This document shows, piece by piece, positions 1 through 64,000 of a DNA stretch of 64,000 bases. Below the pieces are notes generated by a model that saw only the letters and a program-made list of their open reading frames with translations, ran no database searches and was not told where the DNA came from. Position 1 is the stretch's first letter; the number at the start of each line of letters is the position of its first letter. The stretch covers positions 62,001 through 126,000 of the forward strand of contig NW_026251735.1 of NCBI RefSeq assembly GCF_025024155.1, read 5' to 3'. This DNA is from Gamsiella multidivaricata (Eukaryota > Mortierellomycota > Mortierellomycetes > Mortierellales > Mortierellaceae). Made by a program: the position numbers and the translations under genes.

Positions 1-1716
1 TATGGAGTTGACCGTGTTTTTCAACAGCATAATTTACTTGCAACCCTTGAAAGCCCGCCATTGTTAGGGCTTCATCTATGGTGTCGGCCTACATCGCCAT
101 AGTCACCATTGTATCCTACCTCTGGCCATGCTTGGCAGAGATTGATCAGGGGGTTCTCTTTAGGAGAAGAGTCTACTTGCTAACACATTGGCTTTTTTTT
201 TAGCTCCCATGTCGCAGACCTCTTTCAAACCTCATTTATTGTGCCTACCTTTTCCCCTATACTTTCTAACAGTTGGTCATCCTAAAGATATAATTTTCTG
301 AAGACTTGCGCCACTTCAAGCTCCTGTCAAAATGATCTTCATACAGTGCTGGACATCTAGTCGCGGCACGAGACTTTTGATTAGAAACGCCTATTCAACT
401 TCAAGTACAACCGCTAAATCGGAGTTTGGATCATTAAAGTGCGCATTACCCTTCCCACTACAAACCATTGTTCGCCGTTTGTCAATATGACCTCTAGTTC
501 AAAGGGGTTTGAGCTTCAACGTTTTCTACGTACAGTCGTGACTAGATGCCCCGCACTATATGAGCCACACTTCTCTGGACACACTTGTCGCGCTTAGTTT
601 CCACCACATCATTCTCAAATCCTAATACACCAGAAAATGGTATTTACATATACTTACCATTATACTCTTTTGAAACATATGATTGATATCTATCGCTCAC
701 TCATTCATCCCTTATAGGAGGCAAAAGAAAACAACTACCGCATGAATTGACTACAGACACAGCGGAAAATGACACCAAGAAGAAGAGGAAGAAATTCGCG
801 AAGAATCCATGGAGTAATTGATTTTCAAAGTATTAGAGTACGACTTTCGAATAAGAAAACTCATATTTTTCACTTTGTACATCGTGGCGCGTTGATGCTC
901 ATCAGATTCATCATTGAAAAATTGAAAAATTGAAAAATTGAAAAATTGAAAAATTGAAAAATTGAAAAATTGAAAAAATTGCATATGATAAGGAAGCTCT
1001 GTGAGGTTTGATCAAGTGTCTATTGTGCTTTATCGTTTTTACAAAAGTTTGCGGAGCAATTCGGAGAAGTGGTGCATATACAAGTTCTTTGACGCGTCTT
1101 TTTACACTTAGCATTACCTACGGATATCAAATTTTACCAGAAACCATTGAAACCAGCTGAAGACATCCATGTCGATATCTGCTATCGATTGAAAAAGAAT
1201 GGCTTGAATCGGGGCACCTTCACTTAAACCATTGTGCCATGCTGTCATGGAACATGGACGCGACTCTTATCTTTACAAACCTTCTACCCAGATGGCGCCT
1301 TGTTGAGACTACCTCTTTTTCGCCCGTAAAAAGGATTTTGGACATTCTCTTTATCAGCACGTAGGAGATCGCCTGCTCTGTAACCCTGAAGAACGCGTGC
1401 TGTCTACGAAACTGATATAGCTAGTCCCTGCCTCTGGAGTTCTTCTATGATACCTGCGACTGCTCAGGGGATAACATCTATGCTTAATGGATATCACAAC
1501 CGCTATTCTACACCGAGGGCAAGGAGATTGTGTCTTCTCCAAGAATAGGTGAAATATCCTCCGTTCGAATAAATGATCTGGATTCAGACCCAAGCTGTAG
1601 ACAAAAGAACCGCTTGTATACATATACAAAAGCTGAAGTATTAGGATCAGCAGGCATTGTCAAGAACTCAGAAGAGTCGTCTCAGTATTATATCCAAGGT
1701 GTGATCGTTGAAGTCG
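1..1716. other. Intergenic, no gene seen
   Basis: AT-rich sequence at the left edge of the window. The open frames here are short and lack recognisable domains or splice-linked extensions. The only structured element I see is the 8-bp tandem array at 913–976. The last part is the upstream region of the chitin deacetylase gene. Confidence 0.6.
913..976. repeat. 8-bp tandem repeat, 8 copies
   Basis: Eight perfect head-to-tail copies of attgaaaa fill these 64 bases. The period of 8 is not a multiple of three, so any open frame across it reads a shifting artefact. It is a microsatellite-like array with no spacers, so it is not a CRISPR. Confidence 0.95.
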
Positions 1717-1724
1717 TATAAAAA
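1717..1724 (+). promoter_or_regulatory. TATA box of chitin deacetylase gene
   Basis: TATAAAAA lies 60 bp before the start codon at 1784, a usual distance for a fungal TATA element. The other two secreted-protein genes in this window (9999–10652 and 19328–21599) also have clear TATA boxes, unlike the housekeeping genes. Confidence 0.6.
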
Positions 1725-1783
1725 CGCGATGATTCAGCAAAATCCCCCTCGTTCACCAATTCGAACGTCTATCACCTTCCACG

Positions 1784-2677
1784 ATGTCCATCACAAAAGT
1801 AGCCGCGGCCGTATTGTCGTTCGCGGGAGCATTAGTGCTCGTCCAGGCAGTCGTCCTGCCCCTCTCAGCAAACATGAACGACAAATCAGGGCATCAAACC
1901 TCGACACAAAACATTATTCATAAACGCAACATGGATGGAATCATCACCAGCTGCACAGTTCCCAACACAGTTGCCTTGACATTCGACGATGGTCCTTACT
2001 ACTACACACCTCAATTGCTCGATTACTTGGACTCCTGGGGTGTCAAGGCGACATTCTTTATGAATGGGGACAGCGTCGGCAAAATTGAGAAGTTCAAGGA
2101 CGTTGTGGAGCGGGTGTACAATGACGGACACCAGATTGCGTCACATACCTGGGGCCATGCAGACTTGAGCTTGTTATCTTTGCACGAGATCGCCTTCCAG
2201 ATGACTCGACGTAAAGTTCTTCATTTGATTGGCAATTGTAGGAGGAAAAAATGTCAATTTCGTGTTTTAACCATCCACCCATACTTGTCCTCTTCATTCT
2301 CTTTTTCAGTCGACACTGCCCTGAAGGACATAATTGGTGTGCGTCCAGTGTACATGCGTCCTCCCTACGGAAGCGTCAACGACGTGAGCCTGGATTACCT
2401 GAACAGTAAAGGATACAAGATCATCAAGTGGACAATTGACACAAACGATTGGAAACACGACGGCGATGCCACAGCATCGATGGGCCCGTACGAAGAAGCG
2501 CTGTCGAGCTTCGACGCACATGACAGGGGGTTTATTTCGCTTATGCACGACACACATCCAACAACGGTCGCTCATTTGGTACCTGCGGCCATCCAGTACG
2601 CACACGACCGTGGCTTCAAGATGGTGACCGTAGGCGAATGCTTGGGCTATCCGCGGAGCAAGTGGTACAGAAACTAG
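1784..2677 (+). CDS. Secreted chitin/polysaccharide deacetylase (CE4 family)
   Basis: Exons 1784–2210 and 2310–2677 give 264 residues. The N-terminus (MSITKVAAAVLSFAGALVLVQA) is a signal peptide, so the enzyme works at the cell wall or outside the cell, converting chitin N-acetylglucosamine to glucosamine. The CE4 motifs are all present in order: TFDDGP (motif 1, metal and catalytic Asp), SHTWGH (motif 2, metal His pair), RPPYG (motif 3), DTNDW (motif 4) and ISLMHD (motif 5, catalytic His). There is no chitin-binding domain. The 99-nt intron (2211–2309) has good GT and TTTTTCAG borders, is a multiple of three and has no stop. Removing it restores the family spacing (MTRLDTALKDIIG), which is why I splice it. 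The metal and catalytic residues argue for an active enzyme; chitin as substrate is inferred from the family. Confidence 0.93.
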   Translation: MSITKVAAAVLSFAGALVLVQAVVLPLSANMNDKSGHQTSTQNIIHKRNMDGIITSCTVPNTVALTFDDGPYYYTPQLLDYLDSWGVKATFFMNGDSVGKIEKFKDVVERVYNDGHQIASHTWGHADLSLLSLHEIAFQMTRRKVLHLIGNCRRKKCQFRVLTIHPYLSSSFSFSVDTALKDIIGVRPVYMRPPYGSVNDVSLDYLNSKGYKIIKWTIDTNDWKHDGDATASMGPYEEALSSFDAHDRGFISLMHDTHPTTVAHLVPAAIQYAHDRGFKMVTVGECLGYPRSKWYRN

Positions 2678-3452
2678 AATGCATGTAAAATAAGAAGTGA
2701 ATAAATCGTGCATCGTGAGCGAGCCTACATCTCTCTCTCTCTCTCTCTGGGAAAAAAAAGAAAAAAAAAATAGCCCACTTCGTCCCTGAGACTACCAACT
2801 GTTTTTTTTTTTTTTTCCTCTCTTTTTTTCTCATGTTAATATAAACGAAAATCTCCGTGTCCACAGAGGAATGAGATCATCCCTGTGAAAGCAATTGAAG
2901 AGGGAAAGACGGATCGACTTGCAGATTGACTATATAAGATACAGAAACTTGCTGCGGGGGCAACACTCTCGTTCTTAGAAAAAAATCCCCATGCTCTGCG
3001 TTGGGTTTAAGCGGTCGATCTCAAAGCTATAAGAGCAGACGAGCGACACTTACTGCCAAGGCCTCCGGAGCTTTCGAGGCCACCTCAACAACAGGAACAA
3101 CCACAGCAGCAACAATAATAAACCCCGCATGAGTCGGTGGCACAAAACTAGGCTGAAGAGGTGATTTCGATTAGTCGCTATTCCTTGGGGGGTACGAAGG
3201 AATGGATAAGCAGAGATAATAGTAGCACAAAGGTTCTCTGGTCGCGTTCGTTTCGATTTGCTGTGCCTTGTGCCTGTAAGACATTTTCCCCCGCAGCGGC
3301 ACGGTGGCTTTTGTGCACAAACCAAAACAGAACTGACATTCGCACACACATACACCGCGTGCACTAAGGAAATAAAAAAGAAGTACGCTTTCGTTCGAGA
3401 CACCTACCTCCCACAACAACTCCCTCCCTCCATCGCCAATAAGCTATCCATC
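2678..3452. other. Intergenic with low-complexity runs; 5' region of eIF2-alpha
   Basis: Contains the chitin deacetylase 3' end, a (CT)9 run near 2731–2748, A-rich and T-rich tracts to about 2830, and then the pyrimidine-rich leader of the eIF2-alpha gene. No further gene seen on either strand. Confidence 0.6.
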
Positions 3453-5130
3453 ATGTCCGGAAGATTGCAATGCCGCATGTACGAGAACAAGTTCCCTGAA
3501 GGTGCGCACTCCACTCTTCGCAAATAAATGCCCAACAGATTTTTGTTATTTATTTCATAAGCACACACTGTGTCCAGATCTCACAGACGATGGCTAACAG
3601 GGAACAAAAAACAACGCTTGACTTTTACTAGTGGACGACTTGGTCATGGTCAACGTTCGCCAGATCGCCGAGATGGGTGCGTACGTTCAGCTTCTTGAGT
3701 ACGACAACATCGAGGGCATGATCTTGCTCAGCGAGTTGTCCAGACGTCGCATCCGCTCTATTCAGAAGCTGATTCGTGTCGGCAAGAACGAGGTCGTCGT
3801 CGTCCTCAGAGTTGACAAGGATAAGGGTAAGCCTAATTCGAGTCTTATGTGATATATCGAATGGAGGAACCTCCTGGAAAGGTCGGGACTCGTCTTGCAT
3901 GGATACCCCCAATTGCATTTATCCAGAGAGAGAAAAAGCGGGATGGTTCAGCAGCCAAGCAAATTCGATATGACTCAACAGTCTAGGACCAGGATTCATT
4001 TGGAACTTGAAGCTGCGGCAATGTGTGAAATGATATTAGAGGCAATCACTATTGGAACAGTGCAGGACTTTTTTTTTTTATCAAGGCGTCGCGTCAACAC
4101 AAATCGACCAACACACTGGGATTTGGGAGCTGGCAATTTCACCAGGATGCAATTTGTTCTTAACAGGATACTGCGGCAATTTGTCTACTAGGTTACATCG
4201 ATCTGTCCAAGCGCCGTGTCTCTGCTACAGACATTGCCAAGTGCGAGGAGCGCTACAACAAGTCGAAGGCTGTTCACTCGATCATGTCTACGGTCGCTAA
4301 GAAGGAGAACAAGGATCTCGAGATCCTCTATGAGCAGTTGGCCTGGCCCCTGTACAAGAAATACGGCCATGCCTATGATGCCTTCAAGGCTGCTCTCAAG
4401 TACGCCTGCTTTTTTCTTTTTCGTTCGGGATCTTGGGATAATTGCGAGCGCGAAACAGTTTTCGAGCGAACGGTTCAGGGATGCTGACCCTTACAATACT
4501 TTTCTTTTTTTCTTTTTTTTTCTATTGTTTGGTCTTCATTTTCAGCGAGTCTGAGAAGGTCTTTGAGGGGCTGGAAATCGCCGAGAGCACGAGGGAGGAG
4601 CTCTTGAACAACATCAAGCGCCGCTTGACACCACAGCCGATTAAGATTCGTGCCGATATTGAGGTGACATGCTTCGACTATGAGGGTATCGACGCCATCA
4701 AGACTGCCTTCAAGGAGGCCGAGGCCGTCTCCCTTCCGGATGTGGCCATCCGAGTCAAGTTGGTCGCACCACCTCTTTATGTCATGATCACCAATGCCCT
4801 CGACAAGCAGCTCGGAATCGATACCATGGAGAAGGCTATCGTCGTTCTGGAGGAGAGCATCAAGAAGTCCAATGGAAATATGGTCACCAAGATGAGCGTA
4901 CGTTTTTTTTGTGTAGCGATACTGCAGGTCAATGTGAAGGTGCGGAAAAGTCGACTATTTCCTTGACTAACGCTGTTGTTTCTTTCTTTTCTTTTTTGAT
5001 ATAAAAACAGCCCAAGGCCGTTACTGAGGCCGATGACATGGAGCTCGACCAGCTTCTTGCAAGAATTGACAAGGAGAACGCAGAGGTTTCAGGAGACGAT
5101 GATGACTCAGATTCGGATGCTGATGTGTAA
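3453..5130 (+). CDS. SUI2: Translation initiation factor eIF2 alpha subunit
   Basis: Five exons: 3453–3501, 3632–3826, 4192–4399, 4546–4897, 5011–5130, giving 307 residues, the usual family length. eIF2-alpha is the regulatory subunit of the GTP-binding complex that brings initiator Met-tRNA to the 40S ribosome. The N-terminal S1/OB domain is clear ([20 protein letters not shown]) and ends in the loop [13 protein letters not shown], whose Ser53 matches the stress-kinase target known as Ser51 in mammals. The middle helical domain and the C-terminal alpha-beta domain ([16 protein letters not shown]) follow, then an acidic tail of Asp and Ser. Intron phases agree at every junction and each join reproduces conserved sequence, for example [14 protein letters not shown]. 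The gene converges on the CDF transporter gene to the right. Confidence 0.97.
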
Positions 5131-5460
5131 AGACAGATAAAGCAGGTGTAATCAGGAATGCAGGGCTTTAAACGGGAATAGTCGGAATAAATGCGTGCAT
5201 TATTGCAACCATCGCCTCAACAAGTGAAGTGGATTGACCTCCTACAGACAAACAGTGGTAGTTTAGAAAACGATAATGCATTGACTTTTGAAGACGATTA
5301 GGCTATTTTGGTATACATAGCATGGAGCTGCGCGCTTGGTAGCCTGTCAGGGCACTCCATTTCACCTATGCTCGCTCAATGCCTTCAGTTTATTCCAGGG
5401 CCCCATGTCGTGCGTCGACTCATTATTTTGACCCATAAGCACGCACAGTATCCCTTCCGA
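5131..5460. other. Spacer between two convergent genes
   Basis: Shared 3' region of eIF2-alpha (plus) and the CDF transporter (minus). It would hold both polyadenylation regions. No gene or repeat seen. Confidence 0.6.
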
Positions 5461-5752
5461 CTACCTATGCTCGATCGCATGAACAGCATTGTAATCAACA
5501 TGCACAAATGCCCTCTCAACGCTATCCAACCTCTCTAATGCACCCTGCAAAGACTCTCCAACATCGTGCGCCTGTGACAATGGCGTATCTGGTGGTAGCA
5601 CTATATCGACCTCAACAAAGAGACCATCCCCAACATAATATGCACGAACGGTATCAATAGCCTGGATCAGGTTCGAGAATCGGTAGGCCATGTAAGTCAA
5701 CTGCTGGATATCTGCCGCAGTGGCAGCCTGGCCTGTCAATCTACGAATGTTG

Positions 5753-5794
<42 letters not shown>

Positions 5795-7579
5795 CAAGAA
5801 AGAGGGTGCGAAGCGTGGATTAGGCATGATGTGAATACATTCCTCGGTTACCCAAATTTCAATAGGCACACTTACGGAGACAGGTGCCAGTCCATTCCGT
5901 AATTATATATATCGAGAGAACAACGGCGCCCACGGCATCCAACCACCACCATCCCATAAACTGTCCAGCAACCGGGAACAGGGTCGAAAACACATTGAAG
6001 ACCACGTCATTTAAATGATCCTGCGCCAACGCCTGAACACTCGAGCTGTCTTTCATGGTCCTACACCACGCCCAGAGCGCAAATTTGATGAAGATATTGA
6101 GCCCTAGAAGCGACAAGATGATGATACCCAGATCCACAGGCTCATCTGCTCCGGCCAAGAGTCGTTCGAATGATTGGAGCATGACCTGCAAAAATGAAGT
6201 AACCATAACAGATGCAAAGACGATGATCCCCAAAGGCTCCATACGAGCTTTGCCGACGGGGTAGCGGTGTCCATCCGAGGTGTTGCTGCGGAGGCGGGCA
6301 GAGTACCAGATAATGGCGCCGCTCAGAAGATCCATAAGTGAGTCGATCATGGAGGCGAGAACTGCAAGAGAATCTGAAAATAGGACGGTCCAGATCTTGA
6401 TGATGACCAGGAAGACATTAGCCATAAAACTGACATTGATGGCCAGACTGACTGAATGTTTGTGTGCGTTTAAGGAGAATAAAGACAGTGTTCGCGTGAG
6501 ATAGAAGTATCCAGAGGACAGCATTTGAAGTTGATGAAGGAATAAACCAACTAGTGTACCTAATCTGGGCGAGGTCCTTTGCTTCCTAGTGAATCCTATC
6601 AGAGGCGTGCCCTCTTCTAAATCTCCTGTAGGTTCGTCAGAACCATGACCGCCATTGAGATGTCCGTTTGATCGTTTAGCCACATCCATAGGTTGTTCAG
6701 GAATAGAAGCAATTGTAGGCACATTGCTGGGCGTGGTCGTTCCAGATGTCGATCCGTAGGTCGCGATACTCTGATTATCTGATGCCTTGGCCACAGGAAG
6801 TAAGGAGTCCAGAGGCCGAAATGGAGGTAACTGTGGCAGTATCTGAGCTTTTGCCTGCTCTTCCGCCCGATGCTCCTTCAAGATCTCTTCCACCTCTGCA
6901 AACGAGTCCAGAAGACCATTCTGTTTCCATTAAAAAGGCAAGACAGTTGAGTAAGATAATTAGTCTACACCAAACACTAAGTGAGCTCTCTTTGCGCAAT
7001 AGACTGATGATCAAGATACATGTTGTGATGCTCATATCTCATCCATACCAGTGATTGATAGTACTCCTGTACTTGTTTGCCCTTCATGGCCGCGATTTCC
7101 TCCTCAGACTTGCGTGCCTCCTGAAAACTCTGTGCCGACAAAACCGGTCGCGGCGTAATTGCCTTGTAAAGCACACCTGACATCCTTCTCCTTCCACGCG
7201 AATGGGATCTAGGCTTTTCGCGTCCATTGGGACAAGAAGCGCATCTCACAAAGGATCCTGCAGGCCAATCCTGTCCGTGTCGACGACCAAACTGTTCCCC
7301 GATCGACAGCTCCGAGAACTCGTGAGTGTGAGACTCCAATGACGACGACTGCTGACAAGAAGAAAGCTCGTCGTATTGGATCGGTTCTGGAGATCTTACA
7401 ATGATTCTCGTCGTAGGCGCCGCCGTTGTGGTCAGTGTGGGTGAGGTTGACGGAGACGTATTGACGACAATGGTGTTGGAAGACCCCAGGTCTTCAATCG
7501 CCACGGGTTCGCTGCTGCCTTGCTGGCCACTGTTTGTCTTTCCACGTCCACGGCTGCGAGTGGGTTGCTGCTTAGACAT
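5461..7579 (-). CDS. Cation diffusion facilitator, manganese type
   Basis: Exons (minus) 7049–7579, 5876–6920 and 5461–5753. I also infer an in-frame 108-nt intron at 6452–6559 (GTACAC…TTCAG), which would join PRL to VSLAINVSF and give 586 residues. CDF proteins export divalent metal from cytosol to vacuole, Golgi or outside in exchange for protons. After a disordered Ser-rich N-terminus come QEYYQSLNGLLDSFAEVEEIL and a membrane domain of about six segments. The metal site has two DxxxD motifs (IDSLMD and DHLND), the signature of the Mn-CDF group rather than the HxxxD of zinc transporters. The cytosolic C-terminal domain (IDTVRAYYVGDGLFVEVDIVLP, ERAFVHVDY) is well conserved. The last 3' splice site follows a 40-nt A tract (see findings). 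Mn specificity is inferred from the motifs. Confidence 0.9.
5755..5794. repeat. Homopolymer T40 (A40 on the coding strand) inside an intron
   Basis: Forty consecutive T on the plus strand. In the CDF transporter, transcribed leftward, it is an A40 tract directly before the AG of the last 3' splice site, where a pyrimidine tract would be expected. Confidence 0.95.
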
Positions 7580-8182
7580 GAAATGCAGCGATATGGATGT
7601 GTCGTAATAAGAGAGAGTTGACTAGTCTTGTCTGCTCGTGGGAGGGATCTGAATAAAAAGGAATGAGGGTTGCTTCAACGGAATGAAAGTGCGAGATTCA
7701 ACCAGACCAAGGTGCTGAAAAATTGATAACCGAGAGAAAAATGAAAACAATGGAAGTGATGATGTACGATTACACGAGTTCAAATGTTGGCAGCTAAGCA
7801 GATAATGAGGCCATCAAACCCGAGCAGGACAACAATACAGTCTATGGAAGAGCCATTTCTTAGAGGCGAGAAGAGTCAGCCATCAGTGATCCACGGATGC
7901 CAATTGTTCAAGCATAGGAAGCCGGACGTTGTTGTTACAGGTCGTCGTTCGAAGTTCACGACCGACAATGATGATGTATGGATGCGTGCATATATGCGTA
8001 TGTGTGTGTATGATATGCAATGCGGTCTTCCTTTGCATGACCCTTTCCCGCCTACCGTTATGTTGATCTGCGCGTGCTGTGTCCATCGAGGCCATGCAGC
8101 TCAAAGAAACGAGTTGATAGTACAATCGCAGACTTTATTATTTTTCGTTGACAACAGAGACTTTCACAACTCATCAAGACAC
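7580..8182. other. Intergenic, CDF transporter promoter and eL14 3' end
   Basis: Lies between two genes both transcribed leftward, so it holds the 3' end of eL14 and the promoter and leader of the CDF gene. Open frames across it have no recognisable content. Confidence 0.5.
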
Positions 8183-9184
8183 TTAGGCCTTGGTGGTCTT
8201 GACAGCCTTGTTGACGATCTCACGGCGCTATTAAACAATCAGAGTCGCAAACAATATCAGAACCAAAATGATCTCGAAACTCGCAATCGACTTTAAAAAA
8301 AACGAAAAAACAACTTACAAGAGCCTTGTACTTCTGGAGCTTGAAGCGGTCAAAGTCAGTGTTGGCGGAACGCTGAGCACGGGAAGCGATCTTCTTGGCC
8401 CAGGAGGTCTTGGCCCAGTTACCAGCGAGATCCTGCTTCTCAATGGCCTTCTTGAGGACGACCTGGCCAGCGTTGCGGGGAACCTTGACGACCAAGGGGG
8501 TCAAGGTCAAGCGACGGAAGGCATAAGCACCGCGGGCGATGCCGGTGGTGGGACCCTCGATGAGAGCCTAGTAAAGTGATAGAAAACGTAATAATTCGTT
8601 AGGATCACTTAGCTCCATAGCCTCTTTGGTTCCACAACAGATGATAGTGCTTCGTTCGAGTGTTGCTAGTCCCGCTCCTGATTCCTTCAGCTATACTTTA
8701 TATATCGCAGTATATAGCGATGAACTAAAGTGTGGTGCCTGTTTTGATTGTACTGGAAGGATTGATAGCGGCACAGAGTGCGTTGCAGCCAAAACGATCG
8801 GTTCAAGCTAATGAGTTGAATCAGCTTGCCGCAACTCATCCTGCTAGGCTGTTCAGTATGTCTGAATGCAGAAGCCTGTTCCTGCCATCGGACTTGATTC
8901 ATCTCTGGTCTGTTCCAGCATACGCAGTCAGTTGATAATACACCTGTTGAATATCCGTTCGTTGTATGCGAAACTGTTGCTCAACGCTGCCCTGCGGTTG
9001 ATATGACTAGGCTGCCCATGCTGGTTGTCCTGAGTAATTAAGGTGAAAATAGAGTCGAGAATTGGGAACATACGCGGTTGTGGTCAATGATATCGACAAT
9101 GACGGCGAGCTTGCCGGCATCGGGGCCATAGTTAACCATGACGACACGGCCGATCTCAACGACACGCTGGAAAGTAGGAATGCG
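8183..9184 (-). CDS. RPL14: 60S ribosomal protein eL14 (5' end incomplete)
   Basis: Coding exons on the minus strand: 9074–9184, 8319–8567 and 8183–8227. They read [20 protein letters not shown]…IVDIIDHNR, then [20 protein letters not shown]…[11 protein letters not shown]…[12 protein letters not shown], then [14 protein letters not shown] and stop. This is the KOW-type N-terminal barrel and basic C-terminal helix of eL14, a component of the large ribosomal subunit. All three exons are phase 0 with GT–AG borders. The exon at 9074 has no start codon. It is preceded by …TTTAATAG at 9185, with an in-frame alternative acceptor at 9166. The initiator ATG must therefore lie in a tiny upstream exon; ATG|GTGATA at 9526–9528 is one candidate, unproven. 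The 506-nt intron at 8568–9073 is long for this genome. Confidence 0.9.
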
Positions 9185-9998
9185 CTATTAAAGGATAACG
9201 TCGAGGTGGAGACAATTGAAGATAGGTTCGTTAAAATCGCTGTGCCGATACAGGTTTTCTTTCGAGGTGGGGTCGCTCCGTCTATCCTGATGAATAACAG
9301 CCTTGCTGATCTCGCAGTCTACTGATGAGTCCTGATGTTTTCCGGCAGATAACGAGCGATCTCTGGTTCCCAAGTGTAGATTCCTGTCCAGCACGTTATA
9401 AGATGTAGGGTTCTTCCTGATGGCTGTTCGCGCTAGCGGATCGGATGCACTCTTGCTGATCTCTCGCCTGAGTGCCGAGTAGTGCTATTGTGTCAGTTGA
9501 GGAATGCTTTCCAGTCGCCTATCACCATTGCAGTGTGTTCAAAAGCCTGCTACACCATGCTCTCAGCATGGGGCCCCCGCATCATCGTCCAAAAATGTTG
9601 CTTCTAGTCTCAATTGCTTCCGATTTCCTGGGAAATAGCCATCTGGCGAGTGAAGGGTTGCTCAACGATAATGATAGATCGATCGATGGATGTTGTTGGT
9701 CCCGTATGGATAGTGGATTCCTGGATGTCTCATGGATGCACACTGCAGGTCACATACAGCCATTTTGAATAGACTGGTAGAGGAGAGGGCGTATAGTCCT
9801 TCTCCGCCCAATTATTTTATTGAAAGATCAAAGTGGCTTGGTGCTCCGCTCCGTATCGAGGATTGGTGGCAATTCGCGTATACTTTCCATGGTGGAGATA
9901 TTTATTATGTACAACTCATCAAACCTATTGGGTATCATGCGTATGAAGGTACTGAAGAGAGAGACCCACTAACTGTCCATTTTTGGGGGAAAGACTTA
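9185..9998. other. eL14 5' region; first exon not resolved
   Basis: Should contain the first intron, the initiator exon and the promoter of eL14. Two ATG|GT candidates fit phase 0 on the minus strand (9526–9528 and 9556–9558), neither with a strong donor. I looked for C/D-box snoRNA motifs, which often sit in ribosomal protein introns, and saw none that convinced me. The left end is also the 3' flank of the repeat-peptide gene. Confidence 0.4.
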
Positions 9999-10652
9999 TT
10001 ACTTGTGCTGCTTGTGGTGAGGCGACTTCTTGGGCTTGATGTCCTGAGTTTTGAACAGCTCCCGCTTGCTGTTCTTCTTCTTCTGGCCCAAGTTCCAGGT
10101 CTTGCGGTTGCGACTGACCTTGCGGTGAAATGCCAGTTCGGTGTCCTCGTTCTTGATAGCACGCTTGATGTGCTTGCTGCAGGAAGAGAATGATTTCTTG
10201 TGATTCGCATAGTTCTTGCGGTGGAGCTCAAAATTCTCGATAGCACGCTTGTTGTACTTGCAAGAGGATGAAGACTTCATGTGGTGCGAATGGTTCTTGC
10301 GGTGAGGCTCGAGGGCGCGCTTACTTTGCTTATGGTGACTGTGGTTAGCCTTTTGGTGTTTGCCATGACTCTTCTTGCCATGGACTTTCTTTTTGTAAAG
10401 GGCAAGGTCGGGTACATTGGCTTTGACAGCAGGGACTTGGGGAGCGGTCAAAGCGGGCTTATGCAAGTCGCGGCGCTCCATCATTGATGAGCTCTTGCTG
10501 TGGCTATAGTCGGCCTTGCGATGGTGATTCTGCTGTTCGTGGATGCGGCGGGGCTCAAGGCGGAAGGCAGCCTGCTGTCCGTGGCGGACATCTGCAGCAG
10601 TCATAGTACCCATAATGGCAGTCGTCAACAGTGCTGAAAGAATGAAGCGCAT
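9999..10652 (-). CDS. Secreted Lys/His-rich repeat protein with Kex2-type cleavage sites
   Basis: Single exon, 217 residues, very basic. MRFILSALLTTAIMGTMTA is a clear signal peptide. The rest is a degenerate repeat of about 24–33 residues with the core HRK…H.KS.SS…KR followed by A-[LI] or E-L. Dibasic KR sites end the units at residues 111–112, 135–136, 163–164 and 196–197, and RR at 60–61 ends a similar unit nearer the N-terminus. Two units carry one Cys each in the same place (SSSSCKYNKR and SFSSCSKHIKR). Signal peptide plus spaced dibasic sites between similar units is the architecture of Kex2-processed repeat precursors, whose known fungal members give mating pheromones, hydrophobic repellents or toxins. 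I do not recognise the peptides themselves, and no function is assigned. A histidine-rich metal-binding or wall protein is the alternative. Confidence 0.75.
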   Translation of the reverse strand: MRFILSALLTTAIMGTMTAADVRHGQQAAFRLEPRRIHEQQNHHRKADYSHSKSSSMMERRDLHKPALTAPQVPAVKANVPDLALYKKKVHGKKSHGKHQKANHSHHKQSKRALEPHRKNHSHHMKSSSSCKYNKRAIENFELHRKNYANHKKSFSSCSKHIKRAIKNEDTELAFHRKVSRNRKTWNLGQKKKNSKRELFKTQDIKPKKSPHHKQHK

Positions 10653-11159
10653 GTTGGTCGTTCGTTAATTGTCGAGCAAATTGAGGTACAGGGGATACAG
10701 AGACCAAACTTGAGAGTAGAGATAGATTATGGTAGACAACTCACGTCCTTTATATACTTTATAAATACACTGGGCAGCACATCGCATATTGGCCTTGAAT
10801 AAATTACTGTAGTCCATCCTTGCTGTTTGTGTCTGCACCAACAAGAGAGCCAAAAGGTATGTGCGCGCGTGGCCGGCAAGGACTTATTTTCAGTCAAGAG
10901 AAGAATAAGAAAGGAGCCAGACGGTGTCAAAAATGAGATTTCTAGCGGATGTGGCAGGGGATGGGTAGCTTTGGAATATAGAGCGAGTTGATATTCCTCG
11001 CTTCCTTCTTATACCTACCCATGACCTAAGGGGGTTCACAAAGAGTTCTTAGTTTTCCTCATGTCCTCTCTCATCGAGCGGATAACATGCAAACACATTC
11101 CGAGTTTTCATAATTACGAGTCAATATCAGCGCGTTGGTGTCGGCGTTTATTTTCTATG
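10653..11159. other. Intergenic, repeat-peptide promoter and KCH 3' end
   Basis: Apart from the TATA box no coding signal is seen. Both flanking genes are transcribed leftward, so this is the promoter of the repeat-peptide gene and the 3' region of the KCH gene. Confidence 0.5.
10747..10756 (-). promoter_or_regulatory. TATA box of the repeat-peptide gene
   Basis: On the minus strand TATATAAAGG lies about 95 bp before the start codon at 10652. It is a strong match to the TATA consensus and suggests a regulated rather than constitutive promoter. Confidence 0.6.
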
Positions 11160-13499
11160 CTAGTGGTATGGGCGATAACTTGCGCCATTGACAACACTTC
11201 CCCTTCCTCCCTGCCGCCCTGTTGGTTGCGCTTGATATCCTCCATAAGGACTTAGTGGCGCGCCGCCGCGTTGACCAAGATCAGACATCATGACCGTCTC
11301 GCCGTAATTGGGAATATGTCCTTGCTGCAGAGGGTGGGGCCTCACTGCCCGAGGACCGTGGCCGCTCGCGACGCTTCCTTGATTCGATCCGCTGAGGACT
11401 GTGCTAGTGTCTGATGCTTGCCGCCGATGGCCTGGAAGCTGCGGTTTTGGTGGATACTGCGACGCAAGGCAACTACTGCTGAGGCTATAGGCGCCGTCAC
11501 TGATCTCGCTCCTGTCATCAGCATAGTCATAACGATGGTCCTGCCGCTGGAGATTACGATTGTGATAAGCCTGCTGATGGTTAGCCTGACGGAAAGGTCT
11601 CGTGTCACTATCGTCCTCTAAGGCTGGCGTATATGACCTCGGGCCCGGCGAGTACGATCTTGGAGGCGGAGATGGATGCTGGCGGCGATAAGGATCGTTG
11701 GGCAAAGGCCCATTCTTTCGCAAATTTGGAGATCCTGGAGCTATATAAGGCGACGCTGCAGTCATTCTCGGCGCTGATGAGGGTATAGGGGAACCTCGCG
11801 GTCCTTCTTCGATCAAGCCAATGTTGGGCAAAGTTGGCTTCTGTAGAGGCGTGTCACCGCCCTTGCCGCCCTTTGCGTTCTTGGAAGCCTCCTGTGTACG
11901 CTGCTTGACCTTTCTCTTGATGATCTCGTCAATACTATTAACAGGCGTTAACATGGGTCAGTTCTCGATGCGCGGCCAATGCTGCCTAAAAACACAAGTA
12001 TAAGATAAAAGAAGTATCGGCCTACCGTTTATCAATCTTGTGGCAACAAAATTCTTTCAGGTTGCCCTGGATGTGAATGACCAACGGAATATAGAGAATG
12101 ACTGCCACCAGCATAAGAAGAACAGAGATGATCCACAGGGTAAGTGTGAATGTCATCACTCCCATGGTAATGCGTGTCATCAGAGGAAAAGGGTAGTTCC
12201 AAAATGCAAGGTCAAGGTCATTGTTCTTGGTCCTGTTTTTGTTGACGACAGTGATAAGGATAATGCCGTTGATAACCTGTCTTGGTCCGTCCGCAAATAT
12301 GAGCCGCTTCCAACCTGTTCATATATAGTGTTTCATCGCAATGATTGCTTGTGAATATGCAGCCAATAAAGGACAAGACGAGCATATGAAAAACCAAGGC
12401 AGTGTCCAGTTGCATACCTCGGAAAGTGAAGAAGCAAAAGAACGCGACCTCATCGATGGTCTTTTTCGAGTTGTGAATCTTTTGGAACAGGCAAAAGTGG
12501 GCATAACTTTTGACCGCATAATATCGATAGGCAATCATGCTGGTGAAAGCATAGCTGATGTCGCGACTCTTAATGATTGCCGCAGCCTTTTTCATGTCCC
12601 ATGCCAGGAGAATAAACGAAAGAATAATACAGGCGGCGAAAATCCACTTGTAAATCTCGAACGAGATCTTGATGTCCTCTAGAGGAGACAACATAGTAAA
12701 TTACAAGCAGGGAGGTGTGTTGAGTATGCGGCTACTTCCCGCTGCTCGCGTGTTGTTGAGATTACCAAAGTATAATGGAGATAATAGAGGAGCTTACTGA
12801 ATGAAATCTGTCTATCTTGCACTCCGAGATTGGTCTGCCACGTTTTAGCGACGAGCAAGTTGACGGCTGTCCTATTTTCATTGAATCCATACGAGGGAAA
12901 GGTGTGTGAGCTATATGCGAGAACCACTGCTGATCCACATAGATGACAGACCTTTATCCTACCATAAATCGGCACAGTAAATAAGGATGCCCTTGATTAC
13001 GATGCCAAAGACAAGTGAGTACTTGAATTTCCTCCAGAGCGAGTTATCGACATAGTCGTCAACGTCAATGAAATCAAACTTGTGGTCCTCGACCTTTTGT
13101 CGCCGCCAATCGGCTATTGAAAGACGCAGGTTACGACAGTTAGTGGAAATGGTGAGTGCGATGGCTCCTGGTTTTTTTTTCGCAGTGGTAGCCGGATGGC
13201 CTTTGAAGATGGAAAGGGGTAGGGAACAAGGAGCTGGTGAATCAGGGATAGGGCTGCTTATTTTTTTGCTGTTTGAGAGGACGGGAGGGCAGATCGGGGT
13301 TAAATTGGGTAATTTAACATCGCCCATTTGTCTCCCTTCATTTATTGAGAAGGATGCAATTTAATGGTTGAATCCCCATTTCCATTTCGTCAGTGGTGTG
13401 TCCCATTATCTTTCCATCTAACGTATTCAATTGACCAACAAAGAAGAGAGGTCCATGAAACTCCAAGGATCACAGCGTGAACTTAAACATACTTGACAT
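11160..13499 (-). CDS. KCH1: KCH-family low-affinity potassium transporter
   Basis: Six exons on the minus strand: 13493–13499, 12963–13113, 12798–12871, 12418–12678, 12026–12314 and 11160–11934, giving 518 residues. The first exon holds only 7 coding bases (ATGTCAA), and phases agree at all five junctions. The start MSTDWRRQKVEDHKFDFIDV is followed by DDYVDNSLWRKFKYSLVFGI, matching the fungal KCH family (yeast Kch1 and Kch2/Prm6), plasma-membrane proteins that promote K+ influx, in yeast during the pheromone response. Four or five membrane segments follow, with IYKWIFAACIILSFILLAWD and FFTFRGWKRLIFADGPRQVI between them. The C-terminal 250 residues are Pro/Ser/Gly-rich and disordered. Transcription diverges from the PRM10 gene. 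Family assignment is by motif memory and could be checked against the KCH Pfam family. Confidence 0.85.
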
Positions 13500-15598
13500 G
13501 GTGCTCGAAATCTTTCTTGAACTCGACGGAAGAAATGCGAAAATGAATAATAGAAAGCGTGTTTGTATAATATAGATTGGATGAGAAGCAATGAGAGGAG
13601 GTGATGTCTGATATTGAGAACGGGATGTTGGATGAAAAAAAGGTCGTTATTTAGGGCAAATTGTCATTAGAAGCATTAGAAGAGAAGAGAAAGGGAAAAA
13701 GGGGTGTGCGTGTGTGAATGTGGATGGTGGTCTACAATGTACAATGTGATGCTGTCGTCTCTCTCTTTAACTGGGAGTGAGTGACCGAGGATGGGGAGGT
13801 AAGGTCAAGGACAGGGTAAAAAAAAAAGATAGAGAGAGAAAGAGGAGGGGATCCGTCGATAGTAGCTCAATGGATGGCTACGAGGACCTGGGACCAACAG
13901 AACGCCAAATAAAGTTAATTAAAATTGATTGAAAATTTTACGATCCATTGAGGACGAAGAGTATATCACGTTACCCAGCAGGCACTGATGCATCCTCACC
14001 ACCTGTCTGTATTCACAGGGCATACACAACACTACAGGCAAATGATGTGCGGTCCTCGTGTTTCACTTCGAAACGGGGTATTACGCTTGCCACAACAGCT
14101 TCGCCCACGCAATCAGTAGATCATCCCATGGTGCTCCGCTGGGCTAGTCGAATGGTATCGGTTCCCGCTTCCTCATAGGAGCAATGTCTGTGTCCACCAC
14201 GACGCATTCATTGACCCAAGCTATGAAATCAAAAAGGCCCTTGAAAGCAATTGACTTTCATGGTCGCACAATATCTTTTGTCTGCATCCCTCATGACAAA
14301 AAAAAAAAGAGAGAGGGGGAAATAGAGAAACTGAACAATGGATGCGAATGATGACATGATGCGTATGCTAAAGCCACAGTGCTCTTTTGACGATGCTTGC
14401 AATCCACGTACGCGCCGCAGATGCAGCACGTCTTAGCTTGTCTTGCTATCATCGTTAATCCTCTTGGCGTCTATCCAGCCCTCGGTTCCTCCCTCATCGT
14501 GCCGACGCTAAATTGTTTTTGTCATGAGTCTGGCCCAACCTCCCCTCAAAGCGAAACATGCAGAGGCCCGTGTTCCTCGCCCGCATTCAGTCACATTCCC
14601 ACGACAGGAACAAAACGCATAACGGTGTCTCCATAAGATGTACATGCGTAGTTCTGTCACTTGGTCCAGCATAGTGAAGGTGGCTGTTGCAGGTGGAATA
14701 AGGAACCATTACCGGGCGCCTTGATTGGTTCGTTCGGGGTCTGATGGGTACAAACTAGCCGGATCTGAAGGTAAATTGGGCTTGAAGTGGTCGGGAGGCG
14801 AAAAATCGCTGATGGACGAGATGTAGACACGACAGCCGAGACAAGCGATCGAGTGAGTGGGCCCTGAAGGGAGCTTTGGGCACATTCGTTGGCGGACAAT
14901 CCGTGGTTGAACATGAATGAGACGCCGTTGAGATTCAAATTATTATTTACTATTTAAATCTCCTTTGTGGGGTGCAGTAGTAACAGCAGTATGGGCGGTT
15001 CCTATTTTCTTTTTAATGGTCATTGAGCTGTTTCGGAGAAGCAAAGCGCATCAGCATACCAGCATCAGACAAACACATCGAGTCAAACATGATTACCACT
15101 AGAGTGGTAGTGGATGTCTCCGGTCGATATTTTTTATAAATAATAAATGGGGGAGGCCGTTCTGGGATCCGATCGCCACCCCAAATGTGCGACATACGTA
15201 CACAGCGAACGAATAGGCTAAAGAGTCCAGTTGAGATTTGAATAATGAACTATTTATTGGACTATCTTCATCATAGGCTGCACAGTCTTCCATCCTTCTG
15301 CCTCCTTCGATGGTTTCTACAACATTTTCCACTGAGTTGGGCCTGTGGCATATAAAAGAAGAAGAAAAACGGCCAATTGCCATTTTTTATTCTCATCCCA
15401 CTCTTTTCTTTTGTACCTTTTTTTTGTTTTGTTTGTGTGCTCTTATTTTTCACACCTTTAAATCCTTCTTTTTTTTTCTTTCTGTGTAGCACCTTCGACC
15501 TCAACGGCTCCCCACCCTTCCCCCTAATTTTTTTTCTCATCAAGGTGTGAGAAGACTCGACTCTCAAACCACACCCACAGCGACAGTAGAATACCAGC
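13500..15598. other. 2.1-kb divergent promoter region (KCH / PRM10)
   Basis: Shared upstream space of the KCH gene (minus) and the PRM10 gene (plus). Near 13560–13860 it is purine-rich, and from about 15350 to 15540 it has T-rich leader sequence before the PRM10 start. Short open frames show no domains, and I see no tRNA. Confidence 0.55.
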
Positions 15599-18470
15599 AT
15601 GAGCACTAATAACAGTTCGCCCAGCGGTACACCTCCATACCAGCCAAACATATCCTCAATCTCAACCTCATCCTCGCTCTATGTGCCCACTTCCAACCAG
15701 ATCCCCACACCCCCAACCATAACCATCAATCCGCCTTCCTTACCCCAACCGACCCTCACTACTATCAACGAAGCAGCCTCTAGGCCCGGTTCAAACAGAT
15801 ACAACCCGCCTGTGCCCAGCAGAATGACAGGCACATATTCCAGCAACAACAGTATTTACCACAACAACCTCGCTCCTACCCACAACGCACACGGACGTCG
15901 ACTCGGAACCAGCAGCGCCTCTAGCTCCCCTCCAGGAACACCTCCCAACGGCTTACGAGATTACTATCTGAATGTTGCTCTTCAACGCGCTCAGCACCGC
16001 TTTTACACACACGGAACTGGATCAGGGCCCAACTCTGCAAACAACTCGAGCACGAACCTGAGCCGGCCCAACATCTCTGTCGTAGTTCCCTCACAAAGCA
16101 AGTACCAGGAGGCCCGACGAGCGTACTCTGCAGACCAACTGAGTGTCCAGGAACCACAGATTACTGTCACCACACCAGGGGGATCCAATGAGACCGAGGA
16201 ACATGTAAAGACGCTGCAAAATGCGCTCAACAACTTGATTGCACAAGAAAGCAGAGCAGCCCCACATAATGACGATGACGATGCGGAGGATCCAGACACT
16301 GATGGACCCATCATGATGAAGGGCAACAAATCGAACTCAGTACCTGGAACTGTTTCGGCGGGTAGGAAGAGCGGCGTCTTGCTTACCCCTACAGTTCTGG
16401 CCAATCGAGAGGACCCCGAAAAGACGGCCGCCGGTACTATGAGCCATGGAATTGTGGGTTCGGACGTCACCCTCAGCGACAAGGACCAGAAAGAGAAGGA
16501 GAGGAAGGCGCACCGCAAGTCTCACAACCGGATCTCGCGGCTTTTTGGCCGCGATGTACCAGGCATTGGACACACCTCAGATCAGCACTATCACATGCAG
16601 GTCTCGCGCGCACCGGTGCAGCCCTCAAAAGCCGGTGTCCTCAGCAATCTGTTGAAGCTCCAGGACAATGGCCGCCATGCAAAGGTAACTATTATTAAGA
16701 ATGATCGCCGAGGCTGCCAGGGGTTGTGTACCATGCATATGTGCATGCGTGCCTGTGTGTTCATGCATCTAACAGTCGTTCCCATCAATTTCTCCACATA
16801 TCCCTCTGAATGTATAGACTCTTCATACACTATCGACAACAAAGCCGCGCAAGGAAAAGAAGAAACGACCCACGCTCTATACCCGGTCCGCTAACAACTC
16901 TACCACGTCTATCGCAAACGTCTTTGGCACCTACCCACCCCTGCCGACCATAGGATCTAGTACAGGCTTGGGTAACCTTGGCACGGCTACTCAGCGCAAT
17001 AGCTATGGCAACGGCAATGGCAACGGCAATGGCAATGGTAATGGATACGGACATCCACCTCAGCTGGACGGTAGCTTTGCGGGAGCATTCCCACAGGGTC
17101 ATTCGCCTTTGCACTCGCCCAACGGCTCACCTCGCGGCTCATTCTCCTACGACAATACCTTCTCGGCTACCTCAACCTTGCACTCGCTCTCGGCCGAGGA
17201 AAAGATGCGCATCACATTCGCAGTTGCAGACATCCTGCAGCGTCAGGACTATGTGCTGCGCCTGGCCAAGTCCATGATCAGATATGGCGCACCCTCACAT
17301 CGACTGGAGGATGCGATCGACCACACAGCCAGAACCCTGGAACTCAATCTGCAGTGCGTCTACTTGCCAAACGTGATGGTCATCGCCTTCACGGATTACG
17401 AGACCCATACCTCTGAAACGCACTTGCTCAAGTGCTCGGCAGGACTCGACATGAACAAATTTGCCCAAGTCCATCAAGTTCTGAAGATGGTGACACACTC
17501 CTCCATGCCCGTGGAGGAGGCCATCATGAAGCTGGATGCAATCAGCGCCGAAAAGGACATGTGGCCACGATGGGCCAACATCCTCTCATACGCGATGGCG
17601 TCCTTTTGCACCGCTACCATGTTCTTCAAAGGCAGCTGGACGGATGCCGGTGTCTCATTGATGCTCGGAACCTTTGTTGGTCTGATGAGTTGGTTGTCGG
17701 AAAAGGTGCCCAGTTACTCACATATTTGCGAGGTCACTATGTCGGTGGTTGTGGCCTTTATCGCGGAGGCCATGCACAATCAAGTGTGCCGAAGCTCCGT
17801 CAAGATGGCGGGTATCGTTATGCTGCTGCCTGGATACACGATCACCTGTGCGATTCTGGAACTCAGCTCGCGACAGATGATTTCAGGATCCGTTCGTTTA
17901 TTCTACGCGATTGTCTTCTCACTACTGCTGGGATACGGTTTGACCATCGGCGCCTCGCTCTGGAATCTGATTGACCCGTCCAGTCTTCCAGCGGCCGTAA
18001 CAGGAGTCTGCCCAGAGACACTCGATGCCAAATGGAACGTCCTCTTTGTGCCGGTGTTTGCGATTGCGCTCAACATCTACCTGAAGGCCCATCCCCGTCA
18101 ATGGGTCCTGGCGACAATCCTGTCGATCCTCGGGTATATGGTCTCATATTCGACATCGACCTGGGCTGGGGCCCGAACCGAGGTGTCGTCAGCGTTGGCT
18201 TCTTTCTCGATCGGATTCTGTGGAAATATCTACCAGCGTGTGACCCACCAACTTACGTTTCAGGCGGTTGTGTGCGCGGTCTTCTTCTTGGTCCCGGGAA
18301 GTTTAGGTCTGAAGGGCGCAATGGCCTTGTTCACGGACGACATGGCAGGAGGTGTCAACTTTGCGCTGCAAATGGTCATTACAGCGATTGCGATCAGTGT
18401 CGGTCTCTTCGCTTCTGCGTTGGTTGTCTACCCCATGGGCAAGTCTCGGTCTGCTCAAATGACCTTTTAA
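15599..18470 (+). CDS. PRM10: PRM10/ThrE-family membrane protein
   Basis: Exons 15599–16684 and 16818–18470 (phase 0) give 912 residues. The first ~530 residues are disordered and rich in Ser, Thr, Pro and Asn, ending in an (Asn-Gly)n stretch. From about residue 540 comes the conserved soluble ThrE part: AEEKMRITFAVADILQRQDY, then YGAPSHRLEDAIDHTARTL and LPNVMVIAFTDYETHTSET. About ten membrane segments follow, including ILSYAMASFCTATMFF, VVVAFIAEA and AGIVMLLPGYTITCAILEL. Bacterial ThrE exports threonine. Yeast Prm10 is a pheromone-regulated protein of the same family with no settled substrate. Transport of an amino acid or a similar small solute is therefore only inference. The long disordered N-terminus is fungal-specific and may be regulatory. 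Only one intron interrupts a large gene. Confidence 0.88.
17007..17044 (+). repeat. GGCAAC/GGCAAT repeat coding for (Gly-Asn)n
   Basis: In-frame hexamer repeat in the PRM10 gene, coding alternating Gly and Asn. The unit varies between AAC and AAT, so the repeat is old or selected at protein level rather than a fresh expansion. Confidence 0.85.
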
Positions 18471-19327
18471 AGCTGGTTGCTTTACGCCAGAGAATTCCAT
18501 TCTTCGTTGTGAGGCGATGCTCACCGGACCGAGCAAATGTAGCTATACCCGACCACATATTCTGTTCATCCCTCCTTCTACCTCTCCTCCTCTCGTTCAA
18601 AAAGCATTTCCACATGTATATGCATGCATGCATTGATTCCTAGATAGACAATAATAGATAAAGGACTCCATGCGATAGTTTGTAACATCCACATTATTGT
18701 ACCGTGTCATGAAGTCGATAAGAGCTTGTGCGTACAATTACGCCCGTCCGGATCCGTGTCTGCATCCAAGGAGATTTCAAACCATTCGTGTTTTTTTTGT
18801 ACGATTTGGCTTGGTCAGTTGGGTGTCAAGAGATCAAAAGAGAATGGAAAAAAAAAACTGGGGATGAAAAGGACAGACCACAGTAAAGACACGGGTTGCA
18901 AACAAAAGAGGGGGCTGCACTCTTCGTCCTACCCTTCCGAATTATCATAGCGAGCCTGTCAAATAAGCCAAGCAATCCATGCAAGCCAGGGAAACAAACA
19001 GGCGGCAATGAGAGCGATGGTCGCCTGGTCTTTTTCCCACACTTCACGATCATGTCCTGTACCCGCCTTGGCACGCGGCATATGATCAAGTTGATCCCCT
19101 TCAGTGCGAGCAAGAGGTAAGGAAAAGAAATATGAGAGCAGAGATGGCGAGATGTCCTTTGAAAGGCCGAAGTATACAGAAAGGCACAGTAGGAGGATGG
19201 GATACAAAAAAGGGCCTGACACGGCGCACTATCTTTCAAGTAATAGCCCTGTGTTCGTCTCATCTTCGGGACGACTATAAAAAGTATATCCCTACCTCTC
19301 TTTACAGACACACACCATCCTTCATAA
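18471..19327. other. Intergenic with TATA box of the serine protease gene
   Basis: PRM10 3' end on the left. On the right TATAAAAAG at 19276–19284 lies about 45 bp before the protease start codon and is a likely TATA box. No gene seen between. Confidence 0.6.
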
Positions 19328-21599
19328 ATGCGGGCCTCGTCCACCATCCTACTATCTTCAGCAATTCTCTTACTGGCAGCAACCGAGGACATCCACCGAC
19401 GCGCCCTCAACGTCGTCGATGCCCAAGTCTCAGTCCCCGGACGATTCCCCGCCAATTTCGCAGGATCTCTCTACCGAGACCCTCCTTCCCTCACCAGCAC
19501 CGTAGTCTTTCAGTACCATCACAGCGATCATTTTATCGACCATACCAAGATCCGAGGACCACCTCCGACCCTGCGCCTACCACATCTCGACAATGCCCAG
19601 CTCCTGAGCGACGAAGAGATCTCTCGTCGACAACTCACCGAACGAGGGCTCGAACCCGATGGAGCTTACCAGTTTGGAAAAGCGATCGCCGTTGAATCCT
19701 TCGATAGCATTTCAACCCTCACAAGGGGCCGCTGGATTTCATTGAAGTCGTTGAAGCACCAGCGGTTCATGTACACTCGCGAAGACGACGAAGACGTGCT
19801 CGTCTGGCAACTCGAAATCTATTCCCAATCGGCACTTTCGTTGAACTTGATCTTCTCGGAATTCCATCTCCCCGAGGGTACCGAGTTTTTTGTTTCGGGA
19901 CGGCGGCATATCTTGGGCGCGTTCACGGCTGCAATTAATAATAAGCCTGATGGGATCTTCGCCACCGCACCCGTCGCCGGAGACAGGTTGTTGTTGGAGT
20001 ACTATACACCGAAGAAAACGCTGTTGCGAGGGCTGGTGCCGAGGATCCAGCTGAGTCATGTGGTGCATGGGTACAAACCTGCTCCGCTCGCTGCGTCGTC
20101 CGATCTCACGGATATGGGTCTGCGCCGTCGGGACAGATCGTTTATCCCAAGGACTGCGAAGAGGAGTGAATTGAGGGACCAGTTTACCTTGGACAATATG
20201 GGAGAGTGGGATAGGGATGCGAAGGATGAGATGCTGCCGCCGATTCGAGCTATGTCGGGTAAATGCAATGTAGATGTGGCCTGTCATAGTAACGAGTATT
20301 ATGAGCAAAGTCGGAGCGTTGGCGTGATTTTGACGGATTATAACCAGAAGTATTGCACGGGGGCGTTGGTCAACAATGCGCGACAGGACGGCCGGCAGCT
20401 CTTCTTGACAGTAAGTCGAGTTTTTACTTCTTTTCACTACTCCATTTCTTCCTCGTTCGGGGGGTCATGATCTATTTACTGACAGCAGCTGCCACGGTGG
20501 CACATTGCATTTACTTCTATACGACATTCAACAAAAACGCTCGTAGGCAAATCACTGCTCAGAATTCCCAGATACGAGCGCCCATATCGTCATGTTCAAC
20601 CATGAGAAGCTCCAATGCGGATCCAACTCCGAGGTCGTGAACGAGCACGACACAGCCATGGGCCTCGTCAAGCTGGGGAACTACGCCCCTAGCGACTATA
20701 CCCTTTACGAAATCGTGGAACTCATCCCTGACGCCTATAACCTTTACCTCTCCGGATGGTCCGCCCTACCGAAAGCGCCCTCCAGTCGTCCTCGTACGCC
20801 TGCTCCCCCTCCTCCCTCTGAAGAGGGCACTGAAGAAATCCTGTCCGGCCCATGGAGAACCACTCGAAGCAACATTAAAGATCGGGTTGGTCGCCTCCAA
20901 GTTCATCGCAGGAAAGACCCCACCCCCCATTTCTCACCTATGGTGCCCGAAGACGATTCCGCGACCCATATCCCCATCGTGGGGATCCATCACCCCTCCG
21001 GCGACTCCAAAAAAATCTCCTTTTTCTTCAACGGTACACTCCCGCGAGCCTGTTGGGCCGAATGTGGGTTAGATGAATATTTTCACTGGAAGATCCCTCG
21101 ATGGGACAAGGGCACGACCGAGCCGGGTTCGAGTGGATCACCCCTGTTCGATGCAGACAAGCGGATCGTTGGGCAGTTGCACGGCGGGTCCGCGAGTTGT
21201 TGGGACCGAGATGGGTATGATGCCTACGGAGCCATCCATGCGTCCTTCCAGACCCCACCTAAGATTAAGAATCGCTTGGCGACCTATTTAGATCCTGAGG
21301 GCGAAGGCGTCAAGGTCATGGATGGGCGTAGCCTTGAGATCGCGAGGCGGGAGACACGGGAGCGGAAGGAGCATGAAGGCGAGCAGGAGAGTGGGGAAGT
21401 AATGAAAGAGACAGAACAGCAGTGGGTGGGACCTTTGGGATCGACGAGTATGGAGAAGCCGCTGGGGCTGAGAGGGGAGGACAAGAGGTGGTTGTTTTCG
21501 AGAGCTCCGGATATGTTTGGACGGACGCATGATGTTATTGAAAAGACCTGGCAGCGCCGTGTCCAGCGACTTGAGGACCTCGAGGAGGAGGATGGCTGA
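19328..21599 (+). CDS. Secreted trypsin-fold serine protease, lysyl-endopeptidase-like
   Basis: Exons 19328–20410 and 20547–21599 give 711 residues. A signal peptide (MRASSTILLSSAILLLAAT) is followed by a propeptide of roughly 270 residues that has jelly-roll-like character (VLVWQLEIYSQSALSLNLIF) and ends near basic sites (TAKRSELRD). The catalytic domain starts around residue 300 with CNVDVACHSNEYYEQSRSVG. The splice junction falls inside the active site: LT|ANHC restores His364. Asp396 (NEHDTAMGLVKL) and Ser557 (EPGSSGSPLFD) complete the triad. TANHC, the Cys pattern and the C-terminal GGSASCWDRDGYDAYGAI resemble bacterial lysyl endopeptidases (S1 family) more than animal trypsins. Cleavage after Lys is inferred only. 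A Pro/Arg-rich insertion of about 60 residues interrupts the domain after SGWSALPKA, and a charged C-terminal tail follows it. Confidence 0.88.
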
Positions 21600-21737
21600 G
21601 GATTCATTGGCGGAAGCAGAGCAGGAAACAGGAACGCAGTTCCATTACATTTAACTATCGATGAAAGACGACAGCTTCTTTTGTATATAATACACATTTT
21701 TTTTATTGTTTGTTTGTTTGTAAAGGATTCTTATTAT

Positions 21738-22665
21738 TCACTCTTTGGTGTCGCGGAACTCTGCTTCCTTGGCCAATTTTGCAAACTTCTTGGTCTTGAC
21801 GTTCCGCAGGTTCATGGACGCAGTCTCGATGCCGAGATCGACTGCTGACTGGTAGGCATTGATTGCACCATCAAAGTCTCCAGTCTGCTCGCTGATCACT
21901 CCCAAGTTAAACTAAAGAGGTCGAGCAGATAATAAATTCAGTGCAACTATTCCACCATAGCAAGAGTTCGATTTATTCATAACTTGTGTATACCTGGATC
22001 TCTGCATCCTGCGAGGAAATATTGGCAGCGGCCTGGAGATGGCTCAGGGCCTCCTTCAGGTTCCCGTTCAATTTGATATGCGCCGTCGCGATGTTGGTAT
22101 GGACATCTGCGTGGTGCGGCGACAACTTCAATGACTCCTGGAATGAGTTGATTGAGGATTGAAAGTCGCCCAGTTGAAAGTATCCCACGCCCATGTTATA
22201 ATACGCAGCCGCTATTCACATAGTACAAACCCCCCCAAAAATGAAACGTTAGCATGGTCTTATCTTCCAACCTCAGCCATCTCCAGGTTAACTAAATATC
22301 ATTAGCTCGCTTGGGCGAACATCATTGGAGATGTTACCTGTGGGTCGGACGTTGATACTCTTCTGGAAGGAACTCATGGCGAGAGGGAGCATATCGTTGT
22401 TCAAAAACGAGACACCCTCGTCCATGTACTCCTGTGCCTTATCAAGCATATCGTCCGATTTCGAGAAGTCTGCATACGGCAGCGACGTTGCGAAGCCCTG
22501 TCTCTGGTCCTGAGCGCCAACTGCGGTGGCTGCGGTGACCTTCCTAGGCGTGTGTGTGAGGAGCGAGAAGGACCGAGTGATCACAGGGAGTTGTTGGCGG
22601 GGAAGCACTCGCCTTGGAGTCGACGAGAGCACGTTTCGAATGAGCGCGTTCCTGAATGCAGACAT
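21738..22665 (-). CDS. Mitochondrial TPR-repeat protein
   Basis: Exons on the minus strand 22338–22665, 21994–22211 and 21738–21911 give 239 residues. The N-terminus (MSAFRNALIRNVLSSTPRRVLPRQQLP) is Arg-rich, lacks acidic residues and looks like a mitochondrial presequence. An in-frame ATG seven codons upstream (22686) is also possible. Residues ~75–215 contain about four tetratricopeptide repeats, for example AQEYMDEGVSFLNNDMLPLA, AYYNMGVGYFQLGDFQSSIN, ADVHTNIATAHIKLNGNLKE and FNLGVISEQTGDFDGAINAY. TPR arrays bind other proteins, so a scaffold or assembly role is likely, but the partner is unknown. The basic C-terminus (NVKTKKFAKLAKEAEF) ends the protein. Both introns agree in phase. Confidence 0.82.
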
Positions 22666-22929
22666 GTGTTTGAAGGAATGATTCAAGTGAAGGAATGAAG
22701 GAGGAGTGGATCAGATCCGTCAAAGGAGGGGGTCTTGCCTTATTCGGAGCTTTTGTGATTATCACTGCCTAACCAACCCGTCAGCTCACAAAAAAAAAGA
22801 AGGTACCAGCGTTTCTCACTGACAACTCATCAGGCATTTGCGCTGGATATGGCCAATGTTCAAAATATAGAGTAGTATTGGAGTTTATAGTCTATTATAC
22901 ATGGGTGTCTAGGTCTGATCGTGGATGAT

Positions 22930-24939
22930 CTATGCGAATGCAGTGCACCGATCCAACGGCGTCACATGCGTGCCAGGCACAACCCAGCTGCGGATTGTAA
23001 TGTACAGCGTAAACACCATCACTGCGGCCCCAAAGATGCCGAGCGCAATATCTAACACCTTGGCCCTCATCGTTGTCGCACAAGCCTTGTAATGGAACAT
23101 CGCTGGGAAGATGAAACACAGAGGCATGCAGGCGACGCTGCCGACGAACGATACAAACTTGTCCAGATTAGGTCCACCAATCCCGAACGCTAAGAGCGCA
23201 CAGCAAATAATCAGGACGATCCGAAGAGCATTCTTCTGCATCTTGACCTTGAAGAACTGGCCGCCAGATTTATCGCCGAAAATACCGTACTCGAATATAC
23301 GTGAGGCTGGCGAGAGCATCAGCGGGACGGAGAGGATGATGGCGAGGGAATAAAGGATTTCGACGGTGATGGTCATACCGTCGCGGATGGGTAGGTTCAG
23401 GAGTACGATCGTCTGGATATCGCTACCAAAACTTGCGTAGCAGAGGGCACCGATACTGCCAAAAATCAAGGCGACGATGGTCATGGTGATGGCGAGCACG
23501 CGAGGAAATTTTTCTGGCTCGGCCATGGACTCTGTGATAGGAATGACTATTGACGATGGAATTATATGGTATTATTGTCAGCAAGGAAAGGACGCGTTCA
23601 GTACAGTACACACAAATACTAGCACGAAGGAATAAAATACGTACTCAGGCCGATGCCTTCAAATGAAAAGACTGCCGTGCCGATGAACAGCGCAAAGTCA
23701 TCCTTGTTAAATAGCCCAATGTTGGGTCCTACGCCACGATGGACCAGGCTGTTGATGGAGTAGTACCAGAGATAGACGATTCCAAAGATGATAAACAGGT
23801 TGGCGAGCATGCTTGGCACAGACAGGACAGCCATGCGGCGGATCAGGACCAAGGGAATCAGCACCACCAATGGGATTAGAATATAATACTTTTCGGAAAT
23901 CCCATCGAACGTGCATTTAGTGAAGGTCTGGACGACAGCGAACAGGTTCTCGGATACAAAGATCAAGTAGGCGCAGACGAAGCCGATTTGTGAGATAGCC
24001 ACTGAGATCAGGACCGCCAAACGCATGTACTTTCCAAAAAGGACTGCACCCATGTCCTGAAAGTTCTCGCGGACAACGAGACGCACTTTGACGAGCAGCA
24101 GGAAAGCAACGCAGCATATTAACGCCACGGCTGCCAACATCAAGCAGGAGAACAAGATCCCTAGAGAAAAAAAAAAGAGTGGTCTGTGATGAGGATGCGG
24201 CGCTTGTTTTCTATTGATATGCATTGGCCGAAGTAACCCGGGAGTCCTTACCTCCGTTCTTGAAAGCACTGGGAAGGAAGAGGACACCTGTGCCAACGAA
24301 CGCCTTTCCGAGCAAGAAACTAGCCTTGAGCGCCGAGACATTTCCTCGAGGGGCCGCATGCTGGTCTAAGCCTTGTCCAATATCCTTGAGAGTAAAAGAG
24401 CTAGTTGTCGAAGAGTGTTGCAGTAGCATTTCTGGCCTAGTCGAGTCCATTGTCTGCTTCTCACTCGAGCCGTCAGTAGAGAGCCCTCCAGCATACGAAG
24501 ACTTGCGCGAAACCCTGCCATGTACACCCTTCTCTGCTGCCGAGAAACCATCTTCGCCCACGTATGAGTTCCTCCGGGATCGGGTGCCTCCGTAGTTGTC
24601 ATACATGGAAGTGTACTCGGAGTTGGCATGGATCAGCCATGAGACTGGACGGGAACTCGGCCGAGAATGCGAGTGTGAGTTATGTCTGGAGATGCGCGAG
24701 CGTGATGTTGCCCTAGAGCCGGGTGCGGAATGGGGGCTAGTAGCGCCGCTGTGAGCGTGAGGCCCTGTACGGCCACGTTGGTGGTGGTGATGGCGATGTG
24801 GTTGCTGTTGCTGTGGCAGAAAGGTAAGGTTTTTATCGACACTTGGGGATGAGCTTATGTGGACTTGAGAAGGTGCTTGTGGAGCGGCGAGATGTGATCC
24901 ATCCTGTGGTGGTTGTTGCGTTGATTGTAGCTCACCCAT
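22930..24939 (-). CDS. Vacuolar amino acid transporter, AVT3/AVT4-like (AAAP family)
   Basis: Exons on the minus strand 24252–24939, 23645–24160 and 22930–23546 give 606 residues. The first ~200 residues are disordered and rich in His, Ser, Gln and Arg (a His-rich stretch near 48–56), as in fungal AVT proteins whose N-termini are cytosolic and phosphorylated. The transporter domain starts at GNVSALKASFLLGKAFVGTG, the usual Aa_trans opening, and continues through about eleven membrane segments, with AVFSFEGIGLIIPITESMAEPEKFP at the conserved TM5–6 region and FGIGGPNLDKFVSFVGSVAC near the end. AVT3/4 proteins export neutral amino acids from the vacuole with protons. The export direction here is inference. 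All junctions are phase 1. Confidence 0.9.
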
Positions 24940-26522
24940 GTTAGTTGTTTTTTTGTTTTTCTTTCGCGTACAGGTTGATAAAATACTAATAGTAGAAGGA
25001 GATCAGAAGGAAGAGGAGGATAGAGGTTTGAGAAGGGGCCTGCACAAATGGCGACTTTATATATGTGAAGAAATTAAAAGAGTCCGTACCCATACCGATG
25101 CAAGGCGATCAAGACATGTAATGGTATTGCGAACCAGGATTGTCGGTGGTTGGGACAATGACCGCATTCCATTCCTAAAAAGGAATTGGATCTCCACTCA
25201 CTTGGCTGTTGCCATAACGCGCGGTACCTGTGTGTTTGACTCTGTAGGCTCTGTGCCCTACAGGAATACTACTCTACCGGGGCTCCGATTTGGCTGATTA
25301 CTGTGCTCCTCCTTCGACCCCTTGCAGTAGACTGACCCAATGCCCTAGGCGCCCTTTTGGCAAGGGATGGAGAGTAGAGCACAAGGGCCTGTATTGGCTT
25401 ATTAAAGGGTTCCTGGACTAGAACTGGGAGCGATGAAGCATTCATGTACCCGCAACAGATATCCAAATGTTTCGCTGTAGGAGGTATAGTAGCGTAGCTC
25501 TGACAACTGGGGCTCCCAAAGAAAAACATCGGACCAAAGACCTCGACTACTTTTCCGTCTTCATTCCTTATACGACCATATTCTGACGTCGCTTTGCTCC
25601 TTTTGTCGAAGGAGTGATGACGGGGTCTCATCTCCCATGGCCCTTTGGCCCAAATTTGACATGCACGGGGGCCAATGGCGAAATATATGATAGTATAAGT
25701 AGTTCTGATCCCTGACTCGGTTGCATGGGTCGAGACATGATCCCTGTTGAAATCCATACCGCAGCTAGCCATCTTCATCACTCCTTTGGTGTTTTGGGAG
25801 CCATAGTGTGTGGAGTAATAACCACTTTTGGGATGTAAAACAAATGCTCATAGATCCCTTGTCCAAATACAGCGCGGCAAGACATTTGTTCTGCTCTTCC
25901 AGACAGATGGACCCCATCAAGTCGATCCTGCTGCCTTTTTTGGCAGATCGATTGCTGGCTAGCGCTTCCAAGAATCATCCCTTCATGATCGCCCCTTTAT
26001 CCCCCTCGAAGAATTTGTGTCGAACACAGGTAGTCCATAATTCCTCTTGAGCCCTGTCAAGTATATTGACATTGTTGCTGCAACAGGTTGAAACGAGAAG
26101 AAAACGCAAGGGAAATACGGCCTATTAGGTGGATACCGCCTCGCCAACCTATTCTTGTTCGCTGGATGCGCGCAAAGAGTGATGACGATCTATTTCAAGA
26201 ACCGCCGATCCAAGAGTGCAAAATTCGTACTTCAATTACGTATGTAGATTGCAGAGTTGCTGACGATTGGTCAGAGGGAAGGCATCTCTCAAAAGTGCCT
26301 TAATGGAACTTTGCGCATCCATGTCAACTAGCCAGTGTATGATCCGCACTGCAGGCGAACATTGACGTAGAGGCGCGGACAGCTTTAGAGAACACACTTG
26401 TACCCTACCCTGGAAACTGGGGTGCATTACGTCACACAGCTCCAGAGGTAAATACCAATTTCCTATTGGTTACCCCATAGCTGGGATCTGAAGCGGTCGT
26501 ACTTGTTCCTGAGAAAGAGGTA
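24940..26522. other. Gene-poor, decayed region
   Basis: Promoter of the amino acid transporter at the left, then about 1.3 kb with overlapping interrupted minus-strand frames (listed separately at 25269–25978) that look like remnants of something once coding. It borders directly on the dead pogo-type transposon. Confidence 0.5.
25269..25978 (-). pseudogene. Unrecognised, interrupted coding remnant
   Basis: One minus-strand frame runs 170 residues (25269–25781). Two others just upstream run about 65 residues (to 25971 and 25978) and are out of phase with it. Composition is protein-like (for example GRIRNEDGKVVEVFGPMFFF and HLDICCGYMNASSLPVLVQE), but no domain is recognised. No GT–AG intron obviously joins the pieces, so a broken gene or old repeat copy is my best reading. 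It may also be chance. Confidence 0.25.
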
Positions 26523-26591
26523 CCAAAAGTGATTTGCCTATAATTTGTCGCAATTCTGTTGGCTGATAGGCAATCCAATACAAATTTTATT
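26523..26591. repeat. Left inverted repeat of the pogo-type element
   Basis: Pairs with 29406–29478 in inverted orientation. There are two perfect blocks (15 and 11 bases), and the sequence between them is diverged. Decay is similar to that of the transposase. Confidence 0.75.
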
Positions 26592-26709
26592 GCAAAACGA
26601 GGGCTCATGCCCTCTGTAATGGAAAACGCACGTCAAGCTTCTTTTCTTCTTGCAACCTCGCTTTTTTTTTTTTCCCTGAATGCCTTCACCCTAATGTTTC
26701 CTCGCTGTG

Positions 26710-29300
26710 CTAGTTGTTTCTATTGGCCACGTCGATGCCGTCGAAAGACTTGTTCCACACTGTGTCTGCCATCTTCTCCACGTCCCTCCTATGCTGATTT
26801 AGCTTTTTCCCTCGCATTAACAAAGCAGCAGCATGCAAGAGACTGTGAATTTGGCCGCGAATGGCCCCTTCAGTCTCCCGTTCCCCGGCGCCGTCGTCTT
26901 CTTCCTCTCCATCGCTGGTTCCTTCCTCAGCGGTGCTGCCATCCTCCAATACCGAGCTCTCGGGGCCTGAAGGGTCTGATGTCCCTGACGAAGCCAGCTG
27001 CTCCACCAGGCTCCTGTACTTCCGTCCGTGAGCATACCTCTGATTCACCTTCGGCTTCAGTGGAGATCCTCTCTCGCTAGTCACCATAAACTTGGACCTT
27101 TTCTCCGAATAATCCGTGTCAAAGTCCTCATATTCGGTGTCTTCACCCTCGCTTGTACTCTCGAGCCACTCGTCGCACAGTAGCTCCTCCGCAGGCTTTT
27201 TTTTGGGTACAAAAAAGGACATAAAGTTGGCATCGACTTGTTTCTCGTCAATCAGCTTGGAGATGAATGGTGAGCCATCCAGAAGCTTGGAAACCGAAAC
27301 CATTAGGGCGCCGTGATAGCCTAGAGCGTCTGCGATGCCCAAGCCTTGCTCTTGACTTGAAAAGTTGTGCGCAGGAGTGTCGGCAGTCGCAGTGGCAGAG
27401 AGTGGTGGCATAAAGTCCATAGAGAACTGGGGACTGGTGCTTAGCGACTCGTGGTATCCCTGTGATCGGACTTGATGGAGAATGTTGTGCTGCTCCTCCG
27501 CAAGTGCTTCTAGTACATCCGTGTCCCTTTGTTCATGAGGTGATAGCTCCAGTTGTTGGGCCTCACATAAGATAGGGACATGGCGGAAGCAGCCCCTGAT
27601 GGATTGAGGCTTGACGGCATCCCAGGCATGCACTATAAAATGAAACCCTTCCTTGTTGGACTCCTTGAGCTTTGCCTTGAGAATCCTTGTACGTTTAGCT
27701 GATGTTGCTAACGCAGTACTTGCCGTGTCAGCACTGTCGCGGCATCTCCTGTTGCAACACCTCCTGTCGCGGCACCCTCGCTCGATTCTGACGCCACGCT
27801 GGTAGAGGTCCAATTGTCATTGTGCTTCTTGATTCGCAGTTTTAGGATGAAGTCGCGATACCGCTTTTTGAAAACAGATATTACTCCAGCGTCGAGTGGC
27901 CATTATCTTGATATTCGGGAAGTCGGGGCTTGACCGTGCAGCCTTTGTATGACAGGAGGCGTTGTCGACGAGAAGTAGAATCTGCCTTGAAGGATCCTTT
28001 TCGACAATGGACTGCTGGAAATTCTTGAGCCAGCCAAGAAAGAAGGGGTTCATGTAATCTGCACACTTCTTTGGCTTCGCCTTCGGTATCCTTGCCACCT
28101 GCTCACCCTTCTGCTGGCCCTTGACCATGTCCGTCGCGTCCTGTACAGCCCTTTCCGTCACGTCCTGTACAGTCGTATCCGTTGCATCCTGTACGACAAT
28201 GACCGCTGCCTCCTGTTCAGCGACATTTTGTTCCTGAGCGTTGGTCTGTGGTTTCCATGGCTCAACTTCCACCAAGCCCTGCAACTCCTCATCATGCCGA
28301 AACCCTTTAGGAAGTTTTTCGCCTAGTGCGCAATATGGAATACCAGACATATGTTCATAGCCGTGACAACTTAACCAAATTGAAGAGTGATAACGCACAT
28401 GGAGAACTTACTGAGGATGAACGGCTTCCTTTTGTCACTGTCTGTGGCGTTGGTGCAAAAAAGAATTGACACCCGTATCGAGGGGATCTTTGTTCCAGCC
28501 GCCCCTCCATCCATGTCCACTGTCCAGCTCGACGTGCTCTGAAGAAAAAGGCCAGTCTCGTCTGCGTTATATATGTCGTCCAGTTTGAACGTGGCAGCGG
28601 AAGTCTTGATGATCTCGACGGCAGCCGCAATGACGTTCCAGTCCATGGAGGCAGTCTTCCCCCCTGAGCTGAAAATATGAATATCCCCAGGTGCTCTTGA
28701 AACTGGCCATCAAGGGGACGTGAACTTCGGTTTGGGGAATGTTAGGCGGCCCACTGTCGAATGCAACGTGTCGTAGACCTCTTTGGCCATCAATTGCAAC
28801 AACCACTGGTCGACTGGCGCTTTTTGTTTGCGAAGATCTTGGATCTGCCCGTTCAGAATCACCTCAACGGGATAGAACTCGCGGACGTTGTGTCTAGTGT
28901 TACTCCGGGACTCTAGCAAAGCTGTAGGCATCCTGTTAATCTTGACCCTGTCCTTGAGAAGTTGTGATACTGTTTTTGGTCGCAGGTTGTGTGCTGTTTC
29001 AAAGTCGGTCATTTGTGGTATCAATCCCAGGTCGGGGTTGCCGAGTAAGTGTCTCTACCCGTCGACGAAAACGTCCCAAGAACCAAGGAGTCGGTTCTTG
29101 TTACCAAGGGTTATCCTAGAGTATTCGTTGGTTGAAGGATCTTGCAACGATTGTATAGGAGCAAACCCCTTCTTTTTTTTAGGTGGCATGGGATATTGCA
29201 GTGTTGTGGTGCTAGAGTTGCAGGATGGTGGTGAGGAAGGAGTGTCGACGCGGAGCCAGCGATGAGGTTTAAGTCGATGAATCGATGCGGAGGCTTCCAT
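26710..29300 (-). pseudogene. Pogo/Tigger-like DDE transposase, several lesions
   Basis: Reading leftward from 29300: a basic start (PPKKKKGF), a CENP-B-type N-terminal helix-turn-helix region, an in-frame TAG at about 29055, then HNLRPKTVSQLLKDRVKI. The second DNA-binding domain (MASFKSTWGYSYFQLRGE) is reached only by a frameshift near 28720, and a second shift near 28675 leads back to KTASMDWNVIAAAVEIIKTS. The DDE core has the first Asp in IYNADETGLF (about 28560) and the second in LLLVDNASCHT (about 27965). The third is in PLDAGVISVFKKRYRDF (27842–27892), which is out of frame after an apparent deletion of the segment that usually precedes it. A further shift leads into HAWDAVKPQSIRGCFRH and an acidic tail of about 250 residues. 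An 88-nt intron (28323–28410) still has good borders. The copy cannot encode an active enzyme. Confidence 0.85.
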
Positions 29301-29405
29301 ATCGAAGGAATGATGGCTTTGGTTGCGAGGGTGGACATGCCATGGGTATGGCTATGGCCCATGGCCAATATGGCCCATGGATGCATGCGTTTCCGATTAC
29401 ATAGG

Positions 29406-29478
29406 TAATAAAAATTTTATATTGGATTGCTTACCATCCAAGATTTGCAGCAAGCTATTATATGCAAATCACTTTTGG
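29406..29478. repeat. Right inverted repeat of the pogo-type element
   Basis: Inverted partner of 26523–26591, with the blocks GCAAATCACTTTTGG and TATTGGATTGC. It runs into a separate palindrome at 29470–29499 (see findings). Confidence 0.75.
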
Positions 29479-30028
29479 ACCAACATTGGTCGAAAAGTGA
29501 TATAGGACTCTCTATACAGATGGATTTCTACAATAAAATGTCTTTCGATCTCGACAGTCGATCGTTTTGTTCTTCTGTCACTTGAACAGCAAGGTTCCTA
29601 GCGAGAGTCGTGGTTATCGGAGCATAAAGAAACCTGAGGTTCTAATTACAGGCTGAAGTAACACTCTGGGCACGCGAAGTGTTCTCAAGTAACGGGGCTG
29701 GTTTTTTTGGCAATACTCGAGCGCATACTTCTAGGTGAGTGTATGGGATATAACGCTATCGATACAGAGACCAGCCATCCCGGCTAGCCGCTTTTCTATG
29801 CAGTTGGTGTGAATATGCGCTCGCCGGCATTTGACACTTTGAACTAATAGTCGATTTTCACATCGGATATGAACACTTTTTGCATGTGGGGCGTTCATGT
29901 GCACTCGCGGAAACCACGGCCAGTGCTCCGTGCCAATACGCTCTGCCGCGCCATATCCTACCCACCCCTCTCTTCTCCTCTTTCACTCCTCATTCCACAC
30001 AACTTGCGCATTCGCTCCCTCATTTACA
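29479..30028. other. Intergenic, aspartate aminotransferase promoter
   Basis: Starts within the palindrome at the transposon edge and ends in the pyrimidine-rich leader of the aminotransferase gene. No gene seen. The transposon right edge lies about 550 bp from the start codon. Confidence 0.55.
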
Positions 30029-31784
30029 ATGACATTCACCTCCACTCCTCCTGCTCTCCGTCTGCAGCAGATCAGTAACCATCTCGCCGACAAGAACACC
30101 ACAGGTAAAATGTTGTTATTACACACATGGCTCCTGTTGACACGTCCACAATATATATGTACTTGCCGTCTAACATTCGCTTTTGTTGCAGCCTCCGTCT
30201 TTGAGAGCGTGAAGGAAGCGCCCGCCGATGTCATCTTTGCTCTGACATCCTCATACAAGGCGGATACGTATCCTCAGAAAGTCAATCTTGGCGTGGGTGC
30301 ATACCGTACAGAGGAAGGCAGGCCATGGGTGTTACCCGTTGTCAAAAAGGTACAACATTCATTCGATCAAGCCCGGTTGCACATACGGCTCAATTTGCAT
30401 CCAGATCGATAACCAACGACGGTCTTTTGCCTATTGTGTTACCTCCCTGCTGGGTTGCGTCTCGGTCGGTTTAGGCAGACCGCATCCTGGTCAACGACGA
30501 GAATCTGGATCATGAATACCTCCCCATTCTAGGATCGGACGCCTTCCGTAAGGCATCCTCAAAGCTGATCCTTGGAGCGAATTCCAAGGCCTTGGCCGAG
30601 GGCCGCGTTGGCTCTGCGCAGTGTATCTCCGGAACTGGTGCTGTCTATACCGGAGCCCACTTTCTCTCGAAGCATTACCCTATCAAGGGTGCCGCATGCT
30701 ATATCTCCAAGCCTACTTGGGGTAAGTGAAGGGCCCGTTCTCATTAGGTAGCATCTCAGCTCCTATCTCTTTCTTCATTTGAGGGACCTATACACGTTGC
30801 AGCCGGACGCAACATGTGCTCTCCATACACATTTACACTTTACATGAAAGCAAATGCCGGCTCAATCTCCTTCCGTCGCTCGGGATATATTACAAACCAA
30901 ATTGCCTGGATTAAGTATAGCCGTGGTTCAGCAACCGGACCATTAACATTCGCATCCTTGCTGCTACTATAGCCAACCATCGCGCGATTTTCGAAGGCGT
31001 TGGTATCCCAGTGCTCGAATACCCGTACTGGGACCCAGCTACGAAGGGCCTGGACCTTAAGGGTATGCTCGGTACTATGCAATCGGCGCCCAATGGGTCA
31101 ATCTTCTTGCTCCATCCATGTGCCCATAATCCTACAGGAGTCGACCCGACACCCGAGCAATGGAGACAGATCGCAGATGTTATGGAGGCCAAGGGTCATT
31201 TTACATTCTTCGACTGCGCATACCAGGGCTTTGCGTCCGGCAGCCTTGATAAGGATGCGTATTCGGTTCGGTACTTTGTTGAGCGCGGATTCGAGCTGTT
31301 TGTGGCCCAATCCTTCTCAAAGAACTTTGGACTATACTCTGAACGTGCTGGCAACCTGACGATTGTCGCTCGGACTCCGGAGGTCAAGAACAGGGTGGAG
31401 TCGCAGATTGCAAAGGCTCAGCGTGCGGTTATTTCGAACCCTCCTGCGTACGGATCTAGGGTCGTAAGTGTGGTGTTGAACGATGAGAAGTTGTATGCGG
31501 AGTGGGAGACGAACCTGTCAACGATGGCGAACCGGATCATTGATATGCGCAAGGTGTTGTATGATGAGCTGACGAGGCTGGGCACCCCTGGAAAGTGGAA
31601 CCATATTGTGGACCAGATTGGCATGTTTTCGTTCACAGGATTGACGACGCCACAGGTGAAGGTGTTGAAGGAGAAGTACCATGTGTATCTGACGGACAAT
31701 GGGCGCATCTCGATGGCGGGGTTGAACAGCAAAAACGTCAAGTACTTTGCCCAGGCTGTCGACGACGTTGTCAGGAACCATTAA
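30029..31784 (+). CDS. AAT2: Aspartate aminotransferase, cytosolic type
   Basis: Exons 30029–30104, 30192–30349, 30475–30721 and 30973–31784 give 430 residues. It is a class I PLP enzyme that interconverts aspartate + 2-oxoglutarate and oxaloacetate + glutamate, linking nitrogen metabolism with the malate–aspartate shuttle. Diagnostic parts: KVNLGVGAYRTEEGRPWVLP; GTGAVYTGAHFLSKHYP (PLP phosphate loop); KPTWANHRAIFEGVGIPVLE; HPCAHNPTGVDPTPEQW; FFDCAYQGFASG; and SFSKNFGLYSERAGN with the PLP-binding Lys. The short N-terminus (MTFTSTPPALRLQQISNHLA) is a weak candidate for a targeting peptide, so cytosol is the default location. The third intron is 251 nt, twice the local norm. Intron phases 1, 0 and 1 all reproduce conserved sequence. 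Confidence 0.96.
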
Positions 31785-32591
31785 ACCACCAGGAAATAAA
31801 TTTGTTGGAGACAGTTGAATTTTTTCTATCACTGCTATCATTGTTTTTTTTTTTTTTTTTGAAAAAGAGAGAGGAATAGAAGAGGGCTTTCTTCTGCGTT
31901 TGCGATCCAAGGATCACAACACTCATCTGAATAGGATGTTGGGTCAGGAGCCTTTTTATAATCATTCAGTTGAATAATTCAAAGAACTTTCATCATTGAA
32001 AATATATGTTTGAAGTCCCGTAGGATCTTCATACAGATATAGTTGTCCTATTGATGAATGTAAGGAACAAAATTTGGTCCAGGGGAACGGTCGTATTTAT
32101 ACGCTTCCTGGGACAGTCCCAGGGACTGGAATTTTTTTTCGTCAGAAAAAACAACAAATGGGGCCATTCACTCTTTGTGGGGACCTTTTTCAGACGCAGA
32201 CTGTCCAAAATTGCTTTTTAGACAGCAAGACGCTGTTGTGACAGTCCATTTCAAAGTGATAGTCAGTTCTAGTCGCCGATTAAAAAAAAAACCGATTAGC
32301 GGAGAACCTCAGTAACGTGCCTGGGGCACTTACAGGCTGTCCTGGTGAGGATACGACCAGTGGTTGACACTTGAAAGCAAATAAATCGAAAAAAAGTCCC
32401 GTGTTTTGCAGCTCGCTCTGTATTTCATCCCGAGATGCGTGCAAGGACCTAACCTACCGCCTATCCTTTTTTGAGCATCAACGCAACTCGAAATGGTTTT
32501 TGTAATACTGTACATGTGCCATGCTGGCACCTTGCATAGCGTTCTTTATTTTGCAAGGAATAAGTAGAAGCTATGATGGAGGTATAAGCGC
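31785..32591. other. Spacer between convergent genes with inverted motif cluster
   Basis: Shared 3' region of the aminotransferase and the polyglutamine gene. It contains a perfect palindrome with 8-bp arms (CCTGGGAC/GTCCCAGG, 32107–32123), several more GACTGTCC/GACAGTCC motifs up to about 32250, and a T15 run near 31845. No gene seen. Confidence 0.5.
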
Positions 32592-33912
32592 TCACGCAAA
32601 AGGCGACTCAACAGTGACCATATTGAGCTGATGCGAATGCGTCGGACTTGAATGGTGTGGGAGTTGGTGGTGGTGGCGATGATGATGATGACTCTGTCGG
32701 AGTCCCTCCAAGTCTACCTTCTGCATCTGCCCAATCGACACGATCGTCGGCCCATTATCATAAGTCGACATTGTCATCCTTGGATCGCACTCATACGACG
32801 GCACAACCTGATACAAGACCTGTTTCGAACTCGGCGACATCTGTTGCTGACTACTCTGCGTCTGGTTGTGATTTAATGTGGTAGCATTCGATGCCGTGGC
32901 ATAGTGATCGTGCCCACCCATCGAGTCGCATCCACTATCCGCAAAATCTTTCGGCAGCGGCATCAATTGGGAGGACGGCCTGGTCTTTTGACCTGAATGC
33001 TGAGGCTGCTCTGACGCTGTCGCCGCTGCAGAAATAAGAATCGGCTCACACTCACCGCTACCAATTCCGCTATTGAACACACGATGGGACGATGCCGAGT
33101 GTCGCAGCACAGACGATGCCGGAGGAGGCGTCAGAGACGTCTGTGCGAACGGCGATTGCAGCACACCGTCGTCAAGGTCCTGATCACCAAGGAGGAGCGC
33201 ATCCACATCGTCCTCTAACTCCTTCCTTTGGAATCCCAAACGCTGCGGCAGGACCGGATCCACAAGGCTTTCACGTGGATTCTTGCTGCTTCGACCGTTG
33301 ATATTACCGTTATTGTTGTTGCTGGCATCGTTTTGATAGTTGGATTGGGCGGTGTCTGGTCTCGAGACCGGGGTGACCAAACCCTTACGCTGTGTAAGTG
33401 TTGTAGAGTAGATGTGTTGGTTGTGGATCGACGTATTCAGGTGTTGCTGGTGATGAGGAGAAGGCGTCAGCGCGTCGCGGATATGGGTCGAGGGCAAGGA
33501 AATGTCACGGAAAGGAGACTCGGCCGATCGACTGTTCCTCTTCTTGGACGAGATACCGAAAACATCCTTGAATATTTGTTTCATCCGATTGTTGCCCCTG
33601 GGTTTGCTCATAGACGTCTCCGTCCATGTCTGGTTCTCCTCGCCTCCACCTTGCCCCTCAATCCCAAACGGGGATCCCCCTGGCCGGGTTGAAAACAACG
33701 GAAGCCTAGTATGGCTAGCATTGGAATTCGGAGACCAGGTCTCCTTCTTGGAAGCAACAGGCATACTCTCGTGCCGCTGGTGTTGTCCCTGGCGTCGACG
33801 AGTCAAGAACGAGAATCTAGATGAAAACCGCGCTGGTTTCTTTTCCTCCACAAATGTCAGAGGTGGGGACGCCAGTTGCCGTGTCTGCTGCTGTTGTAGA
33901 TGTTGTTGATAC

Positions 33913-33943
<31 letters not shown>

Positions 33944-35522
33944 GCTGTTGTTGTTGTTGCTGTTGTTGATAATATTGTTGTTGAGCGTGTGATATAGAAT
34001 GTTGACGACGATATCTTGCGGCCATCTCGGTTCCAAATTCGTCTTCCTCGTCGTCGGGGCACTGAGGCTGTCGGAAGACGTTTTGTTGTTGTTGAAGCTG
34101 GCGCCCCTGTTGCCAGTCTGGGCTTCTTATGACAGGGTTATATTCGTAGGTCGGGTACTTGTTCAGTGGTGAGGATGGAGCAGCTGGGGAGGGTTGTCGT
34201 TGAAGCTGTGAGTGCAGGTTGGATGTGTCTCCATAGATGTGGATGCCCGCTAGACTGTCAGGATCGAGTTCTTCGAGCTGCCGCCAGTCATTCTCTTGAC
34301 CGATACCCGAATAAAAGGACTCGCGGTAGAGAGTTTGATCGTGGTGGGTCATAGTACGAGGCAGGGCCCTTGGTAGGGCCATGGTTGGGTCAAGCCCGTC
34401 TGGAATATAGTCTTGATGACGGGGTGATGGATTAAGACTACGCTGCTGCTGAAGGAGTGCTAGGGGCGGAGGGGGCGAGCGTGGGCGAGTGTGCTGTTTG
34501 GAGGAGTGTCGAGAGGCTAGAGGGTGCAGTCCTTGGTCTGTCTGCCGTTGTTGCGGCAGTTGTTGTTTATGTTGTGGCAGACCCTCGAATTGCTCTTGTT
34601 GTTGATAGTTACGAGGATGTGGAGGTGGAAGTTGAGCGCTGTGTAACTCAAGCGCGAGGTCTGACCTCGATGGACTGATGTTGCTGTTGCTGGTAGTGTT
34701 CCGCCACCGACCCTTCTCGGCCGTGCTGCGGAACAGCTCCTCCTCCAGCGTGATAAGTTCACGCTGCAGTTCGACATAGTTGAGGATATGCTTCAGCTTT
34801 GCCTCTCTTGAGGGTGGACTCTAGAGAGGGAGGGATGCAGAGCGGCAGGGATATGAATTAGGGGGTGAAATGGATGGCATGATAGCATGGAGGAAAGACG
34901 CGATTTGTCCAAGGAGACACACGCGTTTTGGTGGCAACTGATTGAGCGATTGGATTGGAGAACCAGGAGAGTGGGACCTCCGCGGAGAGGTTGAAAAAGA
35001 AAGAGAAGACGCGTTATTCATGAACACATAAAAGACAAGAGAAGCATGGAGGTGTTGGTGGATGATTATGAGGACAGGATAAGAGTCGGCTGTCGCCATC
35101 CGCCCTTCAGGACCACAGCCAAACTGTCGCTCCAAAGTTCGTCTTTTCCTGCCCTTCCTCTCTTGTAGTGCGGCAATACCACAAGATACAAAAAGGTACA
35201 GATGACTAGATTAATTTGGACAGATACACATGTCTTTGTACACACAGCCAGGCATATGTCCAGTTTGTTGTTTTGCATGATTCCCCGTGAATGTGATTCG
35301 CATACAACGTAGGCCAGAAGAGAAGGAGGGTGGACAGGTGTGCTACCAGCAATAAAAACATAGGGATGTTGCAAATAGTGCGCCATAGTGGCGGTTGTCG
35401 CGACGACTTACTGTGATGGTGTGTCTGTACAGGTTGGCCTCTGTGAGAGGAGCGACTGAGGACTGAAGCCGCTGGGAGACCCGCCTCGAGATTTTTGTCG
35501 AGAATTCGGGCACCGCAGCCAT
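32592..35522 (-). CDS. Large Gln-rich protein of unknown function
   Basis: Two exons on the minus strand, 35412–35522 and 32592–34820, separated by a 591-nt intron with GTAAGT and TCTCTAG borders and matching phase 0, give 779 residues. Exon 1 (37 codons) plus the start of exon 2 form the only region that looks folded: NLYRHTIT|SPPSREAKLKHILNYVELQR followed by ELITLEEELF, an amphipathic possibly coiled-coil helix. The rest is disordered, rich in Gln, Ser, His and Pro, with a pure Q19 tract, basic patches (RFSSRFSFLTRRRQGQHQRH and RMKQIFKDVFGISSKKRNSR) and a His-rich stretch near the C-terminus. I do not recognise the family. A scaffold or transcription-linked role would be a guess. The exon join is supported by phase and by the helix it creates. 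Confidence 0.7.
33912..33968 (-). repeat. Polyglutamine tract (19 CAA/CAG codons)
   Basis: Uninterrupted Gln run in the 779-residue protein, mostly CAA with three CAG. More Gln-rich sequence flanks it on both sides, broken by Tyr and His. Mixed codons make slippage less likely than in a pure triplet repeat. Confidence 0.9.
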
Positions 35523-38384
35523 TGTATCTCACTGTACAGTGCGGCGAATATGATTGTTTATAAATAACAATAAGAATAATGGTGCAGAACAAGTGAATAC
35601 AACAACACTAACAATAGATGAGAAAGAGGGATCGATCGGGGTGGTTACAAAAGAGCGATGAGGATGAGTGATGAGATCAGGCAGGCGAAAGAATGTTGGA
35701 AGAGTGGAGAGTATAGGACGTCAGGATATGGTGCCGGCTAGGGGGGGATTGGGAGTGGGGTGGGAGTGGAGTGTGAATATGAGTTGGCACACAAACAAAA
35801 TACGATATATGATACGGGGACCAATTGATGTCTCTTTTTTCGGTCCAGAACGACGAAGCGACTGAAGGACAGTGACAAAGTGTGTTAAGGGAAAGAACAG
35901 GGACCTTGGATGGATGGAGCGTCGAGGAAGGGGCCAGAGGGTGGCCAAGGAGTAATTATCAAATTGTGAGCAATAAAAGGTTCAGTGGAAACAAGGAAAA
36001 AAAAAAGGAAAAGTGCAATTGGGAGGTGAGATAATGGTTCGACCGTTAAGTTGCAGTTGCATGACCATTTGACGAGCAAAAAGAGTAGCGTATTTCGATC
36101 GAAAGCTGCTCCTGTTTCCAAAGGGATCAGGGGCGGAAAGAAGGAAGGAAGAAAGGAAGGAAGATGGAATAAAAACACAAAAGTGGTTACAAGAGGGAGG
36201 TAGAAAGAAGAAATTGTCAAATAACATTGGATTGGATAGAGGACGAATAAATTCATTTTTTTCCACTCCGCTACAATAGCCCAGGGGGATGAAGAGGACG
36301 AATGGAACAATACAGCGGGCAAAATTAGGCAATGAGAATGGTGCAGCTCAAACTATACATTGCTTGCTTCAGCAACCATTGGTTGGCGTTATAAAGAAAC
36401 GAGCGAAAAATCACTGCCACGCCGGTCCCTCTTTGCGGCTGCGCTTGGTCTTTGTCTGCGCCTTGGCTTTGTCTAGCCTGGCCTGGGCTGTGTGTATGTC
36501 TGTGTCTTCGCGGGACAAACCAATACATCAATCGGCTTTGCAAAAAAGAGGGTCGCTTCCTGCCTCTGTTTACATTGACTCTTGCAGGAAAGATCGCGTC
36601 AGCCCTCCATGTCCAAAACACTGTTGGTCCGTTCTCCTTCCCATTCATTCAAAGACAATAAGAAGAACCAGCAATTACTACACACGCTTTCTTCTCTCCT
36701 TTCCTCATCTTTCTTCCGGGTCAAGCGCAAAAAAAAAAATCCTTGTGGAACTCAATAAAAAGCCGGCCTTATAATCGATTAATGTCTTGTCCTTGATTGC
36801 GATTTGAAAGCATCGCATCTATTACAATCACTTTTGTGAATATAGCAGCAGGGTCGCTCAAGGGCCATAAGCAGGACTTCCTTCTGATTAGCTGCTTACC
36901 TCTACCATCCCATCGTTGCAAACTCGAGGAACAGGAGAAAGGAGAAAGGGCGGACATGGAAAGGGGCGAATGACTGAAGGGGCCATCAGACGAGGGAACA
37001 CGAAGTGGAACGAAGAAAAATAGAGCTACTCCTATCGCTGATGTTGCTGCTGTAATGACCAGCCCTGGTAGACAACTGCAGGATCCCGCAGGATATGCGG
37101 CCGATTGATTACCTTTCTGATCTCTTGCTAGCTGGGGTCTTGTCCTGGATCTGGAATGTACTCTCGTGACAAGGATAGTTAGTACACGCAGTCTGCAAGG
37201 CAAACGGATGAATCACTGCGTTATATCCATCCATTATTCCTGTGCTCTTTGTGGCAAATTATTCCTGACGGGAAAAAAATGCGACTGCATCCAACAACGC
37301 ACAAAGCAAGACCATTCATTTCACCAGCACCGCGGTAAAAACACACATCATAACCCAATGCCAAATATGTGTAGTGCATTGATACTGAGTTACCCTGTAT
37401 GTTTAGGGCGTTATCTCTTGCTCCCAGCCATTGTTTCGATCTCCGGTTAGCATTGATACTGAAAACGCCCTTTTGTTTTCTGCCTACTACCGTACCTCGT
37501 CCTGTTACCCAGGCGTACTCTTCCTGAGGAGGGGGTTGAATCCCTGTCATGGTTTAGACTGGTTGCACTCAAGAGCGTTGACCTTTGCTGATACAAGCAC
37601 ATATCATGTCGCTATATGGGCCTGTGCTTCCCGTGTGTACACGTGTAATCCATGGAGCGTGGCGAAGTCGTGGGCTTCTTGAATCATGTTCACGTACGGC
37701 ACGTACACTTTAAACAGGGAACGCGATCGTCTAGGAAACAAGAACTACTTTATCGCATAGACATGAACAATGGTGGTCTGTGCTTTTTTTCTGACGACAT
37801 CCAGCTAGGTGTTCAGTACGACATTCTCGTGCATCAAGCTGTGAATTATCTGGGAGCCGGAGATATCTTCCTATTGTCCTCATCACCGCGTTGATACTGC
37901 TCGACATCGGTCTTTATGAGCTCGTGCACTCGCACTCGCTCTGCTTTTTAGCCAAAACGTGCTCCACTGCAGCAAATCATCTTCGTTTACTCTCCTTATG
38001 AGAGCTTTCCCATCGTTTCAGCAGATCAAAGTAGGTCCATAGAGGAGTTCAGCACGAGCGTGAGAGAAGGGTGCCATACCGGTACAAGCAACAGGAACCA
38101 ATCCTGCTGGAATATTTCCCATTCTGATCACCCACAACAGCGATGGCATCAAAATGGGCAGAACGAACGATAGAGAGGGATGATTGACGAAGAGAGCTAG
38201 CATCCATGGCATCTGTCCTGTTCTGCCTTGTTCTATGTTGTTCTGTTCAGCTGGTAGAATTTTCTTTGTAAAAGATCATTTCATTATTTGCCTTACGCCA
38301 ACTGCACCTTCTACTGCCTTTCACTCATCTCTGTCAAGTCATCTTCTCATCTCTCGCCAACACACTCGAGCCCACACAACGAAT
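35523..38384. other. 2.9-kb intergenic region, no gene seen
   Basis: Divergent promoter space between the polyglutamine gene and NF-YA. Contains purine-rich stretches (GGAAG-type repeats near 36140–36170) and many frames up to 160 codons without domains, signal peptides or splice-linked extensions. I see no RNA gene. Confidence 0.5.
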
Positions 38385-39780
38385 ATGACTCAGGCGTCAG
38401 GACCATCTTCACCCCGTTCACGGGACCGCCCTTCCTCCTCTCCGGCCCCACCGACCTCGTCTTCCTCTCCACAGCATTCCGAAGGAACTGCATCTCATCA
38501 CTTCGAACATCTGCCAGCCCAGTACGCCAGCGCCATGGGCGGAGTCCTGGTGGTTGATCCTGTACGCATTCGAATCTTAAAAAAATACTCATGGCGCGAA
38601 CCCCATCACGTTTTGCATGACTGACATCCACTTTTTGCCTGCCTTTTTTCATAGCATATGATGCCTCCAGGTTATGTGCTCGGCCAGGTGGCACCTTCTA
38701 GGGTTGACGAGCCAGAGGAACCACTTTATGTCAATGCGAAACAGGTACGCTGAACACCGCAAAGGTGCCGGTGTGGGGTTTGACTGATCCTGAGGACAGA
38801 GGACCACATCAACCTCGAAAGATGGAGGATGCATAAGAGTGACATCGCTGTGTCGCACCCCAGCGTGATCGCTTTTCTTCCTCTCTGCCTTCGCTATACA
38901 CCTCCAAGGTCTTCGTACACGGGCGTGTATTTGCGTTCCTAGCATTTTTGGATTGTTTGGTTCTGCTTCGTTCTCGCGGACGCGACCAAACTACAGCGAA
39001 ATGATTGGCTTGCATGGGCCAGCCTATCATCGTCGGTTTTTCCCTTCTTTACAAATGCTATGGGGGAATACTATGAGAAAGGATTAAAAACCTCTACGGA
39101 TAATGCGGATAATACAGTGGTGCTTGCTTTTTGCTCACTTGTCTCTCATCTTTTGGGATATCACAATCAGTTGCTACCTCGGAGCGAGAAGGGCCTGAGG
39201 CCCTTTCTAACAAACATGTAATTGTCTCTCCTGTGCGTCTTATCTATACAGTACCACCGCATTCTGAAAAGAAGGGCTGCCAGAGCGAACCTCGAGGCTG
39301 AGAATCGCCTGCAACAGCGTGGTCGCAAGGTAAGCGGCGATCTTTTCTTTGTCCTGGTCCCCCAGGAAATAGAAGACTGACCATCTTCCCACCCTTGCTG
39401 CCTTTCTATTTTTTCTTCCCTTTGTTTGTTTTGCGTAGTTCCTTCATTTGTCACGCCATAATCATGCAATGAGACGCCCACGTGGGCCTGGAGGACGGTT
39501 TCTAACAGCAGCCGAGATAGCTGCGATGCAGGACAAGGAAAAGTCCGGCGAAGATGACCAGGCTGGACAGCTGCACGACGGGAGCTCTGCACAGGGTTAC
39601 GATACCAACCATGCTGCCCCATATCAGGTGCAGCAGCACCACCGACAGCAGCTGAAACAGGAAGAGATCTATCAGCAACAACAGCAGCAAAAATTACAGC
39701 AACAGCAACAGCATCATCACCCCCAACGTCAGCAGCAGCAGCAATACCATCAGCGCCAGGCATACGAGACAGGTGTGTAA
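38385..39780 (+). CDS. HAP2: CCAAT-binding factor subunit NF-YA (HAP2)
   Basis: Exons 38385–38561, 38655–38744, 39252–39329 and 39439–39780, all phase 0, give 228 residues. NF-YA joins the NF-YB/NF-YC histone-fold dimer and reads the CCAAT box in the nucleus. The conserved core is complete across three exons. The subunit-association helix is EEPLYVNAKQ|YHRILKRRAARANLEAENRL, and the DNA-binding part is RGRK|FLHLSRHNHAMRRPRGPGGR. In fungi the complex also controls respiration and iron genes. The N-terminus is Ser/Pro-rich and the C-terminal 80 residues are Gln-rich, a usual activation-type tail. An upstream in-frame ATG at 38184 exists, but the extra sequence looks like leader. The second intron is long (507 nt). 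Confidence 0.95.
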
Positions 39781-40744
39781 ACCTGTCCATGGAGCTATTT
39801 AGCGTTGACGAGAAAGCGACAATATCTGCTCACTGCTTGACGGATACGAAAGTTATAGACATAGCCCTTCCTTGAACGACAAATCCATTGTAAATACATA
39901 CCGTTATCGAAGAAAATAATAAAAAAAAAAAGACATAATAACATGATTCACATAGCAGAGAATACCGTTTGAATGATAAAGTGGATAGCAAAAAGTTGTG
40001 TTTTTATTAGGAATCAAGGATTACGTTCTTGGCCGGGGTTTGTTGCCACCAACTACCATGCGCGAGACGAAGGGAGGTCTCAACAGACAACAAGACGAAA
40101 ACTTCAAAGTCGCCTCGGCCCTGCTTGGCTCAGCAACGACATGTCCGCGCCGCGGAGGAAAGAGTCATCCATAGACGATCTCTTGTGTAATGTTCATAAA
40201 ATAACTAACGTATGGCAAGACTCCTCTGTGAGCCATCGATATTTTGTTGTCGGCTAGTCATGTCCTCTGTTTGAGAAAGAAGAATAGGAAAGGCTGAGTA
40301 CAGTAGTCTGATCTTACTCCCTCGCATGTCGCAGCACTTGGCACCAGTATTTTAAACCGCTGCTGTTGCTGAAAAGCGAGTCAATTGAGTCCTTAATCGT
40401 GGCCCCGCTTTCTTTTTTTTTTTCATGGCAGCCGATAGATCATGTGATTTGAGCGAGCGACGTAAATTTTGGCTGGTCTCCCACAGCAGTCCTTTGTTGT
40501 GAGCGAGCGACCTCAAAAAAAACTCCGTCGCTCGCGTCGCTGAGTCACCTATAGTCGCGAGGAAGTTCCAAACATACTTGCGACTACAGGTCTCAGTCGA
40601 GTTCAGCTCATGACACTTGGGGGTGGTTTCTAAAAACGATTACAATTTAAACATTCGGCCTCTCGGAGGGTCAAAAAATTTCAAAATCAGGGAGAAGCTG
40701 AGAAATCTAGAGATGACGTCGAATGTTGGATTTAATACGTAGTT
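39781..40744. other. Intergenic left flank of the Harbinger element
   Basis: NF-YA 3' end, then a region with repeated GAGCGAGCGAC (40451 and 40501) and inverted GTCGCTCGC (40527–40535). With the right flank (43904–43968) it was the original promoter of the dihydroxyacetone kinase gene before the transposon inserted. Confidence 0.55.
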
Positions 40745-40747
40745 ATT

Positions 40748-40763
40748 AGACAGTTTGCGAAAC
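40748..40763 (+). repeat. Left terminal inverted repeat of the Harbinger element
   Basis: AGACAGTTTGCGAAAC, identical to the inverted right end, preceded by the target duplication ATT at 40745–40747. Confidence 0.93.
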
Positions 40764-41014
40764 AAATCATCCAGTACAATCAAAGTTTATCAAGTAGGGA
40801 CTCGCACTTTTGGTCATTGCGAAAGTCTTACCACAAGTTCACCGCAATTTCGCAAGTTCACATTGCACCAATGGGAGCGCATTTTTTTCACATTTAAAAA
40901 AAAACACAAGCAGACGCGAACTATGCTTACACGCTTTAATTAAAGAAAGGTGGTGTGCTTGCTTTTAAACTCCATTGTTCTTCCCTCCGTCCTTACTCAT
41001 TAAAGCCCACAGAG

Positions 41015-42508
41015 ATGGAGCGCGATACAGACAGTGACGCCAGCAGCATCTACAGCAATGACACCGATATCGACGAACTCCACGCTGCATACGAGCTTAA
41101 TGCCGTGGACGAAGTTCTACATGATGACGATGAATTCGATCATGTTCTATGGGATCAAGAGTTCGACGGTTTTGAGCGCAACCTTTTGGATGCTGAGCTC
41201 GAAGGCCAGATCCAGTATGAAGCTGACCTGGCCGCGAACAGAGAGGAGGGGGTGGTTATTCCTGATCGCGCTGAGTATTTCTTTGGTGTGGATGAGATTG
41301 GGGCCGAGTTGGAAGACATGCGGCTCGAGGCTGCCAACGAGATCGAGAACGAGGATCATGAACCCGAGCAGGAGCAGGGAGACTTCGAGGATGACAGGAG
41401 AGTTCAAGCTATTGTGGCAGGTATTGAGCTAGTGAGAGGGGCTGTTGAAAGGATGGATGATGAGGTTGTGCCAGATCCTGATGCTCAACAGCAGCTGCAG
41501 CGCTTCATTCCAGTATTACAACTTATTGCACAGGCGATCCAGGTGATGCATGGAAACTTTGTGCAAATACGGCCCAGGATTGAGCGACCTCGCATACCCA
41601 ACATTCGTTTCGATCTCGAACAAGTCCCTAGACCAAACTGTCAGCTCTATTTCCGCTTTTACCAGGAGGACATTCTGGAGATGGTTGTTGCATTGCGAAC
41701 GCCAGAGATCTTCGTCCTTGACAATGGCTCCAAAGTTCACTCTGTCGAGGCGCTTTGTATCGTGTTGCGTCGACTTGCATATCCATGCCGCCTCTTTGAT
41801 CTCATGGATATCTTTGGACGATCACAATCTATGCTATCACGCATTTTCAACCACACCCTTCGGTTCCTCTATCGGCGATGGAGGCAAAGACTCTTTTGGG
41901 ATCCCATCCGTCTCGGCCCCGACAAGTTGGAAGAGCTTCATTATGCTATCCGAAGGCAGAATGCACCATGCCTTTCAAGCTTTGCATTTATTGATGGTAC
42001 TGTTCGTGCAGTTTGTCGTCCAATCGATGGGCAAGAGCAAATCTACAATGGCCACAAGCGCGTTCACGCCATGAAGTATCAGTCAGTTGCCACACCCGAT
42101 GGTATCATTGTTCACCTGTCTGGGCCGTTTGCAGGGAACCGCCATGATTCGCGTCTTTTCGAGATGTCTGCCCTTGCTCCGATTCTTCGAGCATGTGCAA
42201 AAGGGTATGACAACCGCCAGATGAGTCTGTATGGAGATCCTGCTTATATACTGAGCGACATCATGCAGCGGCCGTTCCACACAGCAGGCATCTCTCCTGA
42301 GGAGCAGCGTTTCAATGAGTGTATGTCTAAGGTCAGAATTGGTGTTGAGTGGTGCTTTGGTTACGTTCTGCAATACTTCCCCTTCTCTGATTTCTTATGG
42401 AGGTGCACACCCACTATATTTGCTCTGTCCTTTTTGCAAACATTCGCTCCTGCATCCGACAAACAAACTCATCCTCTTCCAAGTTTCGAGTCAACCCCCC
42501 ACTCTTGA
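41015..42508 (+). CDS. Harbinger DDE transposase/nuclease
   Basis: Single open frame, 497 residues from the ATG at 41015; an in-frame ATG at 40955 precedes it but reads like leader. The C-terminal half is the DDE_4-type nuclease with all three catalytic carboxylates: Asp in FAFIDGTVRAVCRP, Asp in SLYGDPAYILSD and Glu in KVRIGVEWCFGYV. An HTH-like segment precedes it (VEALCIVLRRLAYPCRLFDL, GRSQSMLSRIFNHTLRFLY). The first ~170 residues are strongly acidic. After VEWCFG the frame departs from the family pattern. The expected end is visible in other frames (LFANIRSCIRQTN and TLDEYLHD at about 42426–42525), as if small indels had shifted the last 50 codons. Cutting ability is therefore uncertain although the catalytic residues are intact. 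Confidence 0.88.
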   Translation: MERDTDSDASSIYSNDTDIDELHAAYELNAVDEVLHDDDEFDHVLWDQEFDGFERNLLDAELEGQIQYEADLAANREEGVVIPDRAEYFFGVDEIGAELEDMRLEAANEIENEDHEPEQEQGDFEDDRRVQAIVAGIELVRGAVERMDDEVVPDPDAQQQLQRFIPVLQLIAQAIQVMHGNFVQIRPRIERPRIPNIRFDLEQVPRPNCQLYFRFYQEDILEMVVALRTPEIFVLDNGSKVHSVEALCIVLRRLAYPCRLFDLMDIFGRSQSMLSRIFNHTLRFLYRRWRQRLFWDPIRLGPDKLEELHYAIRRQNAPCLSSFAFIDGTVRAVCRPIDGQEQIYNGHKRVHAMKYQSVATPDGIIVHLSGPFAGNRHDSRLFEMSALAPILRACAKGYDNRQMSLYGDPAYILSDIMQRPFHTAGISPEEQRFNECMSKVRIGVEWCFGYVLQYFPFSDFLWRCTPTIFALSFLQTFAPASDKQTHPLPSFESTPHS

Positions 42509-42613
42509 TGAGTATCTTCATGATTAAACAAGGCAATCAAAACGTTTATATTAAGGGATATAGTAGTGCTGTGTATTAAAAAAAAAAAAAAAAAAAAAAA
42601 AAGAGGATTGAAT

Positions 42614-43747
42614 TTAAATCTTTTTTCGAATATCCGAAACGAGTCCGTTGATGTTTTCCATGAGTTCCAACATTCTTTTCTCAACAGTACTTGCTCGTGG
42701 AGCCTGTGATCGCGGAGCGCGTCTGTTGATAGGGTTGAAGCGAACAGATTCAGCTGTTGCCAGGCGGTTTGGATTCGAAGATGTTGCTGTGGTGGTAGAT
42801 GATGAACTTGAGGAAGAAAAAGATGATGAAGTCGAAGAAGAGGGATCCATGGATGATGAGGATGCTGCCGTGGCCGATGAAGTCGTGGGCATGCTCATCT
42901 GTCGTAATGACTCCTGCCTGTTGGTATGACCATAAAACTCCTCCAAGTTTTGAGCCGAAAAATCATCCACTGTGCTTTGACTTTGTTGCTGTCTATGCCC
43001 GTCGAAGTCGTCTTCCTTCTGTACCAGTTCCAGCAAAAGCTCATCCTGCCTTGTCATAGTCTCTGTGCCGCCACTTGACCTCCGTGATGCTGCCTCTTGT
43101 TGCTTGAATTCTTTTTTAAGCGCATCATATCGCCTCATGCAAAGAAGGTAGTTAGCCTTCTTTAGGTCGCGCCCTCCTTGTGTCCTGACATATGCTGCGA
43201 CCTTCTCCCAGGCCTCCTTCTTCTGACCATGTCCAACGAAAGGTGGGTGTCCCATCATGCCCTCGAGTAGAGTGATAGTGTTGGCGTGGTAGTTGTTGCT
43301 CCTTGGTGCGAAACCTTGACATACATCGCGCTTCTTTCTAACCGACTGTTCCTGACTATGCTCCATCATGGTATCCATCGAGGTGGATCCATTGCGGTTT
43401 TGGAGAGTGGACTCTCCCTCTTGCTCAGGTTCCTGGGATTGCAGTTGTGCGGGTGGTTGTTGGTGCGAGACTTGGTCAAGTGGAGGGCGAGGTAGCTGAG
43501 GCCCTTGTTGCGTGGAGAAGCGAGGAGGATGAGGTGCGAGAGGACGTTGTTGCTGCAGAGACGCATACGGCTGATGCTGCTGTTGTTGCTGAGGGGCACT
43601 CTGTTGCGGCACATACTGCGGTTGCTGCTGCTGTGATGTAAAGGTGGACTGTGTGAAGCTCATTGACGAAGAGAAGTAATGGAGTGACAAACTCATGTTG
43701 ACTTTTCTTTTCATATATCTAGACAAAGCCGCCTGGTAGCAAGCCAA
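42614..43747 (-). CDS. Harbinger Myb/SANT-like accessory protein
   Basis: Single open frame on the minus strand, at most 377 residues; nearer in-frame starts exist at 43693 and 43660. Gln-rich N-terminal third. From about residue 155 a SANT/Myb-like trihelix domain reads NTITLLEGMMGHPPFVGHGQ, KKEAWEKVAAYVRTQGG and YLLCMRRYDALKKEFKQQEA. A Ser-rich linker and a C-terminal helix (EKRMLELMENINGLVSDI) follow. In active Harbinger elements the partner protein carries the transposase into the nucleus and binds the element ends. Position inside the terminal repeats and convergent orientation support the same role here. Unlike the transposase, this frame shows no obvious damage. Confidence 0.85.
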   Translation of the reverse strand: MACYQAALSRYMKRKVNMSLSLHYFSSSMSFTQSTFTSQQQQPQYVPQQSAPQQQQQHQPYASLQQQRPLAPHPPRFSTQQGPQLPRPPLDQVSHQQPPAQLQSQEPEQEGESTLQNRNGSTSMDTMMEHSQEQSVRKKRDVCQGFAPRSNNYHANTITLLEGMMGHPPFVGHGQKKEAWEKVAAYVRTQGGRDLKKANYLLCMRRYDALKKEFKQQEAASRRSSGGTETMTRQDELLLELVQKEDDFDGHRQQQSQSTVDDFSAQNLEEFYGHTNRQESLRQMSMPTTSSATAASSSSMDPSSSTSSSFSSSSSSSTTTATSSNPNRLATAESVRFNPINRRAPRSQAPRASTVEKRMLELMENINGLVSDIRKKI

Positions 43748-43884
43748 TCAAAACGCCGAATGAACTTTGCTTCTGACCCTCGAGTTCAGAGCTCGAACTC
43801 GAGCTTCAGAGGCATAGTTGAGTTTGAAAAAATTCACTAGCGTGAACTTTATTGAACTTCGAGCGAACTCGAGGGTCGAGTTCA

Positions 43885-43900
43885 GTTTCGCAAACTGTCT
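43885..43900 (-). repeat. Right terminal inverted repeat of the Harbinger element
   Basis: Inverted copy of AGACAGTTTGCGAAAC, followed by the second copy of the target duplication ATT (43901–43903). Confidence 0.93.
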
Positions 43901-43968
43901 ATTGTCTATAGTCCGATAACAACGAGTTTATACTCTTCTACCATCAACTTCTATAAACCCTCTGAAAA

Positions 43969-45729
43969 ATGGCTAGTACAGAAAAGCACTTTGTCACGGA
44001 TCCAAAGACACTAGTCAAGGACAGTCTCCAAGGCTTCACCATTGCCAATCCACACCTATCTTTCGACGAGAAGAACAAGGTCGTTTACGCCAAAGATCTT
44101 GCAGCACGACGCCAAGAGCAGGTCACCCTCTTTTGCGGTGGTGGTAGCGGGCATGAACCCGCGCATGCTGGATTCGTTGGACATGGCATGCTCACAGCAG
44201 CAGTATCTGGTCACGTCTTTGCCTCACCCACATCGTCTCAAGTTCTTTCATGTCTGCGCAGGGTCTATTCAGAAGAAAAGGGAACTCTGGTCGTGATCAA
44301 GAACTATACAGGAGATGTGCTCAATTTTGGTCGAGCCGTCGAGCGCTTCAAATCAGAACGTGTTCATCAGGATAAGGGCCAGCCCAAGGTCGCCATGGTG
44401 GTCGTGAACGATGATGTCGGCGTGATCAACCAAGAGGACGACGATGAGGGAGGAGTCGGCCGCCGCGGTCTTGCAGGCACAGTCTTGGTTTATAAACTTG
44501 CTGGGGCTCGTGCTGCCAACGGCGGAACTCTGCAGCAGGTCAAGCAGGCGGCAGAGTACGGAATCTCACATACTTTTACGATTGGCTGTGCGCTCAATGC
44601 GGCCTCAGTGCCCGGACAGGGTTTGCCCCGTACGCTCAAGGATAACGAAATCGAAGTTGGGATGGGCATTCACAACGAACCAGGATTTGAGAAGAAAGGG
44701 CTCGAACCAGCTGATGTCCTAGTGCAAGGCCTAATCGACCACATTGTCAAAAGCCAGCCCTTCCAAGCATGCCGTCCCGATGGCAAGGCTCGTGTGGTGC
44801 TTTTTATCAACAACCTCGGCGCGACATCGAATCTGGAGATGGGGCTAGTGACCAAACTGGCCGTGGAGGCTGCCACGTCCCGCGGTCTGGAGCCAGTGCG
44901 CGTGTTTTCTGGAACATATATGACAGGACTCGCCATGCCGGGGGCCAGCATCTCGATATTGGCGCTCCCGGACAACGAGGACGAGTTCAAAGATCTGGTT
45001 TCTCTGATCGATCAGCCTGCAGAATGCCCTGGATGGATCAACCACGCATATGTCGCCGATGCTGGAAGTACGGACGAATCGGCAGAGGGCCCAGCGGAGT
45101 CATTCACTCCATCATCGGATCCCACCTGGGAGCGCGTCATCGAGACCGCCTACAAGAACGTCGTTGCTGAAGAGCCCGAGATTACACGATTGGATCAGCT
45201 TATGGGAGACGGTGATTGTGGCCAGGTTCTGCTCTCCGGCGCCAGCGCCATCTATCAAGCCTCCAAGGATGCAGCGCTTCCTCTTCAGGACTCATCAGCT
45301 GCTCTGGGACGAATTTCCTCAATTGTCGAAGACGCCATGGGTGGTACATCTGGAATTATCTACTGCCTCTTCCTAGACGCTACGGCACAGCATCTACACC
45401 ATTTTGGAGCAACCAGCAATGCGACACTGAAACCAAAGGTGTGGGGCGAATGCATGCTTCGCGGTCTGGATGCCCTGTACAAATACACAACCGCACGACC
45501 TGGCCATCGGACGCTCATTGATGCACTGGAGCCATTTGCCAGGACGCTTGCGGAAACGGGCGATATGGACAAAGCGTTGAAGGCTGCACAGGAGGGCGCA
45601 AAGGCAACTGCGGCAATGAAGCCTAAGCGGGGACGTGCGGTATATGTGAGTCAAAACGATGGACTGGCGGATGCGGGAGCAGTAGGCCTTGTCGCGGTTT
45701 TGACTGGCATCGCAAATGCACTCCGATAG
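43969..45729 (+). CDS. DAK1: Dihydroxyacetone kinase
   Basis: Intronless, 586 residues, the usual length of ATP-dependent eukaryotic Dak. It phosphorylates dihydroxyacetone to DHAP, used in glycerol catabolism and detoxification of dihydroxyacetone in the cytosol. The DhaK domain shows CGGGSGHEPAHAGFVG (55–70), KNYTGDVLNFGRAVERF (111–127) and GMGIHNEPGF; the His of the last motif corresponds to the residue that binds dihydroxyacetone covalently in bacterial DhaK. The DhaL domain starts near residue 385 with the nucleotide/Mg motif MGDGDCG (412–418) and ends with GLADAGAVGLVAVLTG. A Harbinger element sits 65 bp before the start codon, so most of the original promoter is now 3.2 kb away. The coding sequence looks intact. 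Confidence 0.96.
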   Translation: MASTEKHFVTDPKTLVKDSLQGFTIANPHLSFDEKNKVVYAKDLAARRQEQVTLFCGGGSGHEPAHAGFVGHGMLTAAVSGHVFASPTSSQVLSCLRRVYSEEKGTLVVIKNYTGDVLNFGRAVERFKSERVHQDKGQPKVAMVVVNDDVGVINQEDDDEGGVGRRGLAGTVLVYKLAGARAANGGTLQQVKQAAEYGISHTFTIGCALNAASVPGQGLPRTLKDNEIEVGMGIHNEPGFEKKGLEPADVLVQGLIDHIVKSQPFQACRPDGKARVVLFINNLGATSNLEMGLVTKLAVEAATSRGLEPVRVFSGTYMTGLAMPGASISILALPDNEDEFKDLVSLIDQPAECPGWINHAYVADAGSTDESAEGPAESFTPSSDPTWERVIETAYKNVVAEEPEITRLDQLMGDGDCGQVLLSGASAIYQASKDAALPLQDSSAALGRISSIVEDAMGGTSGIIYCLFLDATAQHLHHFGATSNATLKPKVWGECMLRGLDALYKYTTARPGHRTLIDALEPFARTLAETGDMDKALKAAQEGAKATAAMKPKRGRAVYVSQNDGLADAGAVGLVAVLTGIANALR

Positions 45730-45969
45730 GCACCTTAAGACGCTTTGTCAATATAGTGCCTAGCGATAAAATAAACGATGGGAGTCAAGTGTACAGTCGC
45801 CGGACAAGATAGGCTAGATTTTTTATGAAGAGTGTGTTGAGGCACCATGACAACGACATGAATGGGAAGGTGAAGAGACAAGGATAGGTGCAGCAATTTG
45901 GGATGTGATGATAGTGAGAAGAGAGGGCGGTGGACATTAAAAATACGGTGCCTTTCGTTTTCCTTGCGC

Positions 45970-46966
45970 CTATATGAGACGACTTAAAAATGAGTGTCCA
46001 CCATTGGACTGGATGACCTCCTCCAGCCTTGTTCGCATTGAATCAACCAACCAGCAGCTCGGCGCCGGTGCTGTTCCATACACCCCGAAGGATCCTCTTG
46101 AGTCCAATGGTATTCGCTGGTTTGTGACCAGCCGTGTTAAAGCGATCCGTGAGTGTGGACCGAAGGTTCTCGATTGGGTTCAAGTCCAGTGAGCATGCTG
46201 ACCATTTCATCTTCTCCACGCCATCCATACTGCGTCAATTACCCCCCACTTTGCCTCGACGGACGATAGCACCATTCTCCATTAATACGCAATCGGACAC
46301 TTGGTGCATGAACACCTTCAATTCCCCTTCATAAACCCTTCTAACAAATCCGGCACTTTTGGTGTCTCCATCCTCCAGAAAAGAACGTGCACTGGCCTGC
46401 AAAAGCACACCGGGCCATGAGGGTACTTTTTTCGCTCCTGAAGGTGCACGTTATACTCTTTAGATCATACTTCTCGCCCTCTGTTCTCCAGACCCTGATC
46501 TGCCGGAGTTCTTCCCAACTCAAATCCCACTTCATCAGTCCATATAACTCGTCGCCATTGACTAAAAATGCTCCCTCGCGAAGGCCAGATATGCCGTCTT
46601 ATGATCATCGGTGGGGAAGGGTTTCTTGGTTGTCGCAAAGCTGGAGATACCTTCCTTATGGAGTTGCTTTCGAACCGTCCTGGTGCTTACTTTGGAGGGT
46701 AGCTCATTGGTGATACTGTGGAGAGGTATGGTGTTGTCTTTGGACACAATCCTTCTCAGTGCTCTTACACCTCGATTGGTAAAGTCAGGGACCTTCCGAG
46801 GCTCTTCCGGGGTGCTGCTGTTCCTCGCTTCTTGAAGTTACTCAAGGTCTTGGATACCACCGATTGCGACACTCCCTCTTTTTTTCGCGATTTCCTCCAG
46901 CGTAAAAGAACCTCTCGCCATACTGACGACGCGACCTTTCTGTTCGACTGGCAGATGCTTGCCCAT
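45970..46966 (-). pseudogene. Tc1/mariner transposase remnant
   Basis: Minus-strand fragments in shifted frames, in Tc1 order. First comes the N-terminal HTH (MGKHLPVEQKGRVVSMARGS then FTLEEIAKK), a frameshift to GVSQSVVSKTLSNFKKRGTA, and the second HTH-like part SITNELPSKVSTRTVRKQLH. A degraded core follows, with RVWRTEGEKYD and a final LDLNPIENLRSTLTDRF, corresponding to the PDLNPIE motif that carries the third acidic residue. The end (RLEEVIQSNGGHS) is in yet another frame. At least three frameshifts make it dead. Terminal repeats are not clear to me; the flanks near 45930 and 47060 share only weak AT-rich similarity. It ends 193 bp from the start of the first PhzF gene. Confidence 0.85.
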
Positions 46967-47158
46967 GTTAGTGGTTTTAGAGAGGATGCTACAGTTGCTG
47001 TGGAGACGAATGAGAGGTGTTCCATGACCATCACTCATCGCGAAACGAACCATCCTAAATTTTATTGGACCTCTGACTCGTGGGAAGGTAAACACATATT
47101 AAAACTCGCACTTTTTGTTTCCTTTTCTTCATCCTTCATCCCATTCAATCTCGATACA

Positions 47159-48177
47159 ATGTCCACTACAACACCCTATCCCTTCTACCAAATCGACGTA
47201 TTTACCGAGAAGGGCTACCTCGGCAACCCAGTGGCTGTTGTCGTGGTTCTGGATCCATCTCTCCCGGTTCCTACGGACGAACAGATGGCTCAGTATGCCA
47301 CATGGACCAACCTCTCTGAGACCACCTTCCTGCTCCCTCCAACGGATCCGACCAAGGCGGACTACCGCGTGCGTATCTTTACTCCTAGCATGGAGCTTCC
47401 GTTTGCAGGCCACCCAACTCTAGGCACATGCCGCGCATTCCTCGAGCACACCGGTGTGGTCACCAACGAACCTAAGAAGATTGTGCAAGAGTGTGGCGTA
47501 GGATTGGTCGAGCTTTCAGTCTCTCTGGATGGGTCCATTGCGTTCGTAGCGCCACCGCTTTCAAAGACTGGAACCGTCGAAGAGGACAAGATCCAGATTG
47601 CCTGCGACGCCATGGGCATTGATCGCAAAGAGGTTTTAGACACGCAGTGGATCGTCAATGGCCCGCATTGGTTCGCATTGTTGGTCAAGGACGCCGAAAC
47701 AGTGATGAAGGCCAAGCGTACTCCGACAGAACAGTCCAAGGAGCTCGAGTTTGGTATCCTTGGAGAGTACCCAGCTCATCAACGCAAGAGCTCGCAGGAT
47801 CCACTCTTCGAGGTTCGAACCTTCCCACATGCCGATGGCGTGGACGAGGACCCTGTTACGGGTTCGTTCAAGTGAGTACACAGTGCACCAGCAACGGGAG
47901 GATGCTATTTTATTCTGCTCTTAGTGTGGTACCTCTAATCAGAGTATCATTATACCTCTTTTGCTGTACGCATTACAGTGCTGGTATGGCTCAATGGCTC
48001 ATCGGAACAGGCAGAGCGCCGCTCAGCTACGTCGCTTCACAGGGCACAGCCATGGGCCGAAAAGGAAGGGTCGTGGTCAAGCGCGATGACACGGACGCGT
48101 CGTCTGAGGAGATGAAGAGAAAGATCTGGATTGGCGGTCACCAGGTTATCTGCATCCGAGGCACTGTTCAGATCTGA
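47159..48177 (+). CDS. PhzF-family protein, tandem copy 1
   Basis: Exons 47159–47871 and 47979–48177 give 303 residues. PhzF-fold proteins are diaminopimelate-epimerase-like; bacterial PhzF isomerises a phenazine precursor, but most fungal members have no known substrate. The motifs are present: YQIDVFTEKGYLGNPVAVVV at the start; LSETTFLLPP with Glu54 at the position of the PhzF catalytic Glu; RIFTPSMELPFAGHPTLGT; and, across the intron, DPVTGSF|NAGMAQWL. The second half of the fold ends with WIGGHQVICIRGTVQI. The 107-nt intron splits the Asn codon of GSFNAG, exactly as in copy 2 downstream. Copy 1 is separated by 193 bp from a dead Tc1 element, so its promoter is short or was reshaped. Confidence 0.92.
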
Positions 48178-48544
48178 GCATTTGGCTCGGTTTGCCGTGG
48201 AGGGGCCAGCATTCCTCATAGCAGAGATGAGAGATCAAACATCAAGGCATAGCAGGATGACTCGTTCGTTGCAAATAAAACATGACTCGTTAGACTACAA
48301 AAATGTGATACTGGAGATGGGACTGGTTGGCCACAGGATTATGTCCCGTTGCTGCGCATCGTGGATCGTTGTGTATGAGAAAAAAAAAGGATTGTTAAGC
48401 TGAGTCAGGGTACGCCTTGCCGTGGGAAGAAAAAGACAAGTAAGGCACGGGTGTCATCAATGTGTTTTGAGAAACTATATAACCAAAGCTTCCTCCTGCA
48501 CGCACATTTCATTCAGTCACTCTACATCCTATCAAACGAGCACC
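48178..48544. other. Spacer between the PhzF copies
   Basis: 3' end of copy 1 and promoter of copy 2, with a TATA element at 48476–48482. No gene seen. Confidence 0.6.
48476..48482 (+). promoter_or_regulatory. TATA box of PhzF copy 2
   Basis: TATATAA about 65 bp before the start codon at 48545. Copy 1 has only an ACATATTAAAA-like sequence at a similar distance, so the two promoters differ. Confidence 0.5.
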
Positions 48545-49557
48545 ATGTCGACCACTACAGCAACCTATCCATTCTACCAGATCGACGTCTTCACGGACAA
48601 GAGATATCTAGGCAATCCGCTGGCCGTCGTCGTGGTTCTGGATCCATCGCTTCCAGTGCCAACAGACGCACAGATGGCCCATTACGCTACCTGGACCAAC
48701 CTTTCCGAAACGACATTCTTACTCCCTCCAACGGACTCAACCAAGGCCGATTATCGCGTGCGGATCTTCACGCCAGGCGGGGAGCTCCCTTTCGCTGGCC
48801 ATCCAACCCTGGGTACGTGCCGAGTGTTTCTCGAGCACACCGGTGTGGCTATCAGCGAACCTAAGAAGGTTGTTCAGGAGTGCGCCGTAGGACTGGTCGA
48901 GCTTTCAGTCTCTCTGGATGGATCCATCGCGTTCGTAGCACCGCCGCTTTCAAAGACTGGAACCGTCGAAGAGGACAAGATCCAGATTGCCTGCGACGCC
49001 ATGGGAATCGACCGCAAGGATATTTTGGAAGCGCAATGGATTGTCAATGGGCCTGAATGGTTTGCTATGTGGGTCAAAGATGCGGAGACAGTATTGAGGG
49101 CTAAGCGTAACCCGACAGACCAGTCCAAGGCACTGAAATATGGCATCCTTGGAGAGTATCCAGTGCAGCAAAGACAGAATTCGCAGGATCCACTATTTGA
49201 GGTTCGGACATTTCCTCATGCAAGCGGTGTTGATGAGGATCCTGTTACAGGCTCATTCAAGTGAGTATGCACTCTTAATTGCTGGTAGAGCAACATATCC
49301 CAGATTTCACGATTCTGACAAAAAATATCCTTGTGCCCTTTCTCTGTATGTATCGCAGCGCTGGAATGGCTCAATGGCTCATTGGGTCAGACAAGGCACC
49401 TGCCAGCTATATCGCTTCACAAGGATTGGCCATGGGTCGTCGTGGAAGAGTTGTGGTCAAGCGTGATGACTCTGACGCGTCGATTGACAAATCAAAGAGA
49501 AAGATCTGGATCGGAGGTCACCAAGTTTTCTGCATCAGAGGAGCAGTTCAGATCTGA
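48545..49557 (+). CDS. PhzF-family protein, tandem copy 2
   Basis: Exons 48545–49260 and 49359–49557 give 304 residues, very similar to copy 1 throughout, with the same intron position and phase (DPVTGSF|NAGMAQWL). Glu55 in LSETTFLLPP is retained. The phosphate-loop-like motif reads RIFTPGGELPFAGHP, where copy 1 has SM in place of GG. The two genes lie head-to-tail 367 bp apart, so they arose by tandem duplication. Introns are diverged while exons are conserved, so selection has acted on both copies. Substrate unknown. Confidence 0.93.
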
Positions 49558-51462
49558 TGTATTTGGTACCTATCGTGGATCGAGTAGTCATCACACATTA
49601 AGCTACGAAAAAGATACCAACTATGTACTCGTATGCAGCGAATAGAGTCTTTCATTTCTGGCGTCAATTGTGCATTCCTACATCGCCACAAGGACATAAT
49701 ATCCAAATCAGGAACCTGAGAGCTGCTACCAGATCAAGTCCTCCTATTTTGGCGACCCTCTGCAGCCTCAGCCTTCTAAGCCGAAGGAACGTCCTCCGCG
49801 GAAGAGAAACCATCTCTCTTTTCATTGTTCTGATACAGAGACGATAAAAATAACATTTTGTTTGCAAACAAAAAAATGAGAGCCATGGTCCCCATTGAAT
49901 ACGAAGGAAGCAATTGACTGTTTGCATTTGTTTTTTGTTATTCGTTCTGTTATTAAAGATTATTGACCCTGATCAGCAAAGAACTGCTTTCGAAAGCAAT
50001 GGGAAATGGCAAAGAGGCGAATCCTCCACAAAAAAAAAGTTTCCCGTGGAGGTTTTTTTTTGCTTTTCTCGATCATCGAAGGCGTTTTGAGTTAATTGCG
50101 CGGACCCGCTCTTTCGTTCTATGGTTGCCCTGATCGTGTGTTTTGGTCCTAGAAAAGGGAATGCGTGCTTCTTTAAGAAAAACCTAGAAAGAGCTGAACA
50201 TAGGAACAAGTGACCTGGTCAATGGACTAAACTATCATGACATCGTACTGCTGAAAGTTTTTTGATATGGATTGTTCTTCAACTGAACCATAACTATATT
50301 ACTCAATTCGAGCGAGCGGAGGAAGCGATTGAGGTAAAGGTGCATATAGGCTTAGAGGAGCCTCTCTTCCTTATTCTTACTTAAAATGCCATTTACATTT
50401 ATGATCGCCATTAACCCATGACAGTTGCTATCCAAAACGACCGTTGACGATCTTGTTTGGCTAAGCCCAAAGGAATGAAGCCTTTCAAGGTTGATGTAGC
50501 CCACCCATCTCTTAATGGGCTAGCGCATGTCTCTATTACCTCCTGCATAAATATTTCACTTTAAATGTCGTCCAGGTATCCAAATGGAGCACTTGTCAGC
50601 ATTATAATCGAGCTAGGGCACAGGATTTTTCATACCCGCTTCGGGTGCGCAGATCATAGACTAAGCAAGCATTCCACCATCTTTTTAGTCGATTACCATA
50701 GGAGCACTATCCCAAAGCGCGTCTGTTGTAATTGGCACACATCGATTTATATGGGAGGTGTAAAAACACCCCTGCATTGCTCTGGAATGAACAGCAATCT
50801 TTTTACCAAGACCTGACCATCGACAATCGGAGGAGAGTTGAGAAATGAAATGCAGATTAGATACAGCAATTCATCTAACTCATTCCATCCGCACTTTTCG
50901 TTTAAGAAATTAAAAAAAAGGAGGGAGAAAAGATGTAGGTACCTGCAGATGGCCCAACGGTCGCGCATAGACTGCAAGTAGACCGTGGCTCATCCCCGTT
51001 TCATCCGAGGAGCGATTGCACGGAAATGAATTAAAATAATGGGCCGAGACTATTTTAGTCGCCGAGTCTTGCGACATGGGCATCTGTTTGACTTGTTTCA
51101 GGGCGCAGTGTTTGGTGGCTCGTGGTTTGTTTGCGTTGCTCAGATGTGAACATTAAATTGCAAGCCAATAGCGGGCCAAAAGAGAAGAAAAAGAAGACCA
51201 TGGACATCGAGAGCCGTATTTTTCATGTTGTTTTGTTTAACTGCATTGACTTGGAGCTGTCTTTGGAGACTCCGCGCCCGGCGGAGCAAATTAAAAACTA
51301 GGTCTGATCCCTTCTTTACCTTAAATACAACCCTTCCTGCTGCGATCCCCCCACCTTCAACTCTCTTAGAAAAAAAAAACTACACCCTACAGAAACAGAC
51401 ATTAGAGCAGTTTATTACCGTATCATCACATTCTTTTGCACACAACGAATCCACGCTCCATA
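49558..51462. other. 1.9-kb intergenic region, no gene seen
   Basis: Low coding potential on both strands. A short hairpin (GGGAGGTGT/ACACCCC type) lies near 50753–50776. The right end is the T- and C-rich leader of the next gene. Confidence 0.5.
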
Positions 51463-52527
51463 ATGCCCACCACCACATCCTTCGTCTCAGAACCCGTTAT
51501 GACTTCAACACAACAGCAAAACTCACAACCCTCCTCCCCCACAAAGCGGAGAGTGCGACTCACGTTCGGCTACCAGGATTCTGATCAGCAAGCACCCTCC
51601 TTTTCCTCACTCCCTCCCTCACCCAGCAGATCCCTCGACACTGATCCACTTGCAACGCCTACCTCGCCTCCAACCACATCAGCACCGAGTATGCGCCATA
51701 CCAATACTCTCAACCCCGACTACACGCCAACGCCCGCAGAGATCGCCAGTGTGATCCCTATCCGCACCAGCTCCATTATCTCAGCACCACTCTATCTCCC
51801 AGCGCCACGGCCCCACAAGAGGTCAGCATGCGCCTCGCCATCATTAAGCCGCTCCAGCAGCGTGGGCAGCACCATCAGCTTCTCGGGCAGCCTTGACCAC
51901 CGCACCATGTCCCGTGCCCCTAGCCCATTACCATCCTCCTCGTCCTTGTCCTCCATTCCGCATTCCCCCAACCAGAATTACAAAGAGGTCCTCCCTGCCA
52001 CGCCTACATCTGCCAACACCACGACCCCCTCGTCTCCACTTCCAAACATGGACACAACCGTGCGCCGGTCCTCGATGGCCGAACGTGCCGCCTTCCTGTC
52101 CTCGGCCCCGATTCGCTCCCGGATCACACTCACCCCCCGTCTCAGGAAATTCACCCCCGCCGTGCCCTCCGCGGCGTTTCCGACAACGCTATCTTCCCCC
52201 TCGCTCTCAGTCATCCCCACACCATCCTCCTTCTGGGCTTCAAGGCAGTGCTGTGCCTGTCTCAGCCCAAACCTGGAGAAGCGGAGGTGGTCGAATGAGA
52301 GTACCCGAGGCCTGCATGGTGCGGTTCCATCTTCGTGTATGGATAGGATGTGGAAGGAAGATGAGGAGGACACGTTTAGCGGCACGACACTTTACGATAA
52401 CGATAACGATAACGACTTTAATGACCTTTATGACCAACGGAGGGTGGAGGAGAGGAACGGCAAGAAGAAGAAGATCAAGAAGCGTTGCCCGACTCTGACC
52501 TTGTTCAGCTTCATGTTGAAAAAGTAG
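51463..52527 (+). CDS. Disordered Ser/Thr/Pro-rich protein, unknown
   Basis: Single open frame of 354 residues from ATG 51463. No domain is recognised. It is rich in Ser, Pro and Thr with many SP/TP sites (possible proline-directed phosphorylation), including PSSPTKRRVRLTFGY near the start and SRSSSVGSTISFSGS in the middle. A short motif LTPRLRKFTPA and the segment RQCCACLSPNLEKRRW may be the functional bits. The C-terminus has an Asp-Asn repeat (YDNDNDNDFNDLYD) and a basic end (GKKKKIKKRCPTLTLFSF). The long uninterrupted frame and codon bias toward C-ending codons support a real gene, probably lineage-specific. It converges on the lipase gene. Confidence 0.65.
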   Translation: MPTTTSFVSEPVMTSTQQQNSQPSSPTKRRVRLTFGYQDSDQQAPSFSSLPPSPSRSLDTDPLATPTSPPTTSAPSMRHTNTLNPDYTPTPAEIASVIPIRTSSIISAPLYLPAPRPHKRSACASPSLSRSSSVGSTISFSGSLDHRTMSRAPSPLPSSSSLSSIPHSPNQNYKEVLPATPTSANTTTPSSPLPNMDTTVRRSSMAERAAFLSSAPIRSRITLTPRLRKFTPAVPSAAFPTTLSSPSLSVIPTPSSFWASRQCCACLSPNLEKRRWSNESTRGLHGAVPSSCMDRMWKEDEEDTFSGTTLYDNDNDNDFNDLYDQRRVEERNGKKKKIKKRCPTLTLFSFMLKK

Positions 52528-52679
52528 ATATCATGTAAATAAATAACGACATATACAAAATACGCGTAATCAAACCGCGAAAACACATACAAAACTCTTG
52601 CTCCTCTTTGCGTTTCATCGGTATCTTTATTGCTTCACTCATCCTTGTTAGACATATATGTAGAAAGGGTTCCTCTTAT

Positions 52680-55507
52680 CTATTCTTCGCGTGGTTGCAT
52701 AGCCACCGTCTGGGTCAGCGTAGTCTTTGTCTGGACTGGCTGCCGTGATCCATTGCTGAGAGCCTTACTCTCTTGATCCTTGTCCTTTAGCTTCACATCC
52801 ACATGCATCTGCACATCCACATCGATCGCCTTACCCAACCCAACCTGACCTTGCTGCTCCCCTTGGTCACCATCATTCGAAGCCATCTCAACTCCCTCGT
52901 CCACACTCACGGTCTCCTTCTCCATCTGATCCAGCCACTGTCCAAGACGCTCCTCAAACGCAGCACCTGGGAAACTCTTGAAGTAGAACCGTCCTCGAAC
53001 AAGATTACGCTGGTAGGCCACTGGCGCATGTGAAAGCAGGCTAGGGATTTTGAGCAACATGCGTTCTAGTAGATGGGGCTGTCTCAGCCGGCTCAACTCG
53101 TCAATGTTATACAATGCCTGTGCCCTCAGAATGTCGTCCGCGATCTGCTGAGCCGTTTCAGCCTGGCTCTTCTCGTCCCCCTCCTGACCCACTGTCGCCG
53201 TCCCCGTCAAAGTCGTTGTCATCGTAACAGTCGTTGCGGTGTTGGTGGACTGATTGACGCTTGCATCGAGCTGATCCTGCGCTTTCCAAATACTGGCGAC
53301 CTTGGCCAGCTTGATCATCAGCGCATCCACCTCCTGTTCTTTACGCAGAACATCCCGGCTCAGGTCGGCCTCAAACGCTGAAGGCTTGACCTTTGGGGCC
53401 CTCGCAGCGTTGTATACCTTGACGAGCTGACCCACATGTTGATAATCCAGCAACGAGTGCAAGTGCATCGGACGCTTATCCTTGGTGTCGCACTTCTTGT
53501 TCTCCTGCCTTATCTTATTGTCTTCTTGCTTCTCATCAACGAGCCATGTCTTTGCCTTTGGACAGGGTCGGAATGGGAAAAGACGGTTGTAGGGCTCATT
53601 GGGGTCCACATTGCATCCAGGTGGCAGACGAGGCACTATATCCGACCGTTAATAATCCATACATTTCGTCAGTACGCATTTCAACATCTTGCTAAAGGAG
53701 GAGCGAACAAAAAAAAAAAAAATGCCGAGGCGACTCACCAACATCTTTGTCAGCAACGATGCGCCAGTATGTAGGTTTATACGGACTCTCACAACAGAAT
53801 CGAAGATGGTTACGTGCGAACTGCTCCGCAAAAGTCGAGTCTCCGATTTTGGGACTCGCGATGCTATAACAGTCTCTCAGCACGAGCAACTCATTGTCAT
53901 CGCTAAACCTGGCGAGCATCTCCTGGAGAACCGTCCGTGGTCCTGCTCCTTCCGGAGTGCTACTCCTAGGTCCATTGGTCTCATCGTAGTCCTTGTTCAT
54001 CAGCGGGTCCTTATCCTCAACAGTCATCTGCAGACGTGCCATCGTCAACGCTGCCAGGGCTCCACCGAGGGAGTGGCCTGTCATCCACAGATTGACGGGC
54101 TTACCCGTCTTGTTTTTACAGAGCTTGGCGGTCTCGAGGATGGTCTTCATGATGGTGTTGAAGGGATTGGTTTGGTCGTAGGTCATATCTTCGTACCAGT
54201 TCAATGGCTTCGGATCCGGGAACAGGGATTCGTAAAAGCCCTTGTGAACCTCTCCGTACAAGTACTCCCTGGCATCCACGCGCTGAATGGTCACATCGAG
54301 CAGGTATTCGTCTAGAGAGACACGCTCATGAAGGGTTAGTATGCAGCTCAGATAACCAAGCATGTACGCATGTACCAGGTATTTATACCAAAAATTGACC
54401 ACCAACGAAATATGTCTTACTGAATGCCAAGACCGAGGTGCCCTTGAAGACCAAGACGATCGCATCATCATTATAGAACAATCCCGCAAACGGACCCCCC
54501 AAGGTCTTAAGTTCACTGATGCCCATGAATCGCATCCCAAATTCTTTCGATGCATTCTCGTCGATCGCCTGCTCGCTCTCCTGCAGCAGCTTTGTGGCCT
54601 CATCCCTTTGAGCCTGGTTCTGGACATTCAAGAGAATCTTGGACGCTTGCGCCACCAACTTGTCGTCGCGCTGATAGGCCATGCTCGTCATGATCAGCAG
54701 CAGGTTCGCGATGTGGTAACTGAAATGGGTTGTCAATCTCGGTTTGCGTTCACAGATCTGGCGAACGGCTTCATCGTTCCCCTCTGGATCCACGAGGTCT
54801 AAAACGACAATCGTCATTTATATTGGTAACCATCATGAGAGTTAGACTAGCGCTTCCAATTATATTTTTACCGGGCGAAATGACATCTGCGTGCCAGAAA
54901 AAAAAAAAAAAAAAAACAAAGCAAAGCAAAGCAAAAAAAAAATCGAGTTACCTGTCTCGTCAAAGAGTGCGATCTGGTCCCTGAAAAAGATTCCATAGTA
55001 GTATCCACCCAGCTTGGTATTATTCACAACAATAACCAACAGCCCAATCACCCACTGTATGATCGTCATGGCAATGATCAGCACCGGCAGCAGACCCATC
55101 GCATACACCCTACTGAACAGATCTCTCCCCGGGATCTGGCTCGGATGCATCACATGCGACACATACAGGGCCAGACCGTCCGACAAGAAGTTGGAGAGCT
55201 TCATCGGCCTGATCGACAATGGTTCTTCCAGCGGCCGGGGTGCAGCCTCCGGAGCCATGGACGGCACCCTCCCCTTGGTTGGTTGTTTGGGTCCATACCC
55301 CGAGGGTGGGGGCACTGGATCCTCCCGTTTCGTGAATTCGTCGAGACGGAATTGGTTGGTTGGGTATCTCGCCGGCGCAGCCTGTTTTCGTTGCTGCTGT
55401 TTCAGGGCCTGGCTCTGGGCTGTGAAGCGACCGAGGGCAAAGACTCCATGCAGATGTGCATGGGCTGTGGCACGACGGCTGCTGCTCAGGCGATCTTCTG
55501 TCGTCAT
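52680..55507 (-). CDS. Membrane-anchored class-3 lipase
   Basis: Exons on the minus strand 54952–55507, 54421–54798, 53739–54311 and 52680–53635, all joined in phase 1, give 820 residues. A disordered N-terminus is followed by one strong membrane segment (GLLPVLIIAMTIIQWVIGLL, about residues 141–160). The alpha/beta-hydrolase domain follows: VLVFKGTSVLAF|NEYLLDVT forms the oxyanion region, WMTGHSLGGALAAL holds the nucleophile Ser392, RIVADKD|VVPRLPP the acid, and DYQHVGQLVKVY the His, so the triad is complete. It is the Lipase_3 family, which includes fungal triacylglycerol and diacylglycerol lipases. The C-terminal ~250 residues form a helical tail that also resembles no known domain. Substrate and membrane (ER or vacuole) are not shown by sequence. 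Intron 1 has A-rich runs. Confidence 0.9.
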
Positions 55508-57207
55508 TTTTTTTTTCTCTTGTGGGTCTCTGTCGCTCTTGGTCGACGGTCGGAAGGATGTGGACGTGGGTGTGAATTTGGATACAGGCCGTACAAGGAC
55601 AAGCAACGGATGAAGGTGAAGAGAGAAGAAGAAGGAAAAGAAGAAGAAGAAGGGGGAGGGAAGTTTGACTTTGGCCAATTGGGACAGAAGGCGAGCGTAG
55701 GATAAACTATATATATCTCGGACCGAATATCAGCGCAGAAGGAAGAGGAGGAGAAGGAGGAGGAGGAAGGTCCGAGCGGTAAAGGTTCTTTTTTACTTGT
55801 TGTACGGAAAAAACGCGACGGAAGGAGAGGGGCTGATTTCGATGGGGTAGAGGTAAAGAAGGATGCGTGCAGCGTGCATGGTCTAGAGTCGATTCTTGCA
55901 TACGTATTTACGTATTTTATTTCAAAATGACATAGGGCGCAGGAAACTAAGGGAAGAATGGGCTCAGGAGAGGTGCGTGTGTCCGATTTCCCTTCCTCTT
56001 TTCCACAAGCATGCGGCTATCAATCCATTTCAGATGTGCGTGCGTTCCCTTGTCGCTTTACATAGACCATGTCACTATGTCTCGATCATGCTAAACATTT
56101 TCTCCGCGCGCTGTGCCTCGTATTGCCAGACGGATAATAAAAAAAAGAAGAGAAAGAAAAAGCAGTGGGCCATTGACGACATTGGCCGTAAAGAAGACTC
56201 GCGCACACTGTCCTTCCTTGTATGACAATGCCACATGCAGTTGAAGTAGCACATTTTTACAAATGTGGATATTCTGGGCATGTGTTGGACGTAGACACAT
56301 GTCGGTGCTGTGAAAAGAAAAGAAAAAGTCGAGCCGTACATTGCAAGTTCAGCCGCAACGTCTTCTTGTTTTCGAACCCAACCCCGCGCCAAAGAAAATT
56401 AGACGGATAAAAGTACGGGCTGGCGCATCTTGAGGATGCAATTGCGGCAGTCAACTTGACGCATGTGTGAATATATATAAGATCGTCCTGGTCTTTTAGC
56501 AGGTTCTAATGATAGCTGGCGATTTACTGAACTGCTGTTCGTCCCGCTCGCCCTGCTTGCCTGACACATATTTTCATACAGACTGAGTTGCATGTAGCCG
56601 TAGATCCGACAGAGCCGATAGGATGTGAATGAAGAGACTGAGGATATGCGGTTTAGTAGGAAGGAGCTGCAGCCTGCTTTATAGCAGAAATGAATAGTTT
56701 CTCGGATCGAGCGATTGGATGATGAAGTGTGCAAATGGGGACCTGAAACCAACAAAGTTGGCTGCCAATTGGCCAATGGGATGTCGCCATTTTCCAAGAG
56801 TGAGAGATTCGTGTTGAAGCCACCTCTTTTGTTCTTGGGACTCTTGAGGGTCTCCATTGGGTGGAAATTGTTTCAATTGCCCCACTACAAAAATATCACA
56901 TCTTCACTATGCCTACTGTCGGCAGACATTCGTAAAGACATCCAGATAACGCATTCATTGAAAGAAAGAAGACAAGGGCAAATACACTACAAAAACAATA
57001 AACTATGAAAAAAGAAAGATTCAAAATAACAACCTGGCAATGCAATTGAACCGATTCAGAATGATTCCCAATGGCCTGGTCTGGTCCAGTTCCCACTCCC
57101 AGCAAAGATACTTCCAACCCTTGGAACCAGCCAGTAATGAAAAAACCAACAACAGCAAATAACCAAATAGCCAAAACCTCCACCATCTGCTTCCACCTTC
57201 ATTTGAC
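55508..57207. other. 1.7-kb intergenic region, no gene seen
   Basis: Lipase promoter at the left; the GGAGGAA-type purine run near 55610–55770 is its leader. The rest has only short frames. A Cys/His-containing frame at 56222–56410 looked like a zinc knuckle but has wrong spacing. Confidence 0.5.
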
Positions 57208-58131
57208 TCATACGAGATAGACCTGCATTCTTCTTCCTCCAGCACCCAGACCTCGGACACTCAGCATACGAGAGGGCTGTGACCTCATGAGGTCCAAGGG
57301 TGAAATGGGCGATGAGAGCGATTCAAGACTGCAGAGATCCTCCTTTTCGCTGACTCCCCCTCCAGGGGGCGAGTGACACAGGGTGGGAGAACCTGGAGTA
57401 CTTGAGGGCGAGGACGAGGCAGACGAAGCTGATGAGGACAAGGAGCCGGAATCACTCAGCGAGGGAGTCGAGGGCTGTGACATGGACGATGATCTTGAGG
57501 GCGCTGACGGCCGACGGTAGGGATGGAACAATGGCGAGGACGGCGAGGAGACGGACGACTCTTGAGGTTTGCGTGAATGCAGAATCAGGACGTTTCGGCT
57601 CAGGTCAACGACGTTGCTGCTCATGTATGAACTTGGATCGCTTGACCATTGCTCTCCGGCAACCTTGAGCTGGGTTGGCATCAGTGGCGTGGATGCTGCT
57701 GCTGCTGGGGATGAGTGGCCCTTGTGTTCACAAGGCTCGGTTGCTACTGCTATTGTCGTTGCTCCAGTTGATGTTTCTGTGGCTGTGGCTGCTACCGCTG
57801 CCGTTACTGGTACTTGCCCCGTATTTCCTGTGCTATTGCTGCTGCTGCTGCTGCTGACGGAATTGTCTTCCTCCTGAACCTGGTCATAACTGAGAATGTC
57901 AACTGCCATGGAGAGATCAGAATCGTTCTGGATGCGAAAAGCAAAGACGATGCCCTTGGAGGGGTCACCCTGGGAGGGAGAACGGACGGGGGTGCCCTTG
58001 CGGCGTCGTTGGATTAGATCTTGCGGTTGCGGCGATGGCGAGGAGACAACGGAGGGGGAGGTTGAGGCATGCTTGCTGCTGGGGTGGGCGGCCTGCCTGG
58101 TCTTTTTCGTTGTGGTCTTTCTCTTTGCCAT
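57208..58131 (-). CDS. Ser-rich protein of unknown function
   Basis: Single open frame on the minus strand, 307 residues. The N-terminus is basic (MAKRKTTTKKTRQAAHPSSK), which could be a nuclear or DNA-contact tail. One part looks more structured: GDPSKGIVFAFRIQNDSDLS followed by MAVDILSYDQ, and later VVDLSRNVLILHSRKP. Long Ser-rich tracts separate these, with PSSTPGSPTLCHSPPGG near the end, and the C-terminus is PSRMLSVRGLGAGGRRMQVY. No family recognised. The frame is intronless and bounded by pyrimidine-rich leader on the right. A real, fast-evolving gene is likely. Confidence 0.6.
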   Translation of the reverse strand: MAKRKTTTKKTRQAAHPSSKHASTSPSVVSSPSPQPQDLIQRRRKGTPVRSPSQGDPSKGIVFAFRIQNDSDLSMAVDILSYDQVQEEDNSVSSSSSSNSTGNTGQVPVTAAVAATATETSTGATTIAVATEPCEHKGHSSPAAAASTPLMPTQLKVAGEQWSSDPSSYMSSNVVDLSRNVLILHSRKPQESSVSSPSSPLFHPYRRPSAPSRSSSMSQPSTPSLSDSGSLSSSASSASSSPSSTPGSPTLCHSPPGGGVSEKEDLCSLESLSSPISPLDLMRSQPSRMLSVRGLGAGGRRMQVYLV

Positions 58132-60853
58132 GAAGGATAGGAGGAGAGGTGTGCAGGAGTAGAAGCAGGAGTAGAAGCAGGTCTAGGCGAAGTAAAGATA
58201 GGCAAGAGAATGATGGCGGTGGGTGTGAAGTGTGAAGCAAGGAGGAGTGGCGATACTGCAGAGAGGTCCGGGTAATGGGATTGAGGTATAGATGCCGCGG
58301 TATGGAGAAGGACGTGCTTGACGGAGGAGTGTGTCAAGGAAGGAGGAGGGTGTGCGGTTGGAGGAGGAGAGGAAGAAAAGAGAGAGAGGACAAGTTGGGA
58401 AATGAGAATAAGACTCAGTGAGAGCGGGGAGCCGGGAAAGAAGAGGGGAGTGGATGAGAGAGGGCGGATAAGGCGGACACACTTTTTGGAGGAGGAGGGA
58501 AGGGCAACATGTCATATATTTTTTGGTTGGCAGTGGGAAGGGGAGCAAGGGAAGAAGGGGGACTTCTTTTTCAGACCAATTTGCATTCAATACGATAGTA
58601 TTGAGTTGTAAAGAATAAACATAACATGGAGCGGAAAACTGCCTTCCCCACCCCCACATACACACACATAACACACAATACACATTCTTCGCTGTAGAAA
58701 AGTACTCTGCGATGCATGTACAAGTACATCTACCATGTATTCATCCTCGCCTCCACCCTTCTCTTTCTCTCCAAATGCTGCAATGGGTTGCAATGAACCC
58801 ATCAAAGGAATGATTTTTTGAAGCAATGGTCAAAGAGCGAGAACGAGAGCGAGAGAGAAAAAAAGGGGTTTTCCGTGTGGAGTGAGACTACCCAGGACAC
58901 TATTGAACCTATATAAATTACACATTATGGTGTGCACTTTAGCTTTCGATTTACGTGGGCCGAAAGAACGCACCGCAGTGTCCAGTGCAGTTCGAAAAAT
59001 ATAATGGATGGCGAGCAATTGGTGGCCGTGAATAAGACGGACGTTGTCATCGAGTGAGCTTCGTGAAACCTGTGTGCCACCTCACCTTTGTCTCCCACCG
59101 AGTCCACACAGCAACTCCCTTTCATAAACAGCACGTGGTATATATACTGTCGAGCGTCCAGGGTGCCACCAATAATTGCATGGTACCATAGTCCACTACG
59201 GAGTGGCCTTGAACAGATGCAGAAGAAAGAGAACCACCACTGGCATTCTTTTAGCTTTAGTCCTTGGGCTGTTGTTGCACTGGTGAGCGTATAGAAGGAA
59301 GGAAGGAAAGAGAGAAGCAAAGAAGTAGGGACGAAAGGAAGGAAGGAAGGGATGGATGCTGCCATAATCCGAAGGTTGAGCCATGACGGCGCTACGGCCG
59401 TTAAGACGAATATGGCGAGAGCACAGGAACACGCGAACCAGGAGCCATGTCCATGTAGCCCTTTCATCGTACAACAATAAGTATTGCCATACAGCACCCC
59501 ATGGTACAACACTACGGATATCCTTCCAGTTCTCCAAGCCCCGAGGATCCCTCCAGCTGATTCATGGATGCCTACCCCGTTGATTTGGTGGCAACTGGCA
59601 ACACATCCCATTCACTTGATAGCAGCACAACTAGGTATAGGTCGGTACCTGACTCAATCCATGTTGTTCATCCATGTCGTTCATCCACGGGTCGGTGCCT
59701 TATCACGAGCCCATTACCATCACGATCACAATCAGGATCCTTGATCTCTTGATCCATTATCGACTGGGAGCAGGGGCGAGGATGAGTAAATTCATGATCC
59801 TTCCACCGACACTTATCCACCTTCGCTCACCATTACTCTGCTCCTGATCCGTTCATTTCCCCTTTCCTGGGTCCTCCTCATTTGGTCCTCTTCTCTCTTC
59901 GTGGCTCCTACTAGTCCTCTGCAGAGAGAAATTGTCGTTCAAAAAAAAAAAAAAGAATGATGTATCAAAATAGAACGAGTTCAGAGAGGAAAATAAAACG
60001 AGAGCCCTTTTTCACTACTAGGATGAGGACTTTTTATTACTTTTTTTTTATTGTCGAGAGCACTGCACTGTGGACATTGACATCCAATTGCTACCAAAAA
60101 AAAAAAAAAAAGCACAGGGAAAAAAAGGGAAGTATGAGTGTGTGGCTCGGGAAAAGAGGGTGTAGTTCAATTGAGTCGTATTGAGTTGGCTTTCGAAGAT
60201 GATTTCAGGTGATGGTGTTTGTTGATGATGGGATGGAAAGGTGATGAGCAACACACTGCACTGCTCTTTTCTTCAAGCCTCTTTTAACCCCACTCCCCCT
60301 CCTTTCCGTCTTTCCTTTCCCTTTCCTTGACTCGACTCGACTCGACTTGACTCCATCCGCAGCTCCACTCCCTCATGTTCGCATAAAAAAAGAATAAACC
60401 CGTTCCTGTCAAAGCCCATTCCTCCTTTTTTCTTCTTTTTCCCTCGGTCTAAACAACAACAACAACAATTGCCTCCACAACCCTACCGACCCAAAAAAAA
60501 AAGAAAAGAAAAGCACCTCTTTCCTCCCTTCCCCACTCGCACTCTTCTCTTTCTTGTTCGTCCTCTGAACCCTTTCGACTACAACGCACGCGGCACACGT
60601 CTCATAAAAATATCCCGCCATAATTTTTTATATTGAACACATCTGCAACACTTCTTTACTCCTGATCGCCATTGTTCTCTTGCAGAGCGATTGCCAGAAT
60701 TGTTAGTCTCTCCTCTCCCTCTCCCTCCCCCCACTACTTCTCTTCTTCCTTTCCCCTCCCTCTTTTCATCCTTTCCCCTCTCAATTCTCTCACGAAGTGA
60801 AGGAACATATACGATTGCACACTTTCCATATAACATAACAAAGGCCACCGAAA
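58132..60853. other. 2.7-kb divergent upstream region
   Basis: Between the Ser-rich gene (minus) and the kinase (plus). Contains purine-rich sequence (58320–58560), GGAA repeats near 59295–59350, A-runs near 59941 and 60096, and a long C/T-rich leader from about 60290 to 60790 before the kinase start. No gene or RNA recognised. Such pyrimidine-rich leaders are common upstream of fungal regulatory genes. Confidence 0.5.
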
Positions 60854-63800
60854 ATGCCACCGACAACACGGCGCGGCAACATGTTTGGGCCCTATCTCCT
60901 CCTGCAGACTTTGGGAGAGGGCGAGTTTGCAAAGGTCAAACTCGGCATGCACAACGACACGGGAGAAGAGGTAAGCTTTTTTTTCCCCCCTTCACACACC
61001 TTTCTTTCCTTCTCATCAATTTTCTCTGACAAAAAAAAAAGAAAAAAGCGATCAGCTCTCATCACACTCCAAGTAGCGGGACAAAATATAAAATAGCGCT
61101 TTCTGGAGAGGGAATAAGAGGGAAGAGGACAGGAAGGGAAACAGGAAAGGAGGGCAGAGACGGGAACGGGGATCAATTGAGACCAATTGACCAGACCAGC
61201 GGGAGCCGTGGACCGAGGGTACTGCGTCTATGACACGATTTCCGTTCCTAAAGTGGGACTGGGACGCGTTTTGCTCGATAGTCCCTCTGGTACTGGAAGG
61301 GTTGGTTGGATTGTGGTTTTTTTTTTTTTTTTTTCCTTGCTTCTGGTTGAATATGGGCTACCAGCATTCACTCGCGTGGCTGAAACAAATGTCCTAAAAA
61401 AAAAAAAAAGAGTTGGACACGGCGACCTTTTTTTTTGCGCAGGCACCGATCGTCAGCACAGAGTGCGGACAAGAAAACAAGGGATATGAATGATATCCGG
61501 TCATTGTCGATGTTGACCGGGCAATCAGCCAAAAATATCTCTGCTGGATGCCTAATCTATATCACTGCACTAATTGTGCGCTCCCACCCCAATGAGTCGG
61601 GTCCACATTGTACGGTGGTCCCCTTGTTGTTGTTGCTATGACTTTATTTTTTACGCTTTTTATTCATTATTCTGTACAATTGAAGAAACACGAGATACAG
61701 AAAGAGATGAGGAACAGAAAAGAGACAACGCACATTCTGTTTCTCGGGATAACAGAATCGGGCAAAGCACAACAACCACGCACAGGTCAAATGAACAAAA
61801 AAAAAATCCCCCCCCCCCTCCTCCTCCTCCCTCCCTCCGGCCACAACAGTGGAGGGAAATCCTGAGGCAGTAGCACAAGCAAGAACAAAAAAAGAGTTTG
61901 CTTGTGGTCCCAACATTGGGCGTAAAATACCCATGGATGCACCCTTCCCTTTGCATGCGGTGCTCCATTCACAAAGGGGTCTTGGGAGCTTGTTTACCAA
62001 CAGCTGGGTAGCAGAAGGCTGCATCCGCATTCATGCGGACGTGTTTGTGTGCGTGTGCGAGCATTCATATGCGAGTGCTGCTTATCGTTAGCATCAACCT
62101 CAACATCGACATCCCATCGCATCGTTGCTTGTTTGTTCGGTTGTCTGTCCTTGGTGCTGTTCGTGGCCGTGGTAGGTGTCGATATGGAGCTGTGGGCCAC
62201 AGTTTAGGTGTATGAAGGCGTGTAGGTGTATCTGTCTGCCCTCTCAATGCGCATCGTCGTTCTCGCTCCCCCCTCCCCCTTGGGTTCAGTATGTTCTACG
62301 TACAAGCGAATGCTGCCGCCTGATCCTTTTTTTGGTCAGCAAACATACACACACATACCCACACATTATTCATTCATTCATACATCCAACCCCCTCTTTT
62401 TTTTTATTTTTATTCTGGCCCCCCCTCGTAGCCACATGCTCGATGGCCTGCAACGTGATGATGATGATGTGCTGCTGCCTGTCGACGTGAATGTGTGGAT
62501 GTGTGGATGTATGGATGTGTTGTGGTGTGCATGTAGCGAGGGTCATGGAGGGGATACACATCCCTCGACGCTCTTTTTTTTTTTTTTTTTTTTTTTAGTG
62601 CTGCTCTGCTGTGTTGGTCAGTCAGCATGCGGCTCTCTAGTTCTGAGCATGCCCTCTTCTCCCCTTTTTCTTTCAGAAGAGAAGAGGATAAAAAAAGTGC
62701 CTGGATTTGGATGGGCCAGCCAATGACGGCGACCCATTCCTGCGTCCTGTCCTATTACCACCGTCCTTTTCATACTTGTCCCTACTCCGATGAGGAGACC
62801 CGGGGATGAAATGAAAGGAAAGGGGGGACGGATTGCCGCGCATATTCATGACTGCGAAGATGAGGAACCACGACTGACATGCAATTTTTTTTTTACTTTG
62901 CCAATACCAGGTGGCCATCAAACTCATTAGGAGGCAGTCTGTGGATAACACGCCGCGAATCAACAAGATTGGCCGCGAGATATCCGTCCTGCGGGTACTT
63001 GACTCAACACCATGCAAACCTCCGGAACTGCATAAAGCTGAACTATGTCTTTACTTCTCGATTGTACTCACGGCCCACCACCCTCTGCACTGCCTCTCCT
63101 CGCTGCGTAGACAATTCGACACCCCAACATCATCTCCTTGTTCGACGTGATTGAAACAGAGCGCTACATTGGCATCGTCATCGAATACGCCTCAGGTACT
63201 GTGCCGTACAGAAAAACGAAAAGCAGGCGGGCAACAGAACCCAAACATGTTTAGGAACACAAGCAGCCATGTATGTGGGCGAATTATGGTGCTAATTTGT
63301 TTTAGTTTGGTCCTCCCGTTGAAACTAGGCGGAGAGCTATTCGACCACATCCTTGCGCACCGATACCTCAGGGAGCGAGATGCATGTCGACTCTTTGCCC
63401 AGCTGATGAGCGGCGTGCACTATCTCCACTCAAAGCACATCGTCCATCGCGATCTCAAGCTGGTATGGATGAAACACGACGGCACAGACCACCAGTGATT
63501 TAACGCCATGTGACCATGCTTTCGCTAACCTGGGCAGGGGGGTTTTTTTTTTTTTTTTTTTCCTTCCCGCTGCGTAGGAAAACTTGCTGCTGGACAGAAA
63601 TCGTAACATCATGATCACAGACTTTGGATTTGCGAACCAGTTCGACAGCTCAACCAGGGATCTCATGTCCACGTCGTGCGGATCGCCATGCTACGCTGCA
63701 CCTGAGCTTGTTATCAGTGACGGTCTCTATGTAGGCACAGGAGTGGATATCTGGAGCTGTGGTGTCATTCTTTATGCAATGCTCGCAGGATATCTCCCCT

Positions 63801-64000
63801 TTGACGATGACCCATCCAATCCAGACGGTGACAACATCAACCAGCTCTACAACTACATCCTTGCAACGACGCTGGTCTTCCCAGACTACATTTCGCCCGA
63901 CGCACGAGATCTTTTGAGAATGATGCTCGTTCCCGATCCTACCAAGCGGTGTAACATGAAGAGAATCATGAGCCATAGATGGTTGCGACCTTATGCACCC
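60854..64000 (+). CDS. KIN4: Kin4-like serine/threonine kinase (3' end outside window)
   Basis: Exons 60854–60970, 62911–62994, 63111–63195, 63329–63462 and 63578 to the window end; 281 residues visible. The kinase domain starts almost at the N-terminus. Glycine loop [15 protein letters not shown] Lys in [10 protein letters not shown] (across intron 1); Glu in [10 protein letters not shown]; catalytic loop HRDLKL|ENLLL; Mg loop [10 protein letters not shown]; activation segment [14 protein letters not shown]. The segment [21 protein letters not shown] is typical of the yeast Kin4/Frk1 and related fungal kinases, which in yeast guard spindle position. The Kin4 label follows from that segment. 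Phases agree at all junctions (0, 0, 1, 0). Intron 1 is 1,940 nt, far above the norm here, and contains long T runs. The regulatory C-terminus is missing. Confidence 0.9.

Follow-up and report, generated by a model that had tools for sequence, protein, structure and literature searches.

An open reading frame in the genome of Gamsiella multidivaricata probably encodes a Kex2-type repeat precursor of the kind known as KEPs, belonging to a family that has so far been seen only in Mortierellaceae; this grading takes in the proposed functional steps as well. Judged from the sequences of its relatives, the precursor is very probably cut at the borders of its repeat units. The gene lies on the minus strand of the window (the whole 64,000-nucleotide stretch of DNA that was analysed), and the plus strand at the same positions contains stops. 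The gene and its parts are as follows.

9999–10652, minus strand: precursor gene, a single open frame of 217 amino acids running uninterrupted from ATG to stop, with 28 homologues besides itself
10593–10652, minus strand: putative signal peptide, residues 1–20, the sole strong hydrophobic stretch and conserved
10545–10592, minus strand: conserved leader peptide DVRHGQQAAFRLEPRR, residues 21–36, from an alignment of 15 sequences
10470–10544, minus strand: type-A-like unit, residues 37–61, ending in RR (KQRRDL in relatives), from the family alignment
10317–10469, minus strand: variable spacer with a degenerate type-A end KANHSHHKQSKR, residues 62–112, from the alignment
10245–10316, minus strand: type-A unit ALEPHRKNHSHHMKSSSSCKYN-KR, residues 113–136, from the scan for repeats and sites
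10161–10244, minus strand: type-A unit AIENFELHRKNYANHKKSFSSCSKHI-KR, residues 137–164, from the same scan
10062–10160, minus strand: type-B unit with NEDTELAFHRKVSRNRKT..LG, ending in KR, residues 165–197 (32 type-B matches in 21 of the 29 family proteins)
10002–10061, minus strand: tail beginning ELFKTQDIK, residues 198–217, from the alignment
10751–10763, minus strand: two adjacent TATA-box-like sites, 99–111 bases upstream of the ATG, by consensus match only

The first-pass annotation had described a secreted protein of 217 residues; the length and position were confirmed, and the signal peptide is indicated by hydropathy and conservation, which serve as proxies. Hydropathy (KD17) reaches 1.67 at residues 3–19, and the best value past residue 25 is 0.44. 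Signal peptide cleavage would fall before D21, within a stretch in which A20, D21, G25, Q26, and Q27 are nearly invariant and L32 is invariant across the 15 aligned sequences, and R60 and R61 are each conserved at 90% or more in 21 sequences. The AlphaFold model of the protein is weak (mean pLDDT 53.8) and contains helices only at residues 2–18 and 171–188, the latter a predicted type-B helix with mean pLDDT 70 at 171–180 and 55 at 181–190. A Pfam profile search with the protein gave no match at E 10 or better, and a profile search against solved structures gave no relative at E 1. At the DNA level, the gene holds a single 15-base tandem array of 2.1 copies and thus gives no sign of recent unit duplication at this place.

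All five dibasic sites listed in the first-pass annotation (RR 60–61 and KR 111–112, 135–136, 163–164, and 196–197) are present at those residues, and a further one, RR 35–36, had been overlooked; most relatives lack it, the 15-sequence consensus reading RH. A single Cys indeed stands close to the border in each of the adjacent units 113–136 and 137–164. The description of five like units did not hold, as only these two are clear type-A units. The segment 37–61 is type-A-like, 62–112 is a long spacer whose end resembles type A, and 165–197 is of a different type, B, which also has an HRK core. The number of dibasic pairs was rejected as evidence for a precursor, since it equals what composition predicts: the window protein has six KR and RR pairs where 4.0 are expected (p 0.19), and not one of the 28 sequences exceeded composition at p 0.05 (lowest p 0.0525). 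The internal repeat is likewise borderline, with a best self-segment of 73 against a shuffle mean of 42.4 (sd 7.7, maximum 75, 100 shuffles). Among nine proteins, self-repeat exceeded every shuffle in six (P0002, P0006, P0014, P0015, P0017, and the duplicate copy L002 in the same genome), although the best segment in P0014 and L002 is another Lys- or His-rich repeat rather than the type-A array, and it did not in P0001, P0004, and P0013. Taken alone, the window protein would make a weak observation. Because its counts lie near chance, the pattern rests on the family, namely on the register of the sites and on their presence between neighbouring cores, and it is the relatives that decide.

Three similarity searches assembled a family of 29 proteins including the window protein. 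The homologue search picks up proteins of similar length that have exact words in common, and two of its rounds scored 7995 and 7993 candidates. An organism name is attached to 27 of the 28 homologues, all from Mortierellaceae, and the named genera number eight: Mortierella, Dissophora, Podila, Haplosporangium, Linnemannia, Entomortierella, Modicella, and Lunasporangiospora. The membership of P0027 is weak (E 0.035). As far as searched, the family would thus be limited to Mortierellaceae. In the genome (37.5 Mb, 180 contigs) the window occupies C101:62001–126000. A search of the whole genome, in which diverged copies could be missed, placed the precursor at two positions. The six Podila models, each of them marked partial, start or stop within the repeats, which may stem from assembly breaks in long arrays. 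Literature searches returned no description of the precursor family among the matches listed, and the string "Mortierell" is absent from the main texts of PMC6339444 and PMC7329392, whose supplements may list the family unnamed. The family therefore appears to be new as far as searched, while belonging to a kind already known.

Searching for homologues and aligning their unit borders, as had been recommended, yielded the 28 relatives and showed that repeat and dibasic site keep a common register. Across 28 sequences, KR or RR stands 3–9 residues ahead of 48 of the 90 HRK-type cores (type B included), compared with a mean of 9.7 and a maximum of 18 in 1000 shuffles; between neighbouring type-A cores, such a site occurs in 34 of 36 intervals in 18 proteins, compared with a null mean of 10.3 and a maximum of 18, but because the sequences are related and the duplicated units are not independent, both shuffle nulls overstate significance and are only indicative. 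The distance from site to core is exactly four residues in 28 cores and exactly seven in 18. When only type-A cores are considered, a site lies within eight residues before the core in 47 of 64 cases and within 36 residues after it in 52 of 57. Since the nulls are no more than indicative, the diverged array of P0017, in which LH.K and KR are the sole invariant residues over six units, is the better argument for conserved borders.

These observations bear on a different reading, in which the protein remains uncut, or is cleaved at RR 60–61 alone, and acts as a long disordered polycation of the cell wall, the other dibasic pairs being by-products of a Lys/Arg-rich repeat. In favour of that reading, the KR and RR counts agree with composition, the mature window protein has a pI of 10.7 and a charge of about +38 at pH 7, RR 60–61 is among the most conserved sites, and the homologue P0025 is devoid of sites. 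The first-pass annotation had held that homologues keeping the protein without its dibasic sites would speak against processing. The borders proved to be mostly kept, with three departures: the partial P0025 retains the leader and a type-B-like stretch with no KR or RR at all, P0028 has SDR where a KR border is expected, and P0006 lacks the site in one of three intervals, the intervals without a site between type-A cores being one each in P0006 and P0028. In nine of the 28 sequences (P0002, P0005, P0013, P0016, P0018, P0019, P0020, P0025, and P0027), no core has a site 3–9 residues ahead; the four M. alpina proteins, which have type-B cores, are all among these. Nevertheless, site placement is far from random, and in the diverged units of P0017 KR persists while almost all other positions change, and we regard an uncut polycation as improbable beside a precursor processed at its unit borders.

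Two kinds of unit can be distinguished in the family. Type A follows HRK..H..K.SSS, often with C.KH and then KR, and is present in one to seven copies in the 23 proteins having the pattern; P0015 has seven, P0017 six, and P0022 three, and the Podila fragment P0008 has three near-identical ones. Of the 21 proteins that contain type B (DTELAFHRKISRNRKT..LG), 16 have a single copy and P0003 has three, while those of M. alpina have two to four each. In the M. alpina proteins P0002, P0016, P0018, and P0020 the patterns used detected no type-A core, and the type-B DTELAFHRKISRNRKT is repeated instead. Both invariant columns of the family alignment fall inside type B. Cleavage would also fall inside ten of the 32 type-B units, which contain an internal KR or RR; nine of these ten are from M. 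alpina. The peptides are hydrophilic, with GRAVY values of −1.0 to −2.0.

The composition of the type-A units had led to two suggestions, that one Cys per peptide could allow dimers and that the His-rich character could mean metal binding or antimicrobial action. Dimers and metal binding are weakened as family functions by the fact that neither feature is conserved family-wide: of 50 units, 20 contain Cys and 31 contain a cluster of His (HH or HSH). In a set of 35 type-A units, 16 of 18 Cys lie 3–4 residues before the border. Histatins are short, basic, His-rich, and disordered peptides that are not known to come from a repeat precursor, and histatin-like type-A peptides that kill competitors or starve them of metal would be in keeping with the pair of type-A peptides from the window protein, which carry 3–4 His each and a net charge of about +3 at pH 7, rising to +5 to +6 at pH 5.5. 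In contrast to histatins, however, His richness is unconserved in this family, the cluster being found in one of six units of P0017 and in none of three of P0003, and the M. alpina proteins show no type-A core with the patterns applied. An amphipathic helix is absent too: the moment of the type-B helix is 0.24 against a shuffle mean of 0.27, and that of the consensus is 0.08 against 0.29, which weakens the idea of a membrane-lytic helix, a candidate left unsupported. We consider a histatin-like role rather unlikely. A frame for a CDF cation-efflux transporter (PF01545) was also noted at 5859–6893, near the His-rich precursor gene.

The conservation of type B, with the two invariant columns of the family inside it, would be expected if it were the active ligand of a self-signalling or mating system analogous to ascomycete alpha-factor. 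Alpha-factor precursors are similar in being secreted and in holding repeated peptides between KR sites, and in P0014 and P0017, and only there, AAPA just after the KR preceding type B fits the XA/XP trimming signature of STE13. The precursor gene also adjoins a gene of the KCH potassium channel family, which is pheromone-regulated in yeast. Unlike alpha-factor, none of 35 type-A units begins with XA or XP after the cut, and genome searches for STE2 and STE3, run without a positive control, gave no match. Furthermore, the sexual pheromones of Mucoromycotina are apocarotenoids, according to PMC6339444. A mating or self-signalling peptide is judged unlikely, somewhat more so than a histatin-like one.

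As to the processing machinery, most fungi have one kexin gene. Two kexin-like genes were found in tandem on contig C113 (C113:185001–194000), each with subtilase and P-domain pieces; by pattern search both show the HGTRC and GTSA motifs, and one shows the Asp motif. The sequence evidence as a whole, comprising in-register dibasic sites, a variable number of units, and the two kexin-like genes, speaks for the Kex2-type repeat precursor proposed at the outset.

In the definition given in PMC6339444, a KEP carries a signal peptide but lacks any further membrane segment, is cut at KR/RR into at least four fragments, has three or more similar fragments lying between sites, and consists of repeats over at least 15% of the protein. 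By the hydropathy and conservation proxies, the window protein has a signal peptide and is otherwise free of membrane segments, and it would be cut at KR/RR into seven fragments; units 113–164 alone account for 52 of its 217 residues, and kexin-like genes are present in the genome as the tandem pair. The window protein itself offers two clear type-A units, one type-A-like unit, and a distant one; three or more similar fragments are found in the relatives P0015, P0017, and P0022. Like KEPs, the family has an N-terminal hydrophobic segment, units split by KR/RR in variable number, and peptides of about 20–30 residues; unlike most of them, it has two unit types per precursor, a different one being repeated in M. 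alpina. Two unit types were recorded in 77 of 1193 KEPs (Le Marquer 2019, PMC6339444). The first-pass annotation had mentioned such precursors as known in Dikarya; they occur more widely, being reported from Mucoromycota, Chytridiomycota, and Zoopagomycota as well (PMC6339444; Umemura 2020, PMC7329392).

The ustiloxin precursors share the KEP architecture (PMC6339444), and so a dikaritin-type RiPP, a cyclic peptide with cross-linked Cys or aromatic residues, has to be weighed. Such a product is very improbable here, as UstYa (PF11807/DUF3328) was unmatched in a genome search run without a positive control, and the residues that would be linked are scarce or inconstant, with six Tyr in 35 type-A units in addition to the patchy Cys noted above. 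Two other systems offer a comparison. Diatom silaffins are secreted polycations whose Lys/Ser-rich repeats terminate in basic cleavage sites, and they are likened to the precursor by these features rather than by sequence homology. Rep1 of Ustilago is a Kex2 repeat precursor of wall-associated peptides; its repellents are hydrophobic, in contrast to the hydrophilic peptides described here.

The genes on either side of the precursor gene lie on the same strand.

11160–13360, minus strand: fungal potassium channel gene (KCH) split into several pieces, upstream neighbour (PF16944, 9e-29 for 12218–12694)
8223–9184, minus strand: RPL14 ribosomal protein gene with at least two exons, downstream neighbour (PF01929, 4.5e-23 for 8220–8510)

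The frame at 11160–11954 would be the tail of KCH, in view of its position and the like arrangement on contig C107. A block consisting of RPL14, the precursor, KCH, an unnamed gene (15590–16891), and ThrE spans 8223–18470 of the window and is repeated in the same order at C107:121896–137044 of the same genome. Identity between the two copies is 96% for the RPL14 exon, 62–90% for the KCH pieces, 68% for ThrE, and 55% over 80 residues for the precursor. A larger duplication may underlie the C107 block; another matching gene, at 22933–25002 of the window, was observed out of order at C107:104–106 kb. KCH matches elsewhere were compared at C6 and C138 (C95, C94, and C1 were left out), and those two regions share only KCH with the window. 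For the precursor pair, dN is 0.34 and dS 1.66 over 163 codons, from which the duplicate appears to be coding and under constraint, subject to the caveats of saturation and of a low-complexity alignment; the RPL14 exon pair gives dN 0.016 and dS 0.39. The duplicate precursor (L002, 1078–1722) has a long HHK/HHE run, two KR, one RR, and no type-B unit, and one TATA-box-like site at −94 (consensus match only).

The same gene order is revealed in two more species by what are probably mis-joined gene models. The M. polycephala model P0028 maps in order to the frame at 11163–11954 (59% over 143 residues), the precursor, and RPL14, and the L. zychae model P0023 spans the precursor and runs into RPL14, its RPL14 part matching both window RPL14 exons.

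With regard to mechanism, the signal peptide would route the precursor into the secretory pathway, where kexin would cut after KR/RR, as the observed register of sites and repeat suggests, and a carboxypeptidase, assumed by analogy with other fungi, would trim the basic residues. Several short, basic, mostly disordered peptides of types A and B would then leave the cell, type A varying between species in number and sequence, and type B forming a well-conserved short predicted helix. What these peptides do is the weakest step of the explanation. Tentatively, type A could act as a polycation under loose constraint, attaching to anionic polymers found at the wall of the hypha or on microbes nearby; with similar reserve, type B could be a specific conserved ligand of a putative surface partner. 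A literature search on polyphosphate binding by His repeats returned nothing usable among the matches listed. The functional alternatives discussed above and the precursor reading are not mutually exclusive. A more speculative proposal, which we regard as a long shot, is that the locus beside KCH holds an exchangeable core, most lineages multiplying the His/Ser unit and M. alpina the helical unit, with type B as a lineage-specific extracellular ligand and the linkage to KCH reflecting a shared pathway (peptide-triggered potassium uptake or a hyphal response).

KEPs are common in fungi and few have known functions; peptides from several mushroom KEPs have been detected, and kep knock-outs had no detectable phenotype (Vogt 2022, PMC9769878), which calls for caution on function. 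KEPs of early-diverging fungi have been thinly studied. The present family is found in eight named genera of Mortierellaceae, its gene neighbourhood is conserved where it can be read, and within one precursor one repeat unit can stand in place of another. Together these features open the way to comparison and peptide tests in soil fungi that can be cultured, M. alpina among them.
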